Part shown: piece after piece, positions 1 to 36,295 of the stretch
Layout of the letters: each line of letters opens with the position of its first letter
Position numbering within the stretch: position 1 is the first letter of the stretch
Source: Actinomycetes bacterium
GTDB lineage: Bacteria; Actinomycetota; Acidimicrobiia; Acidimicrobiales; RAAP-2
DNA: 36,295 bases
Direction: 5' to 3'
NCBI GenBank assembly: GCA_021790675.1
Contig: JAJYGN010000002.1
Location: 1 to 36,295, forward strand
Notes under the pieces: model-generated
What the model saw: only the letters and a program-made list of their open reading frames with translations
Told to the model about the DNA's origin: nothing
Databases searched by the model: none
Translations under genes and position numbers: made by a program

Positions 1-1
1 T

Positions 2-70
2 GCCCGCGTAACCAAAGACACTAAAACTGCGGCAATCAGCACCCTGGGGGAGTTCCTCGACACCTTATAG
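2..70 (+). CDS. C-terminal tail of an unidentified protein (partial)
   Basis: An open frame enters from the left edge and reads 22 residues to a TAG at 68-70; it includes DTKTAAISTLGEF near its end. The rest of the gene is outside the window, so the family cannot be assigned. The tail loosely resembles the last helix of actinobacterial tyrosine integrases (Tyr-x-His/Arg-Val-Thr followed by an Ala/Leu-rich helix). That would fit the AT-rich accessory composition and the tRNA-Ala gene 1.6 kb away. This is only an inference: the catalytic Tyr is not visible, and the frame could be open by chance. Confidence 0.3.
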   Translation, partial: ARVTKDTKTAAISTLGEFLDTL

Positions 71-136
71 AACCTGGATGAGTGATAGTCCAAATCGCCC
101 TACTCCCCTTTTGAAAGACGGGCAATCTTGTGAGCG

Positions 137-736
137 CTACAACGCCTCTAGGGCTGTTGGTGACCACTCGTGCCAACTCCGGTCCCAAGGTACAACTCCA
201 TTGGAAAGTTGTGCTTCCACTGTCGAGCACGTGTCGAGTAGGCGCACCGCGTCCTCTTGACTGTAAAGCCCCATTGCCACGGCTAATTCGAGCTCGTCTT
301 CATCGCGGCGGTGCCAGTTCGAAAAGTCTCGCGAGACGATGAGGTCAAGTGTCTCGTCCATGGTGTCAAATCCGTGGAGCTGGCGACGCAGAGGCTCCTG
401 GAAGTTCACGTACCACGAGGAGACGCCCTCCTCTGGATCAGCAGTAGCGAATATCTCGTACGAGGCACCTCGGGGAGCGATGCGCAGCATCCCGGGCGCG
501 TGAAACTCCTTCTTACCGAGCTCCCACTCACCCGTCAGCCACATGGTGAAACACTTCTCCCCGTGCTCGACATCGACGGGATAGTCAATGAGGGTTCCGG
601 GGGCGAGATACGAGACGAACTGATCTTTGCTGTCTTCGATAACCGTGACGGGACGGATTGTCCAGATCTTTCCGTTCAGAACTTCCCGAATTTGAATGCG
701 CTCGCCGGGCAGAAAGCGACGCGCACTCAACGACAT
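137..736 (-). CDS. DUF402 family protein
   Basis: A 199-residue protein of the DUF402 family. Characterised members such as FomD hydrolyse nucleotide diesters, or act on nucleoside diphosphates or tRNA-related substrates; the substrate here is unknown. Family features visible are the N-terminal PGERIQIREV stretch, a central WLTGEWELG segment and the hallmark WYVNFQEPLRR followed by HGFDTMDETLD. The acidic run RDEDELE and the conserved aspartates would supply metal ligands. I chose ATG at 736 because a TATCCT box lies exactly 6 bases upstream, as at many genes here; a GTG at 763 would add nine residues unlike the family. The gene stands alone in the AT-richer left flank, tandem with a Nudix-like gene, and could be part of a transferred segment. 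Family confidence is high, function low. Confidence 0.85.
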   Translation of the reverse strand: MSLSARRFLPGERIQIREVLNGKIWTIRPVTVIEDSKDQFVSYLAPGTLIDYPVDVEHGEKCFTMWLTGEWELGKKEFHAPGMLRIAPRGASYEIFATADPEEGVSSWYVNFQEPLRRQLHGFDTMDETLDLIVSRDFSNWHRRDEDELELAVAMGLYSQEDAVRLLDTCSTVEAQLSNGVVPWDRSWHEWSPTALEAL

Positions 737-742
737 TCTGAA

Positions 743-748
743 AGGATA
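743..748 (-). promoter_or_regulatory. Leaderless -10 box TATCCT for the DUF402 gene
   Basis: TATCCT on the minus strand, then six bases, then ATG at 736. This is the spacing of leaderless actinobacterial promoters (TANNNT, start codon at the +1 site). It also decides the start of the gene. Confidence 0.5.
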
Positions 749-924
749 CTGACGCACCGTCACGGAGGAGCAGAGTAGAACTCGAAGGTGACCTCCGTTG
801 TCATGCTGCAGCGAGGCGGAAAGTTCCCTCTGGATTCTGTCGTGAGAGCACGAAGTGGCTCCGTTCCGGAATCCACCCTTTAATCAACAATCCGAGTAGC
901 TTCACTTACGCTTTGGACGTTGGC

Positions 925-1359
925 TCACCGTAGGTGCAGGTCCTCGAGAGCAGCGCGAGCGAATTCATCCAGGTACAGATCTGCCAGTTCTGTTGGGGCG
1001 AACCAACGAGTCAACATTGGTGCCTGCTCTCCTTCGGCGAACAATGAAGCGCTCAGAACCACTGCTTGGTACGTCACGTCAGCGCCGCATTCGTAGAGCA
1101 CCCGGAACTTGTCACCAGACAGCTCGGTGAGTAACTCGCCAACTTCGACCGAGAGGCCACAGTCCTCGCGAGCCAACCTCGTTGCCGCACTCACAAGGTC
1201 TTCGTCGTCGTTCACGCCGCCACCAATGCATGACCACGGTCCGTTCTTCGAAGTGGATGCCAGGAGCACACGTCCGTCTTCATCGCGGACCAGCACGACG
1301 ACAGATCGAATGATGCCCGTGAAGTTGGGGCTCGGTTCGGGGCTAAGCGGTTCGCTCAC
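925..1359 (-). CDS. Nudix-fold hydrolase-like protein with a degenerate Nudix box
   Basis: A 144-residue protein with Nudix architecture: an N-terminal strand IIRSVVVLVRDEDGRVLLA, then GGGVNDDED at residues 47-55 and R61-L-A-R64-E65-D66-x-G68-L69 in the Nudix-box position. The consensus GX5EX7REUXEEXGU is only partly kept: the Glu after the first Arg is Leu (62), and the EE metal pair is E65-D66. Activity on a nucleoside diphosphate substrate is therefore plausible but not assured. The start is GTG at 1359 because AGGAGG lies seven bases upstream on the minus strand; a GTG six bases earlier would sit directly on the Shine-Dalgarno. The stop is at 925. The flank is AT-richer than the core genes, suggesting recent acquisition with the DUF402 neighbour. 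Confidence 0.8.
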   Translation of the reverse strand: MSEPLSPEPSPNFTGIIRSVVVLVRDEDGRVLLASTSKNGPWSCIGGGVNDDEDLVSAATRLAREDCGLSVEVGELLTELSGDKFRVLYECGADVTYQAVVLSASLFAEGEQAPMLTRWFAPTELADLYLDEFARAALEDLHLR

Positions 1360-1425
1360 GTTCACTCCTCCTGTCCTTTAACTTACGAGAATCGGTGCAG
1401 GAAGCCGGTCAAACAGCTACTAGAA

Positions 1426-1446
1426 GGGTCGTGTTTTGAACGACCC
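1426..1446. repeat. 7-bp perfect inverted repeat
   Basis: GGGTCGT and ACGACCC separated by a seven-base loop (1433-1439), in the non-coding stretch between the Nudix gene and tRNA-Ala. No U tract follows on either strand, so a terminator is not supported. It could be a protein-binding palindrome. The remainder of 1360-1625 holds no gene I can support. Confidence 0.35.
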
Positions 1447-1554
1447 GGTTTGGTGGCCGGCCGGCGGTCTCAGAAGACGGGTACTTCAACTTGGGTGGCG
1501 AAGAAGGGCCGGAACTCGTCCTCTCGGATGCTCAGCCAGTCATCGCAATTTTCG

Positions 1555-1576
1555 AACTGCTAACAAACTGCTAACA
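1555..1576 (+). repeat. Two perfect tandem copies of an 11-bp repeat
   Basis: AACTGCTAACA occurs twice head to tail with no gap (1555-1565 and 1566-1576), about 50 bases from the 3' end of the tRNA-Ala gene. The nine-base core ACTGCTAAC occurs once more in inverted orientation at 1716-1724, on the other side of the tRNA. An 11-bp period is about one helical turn, typical of tandem sites for small DNA-binding proteins such as excisionases or integrase arm domains. That role is inference; the repeat itself is seen directly. Confidence 0.6.
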
Positions 1577-1625
1577 TGTCGGCGACCCGGACGAGGGCCG
1601 GAACTTCGAAAACCCTTTGTTTACT

Positions 1626-1701
1626 TGGTGGAGGTAAGGGGATTCGAACCCCTGACCTCTTGACTGCCAGTCAAGCGCTCTACCAACTGAGCTATACCCC
1701 C
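1626..1701 (-). tRNA. tRNA-Ala(GGC)
   Basis: On the minus strand a 76-nt cloverleaf starts GGGGGTA and ends TACCTCC-A-CCA. The anticodon arm is CTTGA / CTGGCAG / TCAAG, giving anticodon GGC (alanine). The acceptor stem has the G3-U70 wobble pair that is the alanine identity determinant. The D arm is GCTC...GAGC, the T loop is TTCGAAT, and the CCA end is encoded. The stop codon of the alpha/beta hydrolase gene lies 22 bases upstream. tRNA genes are common integration targets, and the composition of the DNA changes just beyond the 3' end. Confidence 0.97.
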
Positions 1702-1723
1702 AACGGTCTAACGATGTTAGCAG

Positions 1724-2434
1724 TCACTCGCTGGCCGGTCGCCCGGCCCAGGCGGTGATCAGGTCGGCGAGTTCAGCCGGATGCGAGAAGAAGGGGGAGT
1801 GGCCGCTAGAGAGTTCGACGCGTTCTCCACAACGAGCGGCGAGGATCTCCTGGAGCGAGGGGTCGATCGCGTGATCGTTGCGGCAGACGACGTAGCGCGA
1901 GGCAACGGGTACGTCAGGGCCAGTGCGAGCGCTGCGAAAGCTAGCGAGCGTCTGAGTGGAGAGTTGGCCGAGCGCCCAGGCCAGCGTCGAAGCGTCGCAG
2001 TCCTCATAGAGGGCGGCGCCGGCCAGTTCGGGGTTGAGCCGCAGAATCGGGCCGTCGAGGACCATAGCCTCGTCGAGGGTGGTGCGCACGCGCACGAGGC
2101 GCGACACGTCAGTAGCACTCTCGCCCCTGGCCGGGACGATGGCTGCGATGAAGACGAGACGAGAGAGCTCACCCACCAGGTGGGCGGCCTGGGACACGAC
2201 GGCCCCGCCGTAACTATGTGCAACCAGAACCACATTGTCCAGCCCCTCGCACGCGTCGGCTACGACTGCGGCGTCCTGGTCGAGGTCGGCCAGGGGGTCG
2301 CCGTCGGTCTGCGCGCTGGGCAGGTTGACGGTGCGCGATGCCACGCCACGCTGGTCCAACTGGGACGTGAGGTCGCGCCAGCACCAGGGTCCGCTCCAGG
2401 CGCCGTGGACGAGTACGTAGGTCGGTGAGGTCAT
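1724..2434 (-). CDS. Alpha/beta-hydrolase fold protein (esterase-like)
   Basis: A 236-residue alpha/beta hydrolase. The start MTSPTYVLVHGAW gives the first strand and the HG oxyanion-hole motif. AHSYGGAV is the nucleophile elbow with the catalytic Ser. The acid is probably the Asp in CRNDHAIDP, and SGHSPFFSHP carries the catalytic His near the C-terminus. The length and the HGAW/GxSxGG pattern match the small cytosolic salicylate-esterase / MenH-like group; the substrate is unknown. The ATG at 2434 is preferred over an in-frame TTG at 2455. A TATCCT box at 2455-2460 would place the mRNA start 10 to 15 bases upstream of it. The gene diverges from leuS and ends just before tRNA-Ala. Confidence 0.88.
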   Translation of the reverse strand: MTSPTYVLVHGAWSGPWCWRDLTSQLDQRGVASRTVNLPSAQTDGDPLADLDQDAAVVADACEGLDNVVLVAHSYGGAVVSQAAHLVGELSRLVFIAAIVPARGESATDVSRLVRVRTTLDEAMVLDGPILRLNPELAGAALYEDCDASTLAWALGQLSTQTLASFRSARTGPDVPVASRYVVCRNDHAIDPSLQEILAARCGERVELSSGHSPFFSHPAELADLITAWAGRPASE

Positions 2435-2454
2435 GGATCTCGCTTTCTCGTCCA

Positions 2455-2460
2455 AGGATA
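2455..2460 (-). promoter_or_regulatory. Candidate -10 box TATCCT for the alpha/beta hydrolase
   Basis: TATCCT on the minus strand, 20 bases before the ATG at 2434, which implies a short leader of about 13 bases rather than a leaderless transcript. It is back to back with the leuS box at 2475. Confidence 0.3.
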
Positions 2461-2474
2461 GGCACGATGCTCCC

Positions 2475-2480
2475 TAAACT
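2475..2480 (+). promoter_or_regulatory. Leaderless -10 box TAAACT for leuS
   Basis: TAAACT followed by six bases and ATG at 2487. There is no Shine-Dalgarno, so a leaderless mRNA is predicted. Confidence 0.5.
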
Positions 2481-2486
2481 GGCCCA

Positions 2487-4940
2487 ATGGCCCGACCCTT
2501 TGACGTCACCGCGGTGGAAGCGAAGTGGCAGGCCCGTTGGCGTGACGAGGGGACCTACAACGTCGATAACGCCGACCCACGAGAGCGCTACTACGTCCTG
2601 AGCATGTACCCCTACCCCTCGGGGGCGGCCCACCAGGGCCACGTGCGCAATTACACCTTCGGTGACCTGGTCGTTCGTTACAAGACGATGCGTAACTTCG
2701 CGGTCCTCTCGCCGATTGGCTTCGACTCCTTCGGGTTGCCCGCCGAGAACGCCGCGATCAAGGCCGGCAGCCACCCCCGGCTGTTTACCGACGCGCGCAT
2801 CGCCGAGCTGAAGTCCTCACTGCAGCGCTTGGGGGCGGTCTATGACTGGCGCCGCGAAGTGAACAGTCACGACCCGGCCTACATGAAGTATTCCCAGGTG
2901 ATTTTCCTCGCCTTTCTCAAGGCGGGTCTCGCCTATCGCGCGATGGCGCCGGTCAACTGGTGTCCGGGGTGTGCGACCGTGCTCGCGAACGAGCAGGTGC
3001 TCGCCGACGGAACCTGCGAACGCTCGGGTGACCTGGTTGAGCGACGCAACCTCGAGCAGTGGTTCTTTCGAATCACGGACTACGCCGAGGAGCTCTTGAA
3101 CGATGTTGACGTCCTCGACTGGCCCGAGCGAGTCAAGACAATGCAGCGCAACTGGATCGGCCGCAGCGAGGGCGTCGAGTTCGAGTTGGCACTGGCGAGT
3201 GAGCCAACGCGTGGGCTTCGCGTGTTCACGACGCGTCCGGACACGGGATTCGGGGTCACCTACGCCGTCGTCGCCCCCGAGCACCCGCTGCTCGAGGAGT
3301 TGACCACCGACGAGCAGCGCGAAGAAGTCGCCACGCTGGTCGAGCGGGCCCTCGGCGAGACTGAACTCGAGCGGACGTCGTCTGACGGTGCACTGGCCAA
3401 GCGCGGAGCCTTCACGGGTAGTTACGTCGTGAATCCCTTTACCAGCGAGTCCGTGCCGGTCTACGTCGCCGACTACGTGCTGGGTACTTACGGCACCGGC
3501 GCGGTGATGGGCGTGCCGGCCGAGGACGAGCGCGACTACGACTTCGCGACCGCTTACGGCCTGCCGATCGTGCGTACCGTTACCCCCCCCGAGGGATTCG
3601 ACGGCGGGGCCTACACCGGCGACGGCGCGCACATCAACTCGGGATTCCTCGACGGCCTCGACGTCGCCGCGGCGAAGGCCGCGGCCGCGGACTTCCTCGT
3701 CGAGCACGCCAAGGGCGTGCGTAAGGTGAACTACCGCCTGCGTGACTGGCTGGTGTCGCGCCAGCGTTTCTGGGGCTGTCCCATCCCGGTCGTCTACTGC
3801 GAGGTTGACGGCATCGTGCCCGTGCCCGAGGACCAGCTGCCGATCGTCGCACCCGATGACGTTTCGATGGACAAGACCGGCCAGTCTCCGCTCGCCACCC
3901 ACGAGGGCTTTCTTCGTACGACGTGTCCTACGTGCGGTCGCCCAGCGACGCGCGAGACCGACACGATGGACACGTTCACCGACTCCTCGTGGTACTTCCT
4001 GCGCATGGCCGACCCCTTCACAGAGGGAGTTCCGTTCGATCCGGTCGAAGTCGCCAAGTGGATGCCGGTAGATCAGTACATCGGCGGGATCGAGCACGCG
4101 ATCTTGCACCTGCTCTACGCGCGCTTCTACGTCAAGGCCCTCATCGACATCGGCTTGGCGCCGGGACTCGCCCGCGAGCCATTCGCGCGGCTCTTCACCC
4201 AGGGGATGATCCGTCTCAACGGGACCAAGATGTCCAAGTCCAAGGGCAACCTGATCGCGCCCGAGCCCTACTACGACACCGTCGGTGCGGACAGCCTGCG
4301 TCTCTTTCACCTCTTCGTCGGCCCGCCGGCTGACGACGTCGACTGGACGGATCAGACCAACGACGTGATTGACGGCTGCGCGCGATTCATCGACCGCGTC
4401 TACCGGCTCTGCGAAGAGGACCGCCTCAACCTAGTGGACGCGATGACTCCTTCCGATGTCGCGGTGCGTCGTGACGTGCACCGCACGATCGAGCGCGTAA
4501 CCGACGCCATGGAGCGCTGGAGCTACAACACCGCTGTCGCGGCGTTGATGGAACTGCTCAACACCCTCTCGAAGTGGGCCCGCCAGGACGGCGGCGCCTC
4601 GCGCGAGGTCTTTGACGAGGCCCGGCGCACGATGCTCTTGCTCCTCGCACCAATGGCGCCCCACGTGGCGGCCGAGCTCTGGGAGCGCCACTACCCGGGA
4701 CCCGGCGTCCACCAGCAGCCCTGGCCCGTCGCCGACGCCGCGCTCGTCGCGCACGAGAGCGTGGTGATGGTCGTCCAAGTCAACGGCAAGGTGCGCGCCC
4801 GCCTCGAGGTGCCCGTCGACATCACCGAGGAGGCCGCGAGTGACCTGGCTCTGGAGGATCCGGCGGTGATCGCCGCGGTGAAGGGACCGGTCACGCGCGT
4901 CGTCTCGCGGCCACCCCGGCTGGTCAATATCATCGCCTGA
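2487..4940 (+). CDS. leuS: Leucine--tRNA ligase
   Basis: Attaches leucine to tRNA-Leu in the cytoplasm. The 817-residue length fits bacterial LeuRS. The class I HIGH signature is HQGH at residues 49-52 inside [16 protein letters not shown], and KMSKS is at 581-585. Between them lies the CP1 editing domain, with the threonine-rich TTRPDTGFG and [19 protein letters not shown]; both aspartates used to bind the mischarged amino acid are kept, although the usual His before the first is Glu. The C-terminus carries the anticodon-binding bundle. HQGH in place of the more usual H(M/V/L)GH is a mild lineage variant. ATG at 2487 is fixed by its TAAACT box. The stop overlaps the next ATG by one base (TGATG), so the two genes form an operon. 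Confidence 0.97.
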
Positions 4941-5518
4941 TGGCCGCTCACGCCACCCAGGTGGTCATCGAAGCGCCGCGCTTCGATCGTCCGGAGGTGG
5001 AGATCCGCGCCTCGACCCGGCGCAAGAAGACGGGTGCCGCGCACTGGTCAGGCAGTCGCATCGTGGTTCAGATCCCGGCTCGGCTGCGTGGGCGAGAGCG
5101 CCGGGTCTTCGTCGACGAGCTCGTCGAGCGACTCCTCGTCCAGCGGCCTTTGGCAGCCGGCAGCGACGCGACGCTCGAAGAGCGCGCCGGTGTGTTGGCC
5201 GAGGTCTACGTCGACGGGGTCGCGCCTGCGTCGGTTCGGTGGGTCTCCAACCAGGGAGCGCGCTGGGCGTCGTGCACGCCCGCGACGCGCGAGATCCGGG
5301 TGTCGTCCCGTTTGCGCCAGTGCCCGGACTGGGTGATCGACGCCGTGCTGGTCCACGAGCTCGCCCACCTCATTGAGGCCGATCACTCGAGTGCGTTTTA
5401 CGAAATTGCCAATCGCCACCCGCGCCAGGAGGAGTCGGCGCTCTTCCTCGAGGGATTCGCCCTCGGGCTGGGTCTCAAGATCGAAGGCGGCGACGTCGAT
5501 GTCGCCGGTCGGACCTAG
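4940..5518 (+). CDS. YgjP-like (DUF45) zinc metallopeptidase-domain protein
   Basis: A 192-residue YgjP-like protein. The zinc site HELAH is at residues 139-143 with the third ligand His at 149 (ADHSSAF), as in the minimal gluzincin-like DUF45 fold. The preceding WVSNQGARWASCTPATREIRVSSRL segment is the conserved family strand pair. Members are annotated as metal-dependent hydrolases, some near restriction systems, but the cellular substrate is not known. The ATG overlaps the leuS stop by one base, giving coupled translation. The gene ends at TAG 5516-5518 inside CTAG, and the convergent PAC2 gene uses the complementary TAG of the same four bases. Confidence 0.9.
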   Translation: MAAHATQVVIEAPRFDRPEVEIRASTRRKKTGAAHWSGSRIVVQIPARLRGRERRVFVDELVERLLVQRPLAAGSDATLEERAGVLAEVYVDGVAPASVRWVSNQGARWASCTPATREIRVSSRLRQCPDWVIDAVLVHELAHLIEADHSSAFYEIANRHPRQEESALFLEGFALGLGLKIEGGDVDVAGRT

Positions 5519-6396
5519 CCGGCCTCGCCGCGAAGGAAGCGTTCGAGCTCGGCCGCCAGCTCATCGCCGGTGGGCACCTCGTCACTCGTCGCGGGCCCCT
5601 CGCTCTCGTCGGCGGCCTCTTCGAGCTGCTCGACCATCGAACTGTGGTCGGGGTTGTTCGTGACCAGGTCGTCGACGCGCGCGCGGGCCTCGGCTGAGGA
5701 GTCGCGCAGCACGCTCGCGTCCAGGGTCAGTCCAGCGATGCGCGCCAAGCCGTCGATGAGGGCCGCGCCGGCCTGCGGGTATGACATGGAAGCCACGTAG
5801 TGGGGCACGCGCGCCCAGAGGGTGATGACCTCGAGGTTGACGTCTGCACATCCCAGTTCGAGCGCGGCGTTGATGCCGGCGGGCACCTCGAGCTCGCCGG
5901 TCACCGAGCCAACACGCGCGAGCAAGTGCGCGCTGGGCGCCGGGGCGGTGCCGATCACGCGTACCGGGCGGGTGTGAGGAGTGGGCGCCGGGAAGGCGCC
6001 GAGGCCCACCACCAGGCGCACGTTGTAGCGCGCCGCGGCGTCGGTCACCACGTCGACGAAGTCGCTCCAGTGGAAGTCTGGCTCGGGTCCCACGAGGAAG
6101 AGCATGTCGGCGCCGTCGCCGTCGCGCCCGTAGCGCAGCTGGATCTCGGGCCAGGTGAGTTCGGTGGTGATCCCGTCGACGATGCGCGCGAGCGGCCGAC
6201 GAGCGCGCTGGTCGATGAAGTACTCGGTGTCAAAGGTGGCCAGCGTCTCGGTGGGGATCGTCGAGAGCAGGGTCGACATCGCGGTGGCCGCTCCGGCCCC
6301 GGCGTCGATCCAGCCCTCGAGGGACACCACGAGGACGGGTTCATTGAATTCGGGGTCGGCGAAGAAGATGATGCGGTCGTAGATTTCGTCGTCCAT
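5515..6396 (-). CDS. PAC2 family protein
   Basis: A 293-residue protein of the PAC2 (proteasome assembly chaperone 2-like) family, widespread in actinobacteria and often annotated as an ATP-grasp-associated or proteasome-linked factor of unproven role. Visible features are PVLVVSLEGWIDAG near the N-terminus, the central GLGAFPAPTPHTRPVRV, and WARVPHYVASMSYPQAG, typical of the family core. The C-terminal 50 residues (ARVDDLVTNNPDHSSMVEQLE onward) form a charged acidic helix common in actinobacterial members. ATG at 6396 overlaps the stop of the upstream phosphotransferase gene in a TGATG arrangement, so the two are cotranscribed. No proteasome gene is in the window. Confidence 0.88.
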   Translation of the reverse strand: MDDEIYDRIIFFADPEFNEPVLVVSLEGWIDAGAGAATAMSTLLSTIPTETLATFDTEYFIDQRARRPLARIVDGITTELTWPEIQLRYGRDGDGADMLFLVGPEPDFHWSDFVDVVTDAAARYNVRLVVGLGAFPAPTPHTRPVRVIGTAPAPSAHLLARVGSVTGELEVPAGINAALELGCADVNLEVITLWARVPHYVASMSYPQAGAALIDGLARIAGLTLDASVLRDSSAEARARVDDLVTNNPDHSSMVEQLEEAADESEGPATSDEVPTGDELAAELERFLRGEAG

Positions 6397-7430
6397 CAGC
6401 TCTCCAACATGTCCTTCGCGATACTCGCGAGCATCGAAATGTGCGCCGGAAACTCGTCAACACTGCCGGTGTCCCCCGCGGTCGCCCCCGCCCGGTAGCG
6501 GGCGTAGACGCCCTGGAGGATGCAGGCCAACTTCCAGTAACCGAATGATTGATAGTAGGCGACGCCACTGACGTCCAAATCGCTGTGGGCCGCGTAGGCG
6601 GCGAGCACCTGGTCACGTCGGGCGAAGCCTTCGGCCGTCGTGGGCGCGGCGCCGAGAAGCGCGACCGTGGGGTCGCCGACCTCGGCCCAGTAGTCGAGCA
6701 GCAGGCCCACGTCGGCGAGCGGATCGCCGAGGGTGCAGATCTCCCAGTCGAGGATCGCACGCACGCGCCCGGTTTTGTCGAGCACGGTGTTGTCGAGGCG
6801 GTAGTCGCCGTGAACCACCGTGACGCGCTGTTGGTGCGGTATCGCGCGCGCCAGGCGGTCGCCAACGTCCTCGACTAGCCCGTCACCACCGTCGCCCGGC
6901 ACGCGCATCTGTTCGTACTGGCCGCGCCAGCGGCGCAGCTGGCGCTCGATGTAGCCGTCGTGGCGCGCGAGGTCCGCCAGCCCCGCTTCGTCGATGTCCA
7001 CGGTGTGCAATCGGGCGAGCGTGGTTGCGAGCTCGTCGCCGATGCGCGCACGCGTAGCGACGTCGAAGGTGGCCTCCGCGTCGGCGCGCGTGCGCAAGAT
7101 CGCCCCGTCGACGAACTCCATCACGTAGAACGCCGGCCCGTTGACCTCGACGTCGGTGCACAGCGCGAGTGGGGTGGGCACGGGCAGGCCGAGGGGAGCG
7201 AGCGCGGCGAGGATTCGGTACTCGCGACTCATGTCGTGCGCGGTGGGCAGGACGTGGCTGGTGGGCGGGCGGCGAAGGGCGAAGTCGCGCCCACTCGCGT
7301 CGCTAACCCGGTAGGTCAGGTTGGATCGTCCGCCGGCAATGAGCGTGAAGGAGAGCGGCTCGCGGGCTCCGACCGTGGCCGCCATCCACCGGGACACCGC
7401 ATCCTCGTTGATCGGTGTGATACCCCCCAT
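6396..7430 (-). CDS. Aminoglycoside-phosphotransferase-fold protein (ACAD10/11 N-domain-like)
   Basis: A 344-residue kinase-fold protein of the APH family, of the type that resembles the N-terminal domain of human ACAD10/11 and mycobacterial FadE36. These are thought to phosphorylate hydroxyacyl-type substrates, not antibiotics. The catalytic loop is HGDYRLDN (207-214). The metal-binding LDWE is at 227-230, followed by TLGDPLADVG, which is diagnostic for this subfamily. The N-lobe contains LIAGGRSNLTYRV, the glycine-rich nucleotide loop, and FALRRPP, with the Lys position taken by Arg. ATG at 7430 is set by a TAGCCT box 6 bases upstream. No acyl-CoA dehydrogenase is adjacent; the gene is coupled to the PAC2 gene instead. 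Confidence 0.88.
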   Translation of the reverse strand: MGGITPINEDAVSRWMAATVGAREPLSFTLIAGGRSNLTYRVSDASGRDFALRRPPTSHVLPTAHDMSREYRILAALAPLGLPVPTPLALCTDVEVNGPAFYVMEFVDGAILRTRADAEATFDVATRARIGDELATTLARLHTVDIDEAGLADLARHDGYIERQLRRWRGQYEQMRVPGDGGDGLVEDVGDRLARAIPHQQRVTVVHGDYRLDNTVLDKTGRVRAILDWEICTLGDPLADVGLLLDYWAEVGDPTVALLGAAPTTAEGFARRDQVLAAYAAHSDLDVSGVAYYQSFGYWKLACILQGVYARYRAGATAGDTGSVDEFPAHISMLASIAKDMLES

Positions 7431-7436
7431 GGCCGC

Positions 7437-7442
7437 AGGCTA
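7437..7442 (-). promoter_or_regulatory. Leaderless -10 box TAGCCT for the phosphotransferase operon
   Basis: TAGCCT on the minus strand, six bases, then ATG at 7430. It is identical in sequence and spacing to the glyS box. Confidence 0.55.
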
Positions 7443-7476
7443 ACAGCGCCACGACGGCCCTCTGGGGGACCGCCGG

Positions 7477-7482
7477 TAGGCT
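7477..7482 (+). promoter_or_regulatory. Leaderless -10 box TAGGCT for the thioredoxin-TPR operon
   Basis: CGGTAGGCT followed by six bases and GTG at 7489. It is divergent from the box at 7437-7442, so two opposite promoters share 58 bases. Confidence 0.55.
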
Positions 7483-7488
7483 TCGAGT

Positions 7489-8190
7489 GTGACCGACGTG
7501 ACCGACGCCACCTTTGCCACCGCCGTCATCGAACGCTCCCGCAGCGTGCCCGTGGTGGTCGATCTCTGGGCAGCGTGGTGCGGCCCGTGCAAGACGCTGA
7601 CGCCGACTCTCGAGAAGGTCGTCGCCGAAATGGGCGGGTCCGTCGAGCTCGCCAAGGTCGACGTCGATGCGAATCCTCAGGTCGCACGGGCCTTCGCCGT
7701 ACAGTCCATTCCCTCAGTGTTCGCCCTCAAGGACGGCCAGGTCGTCGACTCCTTCGTGGGCGCGCTGCCCGAGAAGGCGGTGCGAGAGTTCATCACCAAG
7801 CTGGCTCCCGCCGGGTCCCCCCTCGAGGAACTAGTCGCGGCCGGCGACGAGGTCTCCCTGCGCCGCGCGCTCGAGATCGACCCCGGCCACGCCGGAGCCG
7901 CCAGCGCTTTGGGCGAGGTCCTGCTGCGCGAGAATCGTCTCGACGAGCTCGCCGTGCTGGTCGACTCCCTCGCGGGCAGCGTCGCCAACCAACTGCGCGC
8001 GCGCCTGCAGCTCGCACGCGAAGGGGTGAGCCTCTCGGGTGACGTGGATCTCGTCCTCGAGCACCTGCTCGATCAGACCGGCGTCGATCCCTCCGCGAAG
8101 GATCACCTGCTCGTCATACTCGACGCCCTGGGACCCGAGGACCCGCGCTACGTGTCCTACCGGCGCCGCCTGGCCAACCGCCTCTACTAG
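7489..8190 (+). CDS. Thioredoxin-TPR protein (CnoX/YbbN-like)
   Basis: A 233-residue fusion of an N-terminal thioredoxin domain (active site WCGPC, residues 30-34; cis-Pro at 75 in QSIPSVF) and a helical C-terminal half (from about residue 110) made of TPR-like repeats (SLRRALEIDPGHAGAASALG and following). This is the architecture of CnoX/YbbN, which holds oxidised or unfolding clients and passes them to chaperones. Unlike E. coli YbbN, both redox cysteines are present, so disulfide reductase activity is likely. The GTG start follows a TAGGCT box by 6 bases; a second GTG lies four codons in. The TAG stop overlaps the next GTG start by one base, placing it first in an operon with the folP2-like gene and holA. 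Confidence 0.9.
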   Translation: MTDVTDATFATAVIERSRSVPVVVDLWAAWCGPCKTLTPTLEKVVAEMGGSVELAKVDVDANPQVARAFAVQSIPSVFALKDGQVVDSFVGALPEKAVREFITKLAPAGSPLEELVAAGDEVSLRRALEIDPGHAGAASALGEVLLRENRLDELAVLVDSLAGSVANQLRARLQLAREGVSLSGDVDLVLEHLLDQTGVDPSAKDHLLVILDALGPEDPRYVSYRRRLANRLY

Positions 8191-9047
8191 TGCGGCTCTT
8201 CGAGCCCCGCTCTCCTCTCATCTTCGCGCTCGGGGAGCGACGCTTCGACCTGACGACGCGCGCGCTGGTGATGGGGATCTTGAACCGCACGCCCGATTCC
8301 TTTTACGCGCCTGCGGCGACCTTCGATCTCGACGCGTTCTTCCGTCGCGCCGAGAGCCTGGTGTCCGAGGGTGCCGACATCCTCGACGTGGGCGGGGTGA
8401 AGGCCGGACCTGGTCCCGAGGTCACCGAAGCCGAAGAACTCGAGCGCGTGGTGCCGGCCGTGTCCGAACTCGCCCGACGCTTCGACGTGGCGCTCTCTAT
8501 CGATACGTGGCGCGCGTCGGTGGCGAGCGCCTGCTTCGCCGAGGGGGCGAGCCTCGGCAACGACATCAGCGGTTTCGCCGACCCGAACTATCTGAGCGTC
8601 GCGGCTGAAGCCAAGGCCAGCGTGGTGGCCACCCACATCCGTCTGGCACCGCGGGTGGCCGATCCCACCCCGCACTACGACGACGTCACCGCCACTGTGC
8701 GAGACTTCCTGCTCGAGCGCCGCCGTCGCGCGCTCGAGGCCGGCGTCGGGGAGGATCGCATCGTGCTCGACGCGGGACTCGACCTCGGCAAGACCTCCGC
8801 CCAGTCGCTGCAGTTGCTGCGCGACAGCCCCGTACTGGCCGACCTGGGCTCGCCGCTGTTCCTCTCGGCGTCGAACAAGACCTTTCTCGGCGCGATGTTC
8901 GACCTCGGCGTGACCGAGCGGCGTGAGGCGACGTTGGCGGCGAGCGCGCTGGGCATCGCCGGCGGGGCGCGCGTGCTGCGCGTGCACGACGTCGCGGGCA
9001 CGGTGCGCGTGCGCGACGCGATTCAGGCGATTCTCGAGGCCCGATGA
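8190..9047 (+). CDS. FolP2-type dihydropteroate synthase homologue
   Basis: A 285-residue TIM-barrel protein of the dihydropteroate synthase family. NRTPDSFY is at residues 32-39, DVGGVKAGPG near 66-75, and SIDTW at 103-107. The NRTPDSFY + ATF and GGVKAGPG pattern is that of mycobacterial FolP2, not of the canonical enzyme, which has NVTPDSFSDGG and a GGESTRPG loop that closes over the pterin/p-aminobenzoate site. FolP2 proteins lack demonstrated dihydropteroate synthase activity, so its reaction is uncertain. The C-terminal RVHDVAGTV strand keeps the family end. The start GTG overlaps the thioredoxin stop (TAGTG), and the stop overlaps the holA ATG (ATGA). The gene is thus locked between a redox chaperone and a replication subunit, with no other folate gene nearby. 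Confidence 0.88.
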   Translation: MRLFEPRSPLIFALGERRFDLTTRALVMGILNRTPDSFYAPAATFDLDAFFRRAESLVSEGADILDVGGVKAGPGPEVTEAEELERVVPAVSELARRFDVALSIDTWRASVASACFAEGASLGNDISGFADPNYLSVAAEAKASVVATHIRLAPRVADPTPHYDDVTATVRDFLLERRRRALEAGVGEDRIVLDAGLDLGKTSAQSLQLLRDSPVLADLGSPLFLSASNKTFLGAMFDLGVTERREATLAASALGIAGGARVLRVHDVAGTVRVRDAIQAILEAR

Positions 9048-10033
9048 GCAGCGTCTGCGTCGTGGGCGGCGAGGCCACGATGGTCTACGACGCCTTGCAC
9101 CGCCAGGTCGAACTGGCCCTCGACGGGCTCAACCCGTCGGCGCTGCAGGTCTACACCGCCAAGGACGTTACGACCGGTTCCGAACCGATCCTCGCCAGCG
9201 TCCTCGAGGCGCTCAACACGCCGGGTCTGCTCGCCGAACGCCGCGTGGTCGTGGTGCGCGACGCGCAACTCCTGCTCGCTGACGAGGTGGCCGCTCTGGC
9301 GCAGTGGATGCAGTCGGGGGCGGCCGACGCCGACCTCCTCCTCGCCGTGGTGGGCGCTAAGAGCCACAAGCTGGTCAAGGCCGCCGCAACGGTGGTCGAC
9401 GTCAACGTCGGATCGCGCCTCGACGACCGAGCCGAGTTCGTCGCCACGACGCTCGCCAGCTACGGCGTGGGACTCGCGCGCGACGACGCGCGCCGCGTCG
9501 CCGAGGTGGTGGGCGACGACGTGGCGCGGGTCGACGCGCTCGCGCGGACCCTGCGCTCGATCTACGGCGAGCGGTCGGTGCGATACGTCGACCTCGAGCC
9601 CTACCTGGGCGACGCGGGAGACCTGCCCGAGTGGGACCTGACCGACGCGATCGACGCCGGCGACGCCACGAAGGCGCTCGAGGTGGCGCGGCGCATGCTC
9701 GACTCGCGCAGCCGTGTGGGCCTGCAGATCGTGAACCTGCTCCAGCGCTACTACCTGCGCCTGGCCCGTTTGGAGGGCAGCGGCGCGCGAACGGCCGAGG
9801 ACGCGGCGTCTCTGCTTGGGATCAAGGCCTATCCCGCGGGCAAGGCACTGCGCTCGGCAACGCGTTTAGGCGGCGCCCGCCTGGGGGCCGCGCTCTCCCT
9901 GATCGCCCGGGCTGACGAGGATCTAAAGGGCGGGGTCGACTACGGGCGCGACCCCGAGAGCGACGCGGACGTCACTGACGCCACGGTCATCGAAGTGCTG
10001 GTGGCGCGCCTGGCCCGGATGGGCCGGCGTTAG
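9044..10033 (+). CDS. holA: DNA polymerase III delta subunit
   Basis: A 329-residue protein matching HolA, the clamp-loader subunit that opens the beta sliding clamp. Features are an N-terminal domain without a functional Walker A loop (VCVVGGEATMVYDAL), the RRVVVVRDAQLLLADEV strand-helix in the middle of the AAA-like fold, and a helical C-terminal collar domain (LDSRSRVGLQIVNLLQRYY, then LGIKAYPAGKAL) typical of the family. Family assignment rests on this pattern, the length and gene context next to rpsT, a very common neighbour of holA. The ATG overlaps the upstream stop (ATGA). The TAG stop (10031-10033) overlaps the convergent rpsT stop by three bases. Confidence 0.9.
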   Translation: MSSVCVVGGEATMVYDALHRQVELALDGLNPSALQVYTAKDVTTGSEPILASVLEALNTPGLLAERRVVVVRDAQLLLADEVAALAQWMQSGAADADLLLAVVGAKSHKLVKAAATVVDVNVGSRLDDRAEFVATTLASYGVGLARDDARRVAEVVGDDVARVDALARTLRSIYGERSVRYVDLEPYLGDAGDLPEWDLTDAIDAGDATKALEVARRMLDSRSRVGLQIVNLLQRYYLRLARLEGSGARTAEDAASLLGIKAYPAGKALRSATRLGGARLGAALSLIARADEDLKGGVDYGRDPESDADVTDATVIEVLVARLARMGRR

Positions 10034-10293
10034 CCGTTGAGCTTGAGGGCGTTGATGCGCCGCTGCAGGCCGCTCTTCTTGTTGGCGGCCTGATTCTTGT
10101 GTATGACGCCCTTGGCGGCGGCGGAGTCGATGCGCTTGATGGCGTTGCGCAGCGCCGTCTCCTCGTTCTCGGTGCCGACGGCGGTGACGGCATTCTTGGT
10201 GCGAGTGCGGATCTCGGACTTGACGGCCTTGTTGCGATCGCGCGCGACGATGTTCTGCTTGTTGCGCTTGATCTGGCTCTTGATATTTGCCAC
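10030..10293 (-). CDS. rpsT: 30S ribosomal protein S20
   Basis: An 87-residue, very basic protein binding 16S rRNA early in 30S assembly. It has the S20 start ANIKSQIKRNKQN, the central KSEIRTRTKNAV, and the tail GVIHKNQAANKKSGLQRRINAL. The GTG at 10293 gives the canonical N-terminus; earlier in-frame starts would add an unrelated extension. A non-ATG start is also seen in E. coli rpsT, where it helps autoregulation. The upstream leader (ACGGGGAATTTTTC) is AT-rich with only a weak Shine-Dalgarno. A TAACCT box at 10344-10349 would give a leader of about 44 bases, making it one of the few genes here that is not leaderless. It diverges from lepA. Confidence 0.97.
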   Translation of the reverse strand: MANIKSQIKRNKQNIVARDRNKAVKSEIRTRTKNAVTAVGTENEETALRNAIKRIDSAAAKGVIHKNQAANKKSGLQRRINALKLNG

Positions 10294-10343
10294 GAAAAAT
10301 TCCCCGTTCTCAGTGCGCCGAAGACCAACGGCGGGCTGAACAA

Positions 10344-10349
10344 GGTTAG
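10344..10349 (-). promoter_or_regulatory. Candidate -10 box TAACCT for rpsT
   Basis: TAACCT on the minus strand, 50 bases before the GTG start, implying a real 5' leader of about 44 bases, which is unusual in this window. No clear -35 element is seen. Confidence 0.35.
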
Positions 10350-10394
10350 CAGGCCCGACCAGGCCCCTCCACATCGATTGTTCGAGGCGACGGG

Positions 10395-10400
10395 TAGCCT
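10395..10400 (+). promoter_or_regulatory. Candidate -10 box TAGCCT for lepA
   Basis: GGGTAGCCT followed by nine bases and GTG at 10410. The transcript would have only a 2 to 4 base leader. Confidence 0.4.
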
Positions 10401-10409
10401 AAGAGGACC

Positions 10410-12215
10410 GTGGCAACTCCTCCTCGTGGCGTCGACGCCAGCAAAATTCGGAACTTTTCCATCATTTCCCACGTCGACCACGGCAAGTCGACCCTCTCGG
10501 ACCGCATCTTGGAGATCACGGGCGCGGTGGATCCGCGCCTCATGCGCGCCCAATACCTCGACTCGATGGACATCGAGCGCGAGCGTGGCATCACCATCAA
10601 GGCCCAGAACGTGCGCGTGCACTTCGAGGGCCACATTCTCCAGCTGATCGACACCCCGGGCCACGTGGACTTCGGCTACGAGGTGTCGCGCTCGCTCGCG
10701 GCGTGCGAGGGAGCGATCCTCCTCGTCGACGCCAGCCAGGGCATCCAGGCCCAGACACTCGCCAACTGCTATCAGGCGATCGAGCACAACCTCGAGATCG
10801 TGGCCGTCCTCAACAAGATCGACTTGCCCGCGGCCGACCCGGAGCGCTGCAAGGACGAGCTCGAGCGGGTTCTCGGACTCGCCGCCGCCGACGTCCTCTC
10901 GATCTCAGCTAAGACCGGCGAGGGGGTGCGCGAGTTGCTCGAGGCGGTGATCGCGCGGATCCCGGCCCCGGTGGGCGACCCCCACGCGCCGCTGCGCGCC
11001 CTCATCTTCGACTCGTCCTACGACCAGTACCGCGGGGTCATCAGCTCGATCCGCGTGGTCGAGGGGACGCTGCGCGACGACGTCAAGATCCGCATGATGC
11101 AGGCGGGCTCGAACCACGAGGTCGAAGAGCTCGGCGTGCGGTCCCCGGTGATGACCCCAGTGTCTCAATTGGGACCCGGCGAGGTGGGCTACATCGTCGC
11201 CGGGATCAAGGACGTCGGGGGAGCGCGCTCGGGCGAGACCATCACCGAGGCGGCCCGTCCGGCGGCCGCGCCGCTCGAGGGCTATCGCGACCCCAAGCCG
11301 ATGGTCTTTTGCGGCATCTATCCCATCGACGGCGACGACCTGGGCGACCTGCGCGACTCCTTGGACAAGCTCAAGCTCAACGATGCCTCGATCACCTATG
11401 AGCCGGAGTCCTCGCGGGCGCTGGGATTCGGGTTTCGCTGCGGCTTTCTCGGGCTGTTGCACATGGAGATCGTGCGCGAACGCTTGGAACGCGAGTTCGA
11501 CCTCGATCTCATCGCCACGGCGCCCTCGGTGGCCTATCGCGCCTATCTCACCGACGGCACCGAGGTCGACATCGACAACCCGACGGACTTGCCCGATTCG
11601 AGTCGGCTGGACCACATCGACGAGCCGATGCTCGAGATCTCGATCCTGACCCCGAGCGAGTACCTGGGCACGGTGATGGATTTGTGCCAGTCGCGCCGTG
11701 CCGAGATGATCAAGATGGACTATCTCTCCGCCGAACGGGTCGAGCTGCGCTACACGATCCCCCTGGCCGAGGTCGTGATCGACTTCTTCGACGCCTTGAA
11801 GAGCCGAACCAAGGGTTACGCCAGCCTCGACTACGAGCCCCACGGTTACGTCACCTCGAACCTCGTGCGCGTGGATCTGCTGATCAACCACGAGCCGGTC
11901 GACGCCTTCTCGACGATCGTGCATCGCTCCAACGCCGAGTACTACGGACGCAAGATGGCCGAGCGCCTACGCGAGTTGATCCCGCGCCAGATGTTCGACG
12001 TGCCGATCCAGGCGGCGATCGGCGGGCGCGTGATTGCCCGCGAGACGGTCAAGGCTCGGCGCAAGGACGTTCTGGCCAAGTGCTACGGGGGCGACATCAC
12101 TCGTAAGCGCAAGCTCCTCGAGAAGCAAAAGGAGGGCAAGAAGCGCATGAAGAACCTCGGTCGCGTGGAAGTGCCCCAGGAGGCCTTCGTGGCCGCCTTG
12201 AAGCTCGAGGACTAG
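10410..12215 (+). CDS. lepA: Elongation factor 4 (LepA) GTPase
   Basis: A 601-residue translational GTPase that acts on the 70S ribosome, implicated in back-translocation and 30S biogenesis. G-domain motifs are HVDHGKST (21-28, P-loop), DTPGH (81-85) and NKID (135-138). Then come domain II, the elongation-factor-G-like domains III and V ([14 protein letters not shown]), and the LepA-specific C-terminal domain ([26 protein letters not shown]-like tail), which is diagnostic. The length is normal. The start is GTG at 10410. The stop at 12213-12215 lies 34 bases before the CIRCE element of hrcA, so the heat-shock genes probably have their own promoter in addition to any read-through. Confidence 0.98.
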
Positions 12216-12249
12216 CCCGGGCTCACCTTTGGCGTCGAACACGTTCGTG

Positions 12250-12276
12250 TTAGCACTCGGTAGAATCGAGTGCTAA
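12250..12276. promoter_or_regulatory. CIRCE element (HrcA operator), perfect
   Basis: TTAGCACTC-N9-GAGTGCTAA matches the CIRCE consensus exactly, and the arms extend to ten bases with flanking G and C (12249-12277). The nine-base spacer contains TAGAAT (12261-12266), a good -10 box that would start transcription around 12273, inside the right arm. HrcA binding here would therefore cover the promoter core. It sits 11 bases before the hrcA start codon, implying autoregulation of hrcA-dnaJ and the genes behind them. Confidence 0.97.
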
Positions 12277-12277
12277 C

Positions 12278-12284
12278 AAGGAGG
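12278..12284 (+). promoter_or_regulatory. Shine-Dalgarno of hrcA
   Basis: AAGGAGG directly abuts the right CIRCE arm and is three bases from the ATG at 12288. It decides the start: the in-frame GTG at 12270 lies inside the operator and has no ribosome site. Confidence 0.7.
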
Positions 12285-12287
12285 CAC

Positions 12288-13337
12288 ATGGCTCGTCGCG
12301 TCGCGAAACCCCCGGCGTCAGCGGATCTCGACGCGCGCAAGGCGACGATCCTTGAGGCCGTTGTGACCGAGCACATCGACACGGCCCAGCCGGTCGGCTC
12401 GTCCTCGGTGGCCTCCAGCGCCGACCTCTCCGTCTCACCGGCGACCGTGCGCAGCGAGATGGTGGCCTTAGAGCGCGAGGGCTATCTCGCTCAGCCCCAC
12501 ACCTCGGCCGGGCGGGTACCGACCGACAAGGGGTATCGCTACTTCGTTGACCACCTCAGCGACGCCACCGTGGGCTCGGCCCAGCAGCGCCAGGTCGCCG
12601 AGTTCTTCGCCCACGTGCGCGGCGAAGTCGAGGACGTTCTCGAGCAAACCTCGACGCTGCTCAGCGAGATGACGAACTACACCTCGTTGGTGGTCGGAGC
12701 CGGTCACGGCCACGCCACGATCCTCTCGGCCCAGCTGGTCAGTCTCGACGCTAACCACCAACTGCTGGTCACCGTCTTCTCCGACGGTGCGGTCACCAAG
12801 CACAGCGTCTTCACCCCCTACGCGGTGATGCCGAGCGACGTGGCCGAGGCTTCGCGCCAGATCAACGCCCTGCTCCTCGGGACCTCGCTCGAGCACCGCG
12901 TCCAGGTGCCCTCGCGCACCGATCAGGTCGCGAGCCTGGTGCGCGACGCGGTTGCGACCCTGCACGCCGAGTCGCCGACGGTCGAGGGCGAGCAGGTTTT
13001 CATCGGGGGATCCTCGCGAGTGGCTGAGGCCTTCAATGGCGTCGAGACGGTGCGCAAGGTTCTCGCCATCCTCGAACAGGAGTTGCTCGTGGTCTCTCTG
13101 GTCCAAGACGTCCTCGAGTCGGGGTCGTCGGTCGCCATCGGTAGCGAGCACGGATTCGAGTCACTCGCCTCGTGCGCGCTGATCGTCGCGCCGGTCACCA
13201 TCGACGGCCAGCGCGCTGGCGCGGTAGGCCTTCTTGGGCCGACGCGTATGAAGTACCGCGAGGCCCTCGCGGCGGCCCAGCTGGTCTCAGAGCAGCTGTC
13301 GCGCCACTTCATCGGAGAGGACGAACGTGTCCAGTGA
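12288..13337 (+). CDS. hrcA: Heat-inducible transcription repressor HrcA
   Basis: A 349-residue repressor that binds CIRCE and is folded by GroEL/ES, so it releases DNA under heat stress. The N-terminal winged helix includes the recognition segment SPATVRSEM (50-58) and the wing [14 protein letters not shown] (71-84), both hallmarks of HrcA. A GAF-like dimerisation domain follows, with [17 protein letters not shown] and a C-terminal [22 protein letters not shown] at 12288 is chosen over the upstream GTG because of the AAGGAGG site and the position of CIRCE. The 3' end overlaps the dnaJ start by 11 bases. Its own perfect CIRCE lies immediately upstream, a standard autoregulatory loop; groEL and dnaK are not in the window. 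Confidence 0.97.
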
Positions 13338-14409
13338 CCTCTACGAGGTCCTCGGCGTCACGCGCGACGCTTCGGCTGAGGACATCAAGCGCGCCTATCG
13401 CCAGCTCGCGCGCCAGTACCACCCCGACGCGAACCCCGACCCCACGGCCGAGGCTCGCTTCAAAGAGGTTTCCCAGGCCTACGAGATCCTTTCGGATGCG
13501 GAGCGCCGAGCGAACTACGACCGCTTCGGCTCGGCCGACGCCCAGAGTCCCTTCGGCGCCGGCTCGGTCCAAGACATCTTCGACATGTTCTTCGGCGGCG
13601 GCCAGCGCGGCGGTCGCCGCGGGCCCCAGCCCGGCCCCGACGCGGAGATCTCCCTCGAGATCACCCTGGAGGAGGCGGCCTTCGGCGCGACGCGCGACGT
13701 GACCGTGAACCTGCCCCATCGCTGTGGCACTTGCAGCGGATCGGGGGCGGCGCCGGGCACCTCAGCGGTCACCTGTGAGGAGTGCGGCGGCGCCGGCGAG
13801 GTTCGACGGGTGCGCAACTCGATCCTCGGCCAGATGGTGACCTCGATGGCCTGTTCGCGCTGTGACGGCTGGGGGACGCGGATCACGTCGCCGTGCCCGG
13901 ACTGCCAAGGTGACGGACGCGTGCGCACGACCTCGGTGCTCTCGGTGCAGATCCCGGCCGGCGTCGAGGACGGTTCGACCATGCGCCTGGCTGACCGGGG
14001 TCCTGCGGGACCGCGCGGCGGCCCCAACGGTCGTCTCTACGTTCACCTGAGTGTGGCGCCCGACGCGCGATTCGAGCGCGTAGGCGACGACCTTCATCAC
14101 GAGGCTCACGTCGCCTTCACCCAGGCGGCGCTGGGCGCGAGCATCGAGGTGCCGACTCTAACCGGCACCCTGGTCCTCGACGTCGAGCCGGGCAGTCAGA
14201 ACGGCACCGTCCAGCGCATTCGGCACGAGGGCGTCGAGCACCTGCACGGTCGCGGTCGCGGTGACCTCTATGTGCACCTGGTCGTGGACGTGCCCCGCGA
14301 GCTTGACGAGACGTCGGCGGACCTGCTGCGCCAGCTCGCCGCGCACCGCGAGGAGATCGTGCGCGAAGAGCCTACGGGCCTCTTCGGCCGACGCAAGGCG
14401 AAGCGATGA
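13327..14409 (+). CDS. dnaJ: Chaperone protein DnaJ (type I, DnaJ2-like)
   Basis: A 360-residue Hsp40 that stimulates DnaK ATPase and delivers clients. It has a J domain with HPD at 32-34 and a glycine-rich stretch ([12 protein letters not shown], about 88-100). The zinc domain has four CxxC repeats starting at C133 (CGTCSGSG), C150 (CEECGGAG), C176 (CSRCDGWG) and C190 (CPDCQGDG); the third repeat has Asp instead of Gly after its second Cys. Two beta-rich substrate domains follow. The gene lies directly after hrcA, the actinobacterial DnaJ2 position, with an 11-base overlap. The GTG start is preceded by GGAGAGGA. The stop overlaps the rsmE ATG (ATGA). It is likely under CIRCE/HrcA control. 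Confidence 0.96.
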
Positions 14410-15116
14410 CCCAGCAGGAGTGGTCGCGTCGGGTCGCGGCCCTCGGGCAGTTCCGTGTCGCCGATCCCGCGTTCCCGGCGCTCTCGCGCGACGACGATCA
14501 CCACCTGCGACGGGTGTTGCGCGCCAGCGTGGGCGAGGAGATCGTCGTCACCAACGGCGGCGGCGACTGGGCTTTTGCGACCGTTGGCGACGCGGGTCTC
14601 GAACGAGCGAGCGACGTCGCAGTGGATCCCGCGCCCGAGCCGATCACCCTCTACCTGGCGCCGGTCAAGGGCGAGCGCGGCGAGTGGGCGATCGCCAAGG
14701 CCACCGAGCTCGGGGTGACCCGCGTGGTGCCGCTGGTGTGCGCGCGTCTCACGGTGGCTTTTCGCGGTGACTACGCGACCAAGACTCTCGCGCGCTGGCG
14801 CCGAATCTCGAAGGAGTCCGCCGGCCAGTGCCGTCGCACCTATGACGTGCTGATCGACGAGCCCGTGAAGGTGGTCGACGTGCCCGACGAGGTGGCGGTG
14901 GCCGACTTCGGCGGGACCGCGGCCTGGGCGCCGGTTCGCGCGGTGGCGATCGGCCCCGAGGGCGGCTGGGCGCCCGGGGAGTGGGGCGAGACGCGCGTGC
15001 GCGTGGGACTGGGCTCGAGCGTTCTGCGCGCTGAGACGGCCGCGGTGGCCGCGGCGACGCTGATGGCGGCCGCGCGCGACGGGTGGGGAAGCACCGCGGC
15101 GGCGGGGAATCGGTAA
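14406..15116 (+). CDS. rsmE: 16S rRNA m3U1498 methyltransferase
   Basis: A 236-residue SPOUT methyltransferase that methylates N3 of U1498 in 16S rRNA. It has an N-terminal PUA-like domain ([20 protein letters not shown]) and a C-terminal trefoil-knot domain with GPEGGW at 183-188 and the SAM-binding [15 protein letters not shown], both diagnostic. The length is typical. The ATG overlaps the dnaJ stop by four bases (ATGA), indicating translational coupling in the hrcA operon; a dnaJ-rsmE junction is common in bacteria. The stop is 10 bases before the HIT gene, which also has a TANNN-type box of its own. Confidence 0.95.
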
Positions 15117-15119
15117 AGA
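15114..15119 (+). promoter_or_regulatory. Possible internal -10 box TAAAGA for the HIT-phoH segment
   Basis: CGGTAAAGAT overlaps the rsmE stop codon and is seven bases from the ATG at 15127. It could give an HrcA-independent, leaderless transcript of the downstream half of the operon. Confidence 0.35.
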
Positions 15120-15126
15120 TGAGCGC

Positions 15127-15471
15127 ATGAGCGAGTGTGTCTTCTGCAAGATCGTGGCGGGCGAGATCCCCTCGACGCCGGTGGCCGAGAGCGAGACCGC
15201 TCTGGCCTTCTACGACATCGCCCCCCAGGCGCCGGTGCACGTCCTCGTGATCCCCAAGGTCCACATCACCAGCGCCGACGAGGTGGCCTCGAGCCACGGT
15301 GGAATCGTCGACGACCTCGTCCTGCTCGCCCAGAAGGTCGTCGAGGCCGAGGGCGTGCGCGAGAGCGGATACCGTCTCGTAATCAACGTGGGCGCTGACG
15401 CCCAGATGACCGTCGCCCACCTGCACATCCACGTGCTCGGCGGTCGGCGCCTGGAGTGGCCCCCCGGATGA
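15127..15471 (+). CDS. HIT family (HINT-like) nucleotide hydrolase/transferase
   Basis: A 114-residue histidine-triad protein. The start ECVFCKIVAGEIP and the catalytic triad H98-L-H100-I-H102 followed by VLGGR match the HINT branch, which hydrolyses aminoacyl- or lysyl-AMP and similar nucleoside phosphoramidates as a dimer. The middle residue of the triad is the nucleophile. The length is typical of bacterial HinT. ATG at 15127 has no Shine-Dalgarno but sits just after a TAAAGA box. The stop overlaps the phoH ATG (ATGA). Its place between rsmE and phoH is usual for actinobacteria; the substrate is not indicated by context. Confidence 0.95.
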   Translation: MSECVFCKIVAGEIPSTPVAESETALAFYDIAPQAPVHVLVIPKVHITSADEVASSHGGIVDDLVLLAQKVVEAEGVRESGYRLVINVGADAQMTVAHLHIHVLGGRRLEWPPG

Positions 15472-16433
15472 GCAGCGATGCCTCGACCACCGAGGCCCTC
15501 ACCGTGACGACGTTCGTACCCAACACCCACCTGATGGCCGGCCTCCTGGGCCCGCGCGACGCGTACCTGCGCGTCATCGAGCGGGCCTATCCCCAGTCGG
15601 CGATCCGGGTCCAGGGCAACCAGATCTCGGTGACCGGCCCCGACGCGGCGAAGGTTCTACGGCTCTTCGACGAGCTCGTCCTGGTCCTCGAGTCGGGCCA
15701 GGCGCTCGATTCGGTCAAGGTCGAGCGCACGATCGACATGGTCGATGACGACCTGCGCCCGAGCGAAGTGCTGCGCCACGAGGTCGTGCGCAGCGCCAAG
15801 GGCAAGCCCGTGCGTCCCACGACCGCCGGCCAGAAGCGATACGCCGACGCGATCGACGCCTCCACGGTGACCTTCGGCATCGGCCCGGCGGGCACCGGCA
15901 AGAGCTACCTCGCGGTCGCCGCCGCGGTCCAGGCGCTCAATCGCCGCCAGGTCCAGCGCATCGTCTTGACCCGCCCCGCCGTCGAGGCGGGCGAGCACCT
16001 GGGTTTCCTGCCCGGTGACCTGATGGCCAAGGTCGACCCCTACTTGCGGCCCCTCTATGACGCGCTCTACGACATGGTTGGTCCCGAAGGGGCGGCTCGA
16101 CTGATCGCCAACGGCACCATCGAGGTCGCCCCGCTCGCCTTCATGCGCGGGCGCACGCTCAATGACTCCTTCATCATCCTCGACGAGGCGCAGAACACGA
16201 CGCCCGAGCAGATGAAGATGTTCCTCACGCGCATCGGATTCAATTCCAAGGCGGTCGTCACGGGCGACGTGACCCAGGTGGACCTCAACGGCAAGCGCAG
16301 CGGGCTTGCCGGACTTGAGGGCGTGCTCGGCGAGATCGAGGGCCTCAACTTCGTCTACCTGTCAGCGCGCGACGTGGTACGACACCGCATCGTCGCCGAC
16401 ATCGTCGCCGCCTACGACCGGCAGGACTCATGA
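15468..16433 (+). CDS. phoH: PhoH family ATPase
   Basis: A 321-residue PhoH/PhoL ATPase, likely an RNA-associated NTPase working with YbeY in rRNA processing and quality control. An N-terminal KH-like segment (about residues 25-70) precedes the P-loop GPAGTGKS (139-146). Walker B is LDEAQN with DEAQ from residue 239, followed by TTPEQMKMFLTRIG and the sensor-containing VVTGDVTQVDL. The start is ATG at 15468, overlapping the HIT stop (ATGA); an earlier in-frame codon at 15456 lies within the HIT gene. The stop overlaps the ybeY ATG (ATGA). The phoH-ybeY-CNNM-era order is the classic conserved cluster. Confidence 0.96.
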   Translation: MSSDASTTEALTVTTFVPNTHLMAGLLGPRDAYLRVIERAYPQSAIRVQGNQISVTGPDAAKVLRLFDELVLVLESGQALDSVKVERTIDMVDDDLRPSEVLRHEVVRSAKGKPVRPTTAGQKRYADAIDASTVTFGIGPAGTGKSYLAVAAAVQALNRRQVQRIVLTRPAVEAGEHLGFLPGDLMAKVDPYLRPLYDALYDMVGPEGAARLIANGTIEVAPLAFMRGRTLNDSFIILDEAQNTTPEQMKMFLTRIGFNSKAVVTGDVTQVDLNGKRSGLAGLEGVLGEIEGLNFVYLSARDVVRHRIVADIVAAYDRQDS

Positions 16434-16933
16434 CCATCGACATCTACGCCGCCGACGAACAGCACGAGCTCGCCATCGATCTCGAGGCGTGGGTCGAGCT
16501 CGCCCGCGGCGCCCTCGTCGACGAAGGCGTCCATGGTCCGGCCGAGGTCTCCTTGCTCTTCGCCGACGAGACGACGATCGCGGCGCTGAACCAGCAGTTC
16601 ATGGGCAAGACCGGGCCAACCGACGTGCTGAGCTTTCCCATCGACTACGAGGACGAGCCCAGCGGGCGCAACCCCGACGCGGGCACCACCGGCCCGGGCG
16701 ATCCGCCCCTCTCGGAGATTCCCCAGCTCATTGGCGATATCGTCATCTGCCCCAGCGTCGCCGCGCGCAACGCGCTCGAGCACGAGTGCTCTTTCGACGA
16801 CGAGGTGGCCCTGCTCGTCGTTCACGGCGTGCTTCACCTGCTCGGATGGGACCACGAGCTCGACGACGAAGCTGAGCGCATGGAAGCGCGAGAGCGCGAG
16901 CTCCTGGCGCGCCACTATCGGAGAGGGTCGTGA
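16430..16933 (+). CDS. ybeY: Endoribonuclease YbeY
   Basis: A 167-residue zinc-dependent endoribonuclease for 16S rRNA 3' maturation and ribosome quality control. The zinc motif HGVLHLLGWDH spans 132-142 (ligands H132, H136, H142), and the family segment GKTGPTDVLSFP lies at about 60-71. An insertion of roughly 20 residues rich in Gly, Pro and Asp (NPDAGTTGPGDPPLSE) follows; comparable loops occur in actinobacterial members. ATG overlaps the phoH stop, and the stop overlaps the GTG of the CNNM gene (GTGA), so three genes are translationally coupled. Confidence 0.96.
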   Translation: MTIDIYAADEQHELAIDLEAWVELARGALVDEGVHGPAEVSLLFADETTIAALNQQFMGKTGPTDVLSFPIDYEDEPSGRNPDAGTTGPGDPPLSEIPQLIGDIVICPSVAARNALEHECSFDDEVALLVVHGVLHLLGWDHELDDEAERMEARERELLARHYRRGS

Positions 16934-18198
16934 TCGGCGCGCTCTGGTCGCCCGGGGACAGTTACCTCGCGCTGGTCGTGCTTGTTCTGCTGAGTTTGTC
17001 GGCGTTCTTCGCTCTTGCCGAGACCTCGCTCGTGCGGATGTCGCGCTCGCGCGCGCGCGGCCTGCGCGACGAGGGGCGCCGCGGCGCTGAGGCGTTGGTG
17101 CGTCTGACCGACGCACCAGAAAAGTTCCTCAACCCGTTGCTGCTGCTCGTGCTGATCTGTCAGCTGGTGTCCGCGACGCTCGTCGGTGTGTTGGCTGGGC
17201 ATCTCTTCGGCGCGGCTGGCGTTCTCATTGCGACGGTGCTCGAGGTCGTGATCATCTTCGTGATCTTCGAGGCGATCCCCAAGAACTTCGCCGTCGCCCA
17301 CCCCGACACCGCCGCGCTGATCAGCGCACCGGTCGTGGGCACCCTGTTGCGCTTCGCGCCGATCCGCTGGACCGCCACGGCGCTGCTCGCCATCGCCCAG
17401 TGGGTGATCGGATTCTTCGGCACGACGGGCTCGCCCCATCGCATGACCGAGTCCGAGGTCCTCGCGATGGCCGACGTCGCCCACGAAGACCAGGCCATCG
17501 CCTCCGAGGAGCGCAACTTCATCCATTCGGTGATCGAGTTTGGCGACACCGTGGTGCGCGAGGTGATGGTGCCGCGCATCGACATGGTCGACGTGGCCAG
17601 TGACGCCACCGTGCGCGAGGCGCTGCGCGTGGCGATCGAGTCGGGGCGCTCACGCCTGCCTGTCCTGGGTGACGGGGTTGACGACGTCGTGGGGATCGTG
17701 AACCTGCGCCTGCTCGCGGCCCTGGTCGACGAGGGCCGCGGCGAGGAGTCGGTGGCCACGCACGCCGTCGCGGTGAACTTCGTGCCCGAGACCAAGCGGG
17801 TGGCGTCGCTGCTCGCCGAGATCCGCCACGCCCAGAGTCACCTGGTCATCGTGGTCGACGAGTACGGGGGCACCGCCGGACTCGTGACCCTAGAGGACAT
17901 CCTCGAAGAGCTGGTGGGCGAGATCACCGACGAGTCGGACCAGAGCGTTCCGGTCGCCGCCGCCTCGATGGGTGCGATCACCCTGAGCGGGCGGCTCAAC
18001 ATCGACGACGCCAACCTCGACTACGACCTCTCCCTGCCCAAGGACGGCTGGGACACCATCGGGGGTCTCGTGCTCGATCTCGCCGGCGGCGTGCCCGAGA
18101 TTGGCGAAGAGCTCTACACGCGCGACTACCGCCTGACGGTGACGCGCCTGGACGGACGTCGCGTCGAAGAGGTTCGCGTCGAGCAGGTCGAGTCGTGA
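16930..18198 (+). CDS. CNNM/CorC-type transporter with CBS domains (hemolysin C-like)
   Basis: A 422-residue membrane protein. The N-terminal DUF21/CNNM domain has about four hydrophobic segments (LVVLVLLSLSAFFALAE, LLLLVLICQLVSATLVGVL, VLIATVLEVVIIFVIFEAI and one near 150), with the family motifs FALAETSLVR and FEAIPKNFA. A cytoplasmic CBS pair follows (VMVPRIDMVDV; HLVIVVDEYGGTAGLVTLED), then a C-terminal CorC_HlyC domain (WDTIGGLVLDLAGGVPEIGE). Homologues mediate Mg2+ or Co2+ homeostasis; the name hemolysin is historical. The start GTG and the stop both sit in GTGA overlaps, with ybeY and era respectively. The position between ybeY and era is conserved and suggests a link to ribosome assembly and Mg2+ supply. 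Confidence 0.95.
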   Translation: MIGALWSPGDSYLALVVLVLLSLSAFFALAETSLVRMSRSRARGLRDEGRRGAEALVRLTDAPEKFLNPLLLLVLICQLVSATLVGVLAGHLFGAAGVLIATVLEVVIIFVIFEAIPKNFAVAHPDTAALISAPVVGTLLRFAPIRWTATALLAIAQWVIGFFGTTGSPHRMTESEVLAMADVAHEDQAIASEERNFIHSVIEFGDTVVREVMVPRIDMVDVASDATVREALRVAIESGRSRLPVLGDGVDDVVGIVNLRLLAALVDEGRGEESVATHAVAVNFVPETKRVASLLAEIRHAQSHLVIVVDEYGGTAGLVTLEDILEELVGEITDESDQSVPVAAASMGAITLSGRLNIDDANLDYDLSLPKDGWDTIGGLVLDLAGGVPEIGEELYTRDYRLTVTRLDGRRVEEVRVEQVES

Positions 18199-19085
18199 CC
18201 CGCGCCGGCTTCGTCGCCATCCTCGGACGACCCAACGTGGGTAAGTCCACGCTGCTCAATCGCGTCATCGGCACCAAAGTCTCCATTACCGCCAAGACGC
18301 CGCACACGACGCGTCAGGCGATTCGCGGCATCCTCACCGAGGACGGCGTTCAGGTGATCTTCGTAGACACCCCGGGCATGCATCGGCCGCGCACGAGCCT
18401 GGGCGGACGTCTCAACGAGGCCGCGCGCGCCGCCGCCGACGACGTCGACGTCGCTCTCGCGGTGCTCGACGCCGGCGCAGAGATCGGCCAGGGCGACGAG
18501 AACACCATTCGCATCACGTTGGGCGCGGCGCGCCACGGCGCGACGCCCTGCGTCGTCCTGAACAAGACCGACCGTGCAGGCAAGGACGCCGTACTCGCCC
18601 AGCTGCTCGCCGCTCAGCGCGTGGTCGAGGAGGTCGCCGAGGACCCGGCGCTGGCCGCGCGCGTCGAGTACTTCGCGGTCTCGGCGCGCACGGGAACCGG
18701 CATCGACGATCTGGTCCGCTTCGTGCAGGCAAAGATGCCCGAATCGCCGCTGCTCTTTCCCGACGACGAAGTCTCTGACGTTGAGGAGGGAACCTGGGTG
18801 GCCGAGCTCGTGCGCGAGCAGCTGGTTCGAAAGACCTCTCAGGAGCTGCCCCATTCGATCCACTGCCGGGTCACCGAGTTCGAATGGCCTCACGTCACGG
18901 TCGAGATCCTCGTCGAACGCGAGAGTCAGAAGGGCATGGTGATTGGCAAGGGCGGACAACTCCTCAAGGAGGTGGGCATCGCCGCGCGCGAGCAACTTCC
19001 GGAAGGTACCTATCTCGAGTTGCGCGTGCGCGTCGAGCCGTCCTGGCAGAAGCATGACGACATCCTCGATCGCCTGGGTTACTGA
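18195..19085 (+). CDS. era: GTPase Era
   Basis: A 296-residue GTPase binding the 3' end of 16S rRNA during 30S maturation. G1 is GRPNVGKS (11-18), G3 DTPG (58-61) and G4 NKTD (123-126). The C-terminal KH domain has VIGKGGQLLKEVG (GKGG at 251-254). The length is normal. The GTG start overlaps the CNNM stop (GTGA), and the gene is last in the operon. Its TGA (19083-19085) lies inside the end of the convergent TauE/SafE gene, so the two coding regions overlap tail to tail by seven bases and no terminator hairpin is visible between them. Confidence 0.97.
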   Translation: MTRAGFVAILGRPNVGKSTLLNRVIGTKVSITAKTPHTTRQAIRGILTEDGVQVIFVDTPGMHRPRTSLGGRLNEAARAAADDVDVALAVLDAGAEIGQGDENTIRITLGAARHGATPCVVLNKTDRAGKDAVLAQLLAAQRVVEEVAEDPALAARVEYFAVSARTGTGIDDLVRFVQAKMPESPLLFPDDEVSDVEEGTWVAELVREQLVRKTSQELPHSIHCRVTEFEWPHVTVEILVERESQKGMVIGKGGQLLKEVGIAAREQLPEGTYLELRVRVEPSWQKHDDILDRLGY

Positions 19086-19942
19086 CTCGCCGCCTCGAAG
19101 TTGCGCGCGCGGCGACGACTCGCCGTGGTGAGCGCGTAGACGAAGAGTGCGGCGAGCCCGGCCAGCCCCACGAGGACGATCGAGAGTCCGAGGTACTTGA
19201 GGCCCGACAGCCCGACGAGCCCGATCATCAGGTGGCGTATCAGCGGGCTGTTCGCTCGCGTCGCGATGAGAGATCCCACGAAGATCGCCGGCACGCCGCC
19301 GATCACCACCGCGAGGGTGAGGTTCCAGTCGACGTGGGCGAAGAGCAGGGTGCCCACGCTGGCGCTGAGAGCCAGGGGGATCGACTGGGCGAGGTCGGTG
19401 CCGATCAGCTCGCTCGTGCCCAGGGTGGGATAGAGCACGACGAGCAGCACCATGACGAGCGACCCCGCGCCCACCGAGGTCAGTCCGACCATGAAGCCCC
19501 CGACGGCGCCGACGGTGACCGTGAGCGCGGTGCGATTCGCCCTCTCGCGCCACACCGGCACCACGTGCAGCTGTCGCGCGGTCATCGCGGCCGCGCCCAA
19601 GACGAGCGCCGCGCCGAGGACGCGCGTGAGATCCACCTCGGCGGTGCCCGAGGTCCCCATCAGGTGCATGACGAACGTGCCGAGGAACGCGGCGGGCAGG
19701 GCGCCGAGAGAGAGCGGGCCGACGATGTCGCGGCGGATCGTGCCGCGCCGCCAGTGCACGGCCGCGCCGACCGGGCGCATCACGAGAGTCGCGAGCAGGT
19801 CGGCCGAGATGGCAGCCGACGGCGCGACGCCAAAGAGCAGCACCAGCATCGGTGTCATCAGTGCGCCCGCGCCCACGCCGGTGATGCCGAGCAGCAGGCC
19901 GACCAGCGCGCTCGCCGCGACGAGGATCAGGTCTACGTGCAT
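19079..19942 (-). CDS. TauE/SafE family sulfite/anion exporter-like membrane protein
   Basis: A 287-residue membrane protein of the TauE/SafE (DUF81) family, with about eight hydrophobic segments in two repeated halves. The first half opens with LVGLLLGITGVGAGALMTPMLVL, and the second repeats the pattern as GFMVGLTSVGAGSLVMVLLV; the GxxSGxGG-like GVGAG/SVGAG turns are the family signature. Members export sulfite, sulfoacetate or other organic anions; the substrate here cannot be told. ATG at 19942 has TAGGAG four bases upstream, one of the few clear ribosome sites in the core region. The gene follows the DinG-like helicase by 35 AT-rich bases and overlaps era convergently. Confidence 0.9.
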   Translation of the reverse strand: MHVDLILVAASALVGLLLGITGVGAGALMTPMLVLLFGVAPSAAISADLLATLVMRPVGAAVHWRRGTIRRDIVGPLSLGALPAAFLGTFVMHLMGTSGTAEVDLTRVLGAALVLGAAAMTARQLHVVPVWRERANRTALTVTVGAVGGFMVGLTSVGAGSLVMVLLVVLYPTLGTSELIGTDLAQSIPLALSASVGTLLFAHVDWNLTLAVVIGGVPAIFVGSLIATRANSPLIRHLMIGLVGLSGLKYLGLSIVLVGLAGLAALFVYALTTASRRRARNFEAASQ

Positions 19943-19977
19943 CGAACTCCTAGAAGACTACAAAAACTAGTGAAATA
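19943..19977. other. AT-rich spacer with two ACTAGT hexamers
   Basis: The 35-base gap between the helicase and TauE/SafE genes is unusually AT-rich for this window. ACTAGT occurs at 19966-19971 and again at 19977-19982, an 11-base spacing; the second copy includes the helicase stop codon. It may hold a promoter for the transporter gene, but no box is convincing. Confidence 0.3.
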
Positions 19978-21951
19978 CTAGTCTACTACCGGATCACCCG
20001 GATGGTCCTGCGCCAACTCGCCCAGGAAGCCCTCCACGAAGGACCGGTCGCGCGTGCGGCGCATGGGTGGCAGTTTCTGAAAGAGCGCGCCGCGGTAGTT
20101 CGCCTCGGCCAGGCGCGTGTCGAGCACGGCGACGACCCCGCGGTCGGTGGCGCTACGGATCAGCCGGCCGACCCCCTGAGCGAGCAGCATCGCCGCGCGC
20201 GGCAGGTCGACGTCGTAGAAGGGGTTCGCGGCCCGCTCACGGCGCGCCTCGGCCAGGGGATCGCCGGGAACGCGAAAGGGCAGGCGGTCGATGGTCACCA
20301 GGCTCAAGGAGTGTCCGGGCACGTCAACACCCTGCCAGAAGCTCGTCACCGCAAAGAGGCTCGCCGACACCGACTCGCGGAACTCGCCGATGAGGTGCTG
20401 ACGTGACAGCGTTCCCTGGACGAGCACCGGCGTCGTCAGGCGCTGTGCCACGGCGTCGGCGACGCGATTCATCACGGCGCGATTGGTGAAGAGCGCGAGG
20501 GTTCGCCCGCCGGCCGCACCGATCAGGGCTACGAGCTCGTCGATGATGGCCGCCTCGCAGGCCGGGTCGTTTCGCGCGGGCAGGTGCGGCACGTAGAGCA
20601 CGGCGTGCTGGCGGTAGTCGAAGGGGCTCTCGACGTGTTCGATGGGCGCGTCGAGTCCGAGGGTCGCGCCGAGTGAGTCGGGGATCGTGGCACTGGTCAG
20701 CACGGCGGTGACGCCGGGCCAGAGATCCTCGGCGAGGCGCGGACCCACGTCGATGAGTGACAGCTCGATCTCGACCTCGCGCTCGCGCCGGGTGAGATAG
20801 ATCAGTTCGCCCTCACCCACGCCGCGCAGGCGCACGAGGTCGTTGCCCAAGTGAACGGCCGGACCCAGGGTGCGCAGCCGGCGCGCTTCGGCGGCGTCAG
20901 TGGCACTCAGCGCGCGCAGGCCCTCGATCACCCTGGTGACGAGGTCACTCGCCCGCGCCAGCTCGCGCTCGACGTCTTCGTCGAGGCCCGTGAGGCGCTG
21001 CGCGTCGTACTGGATCGCCAGCGAGGTCGTGAGCCGGTCCGCGACGCCGGCGAGCTCGCTGAGGCCCTCGTCGAACTCGGGGCCGAGCAGGGGCCGTGCG
21101 GCGAGGGCGAGTGCGCGCAGGCGCGCAGAGGTCAATGAGGTTCCCAGCAGCGAGGCGAAGATGTCCGGTGCTTCGTGGGCTTCGTCGAAGACCACCACGT
21201 CGTGGGCGGGCAGGAGCATCGCGCCCGAGGCGAGGTGCGCGGCGTAGAGGTGGGTGTTGACGATCACGATGTCGGCCTCGCCCGCGCGGTCCTTGGCCAG
21301 TTCGGCGAAGCAGGACTGGCCCTGGGGGCATTGGAGGCGGCCGAGGCACTCCTGGGGACTCACCGAGAGCGAGCGCCAGGCGCGCTCGTCGACGTCAAAG
21401 GTCAGCTCGTCTCGCTCGCCCGTCGTGGTGTCGTTGGCCCAGGCCAGGATGCGCCGCATCTGGCTCGCCACGCCGCGCGGTACGCGCTCGCCGTCGTCGA
21501 AGGAGAGCTGGCCCGGCCCGGCCTGGGCCGCGCGGTTGCGACAGAGGTAGTTGCTCTTGCCCTTCAACACCGCCAGTCGCGTGCCTGGGGCGTGCGCCGT
21601 GACCAGCGGAGCATCCTTGGTGGCGAGCTGGTCCTGGAGGTTCTTGGTCGCGGTGGCGATGACGACGCGCTGACCCGAGAGCGCCGCGGGCACGAGGTAG
21701 GCGAGTGACTTGCCGACGCCGGTGCCGGCCTGGATGATGATGGGTTGCTTGGTCGAGAGAGCGCGCGCGACCAGTCGGGTCATGGTGCGTTGGCCCTCGC
21801 GGGCCTCGCCGCCACCGGGCAGGTCGGCGGTGACGGCGTCGAGTACGGCGAGCGCGTGGTCCTCGTCGACTTCGCTGGCGATCACGCGCGCGGGGCCGTC
21901 GTCGGTGGGCTCAACGTAGGGGTCGTCCACGTCGGGATCGTAGGAACGCAC
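19978..21951 (-). CDS. DinG/Rad3-type iron-sulfur DNA helicase
   Basis: A 657-residue superfamily 2 helicase of the XPD/DinG group, acting 5'-to-3' on DNA forks, R-loops or G-quadruplexes. The Q-motif-like REGQ is at 51-54, Walker A AGTGVGKS at 75-82, and DEAH at 256-259. Four cysteines at 137, 202, 208 and 214 are spaced as the 4Fe-4S cluster of this family. Motif VI appears as QGVGRLIRS near the C-terminus. No N-terminal exonuclease domain is present, so it resembles actinobacterial DinG/YoaA and not DnaQ-DinG fusions. GTG at 21951 is fixed by a TAGTGT box 6 bases upstream. It diverges from uppS, and TauE/SafE lies downstream on the same strand. Confidence 0.93.
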   Translation of the reverse strand: MRSYDPDVDDPYVEPTDDGPARVIASEVDEDHALAVLDAVTADLPGGGEAREGQRTMTRLVARALSTKQPIIIQAGTGVGKSLAYLVPAALSGQRVVIATATKNLQDQLATKDAPLVTAHAPGTRLAVLKGKSNYLCRNRAAQAGPGQLSFDDGERVPRGVASQMRRILAWANDTTTGERDELTFDVDERAWRSLSVSPQECLGRLQCPQGQSCFAELAKDRAGEADIVIVNTHLYAAHLASGAMLLPAHDVVVFDEAHEAPDIFASLLGTSLTSARLRALALAARPLLGPEFDEGLSELAGVADRLTTSLAIQYDAQRLTGLDEDVERELARASDLVTRVIEGLRALSATDAAEARRLRTLGPAVHLGNDLVRLRGVGEGELIYLTRREREVEIELSLIDVGPRLAEDLWPGVTAVLTSATIPDSLGATLGLDAPIEHVESPFDYRQHAVLYVPHLPARNDPACEAAIIDELVALIGAAGGRTLALFTNRAVMNRVADAVAQRLTTPVLVQGTLSRQHLIGEFRESVSASLFAVTSFWQGVDVPGHSLSLVTIDRLPFRVPGDPLAEARRERAANPFYDVDLPRAAMLLAQGVGRLIRSATDRGVVAVLDTRLAEANYRGALFQKLPPMRRTRDRSFVEGFLGELAQDHPGDPVVD

Positions 21952-21957
21952 CCCTTG

Positions 21958-21963
21958 ACACTA
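21958..21963 (-). promoter_or_regulatory. Leaderless -10 box TAGTGT for the helicase gene
   Basis: TAGTGT on the minus strand followed by six bases and GTG at 21951. It is paired back to back with the uppS box 34 bases away. Confidence 0.5.
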
Positions 21964-21997
21964 CGGGCGTCGACCGGGGCGTCGCGGTCGAAGGCAC

Positions 21998-22003
21998 TAG
22001 GTT
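21998..22003 (+). promoter_or_regulatory. Leaderless -10 box TAGGTT for uppS
   Basis: TAGGTT, six bases, GTG at 22010. It probably drives the whole uppS-recO-photolyase-hemW operon. Confidence 0.5.
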
Positions 22004-22009
22004 TTACCC

Positions 22010-22747
22010 GTGGATCCGCGCCCGACCCCCGTTCCCGCGAGCATCGAACGGACCGGTGTGCCCCACCACGTGGCCATCGTCATGGACGGAAACGGCCGCT
22101 GGGCCCAGCGTCGCGGACTGCCGCGCACCGAGGGTCACGGAGCGGGCGAGGAGGCGCTCCTCGACGCCACCTACGGGGCGCTCGCGGTCGGGGTGAGGGC
22201 CCTCACGGTCTACGCCTTCTCGACCGAGAACTGGCGCCGTCCGGTGGACGAGGTGCGCTATCTCATGAATTTCAACCGCGGGATCCTCGAGCGTCACCGC
22301 GACGGTCTCAACGACGACGGGGTGCGCATCACCTTCTCGGGCCGGCGCGACTGGCGCGTGCCCAAGCGCGTCCTCAAAAGCATGGACGACGCCGCCGAGC
22401 TGACGCGGCGCAACCGGGCGATGACGCTCAACATCGCCTTCAACTACGGCGGACGGGCCGAGATCGTCGACGCCGTCGCGCGTCTGGTGGCCGATGGCGT
22501 CTCGGCCAACAAGGTCGACGAGAAGGCGATCCGTTCGCGCCTCTACCACCCCGAGCTGCCCGACCCCGACCTCGTCGTGCGCACGTCGGGCGAGTACCGG
22601 ATTTCGAACTTCCTGCTCTGGGAGATGGCCTACTCCGAGCTCGTCTTCACCGACGTGCTCTGGCCCGACTTTCGCCGCGAGGATCTCTATCGCGCGATCG
22701 AAGAGTTCCAGAGCCGCGAGCGGCGCTTTGGTGGAGTGGACCAGTGA
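22010..22747 (+). CDS. uppS: cis-Prenyl transferase (undecaprenyl diphosphate synthase type)
   Basis: A 245-residue enzyme that chains isopentenyl diphosphate units onto an allylic primer to make the polyprenyl lipid carrier for cell-wall synthesis. The catalytic Asp is D26 in MDGNGRW (25-31); GHGAGEE, YAFSTENWRRP and the C-terminal RTSGEYRISNFLLWEMAYSE are all diagnostic. Chain length cannot be read from sequence, so a decaprenyl product, as in mycobacteria, is possible. The GTG start follows a TAGGTT box by six bases. The stop overlaps the GTG of a 71-codon membrane-protein gene (GTGA). uppS next to recO is a conserved neighbourhood. Confidence 0.96.
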   Translation: MDPRPTPVPASIERTGVPHHVAIVMDGNGRWAQRRGLPRTEGHGAGEEALLDATYGALAVGVRALTVYAFSTENWRRPVDEVRYLMNFNRGILERHRDGLNDDGVRITFSGRRDWRVPKRVLKSMDDAAELTRRNRAMTLNIAFNYGGRAEIVDAVARLVADGVSANKVDEKAIRSRLYHPELPDPDLVVRTSGEYRISNFLLWEMAYSELVFTDVLWPDFRREDLYRAIEEFQSRERRFGGVDQ

Positions 22748-22959
22748 GAGCGACCCGTGTGGCCTGGGTCATTGGAATCGTTCTCTACCTCGTGCTCTGG
22801 GGAATCGCCCTCGACGGGGCCTCGAGCCTGGTCGCTCCCCTGGTCGTGCCGGTGGTGCTCGCGGTGCTCGTCTACGCCGGTGTGCTGCTCAACCGCTTCC
22901 TCGGCATCACGCCGCGCCGTCAGCACTTCGCCGAGCGCGAGGACGACCCCCCGCGGTGA
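22744..22959 (+). CDS. Small two-helix membrane protein, unknown
   Basis: A 71-residue protein not recognised as a named family. Two hydrophobic segments are predicted, about residues 6-22 (VAWVIGIVLYLVLWGIA) and 29-50 (LVAPLVVPVVLAVLVYAGVLL), followed by a basic then acidic tail (NRFLGITPRRQHFAEREDD). It is supported as a gene by GTGA overlaps at both ends, with uppS before and recO after, and by the same codon bias as its neighbours. It lies upstream of RecO and directly behind the lipid-carrier enzyme. A role at the membrane with UppS is a guess. It is too short for many automated callers. Confidence 0.75.
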   Translation: MRATRVAWVIGIVLYLVLWGIALDGASSLVAPLVVPVVLAVLVYAGVLLNRFLGITPRRQHFAEREDDPPR

Positions 22960-23693
22960 GAGAAATCGACGACGACGCGATCGTCCTGCGCACCTACAGC
23001 TCGGGTGAGGCGGATCGCGTCGTGGTGCTGTGGACGAGGGCCCACGGCAAGGTCCGCGTCATTGCCAAAGGAGTGCGCAAGACCACTAGCCGCCTGGGCG
23101 GCACCCTCGAGGTCCTGGGCTACGTGCGCGTCAGTCTCGTGCGATCTCGCGGCGACTTCTACATCGCGCGCCACGTGAGCCACCTCGAACGCTTCGCGAC
23201 GCTGCGCTCGAGCTACGAGCGCATCACCGCCGGTTTCGCCGTCGTGGAGATGGTCGACGCGATCCCCGTCGACGACGTGGTCGATGACGCGTTCTTCGAG
23301 GTACTGGTGCGAGTTCTCGCCACGCTGGACAACCCCGACTACGACCCGACGCTGGTGCCCGCCTCCTTCGGGTTGCGACTCCTCGATTACGACGGCTCGG
23401 CGCCGGTGCTCGACGCGTGCGCGAACTGCGGGCGCGAGGGCCCCCTCGTGGCCTTCGACGCCGCGATCGGCGGGGCGCTGTGCGCACTGTGTCGCAGCGG
23501 CAGCCCGCTCTCACCCGAGGCGCTGACCCTGATGCGACGCATCGTCGGCGGCGACCTGGCCGCGGTCTTGCGCTCCGCGCCGGCCGCGTCGGGCGAGGTC
23601 TCCTCCCTCGTCCACGAGGCCCTCGAAGTCCACCTCGGTCGGCGCCTTCGCGCGGCTCGCTCCACGGCGCCGCTGGGTCCCAAGTCCCCGTGA
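22956..23693 (+). CDS. recO: DNA repair protein RecO
   Basis: A 245-residue RecFOR-pathway protein that anneals strands and loads RecA on gapped DNA. The N-terminal OB fold (IVLRTYSSGEADRVVVLWTR, then GKVRVIAKGVRKTTS) is typical. The C-terminal zinc site uses C155, C158, C176 and C179 (CANC...CALC). GTG at 22956 gives the usual short N-terminus and overlaps the small membrane gene's stop. The end overlaps the photolyase GTG (GTGA). Both junctions imply coupled translation. Confidence 0.95.
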   Translation: MREIDDDAIVLRTYSSGEADRVVVLWTRAHGKVRVIAKGVRKTTSRLGGTLEVLGYVRVSLVRSRGDFYIARHVSHLERFATLRSSYERITAGFAVVEMVDAIPVDDVVDDAFFEVLVRVLATLDNPDYDPTLVPASFGLRLLDYDGSAPVLDACANCGREGPLVAFDAAIGGALCALCRSGSPLSPEALTLMRRIVGGDLAAVLRSAPAASGEVSSLVHEALEVHLGRRLRAARSTAPLGPKSP

Positions 23694-25060
23694 GCGCGGT
23701 CTCGCTGTACTGGTTTCGCCGCGATCTGCGCCTCGCGGACCAACCGGCCCTCGAGGCCGCGGCCGCGGCCGGCGAGGTGGTTGGCGTCTTCGTAGCCGAC
23801 GAGGCGCTGCTCGCCCCGGCCGGTGCTACGCGGCGTGCGTATCTCGCCGCGACGTTGGGCGCTCTCGATCGAGCGATGGGCGGCGCGTTGTGCGTGCGAG
23901 TGGGCGACCCCGCCGACGTCCTCGTGGGTCTCGCGCTGGAAGTCGGCGCGCGCGTGGTGTTTGGTACCGCGGACTTCGGTCCGTACGGCCGAGAGCGCGA
24001 CCGTCAGGTCGTCGCGGCACTGTCCGCGCGCGGCGTCACGGCACATTTACTCGATTCGCCCTACGCCGTCGAGCCGGGAGTCGTGCGCACGGCGAACGGG
24101 GATCTCTACCGCGTCTTCACGCCGTTTCGCCGGGCGTGGTCGCGCCAGGCCGTGCCCCCACCTCGGCGCGGGGTTGCCGTAGGCTGGCGCCTGGCGTCGG
24201 GCGAGTCGTCCGCTTCGGTGGCACGACTTGGGGGGACCCGGCGTCCTTGGTACTTCGGCGACCTCGACGACGGGTCGGCGGCGCCTGGTGGCGCCGGCGA
24301 ATCGGCCGCGCACGCGCGTCTGGGGGACTTCGCGCAGGGCGCCAAGGACTACGCAGCCGCGCGCAACCGTCCCGACCTCGACGCGACGAGCCGACTGAGT
24401 GCCTACCTGCACTTCGGTGTCCTGCATCCCCGACAGGTTCTCGATCTCGTGGGCGAGGAAGCCTTCGTTTCCGAGATTGTCTGGCGCGAGTTTTATGGTG
24501 ACGTTCTCTTCCACCGTCCCGACTCGGCGCGAGACGGCCACCACGCGGCGCGAGGCCGGCTAAAGGTGGATCGCGACGAGGCCGCGGCGTTGCGCTTTCA
24601 AAGTTGGGCGCGCGGCGAGACCGGCTTTCCGCTCGTCGACGCCGGGATGCGCCAGCTCCTCACCGAGGGATGGATGCACAACAGGGTGCGCATGGTCGTC
24701 GCGTCGTTCTTGGTCAAGCACTTGCACCTCGACTGGCGCTGGGGCGCGCGCTGGTTCATGTGGCGACTGGTCGATGGGGATCTCGCCTCGAATCAGCACG
24801 GGTGGCAGTGGTGCGCGGGCGTGGGCGTCGACGCCGCCCCGTTTCATCGCATCTTCAACCCGACGCTCCAGGCCGAGCGCTTCGACCCCGAGGGCGCGTA
24901 CGTGCGCCGATACGTCGATGAGCTCGCCGGTGTCGACGCGCCCTTCATCCACCAGCCCGGCGCGGGCGGCGTTGCCGACCGGTACCCTGCTCCCATGATC
25001 GATCTGGCTGCCGAACGCCACGAGGCGCTCGCGCGCTGGGCCGCCGCCACGCGCTCGTGA
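23690..25060 (+). CDS. phr: Deoxyribodipyrimidine photolyase (cryptochrome/photolyase family)
   Basis: A 456-residue FAD photolyase repairing UV-induced pyrimidine dimers with blue light. The N-terminal alpha/beta antenna domain starts VSLYWFRRDLRLADQPAL. The FAD domain carries SRLSAYLHFGVL, EIVWREFYGDVL, DAGMRQLLTEGWMHNRVRM, DGDLASNQHGWQW (the GWQW at 371-374 includes the electron-transfer Trp equivalent to E. coli W382) and APFHRIFNP, as in class I CPD photolyases. GTG at 23690 overlaps the recO stop, and the stop overlaps the hemW GTG. Being embedded between recO and hemW is unusual for a light-repair enzyme and suggests constitutive expression with RecO. Confidence 0.94.
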   Translation: MSAVSLYWFRRDLRLADQPALEAAAAAGEVVGVFVADEALLAPAGATRRAYLAATLGALDRAMGGALCVRVGDPADVLVGLALEVGARVVFGTADFGPYGRERDRQVVAALSARGVTAHLLDSPYAVEPGVVRTANGDLYRVFTPFRRAWSRQAVPPPRRGVAVGWRLASGESSASVARLGGTRRPWYFGDLDDGSAAPGGAGESAAHARLGDFAQGAKDYAAARNRPDLDATSRLSAYLHFGVLHPRQVLDLVGEEAFVSEIVWREFYGDVLFHRPDSARDGHHAARGRLKVDRDEAAALRFQSWARGETGFPLVDAGMRQLLTEGWMHNRVRMVVASFLVKHLHLDWRWGARWFMWRLVDGDLASNQHGWQWCAGVGVDAAPFHRIFNPTLQAERFDPEGAYVRRYVDELAGVDAPFIHQPGAGGVADRYPAPMIDLAAERHEALARWAAATRS

Positions 25061-26148
25061 GCGACTTCGGCGTCTACGTCCACGTGCCCTTCTGCGCGCA
25101 CCGCTGCGACTACTGTGCCTTCGCTACCTACGCCGACCGCGACCAGCTGATGGACGACTACGTCGCGGCGGTGCGCGCCGAGATCGCCGCGCGTCGCGCC
25201 GACATGCCCGCGGTGACGTCGGTCTTCTTCGGCGGGGGCACACCATCGCGCCTGCCCGCGAGGGACCTAATCGCGATCCTGTCCGAGATCCCCCTCGCGC
25301 CCGGCGCCGAGGTGACCGTCGAGTGCAACCCCGAGGACGCGTCCTTCGAGCGACTCGCGGCCTATCGCGCCGGGGGAGTGACGCGCATGAGCTTCGGCAT
25401 CCAGTCCACGCGCCCCGCGGTGCTCGCCGACCTCGGGCGTCGCCACGGCACGGGCGCCCACGTCGAGGTGTCCGAGGCCGTCACGGCGGCCGGTTTCGCC
25501 ACGTGGAACATGGACCTCATCATCGGCTCGCGGGCGGAGAGCCTCGCCGACGTGGCCGCGACGCTCGGCGACCTCCTGGGACTCGAGCACCCGCCACCGC
25601 ACATCAGCTGCTACGCGCTCACCCCGGAGCCGGCGACCCCGCTCGGGCGCGATCCCTCGCGTCACCCTGACGAGGACGCCACCGCCGACGCCTATGACCT
25701 GGTGGGCGCGACCCTCGACGCGGCCGGATATCAGTGGGAAGAGATCTCCAACTGGGCGCGGCCGGGCCACGAGTGCCGCCACAACCACCTCTACTGGGAT
25801 CAGGGCGACTACGAGGGCTTCGGCTCTGCGGCGCACTCACATCGCCAGGGTCACCGGTACTGGAACGTGCGCACGCCCGAGCGTTACATCGCCGCGATCG
25901 TCGAAGGGCGCTCGCCGCGAGCCGGCGAGGAGTTTCTCGACGAGACGACGCGTCGCTTCGAGCACGACTCGCTCGCCCTGCGCACAACCACCGGCGTGCC
26001 GGTTGATGCCTTCGACTCGCTGGACGAGATCGCCCACCTGGTCGAGGTGGAGTCGGGTCGCGTCCACCTCGCGCCGCAGGGACGCCTCCTCGCCAACCAG
26101 GTCATCGTCCGCCTGAGGAGCGCAGACTCGTCCGGTAGCCTTGGCTGA
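25057..26148 (+). CDS. hemW: Radical SAM heme chaperone HemW
   Basis: A 363-residue radical SAM protein that binds heme and inserts it into target enzymes. The cluster motif is C13-AHR-C17-DY-C20-A-F22. The Phe after the third Cys separates HemW from the oxygen-independent coproporphyrinogen oxidase HemN, which has a fourth Cys there. GGGTPS, the SAM-binding segment, and MSFGIQS follow. The C-terminal HemN_C region contains RHNHLYWDQGDYEGFGSAAHS. GTG at 25057 overlaps the photolyase stop (GTGA). The final A of its stop is also the A of the glyS ATG (26148), and glyS has its own box inside the hemW 3' end. Confidence 0.94.
   Translation: MSDFGVYVHVPFCAHRCDYCAFATYADRDQLMDDYVAAVRAEIAARRADMPAVTSVFFGGGTPSRLPARDLIAILSEIPLAPGAEVTVECNPEDASFERLAAYRAGGVTRMSFGIQSTRPAVLADLGRRHGTGAHVEVSEAVTAAGFATWNMDLIIGSRAESLADVAATLGDLLGLEHPPPHISCYALTPEPATPLGRDPSRHPDEDATADAYDLVGATLDAAGYQWEEISNWARPGHECRHNHLYWDQGDYEGFGSAAHSHRQGHRYWNVRTPERYIAAIVEGRSPRAGEEFLDETTRRFEHDSLALRTTTGVPVDAFDSLDEIAHLVEVESGRVHLAPQGRLLANQVIVRLRSADSSGSLG
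26136..26141 (+). promoter_or_regulatory. Leaderless -10 box TAGCCT for glyS
   Basis: CCGGTAGCCT, six bases, ATG at 26148. It lies within the last codons of hemW, so glyS probably has its own leaderless transcript in addition to read-through. Confidence 0.5.
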
Positions 26149-27461
26149 TGGCTGAGCACGATTCCGGCGACGATCTCCTCGAAAAGATCACGAACCTGGC
26201 CAAGCGGCGGGGCTTCTTCTTCCCGTCGGCAGAGATCTACGGCGGATTCCGCTCCGCGTACGACTACGGCCCCCTCGGGGTCAACATGCTGCGTAACGTC
26301 AAGAACGCCTGGTGGCGCTCGATGGTCCAGTTGCGCGACGACATCGTCGGCATCGACGCGGCGATCCTCGGCCCGCCGGCGATTTGGGCCGCGTCGGGGC
26401 ATCTCGAGACCTTCACCGACCCCCTGGTGGACTGCAAGAAGTGCAAGGAGCGCTGGCGCGAGGACAAGATCGACGGGGTCTGTCCCAACTGCGGCTCGAC
26501 GGAGTTCACCGAGGCGCGCGCCTTCAACCTGATGTTCAAGACCCAGGCCGGCCCGGTCGAGGGCGAGGGCGCGACGGCGTACCTGCGCCCCGAGACCGCC
26601 CAGGGGATGTTCACCAACTTCGCCAACGTGCTCGCGACCACCCGGCGCAAGCCGCCCTTCGGCATCGCCCAGATCGGCAAGTCTTTCCGCAACGAGATCA
26701 CGCCGCAGAACTCCATCTTTCGCACCCGCGAGTTCGAGCAGATGGAGATGGAGTTTTTCGTCCCGCCCGCCGAGGCCGACACGTGGTACCGCTACTGGAT
26801 CGAGACGCGCCACCGCTGGTACCTCGAGCTGGGGATCGCTCCCGAGAAGTTGCGTCTCCACGAGCACGCCGCGGCCGATCTGTCGCACTACTCGCGCGGC
26901 ACCACCGACATCGAGTTCGACTTCCCGTGGGGATTCGACGAACTCGAGGGCATCGCGAACCGCGGCGACTACGACCTCACCCAGCACGCCAACGCCTCGG
27001 GCGTGCGCCTCGAGTACTTCGACCAGGCCAATAACGAGCGCTACGTGCCCTACGTCATCGAGCCAGCCGCCGGCGCGACGCGGGCCATGATGGCATTCCT
27101 GCTCGCGGCCTACGAGGAGGACGTGGTCGAGGGCGAGACGCGCAGCGTCCTGCGCCTGCACCCGCGCCTCGCTCCCTACCAGGTCGCGGTGCTGCCGCTA
27201 TCGAAGAAGCCCGACCTCGAGGGGCTCTCGCGCGAGGTGCTGGGACTGCTTCAGCCCCACGTGATGTGCGACTTCGACCTGACCCAGTCGATCGGGCGCC
27301 GTTACCGGCGCCAGGACGAGATCGGCACGCCGCTGTGCGTGACGATCGACTTCGACAGCCTCGAGGACCGCGCGGTGACCGTGCGAGACCGCGACACGAC
27401 CACTCAGACTCGCGTCGCCATCGACGATCTCGTGGCCACGGTCCTCACCCGCCTCGTCTAG
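26148..27461 (+). CDS. glyS: Glycine--tRNA ligase (dimeric, class II)
   Basis: A 437-residue alpha2-type GlyRS charging tRNA-Gly, the form found in actinobacteria, archaea and eukaryotes, not the two-subunit type. It starts with the typical FFFPSAEIYGGFRSAYDYGP (23-42). A zinc-binding insert uses C96, C99, C112 and C115. Class II motif 2 is IGKSFRNEITP with a following FRTREFEQMEMEFF. Motif 3 lies before the HTSAD anticodon-binding domain (PRLAPYQVAVLPL). The length is slightly shorter than many homologues but all domains are present. The ATG follows TAGCCT by six bases. The TAG stop shares a CTAG with the convergent MFS gene. Confidence 0.97.
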   Translation: MAEHDSGDDLLEKITNLAKRRGFFFPSAEIYGGFRSAYDYGPLGVNMLRNVKNAWWRSMVQLRDDIVGIDAAILGPPAIWAASGHLETFTDPLVDCKKCKERWREDKIDGVCPNCGSTEFTEARAFNLMFKTQAGPVEGEGATAYLRPETAQGMFTNFANVLATTRRKPPFGIAQIGKSFRNEITPQNSIFRTREFEQMEMEFFVPPAEADTWYRYWIETRHRWYLELGIAPEKLRLHEHAAADLSHYSRGTTDIEFDFPWGFDELEGIANRGDYDLTQHANASGVRLEYFDQANNERYVPYVIEPAAGATRAMMAFLLAAYEEDVVEGETRSVLRLHPRLAPYQVAVLPLSKKPDLEGLSREVLGLLQPHVMCDFDLTQSIGRRYRRQDEIGTPLCVTIDFDSLEDRAVTVRDRDTTTQTRVAIDDLVATVLTRLV

Positions 27462-28660
27462 GCGGGATCAAGTATCACGTGGGCGACCGCGACGGTTGAG
27501 TTGCGCGCACTCAGCGCCGGCACCACCATCGCCAGGCCCAGCGCGCCGCCCAGCCAGCAGTCGCCCGCCCAGCCGAAGTGCGCGTAGAGCGTCCCGGCGA
27601 AGAACGATCCCAGGGACGCGCCGGCGAAACAGTTGACCATGTAGGCGCTGTTGACCCGACTGCGCGCCTGCGGGCTCAACCCGTAGATGATCGACTGGTT
27701 GGTGATCTGCATGCCTTGCATCCCGGCGTCGAGCACGATCACGCCCAGGGCGAGCAGCCAGACGCTGTCGCGACCCAGCCAGAGGATCGCGAAAGAGCCG
27801 GTGATCAAGAAGGCCGCGACGATCGTCGCGGTGCGGCTGCGGGCGCGGTCGGCGAGGTGACCGGCGGCGTTGGCCGCGGTGATGCCGGCGACGCCGAAGA
27901 GACCGAACAGTCCGATCGTGGCGTTGGAGTAGTGAAAGGGGGCGCCGCTGAGGTGGAACGAGAGAGTCGTCCACAGCGTCGAGAGTGAGGCGAAGGCCAG
28001 CGCGCCGAACCAGGCGCGAAAGCGCAAGAGGGGCTGGGTGCGAAAGAGTTGCAGCGAACCGGCGACCGCCTGGGTGTAGGTGAGAGGAGGCCGCACCTGC
28101 TCTTCGGGCAGCACCCGAAACAAGACGAGGGCCATCACTGCGAGGACTGCCGCGGCGACCCAGTAGATCGAGCGCCAGCCCGCCACCTGGGCGAGGAGGC
28201 CGGACGCGGTGCGCGAGAGCAAGATGCCCGCGAGCAGGCCCGACATCACCCGCGCGATCGTGCGACCGCGCGAGGCCTCTGCGGCGAGGTCGGCCGCGAA
28301 AGGGACGATCATCTGGGTCCCTACCGACGTGAGGCCGATGAGTAGCGAGATCGCCGCGAAGGCAGCGAAAGATGTCGTCAGAGCCGCCAGAGCCATCGTT
28401 GCCGCCGCCAGGAGGAACATGAGAGCGATCAAGCGGCGCCGGCGCATCAGGTCGCCGAGGGGTACCACTAGAGCCAGTCCCACCGCGTAACCCGCCTGGG
28501 TGAACGTGACGAGTAGCGAGGCCGTGGCCGTGCCGACGTGGAAGTCGTGGCGAATCTGGTGCAGGACCGGCTGGAGGTAGTACAGGTTGGCGACCATGAC
28601 GCCGACGCCGACCGCCATGAGAAACGTCAGCGCGCCGGACAAGGGACGTGGTGAGGTCAT
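27458..28660 (-). CDS. MFS transporter, probable drug/metabolite efflux
   Basis: A 400-residue major facilitator protein with 12 predicted helices. The loop 2-3 signature GDLMRRRRLI and a later LADRARSRTATI (between helices 8 and 9) are visible, as is the MVANLYYLQPVLHQI opening common to proton-driven efflux MFS. The substrate is not predictable. It starts at ATG 28660, 19 bases after the stop of the thioesterase gene, so it is likely the last gene of an ABC exporter-thioesterase-MFS operon. No Shine-Dalgarno is evident. Its stop overlaps the glyS stop in CTAG. Confidence 0.9.
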   Translation of the reverse strand: MTSPRPLSGALTFLMAVGVGVMVANLYYLQPVLHQIRHDFHVGTATASLLVTFTQAGYAVGLALVVPLGDLMRRRRLIALMFLLAAATMALAALTTSFAAFAAISLLIGLTSVGTQMIVPFAADLAAEASRGRTIARVMSGLLAGILLSRTASGLLAQVAGWRSIYWVAAAVLAVMALVLFRVLPEEQVRPPLTYTQAVAGSLQLFRTQPLLRFRAWFGALAFASLSTLWTTLSFHLSGAPFHYSNATIGLFGLFGVAGITAANAAGHLADRARSRTATIVAAFLITGSFAILWLGRDSVWLLALGVIVLDAGMQGMQITNQSIIYGLSPQARSRVNSAYMVNCFAGASLGSFFAGTLYAHFGWAGDCWLGGALGLAMVVPALSARNSTVAVAHVILDPA

Positions 28661-28679
28661 AGGTCGTCGGTGCCGAGCG

Positions 28680-29117
28680 CTAGTGGTCGCTCGACGCGTC
28701 GGGGCGAGACGAGGGGAGTGAATAGGTCACCTGCGCTTTGGCGACAAGGTGGTGATGCCCCCTCGAGAACAGCTCGACGTCGACCACGGCGAGTTTGCGG
28801 CCGAGCTTGAGGAGTCGACCGCGCGACATGAGATCTGTCTCGAGGTCGGGCTTGCGCAGGAAGTCGATGTGCAGGCTGGTCGTGACCGCGAGGAGCACGG
28901 CGCCCACCTCGGCGAGCACCGCCATCCAGGCCGTCGTGTCGGCCAGCATCATCATGACCGGGCCCGACAGTGTGCCCCCGGGACGCCCGTGCCGGCTCGA
29001 GACCTCGAGGCTGCACAGTACCTCGGCTTCGCCGACGGATTCGACGCGGGGAACCTCGTTGTCGGGAAAGGCGGCGGTGAGGATGTTTTCGAGTTCGGAC
29101 GCGGTCAGACGAGGCAT
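28680..29117 (-). CDS. Hotdog-fold thioesterase (PaaI-like)
   Basis: A 145-residue PaaI/YiiD-type hotdog protein likely hydrolysing acyl- or aryl-CoA. The family core is seen as RPGGTLSGPVMMMLADTTAWM, carrying the Gly-Gly and the catalytic-position Asp of the long helix, and TTSLHIDFLRKP, the conserved strand. The PaaI HGG is altered to PGG, so catalytic efficiency or substrate may differ. ATG at 29117 overlaps the stop of the ABC permease gene (TGATG), indicating coupled translation with an exporter. Long upstream in-frame codons belong to the permease region and were excluded. Confidence 0.85.
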   Translation of the reverse strand: MPRLTASELENILTAAFPDNEVPRVESVGEAEVLCSLEVSSRHGRPGGTLSGPVMMMLADTTAWMAVLAEVGAVLLAVTTSLHIDFLRKPDLETDLMSRGRLLKLGRKLAVVDVELFSRGHHHLVAKAQVTYSLPSSRPDASSDH

Positions 29118-29890
29118 CAGTCCACGCGTCGATAGGCCCGAGTGGCGAGCGGCGCGAGCACCACCACGAGGCCGATCGCCCAGAGAATCGAGAGCCAGGC
29201 GGCGCCCCCGATTGGCGTGCCGTTCATCAGTCCGCGCACGGCCAACGCGGCCTGGGTGACGGGCTGGTTGCGCGCGAAGGGCTGCAGCCACGAAGGCATT
29301 TTTTGGATCTGCACGAAGATGGCCGAGGCGAAGGTGATGGGAAAGATGATGGGAAACGTCATAGCCTGGGCGGTTTCGGAGTTGGGGGCGACGAGGCCGA
29401 CGAAGGCGAAGCCCCACGAGATGCAGTAGGCGAAGAAGAGCATCAGCAGGCACGCGGCCACGTAGTGCAGGGGCGACCCGTGGGGGCGAAATCCGACGGA
29501 GAAGCCCACGAGCGAGATGACGATCAGGACGACGACGTTGCGTACGAGGTCCGACACCGTGCGCCCGGCGAGTACCGCCATGCGGGCCATGGGCAGGGCC
29601 TTGAAGCGCTCGATCAGTCCGCGCTGGAGGTCCTCGGCCAGACCGATCGCGGTGCCGATGGCGCCAAAGATTGTCGTCTGGACCAAGATGCCCGGGATCA
29701 GGTAGTTGACGTAGGGGCCCTTAACGCTGATCGACCCGCCGAAGACGTAGCGAAAGAGCAGCACGAACATGATCGGCTGGACGAGCAGGAAGACGAAGGT
29801 GACCGGCGTGCGAACGATGGCGAGCAGGTCACGTTGGGCCATGACGAGCGTGTCACTCACGGCCCAGCGCGGAGAGGTGGGGCGACTCAT
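29117..29890 (-). CDS. ABC-2 type exporter permease (DrrB-like)
   Basis: A 257-residue membrane protein with six hydrophobic segments and the ABC-2 signature FPIIFPITFASAIFV. The N-terminal MAQRDLLAIVRTPVTFVFLLVQP and the central GLIERFKALPMARMAVLAGR match the daunorubicin-resistance DrrB group. It pairs with the ATPase encoded just upstream; the start ATG overlaps the ATPase stop (ATGA). The pair would export a hydrophobic compound or drug; the cargo is not indicated. Confidence 0.93.
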   Translation of the reverse strand: MSRPTSPRWAVSDTLVMAQRDLLAIVRTPVTFVFLLVQPIMFVLLFRYVFGGSISVKGPYVNYLIPGILVQTTIFGAIGTAIGLAEDLQRGLIERFKALPMARMAVLAGRTVSDLVRNVVVLIVISLVGFSVGFRPHGSPLHYVAACLLMLFFAYCISWGFAFVGLVAPNSETAQAMTFPIIFPITFASAIFVQIQKMPSWLQPFARNQPVTQAALAVRGLMNGTPIGGAAWLSILWAIGLVVVLAPLATRAYRRVD

Positions 29891-30885
29891 GCGGGCTCCT
29901 TCTGGCTGCGACTTCGACGGGCCGGCTCGGCGGCCGAGCCGGCCTCGGCCCGGTGCCCGGTCAGGGAGAGGAAGACGTCATCGAGGCTCGGCTCGCGCAG
30001 CGCTAGACCCGCGACTTCGAGGCTGGCCCCGTCGAGACGGCGTAGCGCCTCGGCCGCGACGGCCGGACCATCGTTCACCGTCAATTCGAGCACGGTGCCC
30101 TCGATGTTGGAGAAGGTCGCACTGAGACTGGCGAGCAGTTCACGTGCAGCGGCGGCGTCCTGGGTGGAGGTAAGGCGTAGTTCGAGCACGGTCGTGCCCA
30201 GGCGGGCTTTTAACTCCTGGGAGGTCCCTTCGGCGATGATGTGCCCGTGGTCGAGCACGACGAGCTGGCGGGCCAGCCGGTCGGCCTCTTCCAGGTACTG
30301 CGTGGTCAGTAGCACCGTCACTCCGCGCTGGGTCAACCCTTCGATGATGGCCCAAAGGTCCTGACGGCTCTGGGGGTCGAGGCCGGTCGTGGGCTCGTCC
30401 AGGAAGAGGATCGGCGGGTCGGCGACCAGGGCCGCCGCGAGATCGAGGCGCCGGCGCATGCCGCCCGAGTAGGTCTTCGCCGAGCGATTCGCCGCGTCGG
30501 CGAGCCCGAACTCGCCCAGGAGCTCGCGGCTGCGCGACGAGGCGAGGGCTTTTTCCAGGTGGTTGAGCCGGCCCACCATGCGTAGGTTCTCGAATCCGGT
30601 CAAGTTCTCGTCGACCGTGGCGAATTGGCCCGCGAGGCCAATGCTTTGGCGCACGCGCTGGGGATCCAGCTCGACGTCGATGCCATTCACCGTGGCGCTG
30701 CCCGAGCTGGGCGTGAGGATAGTCGACAAGATGCGAATCATCGTGGTCTTGCCGGAACCGTTGGGACCGAGCAGTCCGAAGACCTCTCCGCGCGGCACCC
30801 GCAGGGTTACTCCATCGAGGGCGCGTACGTCGCCGTCTTTGAAGGTGCGCACGATGTCGAGGGTCTCGACGGCGAAATCATTCAT
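29887..30885 (-). CDS. ABC transporter ATPase (DrrA-like)
   Basis: A 332-residue ATPase subunit of a DrrA-type exporter. Walker A GPNGSGKTT is at 40-48, the signature YSGGMRRR at 139-146, and Walker B ILFLDEP at 159-165, then TTGLDPQSRQDLW with the D-loop. The C-terminal 80 residues contain the DUF4162-like extension common to DrrA, ending in a basic tail (RRSRSQKEPA). ATG at 30885 follows a TAGACT box by six bases. It diverges from dnaG, and the gene heads the exporter-thioesterase-MFS operon. Confidence 0.95.
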   Translation of the reverse strand: MNDFAVETLDIVRTFKDGDVRALDGVTLRVPRGEVFGLLGPNGSGKTTMIRILSTILTPSSGSATVNGIDVELDPQRVRQSIGLAGQFATVDENLTGFENLRMVGRLNHLEKALASSRSRELLGEFGLADAANRSAKTYSGGMRRRLDLAAALVADPPILFLDEPTTGLDPQSRQDLWAIIEGLTQRGVTVLLTTQYLEEADRLARQLVVLDHGHIIAEGTSQELKARLGTTVLELRLTSTQDAAAARELLASLSATFSNIEGTVLELTVNDGPAVAAEALRRLDGASLEVAGLALREPSLDDVFLSLTGHRAEAGSAAEPARRSRSQKEPA

Positions 30886-30891
30886 GTCGGC

Positions 30892-30897
30892 AGTCTA
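30892..30897 (-). promoter_or_regulatory. Leaderless -10 box TAGACT for the ABC exporter operon
   Basis: TAGACT on the minus strand, six bases, ATG at 30885. It is 36 bases from the opposing dnaG box. Confidence 0.5.
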
Positions 30898-30933
30898 GGA
30901 AGGAGGATTGGTCGCCTTGTTCAAACGAGGCGG

Positions 30934-30939
30934 TACCTT
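30934..30939 (+). promoter_or_regulatory. Leaderless -10 box TACCTT for dnaG
   Basis: CGGTACCTT, six bases, ATG at 30946. The downstream sigma-like gene would be on the same transcript. Confidence 0.5.
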
Positions 30940-30945
30940 ACGAGC

Positions 30946-32760
30946 ATGGCGATTTCGGACGACGACATAGCGCAGGTGCGCGCTGCCACCGATATCGTCG
31001 CGCTGATCTCCGAGCACGTAGCCCTGAAGAAGTCGGGCCGACGCTGGAGCGGCCTGTGCCCGTTCCATGGCGAGAAGACCCCCTCGTTCTCGGTCAACGC
31101 CGAAGAGGGCCGCTACTACTGCTTTGGCTGTCGGGCCTCGGGTGACGCGATCACCTTCGTGCGCGAGATCCAGCACCTGGACTTCATCGACGCGCTGCGT
31201 CAGCTGGCCGAACGTGCGGGCATCGAACTGCACGAGGACGCCAACGCCACCAAGGCTCGCAAGGAGCGCCAGGAGCTGCTCGGCACCATGGAGTCGGCCG
31301 TCGAGTGGTATCACCAGCGCCTCCTCTCGGGTTCCGACGCGCGAGCCGCGCGGGACTACTTGCGCGGTCGCGGCATTGACGGCGACGTCGCGCGTCGCTT
31401 CAAGCTCGGTTGGGCGCCCGACGAGTGGGACGCCCTGACCAAGGCGCTCAATCTCAACGAGCGCCAGCTCATTGGAACGGGCTTGGGATTTGTCAACAAG
31501 CGTGACCGTCGCCAGGACGCCTTGCGCGCGCGTATCATCTTTCCCATCTTCGACACCTCGGGCAAAGCCATCGCCGTGGGCGGGCGAATCCTCCCGCCGG
31601 CGCCCGGATCGGCCGAGCCCGAGCGCCACGAGGCCAAGTACAAGAACTCGCCGGAGACGACGATCTACTCCAAGCGCCGCACGCTCTACGGGCTCAATTG
31701 GGCTAAGGACGAGATCATTCGCTCCGGCGAGATCATCGTGTGCGAGGGCTACACCGATGTCATCGCGTTCTTCGGCGCCGGGCTCGAGCGGGCGGTAGCG
31801 ACCTGCGGCACCGCCCTCGGCGAGGATCACTTTCGCACGATGAAGAACTTCGCGTCGCGTATCGTTCTCGCCTACGACGCCGACGCGGCGGGTCAGAGCG
31901 CGGCGGCCTCGGTGTACCAGTGGGAGAAGCAGCATCAGGTCGACGTCTTCGTGGCACGTCTGCCGCGCGGCAGCGATCCGGCGGACCTCGCGCGAAAGGA
32001 TCCCGCAGCGTTGCGTGCGGCGGTGGCGGACGCGCTGCCGTTCCTGCAGTTCCGACTCGAACGAGTGCTCGACGCCGCGTCCTTGGCCACCGCCGAGGGT
32101 CGCGCTCGCGCCGCCGACGCGGCGATGGTCGTGATCGCCGAGCACCCCAACGACCTGGTGCGTGACCAGTACGTGATGACGGTGGCGGATCGCCTGCGCG
32201 TCGAAGCCAACGTGCTGCGTACCGGGGTCGAGGCGGTGCGCCGTGGTGAGACGCCGGCTCCGGCGCCGCGTCGGGTCGCGCGTGAGGGCGGATCGATGCC
32301 GCGCCCGGCGCTCGAGGCGCTTCGACTCCTCGTGCACCAGCGCGACCTTGTCGAGGGACGACTGATTCCCGCGATGTTCGACAACGAGGTTCAACGCGAC
32401 GTCTTCGAGGTGCTGGCGACGGAGAGTCAGGTCTCGACCGTCGTCGACCAGCTGACCGCGCGCGGCGACGTCGACGCCGCCGATTTACTGGCACGCCTCG
32501 TGGTCGATGATCTGGGCCGCGTCTACAGCGCGGACGACGCGGCGGCCGTGATCGCCCAACTGCTGCGCGGAGCCGCCCAGAGGGAGCTGCGCGAGATCGA
32601 GCGCGACCTTCGTAGCGGTGCGATGTCTCCCCAGGACGTGCACGTGACGGTGCGCGACGTCAAGGAGCGCCTGCTTGCGCTCGACGGCGATCAAGGAGCG
32701 GCCGCCGAAGTGGATCTGCGTGAGTGGCTCACGTCACGCCGCGGCGCGGCTCGCCCGTGA
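30946..32760 (+). CDS. dnaG: DNA primase
   Basis: A 604-residue primase making RNA primers at the replication fork. The zinc ribbon uses C38, H41, C59 and C62 (CPFH...CFGC). The catalytic TOPRIM core has EGYTDV (267-272) and YDADAAG with D311 and D313 for metals. The C-terminal helicase-binding domain is helical and divergent, as usual. ATG at 30946 follows a TACCTT box; in-frame codons before it fall in the ABC promoter region. Its TGA overlaps the GTG of the sigma-like gene (GTGA). In many bacteria dnaG precedes rpoD in the macromolecular-synthesis operon; here it precedes a smaller, divergent factor. Confidence 0.97.
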   Translation: MAISDDDIAQVRAATDIVALISEHVALKKSGRRWSGLCPFHGEKTPSFSVNAEEGRYYCFGCRASGDAITFVREIQHLDFIDALRQLAERAGIELHEDANATKARKERQELLGTMESAVEWYHQRLLSGSDARAARDYLRGRGIDGDVARRFKLGWAPDEWDALTKALNLNERQLIGTGLGFVNKRDRRQDALRARIIFPIFDTSGKAIAVGGRILPPAPGSAEPERHEAKYKNSPETTIYSKRRTLYGLNWAKDEIIRSGEIIVCEGYTDVIAFFGAGLERAVATCGTALGEDHFRTMKNFASRIVLAYDADAAGQSAAASVYQWEKQHQVDVFVARLPRGSDPADLARKDPAALRAAVADALPFLQFRLERVLDAASLATAEGRARAADAAMVVIAEHPNDLVRDQYVMTVADRLRVEANVLRTGVEAVRRGETPAPAPRRVAREGGSMPRPALEALRLLVHQRDLVEGRLIPAMFDNEVQRDVFEVLATESQVSTVVDQLTARGDVDAADLLARLVVDDLGRVYSADDAAAVIAQLLRGAAQRELREIERDLRSGAMSPQDVHVTVRDVKERLLALDGDQGAAAEVDLREWLTSRRGAARP

Positions 32761-33587
32761 CGTCACGCGTCGGGGGTCTCGAGATCCTTCCGCCACTCAG
32801 CGTGGACGAGGAGCGCCAGCTCTATCCCGTGATCACACGCGGTCGTGAGGCTGCGCGTCAGCTTTCCGACGGTTCGCTTGACGTTGCTCAGCGTCGACGC
32901 CTCGCGCGCCAGCGTCAGGCCGGCCAGGAGGCTGAGCTGCGCCTGCTCCAGGCGACGTGCGGACTGGTGCGCACCCGCGTGCACGAGCGCGGCTATCGAT
33001 TCGGCAACGAGGAACTCGAGGCGGCCGGGGTCGAGGGACTTGCCAACGCCCTGCGCCGCTTCGACCCCGAACGGGGAGTGCGCTTCGCGACGTACGCCAA
33101 CTACTGGATCGTGAAGCTGGTGAATCAGGCGATTCAACACCAGGTCGGCCTCAGCGACTCAGAAATGCGCCGGGTGCTGGCCCTGGAGAAGCTGCAGCGG
33201 ACGCATCCGGAGACGACGTACACGCCACGCGAGGTCGCCCGAGAGTTGAAGATCCCGCTCGAGCGCGCGCGCGACGTGATCGCGAGCGCGCGCGACATCA
33301 ACGCGCGCCGATATGAACCCATGGCCTTCTTCGACGACACGGAATTGCACGAACCTCCGGCCCTCGACGATGCGCCGGCGTGGGTGATCGGGGCGCTGAA
33401 GCGCCTCTGCGGGGAGGATTTCAACGCCTTTTGGCAGCACTCGTTTCGCACCACGTCACTCGAGGAGTTGGCGCGGGCCAGGGGGATCACCCGCCAGGGC
33501 ATGGCCAAACGACTTGAGCGCTGCCGCGCGGCAGTTCGCGCGAGTGATGAGGCCCAGCGCCTCCAGGACTGGTTCGACCGCCAGTAG
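32757..33587 (+). CDS. Divergent sigma-70 family factor (RpoD position)
   Basis: A 276-residue sigma-like protein. Region 2 occupies about 61-127 (LRLLQATCGLVRTRV ... FDPERGVRFATYANYWIVK), a region 3-like helical stretch about 135-180, and region 4 a helix-turn-helix at 232-262 (TSLEELARARGITRQGMAK). It lacks region 1.1 and the long non-conserved region of RpoD. Compared with E. coli sigma-70, the -10-contact residues F427, Y430 and W434 are kept (F110, Y113, W117). W433 is Tyr (116), Q437 is Lys (120) and T440 is Asn (123). The -35 recognition helix TRERIRQIE is changed to TRQGMAKRLE. It could therefore be an alternative or accessory sigma with altered specificity. The GTG overlaps the dnaG stop, so it is coupled to primase. 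tRNA-Asn follows 40 bases on. Confidence 0.85.
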   Translation: MTSRVGGLEILPPLSVDEERQLYPVITRGREAARQLSDGSLDVAQRRRLARQRQAGQEAELRLLQATCGLVRTRVHERGYRFGNEELEAAGVEGLANALRRFDPERGVRFATYANYWIVKLVNQAIQHQVGLSDSEMRRVLALEKLQRTHPETTYTPREVARELKIPLERARDVIASARDINARRYEPMAFFDDTELHEPPALDDAPAWVIGALKRLCGEDFNAFWQHSFRTTSLEELARARGITRQGMAKRLERCRAAVRASDEAQRLQDWFDRQ

Positions 33588-33603
33588 GTCGGAACCGTGG
33601 TGC

Positions 33604-33609
33604 TAGAGT
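33604..33609 (+). promoter_or_regulatory. Candidate -10 box TAGAGT for tRNA-Asn
   Basis: TAGAGT, 18 bases before the mature 5' end of tRNA-Asn. No clear -35 element; a weak call. Confidence 0.3.
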
Positions 33610-33627
33610 TGCCATGCTTTCATTCAT

Positions 33628-33703
33628 TCCCAGATAGCTCAATTGGCAGAGCAAGCGACTGTTAATCGCTAGGTTGCAGGTTCGAGTCCTGCTCTGGGAG
33701 CCA
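33628..33703 (+). tRNA. tRNA-Asn(GTT)
   Basis: A 76-nt cloverleaf: acceptor TCCCAGA with TCTGGGA, D arm GCTC/GAGC, anticodon arm AGCGA / CTGTTAA / TCGCT giving anticodon GTT, T arm GCAGG / TTCGAGT / CCTGC, discriminator G and an encoded CCA. All stems pair. Confidence 0.97.
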
Positions 33704-33732
33704 GTCGACCGGGCGAGTACTGGCGGTTTCTA

Positions 33733-33805
33733 AGGGCCGTAGCTCAGTGGTTAGAGCAGGGGACTCATAATCCCTCGGTCGTGGGTTCGATCCCCACCGG
33801 CCCTA
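33733..33805 (+). tRNA. tRNA with CAT anticodon (Ile2 or elongator Met)
   Basis: A 73-nt cloverleaf: acceptor AGGGCCG with CGGCCCT, D arm GCTC/GAGC, anticodon arm GGGGA / CTCATAA / TCCCT giving CAT, T arm GTGGG / TTCGATC / CCCAC, discriminator A and no encoded CCA. The A1-U72 top pair and the D-arm/anticodon sequence AGTGGTTAGAGCAGG...CTCATAATC resemble tRNA-Ile2, whose C34 is modified to lysidine by TilS. Elongator Met cannot be excluded. It is not an initiator, which would need a mismatched 1-72 pair and three G-C pairs below the anticodon. Confidence 0.9.
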
Positions 33806-33878
33806 CTGCGTCACGGATACTTCCGGGCACCTTTTGGTGAACTGGCTGGTGCGTTCGTGTGTCGGGACGCTCGCGGCC

Positions 33879-33917
33879 CGATGTTCCGACATCGCAGGAG
33901 CTATCGGGAGGATCCCG
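33879..33917. repeat. Two tandem small hairpins
   Basis: CGATGT-TCCG-ACATCG (33879-33894) and CGGGA-GGA-TCCCG (33905-33917), both perfect stems, in the 159-base gap between the CAT tRNA and the ChrB-domain gene. No U tract follows on either strand. They could end transcripts in a Rho-assisted way or bind a protein; otherwise this gap holds nothing I recognise. Confidence 0.4.
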
Positions 33918-33964
33918 TAACACTCTCCAGTTCGTGAAGAGCGGCGGTCGCGTGCCGAAACAGC

Positions 33965-34411
33965 TCATCGATTGACATCGAGCTGGCACCACGCGTAGAG
34001 GGCGTCATAGACGAACGCCGCCCGCTCTAGCAGGCGATAGTCATCAGATTCGACCGCGAGCCCGCCCACGCCGATGGCCAACAGCCCGACACCGGCGGGG
34101 TCTGCTGTGAGGTCCGCGCTGACATCGGCCGCGTGGACGATTCGCGCCAGTCGCACGAGTGCCGCGTCATCACCCAACTTGAAATGATCCATGAGCGTCT
34201 CAAACGTGCACCACTCACCGCCGTCGTGGTGAGAGTGGGTGAAGTGTGCTCCCGGCGCGTCGAAGGAGTGTCCTCCCTCGCGTTCGGCCACGGCCAACAC
34301 CTGATCCGCTGCGACGAAGAGGAACTCGGCTTCGGTATCGATGAAGCGGCGGATGAGCCAGGGGCAGGCAATACGGTCGGTTTTAGGTCGTTCGCGGGTA
34401 ACCCACTTCAT
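33965..34411 (-). CDS. ChrB C-terminal-domain protein (chromate resistance-associated)
   Basis: A 148-residue protein equal to the C-terminal domain of ChrB. It opens with the family signature KWVTRERPKTDRIACPWLI, continues with RFIDTEAEFLFV, and has conserved His and Cys positions (HFTHSHHDGGEWCTFE) plus a C-terminal VYDALYAWC. Full ChrB is a chromate-responsive regulator with an extra N-terminal DNA-binding domain, which is absent here, so an enzyme-like or sensor role is as likely as regulation. ATG at 34411 is preferred over an earlier start 87 bases upstream because it matches the family start and has GAGAGG seven bases upstream. It lies 11 bases after the MFS gene, in one operon; no chrA is present. 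Confidence 0.88.
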   Translation of the reverse strand: MKWVTRERPKTDRIACPWLIRRFIDTEAEFLFVAADQVLAVAEREGGHSFDAPGAHFTHSHHDGGEWCTFETLMDHFKLGDDAALVRLARIVHAADVSADLTADPAGVGLLAIGVGGLAVESDDYRLLERAAFVYDALYAWCQLDVNR

Positions 34412-34422
34412 CAGTTCGCCTC

Positions 34423-35661
34423 TCAGTTCGTCGGCGCCGATCCTTTGTCGTTCGACGCTCGCCCGCGCAAGCCCGGCACACGCCGAGCCCAGCGCCACAG
34501 GGTCACGTCATATCCGCTCTTGACGATACCCGCCACGAGTAGCGGGACACCGAGGCCGAGCAGTTGGAGCGCTCCGCCGACCAGGGGAGCGATGGGACGC
34601 ACCGAGTAACGAGCGGCGTTGGTGACCGCCGCCGCGCGCGTGCGCTCGGGGGGTGTGGTCACCGTCATGACCAGCGCTTGACGCGTGGGCACGTCCATCT
34701 GCGACAGCGTCGCCCGACAGAGCAGAAGGACGGCGGCGACGCGAAATGACGGCGCGAACGCCATGGCGGCCAGCAGGAGGTTGCTGGGCAGATGCGTACC
34801 AACCATCGTGGCCACGAGCCCGACTCGTTGGGCGAGCAAGGGAGCCAGGAGTACCGATACGGCCTGCAATACCGAGACCGCGAAGAAGAGCCATCCGAGG
34901 GAGGGGAGGGAGACTCCGTAGCGTTCCACCATGTAGTACGAGAGGAATCCCGCGGTCACGAGCCCGCCCCCGGCCGCGTCGACGGAAAACAGCGCGGTGA
35001 GGTTGCGAACGACGTGACGCGAGGGTCCTGGCTGGGAACGGCGACGTCGCTGAGCCTCTCGATGCGACTCCTCTGGTGGCGCTTCGACCGCGGGCGAGAG
35101 CCGCGAGGCGATGACCGCCCCCACTAGTCCCACTGGAACCAAGACGACGAAGGGCCAGGCGTGTGAGCGAGCGCTTGACGGCGCCACTCGCACGGTCGTG
35201 GCTCCTAAAGCACCGATCGCCCCAAAGGCGGCGCCGGCGGCGTTGTACCACCCGTACACTCGTGCGGTGCCGGCGTCCTCGCGCGCCAGCATCACCTGCT
35301 CGAGCGTGGTGGCGGCGCCGTTGTCGACGACATCGGTGGAGAGCGTTCCCGTGAACGCGACCGTGAACAAGAGCCACAGCGGTGGGTTGATCGCTACGAT
35401 CGCCCCGGCCGCGGCGATCCCCACGAAGAACACCCCGTACGAGCGACGTCGACCGAAGCGATCCCCGTAGGCTCCCACGAGGAGCGAGGCGAGTGCGCTT
35501 CCCGCGATCACCGCGGCCAGGAACACGCCGGCCTGCACGGGTCGCACTCCGCGGGCCGCGAGGAGGTCGCCGAGGACGATCGCGGTGAATCCATAGCCGA
35601 ATCCACGGATCGCTTGACCCGCCACGAGCAGGCGCGTGTCTCGGCTGAGGTATTGTCGCAC
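34423..35661 (-). CDS. MFS transporter paired with the ChrB-domain protein
   Basis: A 412-residue major facilitator with about 12 helices and the loop 2-3 motif GDRFGRRRS (after YGDR). A long basic cytoplasmic loop (EAQRRRRSQPG) separates the two halves. The substrate is unknown; being in one operon with a ChrB-domain gene suggests metal oxyanion or drug efflux, as an inference. I chose GTG at 35661, giving MRQYLSRDTRLLVAG as first segment; a longer frame to 35826 would overlap the divergent gene and add Ser-rich sequence. GAGACT lies exactly six bases upstream of this GTG, a degenerate form of the leaderless box. Confidence 0.87.
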   Translation of the reverse strand: MRQYLSRDTRLLVAGQAIRGFGYGFTAIVLGDLLAARGVRPVQAGVFLAAVIAGSALASLLVGAYGDRFGRRRSYGVFFVGIAAAGAIVAINPPLWLLFTVAFTGTLSTDVVDNGAATTLEQVMLAREDAGTARVYGWYNAAGAAFGAIGALGATTVRVAPSSARSHAWPFVVLVPVGLVGAVIASRLSPAVEAPPEESHREAQRRRRSQPGPSRHVVRNLTALFSVDAAGGGLVTAGFLSYYMVERYGVSLPSLGWLFFAVSVLQAVSVLLAPLLAQRVGLVATMVGTHLPSNLLLAAMAFAPSFRVAAVLLLCRATLSQMDVPTRQALVMTVTTPPERTRAAAVTNAARYSVRPIAPLVGGALQLLGLGVPLLVAGIVKSGYDVTLWRWARRVPGLRGRASNDKGSAPTN

Positions 35662-35691
35662 GCCGCCAGTCTCGTCTTCGCTCGACACCGC

Positions 35692-35697
35692 TACGGT
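35692..35697 (+). promoter_or_regulatory. Candidate -10 box TACGGT for the 112-aa gene
   Basis: TACGGT, seven bases before GTG at 35705. It shares the 43-base divergent gap with the MFS promoter. Confidence 0.35.
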
Positions 35698-35704
35698 GAT
35701 CGGT

Positions 35705-36043
35705 GTGGATGATGTTGTGCCCCCCGCGGATCCCAACGACTGGACCGACGAGCAGTGGCTCGAGTGGCTGAAGGCGACTGACGATTCCGCCGCTGTACCC
35801 GAGGAGGGCTTGGCCAGGGTTCTCAAGCGCGTGGTTGAGTCAACGCCGGGCCAGGCACTGGGCCAGGCGATGCTCGGCCTGTCGCAGGCGATCTACGGCC
35901 GACACGACGACACGGTCACGATCGTCGTCGAGGGCAGCGGAGAGAAGACGGACGACGAACCCTTCGCAGTGCGACTTGATCCCGAACATCCCGAACGATC
36001 ATCAGTCGTCTTCAAGTCACCGCGCGAGCCGGGACGCGGGTAG
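35705..36043 (+). CDS. Conserved-looking hypothetical protein
   Basis: A 112-residue acidic protein not assignable to a named family. The N-terminal DPNDWTDEQWLEWLKATD is tryptophan- and acid-rich. A helical middle (LARVLKRVVESTPGQALGQA, MLGLSQAIYGRH) is followed by a beta-rich, charged C-terminus. No signal peptide, membrane segment or catalytic motif is seen. The start at GTG 35705 gives the compact form; an in-frame ATG-like start at 35636 lies inside the MFS gene on the opposite strand and would add unlikely residues. The gene diverges from the MFS/ChrB pair, and codon use is like the core genes. Confidence 0.7.
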   Translation: MDDVVPPADPNDWTDEQWLEWLKATDDSAAVPEEGLARVLKRVVESTPGQALGQAMLGLSQAIYGRHDDTVTIVVEGSGEKTDDEPFAVRLDPEHPERSSVVFKSPREPGRG

Positions 36044-36174
36044 CGTCATCATTCGCGCCGCCACCGTGACGGCACCGTTCGGACGTTCCAGGGTTTCGCC
36101 CGACGACAACGGGTCGCTTCCGACTCCTCAGGGTTGCCACCAGGTGTCACAGCTCACCGCGAGACTACGAAGTA

Positions 36175-36295
36175 ATGAATTTAAGTGAGTGGGCCAACGT
36201 GCAAGGGGTACATCCTCAGAGCGCCTACCGGTGGTTTCGAGAAGGAATGCTGCCCGTGCCCGCACGTCAGATTGGTCGATTGATTCTGGTGGGCG
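36175..36295 (+). mobile_element. IS607-family serine recombinase (TnpA), N-terminal fragment at window edge
   Basis: An ATG at 36175 opens a frame of 40 codons to the right edge: it starts NLSEWANVQGVHPQSAYRW and continues with FREGMLPVPARQIGRLILVG. This is the MerR-like winged-helix N-terminus of IS607-type serine recombinases, which insert at GG dinucleotides with no terminal inverted repeats or target duplication. The catalytic domain and any accessory TnpB/OrfB are outside the window. AT-rich codons such as AAT, TTA and AGT contrast with the preceding genes, as expected for a mobile element. The left end of the element must lie in the 131-base gap 36044-36174, which holds no other gene; the exact boundary cannot be set. 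Confidence 0.85.

Follow-up and report, generated by a model that had tools for sequence, protein, structure and literature searches.

The gene that follows dnaG in the window (the whole 36,295-nucleotide stretch of DNA analysed) encodes a divergent protein that we judge, with moderate confidence, to be a working, genus-specific sigma70-family factor. On this reading it occupies the slot of the dnaG-linked RpoD, from which it most simply descended in place, and it serves a small promoter set of its own, with everyday transcription falling to a second sigma, C41. Textbooks present dnaG and rpoD as linked genes, and the housekeeping role is commonly assigned to RpoD. The genus studied here is a large one; it seems to be without canonical RpoD, carries a rewritten protein in its slot and apparently lives on a second sigma. 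Among the titles and abstract beginnings of open-licence PubMed Central articles, we found no description of such a divergent factor, or of the loss of dnaG-linked RpoD, in Acidimicrobiia.

The original prediction was of a 276-residue sigma-like protein, translationally coupled to dnaG through a GTGA overlap in the place where rpoD sits in the classic rpsU-dnaG-rpoD operon. The open reading frame and its four-base overlap were confirmed (Table 1), and the overlap suggests that the sigma is made together with the primase. The operon comparison held in part: the neighbour is dnaG, and the slot usually holds RpoD elsewhere in the order, but no rpsU was seen adjoining the window's dnaG. By eye, the next gene 5' of dnaG is a divergent ABC-transporter ATPase gene.

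Table 1. Features of the dnaG-sigma locus (positions are those of the window).
Feature	Position	Strand	Basis or remark
dnaG, DNA primase, 604 aa	30946..32760	+	TIGR01391, 389.7 bits, E 1.4e-116
Divergent dnaG-linked sigma70-family factor, 276 aa, GTG start	32757..33587	+	ORF, profile, alignment, model
GTGA overlap of dnaG stop and sigma start, 4 bases	32757..32760	+	dnaG stop TGA at 32758-32760
Regions 2.3-2.4, residues 102-128: melting aromatics kept, -12 readers altered (Y116, K120, N123)	33060..33140	+	
Place of the sigma 3.2 finger, residues 187-207	33315..33377	+	Majority fraction mean 0.37; pLDDT <50 at 187-201
Region 4.2 helix-turn-helix, residues 233-258; rewritten, conserved -35 helix (ITRQGMAKR)	33453..33530	+	
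tRNA-Asn(GTT), conserved right flank of the slot	33628..33703	+	
tRNA-Met(CAT)	33733..33806	+	
-10-like box GGTACCTT	30932..30939	+	Ends 6 bases before the dnaG ATG

In all 68 relatives with the dnaG start in view, the motif TACnnT ended 6 or 7 bases upstream of it; GG preceded the motif in 54 of the 68, and 2.5 were expected in shuffles. At this distance there is room only for a leaderless transcript, which suggests that the dnaG-sigma transcript is leaderless. We considered the box as the divergent sigma's own promoter and dropped the idea, because similar boxes stand before dnaG in several sister genera with canonical RpoD.

By profile, the protein is weakly but clearly a member of the sigma70 family. 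It scored 23.8 bits (E 4e-5) against Pfam Sigma70_r2, 0.2 bits below the 24-bit cut-off, and a search of the PDB returned SigA chains with E-values down to 4e-11. Its best score among the NCBIfam sigma models was 41 bits, with all models shown under their cut-offs, which are mostly in the hundreds. The RpoD family models were not passed (TIGR02393, 32.6 bits against a cut-off of 354). The profile search proposed with the original prediction gave a weak but clear family match. Sigma region 2 and a region 4 helix-turn-helix, both named in that prediction, are present; however, the weak Pfam 'region 4' match (residues 138-178) falls on the region-3 helix-turn-helix, and the true region 4 (residues ~208-276), missed by Pfam, is visible in the alignment and the model.

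Regions 1.2-2-3-4 keep their order and fold. The rewritten parts are regions 2.2 and 2.4, the -35 helix and the sigma finger. The alignments agreed with the prediction that F110, Y113 and W117 are retained and that Tyr116, Lys120 and Asn123 stand at the positions of E. coli W433, Q437 and T440; here the E. coli numbers W433, F419 and E420 and the region boundaries are those that we take to apply. F102, D103, F110, T112, Y113, Y116, W117 and K120 were invariant in all 28 aligned members, and N123 was present in 23 of the 28. The canonical RpoD Q437, T440 and -35 helix residues were absent from the window's protein. Region 2.2 reads ELEAAGVEGL in the divergent sigma and DLIQEGNIGL in E. coli RpoD, with A90, at the E. 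coli E407 position, invariant among the aligned divergent sigmas. The -35 helix (V)TRERIRQIE of RpoD has become ITRQGMAKRLE, in which Q247 and K251 were identical in 27 of 27 readable rows. Judged from the aligned sequences, this is a conserved replacement, not random decay. The majority fraction was 0.81-0.82 in regions 2.1-2.4 and 0.71-0.74 in region 4, and was lowest in the place of the finger (0.37).

E. coli positions 403, 406, 407, 409, 437 and 440 were taken from PMC8321222, in an excerpt of which 403, 406, 407 and 409 are the positions that hold the beta' coiled coil. The divergent sigmas have E/D, mostly A, A and mostly V there, respectively. According to the same excerpt, changes at core-contact positions weaken binding, and core binding by the divergent sigma could be weak because these residues are changed. 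The excerpt also describes endosymbiont sigmas with E407A and substitutions at 409, 437 and 440 in which the melting aromatics are kept.

An AlphaFold2 model from the alignment of 28 members (mean pLDDT 84, pTM 0.60) had twelve helices in the usual sigma order, and residues 187-201, in the finger place, were the sole stretch with pLDDT below 50. Over 115 residues, domain 2 of the model superposed on domain 2 of M. tuberculosis SigA (4x8k) to within 1.7 A (Z 15.1), and the best whole-chain structural match was SigB (9fjr, Z 15.5). Whole-chain fits to mycobacterial SigB and SigA covered 242-251 residues at an rmsd of ~25 A, a large value that we attribute to the domains sitting differently in the free model. 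By title, the top 50 Foldseek matches were RNA polymerase holoenzymes and initiation complexes, except 9a7s (RPSD-RPOB model). Structure prediction had been suggested as a way of deciding whether the protein is a sigma factor at all, and the model has a sigma70 fold, with domain 2 and region 4 matched.

The protein thus resembles the RpoD/SigA of the dnaG-rpoD (macromolecular synthesis) operon in its slot after dnaG, its region order 1.2-2-3-4, its modelled sigma70 fold and its melting aromatics. Unlike RpoD/SigA, it is 276 aa long without the long N-terminal part (the canonical median in the order is 470 aa), has regions 2.2 and 2.4, finger and -35 helix rewritten, and scores far under the RpoD model cut-offs shown. 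It shares length class and fold with group 2 (primary-like) sigmas such as mycobacterial SigB (9fjr), but is 22% identical over the aligned chain, has changed -10 and -35 readers and is dnaG-linked. The eroded Hodgkinia/Carsonella sigma, as given in the excerpt of PMC8321222, is likewise substituted at the E407A, N409, Q437 and T440 positions with the melting aromatics kept. That factor belongs to strict endosymbionts with a strongly reduced genome, whereas the window's protein shares a 2 Mb genome with several other sigmas, an intact RpoD-like one among them.

Within the genus, the divergent sigma was found in 88 of 99 genomes (E <= 1e-25) and in 55 of the 59 good genomes, with no internal stop in the listed matches. 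In G205 the copy is split over two frames; in G204 it is divided between two contig ends. Clean absences were seen in three genomes: in G013, G016 and G194 an intact dnaG is followed by tRNA-Asn, with 53 (L191), 46 (L182) and 23 (L181) bases, respectively, from the dnaG stop to the tRNA. At least in these members of the genus, the divergent sigma can therefore be dispensed with. The other genomes without a match were G002 and G031, in which the contig stops within dnaG, G196, in which dnaG itself was not found, and G206, G212, G214, G220 and G230.

Conservation of the dnaG-sigma pair, put forward as a check in the original prediction, was complete in the loci read. In the genus, dnaG lay 5' and tRNA-Asn 3' of the divergent sigma in 30 of 30 loci (out of 33 strong matches). 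A second, named collection contained 91 related stretches, and among the best 80 of these 91, which were kept, dnaG lay 5' in 77 of 77 loci with at least 300 bp upstream. Within the same best 80 of 91, a start giving the same 4-base overlap existed in 68 of the 77 loci with dnaG in view, and tRNA-Asn lay at most 200 bp 3' in 73 of the 77 with enough downstream sequence. By title, the records come mostly from uncultured organisms named as Acidimicrobiaceae, Actinomycetes or actinobacterium; bog, palsa and fen are the source of many, and a few are titled Acidobacteria or Saccharibacteria.

One relative, DAIDJP010000006.1, stands at 96%. In the comparison with the nearest relative, dS, dN and dN/dS were 0.304, 0.017 and 0.056 for the sigma and 0.272, 0.017 and 0.064 for dnaG. 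For two further relatives, in which silent sites are nearly saturated, dN/dS was 0.105 and 0.191 for the sigma and 0.099 and 0.176 for dnaG. Because the values are close to those of dnaG, the divergent sigma evolves about like dnaG, under purifying selection.

To place the gene in a wider context, the order was sampled with 59 genomes, one per genus, found by dnaG, and the region downstream of dnaG was read in the 58 others. The slot held a canonical RpoD in 47 (47/54 with enough sequence), with a median open frame of 470 aa; four of the 58 contigs end within 700 bases of dnaG. It held a divergent RpoD-type sigma in G091, G068 and G062. No sigma was found within 3.6 kb 3' of dnaG in G071, G094 and G086, or within 1.8 kb in G072. 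In the window's family, 13 sister-genus loci had been picked for canonical RpoD and so do not prove that every sister genome has one; dnaG lay 5' of it in 12 of 12 loci with upstream sequence (10 genera), and tRNA-Asn 3' in 7 of 13. Since canonical RpoD occupies the slot in most sampled genera of the order and in the sister-genus loci read, the slot is ancestral for RpoD.

The change in the slot seems to fall at the base of the genus. The most divergent genus members, G106, G181, G167 and G006 (34-41% identical), also have the short divergent protein in that slot, and no canonical dnaG-linked RpoD was found in the genus. At 1e-20, no more than two RpoD-like matches were obtained in 42 of 47 genus genomes, whereas 56 of 73 genomes from sister genera gave at least three.

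The three other order genomes with a divergent RpoD-type sigma after dnaG represent three other families (L124, L115 and L071 in G062, G068 and G091, respectively). The G062 protein (L124), whose region 2.4 reads ARNWIKQ and whose -35 helix is also altered, is perhaps an independent case. In G071, where no sigma was found after dnaG, a second sigma gene (G071:C2:64863-65684) is 47% identical to C41 and contains one in-frame TAA; it is possibly a pseudogene.

A tree with the genome's RpoD had been proposed alongside the original prediction. In the tree that was built, the divergent sigmas formed one clade (100/99) on a very long stem. When E. coli FliA and RpoS were included, the group fell beside the outgroup, a long-branch effect, and 13 of the 71 rows, being long or odd, were left out of a second tree. 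Without the far outgroups, the group attached among the dnaG-linked RpoDs. No placement was rejected by the AU test (dnaG-linked RpoDs, P = 0.53; C41 class, P = 0.32; third sigma class, P = 0.29), including that with the family's own RpoDs (P = 0.118, 21 log units lower). The mean profile score was 55 bits with dnaG-linked RpoD, as against 42 bits with the third class and 38 bits with C41, and RpoD profiles scored best in 19 of 20 members. They also scored best for the controls, namely C24 and two odd sigmas from G013 and G016, so the profile evidence for RpoD descent is weak. As the tree cannot place the long-branch group, descent in place rests on gene order, by which the divergent sigma most simply derives from the dnaG-linked RpoD.

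Could the canonical RpoD instead have disappeared, its place between dnaG and tRNA-Asn being filled by a different or acquired sigma? The group does not join the dnaG-linked RpoDs firmly, placing it with the RpoDs of its own family lowers the likelihood by 21 log units (P = 0.118), and the change looks abrupt, with no intermediate in the 13 sister-genus loci picked for canonical RpoD. A replacement would, however, need an exact swap keeping both neighbours. The most divergent members occupy the same slot, and the C-terminal tail is, by eye, closer to dnaG-linked RpoD than to the C41 class. We therefore regard replacement as unlikely. Far less credible is an RpoD copy in terminal decay that persists solely through its coupling to dnaG. 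Such decay would fit the three clean absences and the split frame of G205, but the listed matches have no internal stop, 55 of 59 good genomes keep the gene and its dN/dS equals that of dnaG. The original prediction had named a lineage-specific sigma with its own promoter set and a degenerating RpoD copy as its two possibilities. That the protein is a lineage-specific sigma gains from the gene's spread through the genus, the purifying selection and the presence of another full RpoD-like sigma in the genome; as a description of the present state, the second possibility is not supported, given the listed matches free of internal stops, the low dN/dS and the invariant melting residues.

The window's own genome contained ten region-2 matches: two are the full sigma70s C41 (on the contig of that name) and C24, one is the window protein, and the remaining seven look ECF-like by size and sequence. 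C41 has regions 1.2, 2, 3 and 4 far above the Pfam cut-offs and canonical -10 and -35 residues. Against the NCBIfam RpoD and SigB models shown, it does not reach the cut-offs, for which reason we call it only RpoD-like. With C41 as the query, all 59 order genomes gave a match at 1e-30, with 75-82% identity in 50 of the 58 others; the six order genomes with a divergent or empty slot had C41-type matches of 64-77%. The median pairwise identity was 0.78 in the C41 class (13 rows) and 0.50 among the dnaG-linked RpoDs (22 rows, three of them divergent), in genomes that were not matched between the two sets. Across the sampled order genomes, the second, C41-type sigma is thus better conserved than the dnaG-linked RpoD. 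We also considered whether C41 is the missing dnaG-linked RpoD moved elsewhere; this was ruled out, as C41 orthologues coexist with that RpoD across the order.

C41 is probably the housekeeping sigma of the genus. Seven of 47 genus genomes had no C41-level match (G167, G179, G184, G188, G189, G196 and G002). Each had a single RpoD-like match at 1e-20 (~1e-46 to 1e-50), presumably not C41, and completeness was at least 90% in six of the seven. The best RpoD-like match in G181 was 1.9e-54. In G035, the contig ends inside the C41-type gene, which suggests that missing C41 matches may be an assembly artefact.

We propose that the divergent sigma, as an initiating factor, would bind core RNA polymerase, probably through sigma2 and sigma4. 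Its kept aromatics would melt the -10 element, and its own conserved residues would read the -12 base pair and the -35 box, both in altered form. In this way it would be expected to direct a small, separate promoter set, with C41 probably carrying everyday transcription. It is less probable than replacement of the gene that the protein no longer initiates, being instead a relic with weak core or DNA binding and a modulating role, such as competing with or repressing the main sigma. Its changed core-contact residues, the poorly conserved finger place and the absence of the gene from three genus genomes would suit such a role. However, a mere core competitor would not need the melting aromatics and new -35 helix residues, which are invariant or nearly so, and dN/dS is low. 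Moreover, in the excerpt of PMC8321222 the endosymbiont sigmas altered at the same positions are the sigma subunit of their genomes.

For the preferred reading, that of a working sigma descended in place, we offer tentatively a fuller history, plausible though short of probable. Once a second ancient sigma sufficed for housekeeping, the former primary sigma of the dnaG operon would have been converted where it stood into an alternative sigma with a -12/-35 code of its own. Elsewhere in the order, the slot would have been independently rewritten (G091, G068 and G062, with a divergent sigma) or lost (G071, G094 and G086, with none seen). Canonical, divergent and absent slots form a natural series for primary-sigma replacement and change of promoter specificity, and if the in-place conversion is true, the turnover of a primary sigma is observable in progress. 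Naming a gene 'rpoD' by its slot can mislead.

Some further sigma genes were noticed. The C41-type sigma of G013 (L179:681-2225, contig C73) is enlarged by additional stretches, located in region 3 and in the non-conserved region; one of them resembles a carbohydrate-binding module of type CBM 5/12, with a Pfam E of 0.0018 that is below cut-off. Immediately 5' of this gene, L130:1525-2352 encodes a 276-aa sigma-like protein with regions 2 and 3 and no clear region 4. The C41-type sigma of G106 (L177:1088-2323) also has extra stretches in the non-conserved region and region 3. G016, which is without a dnaG-linked sigma, has a further sigma-like frame of 355 aa (L216:41-1105, contig C75), in which regions 2 and 4 are present. 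In the window's own genome, contigs C51 and C68 carry two nearly identical ECF-like genes near their ends (L005 and L006), probably an assembly duplicate.
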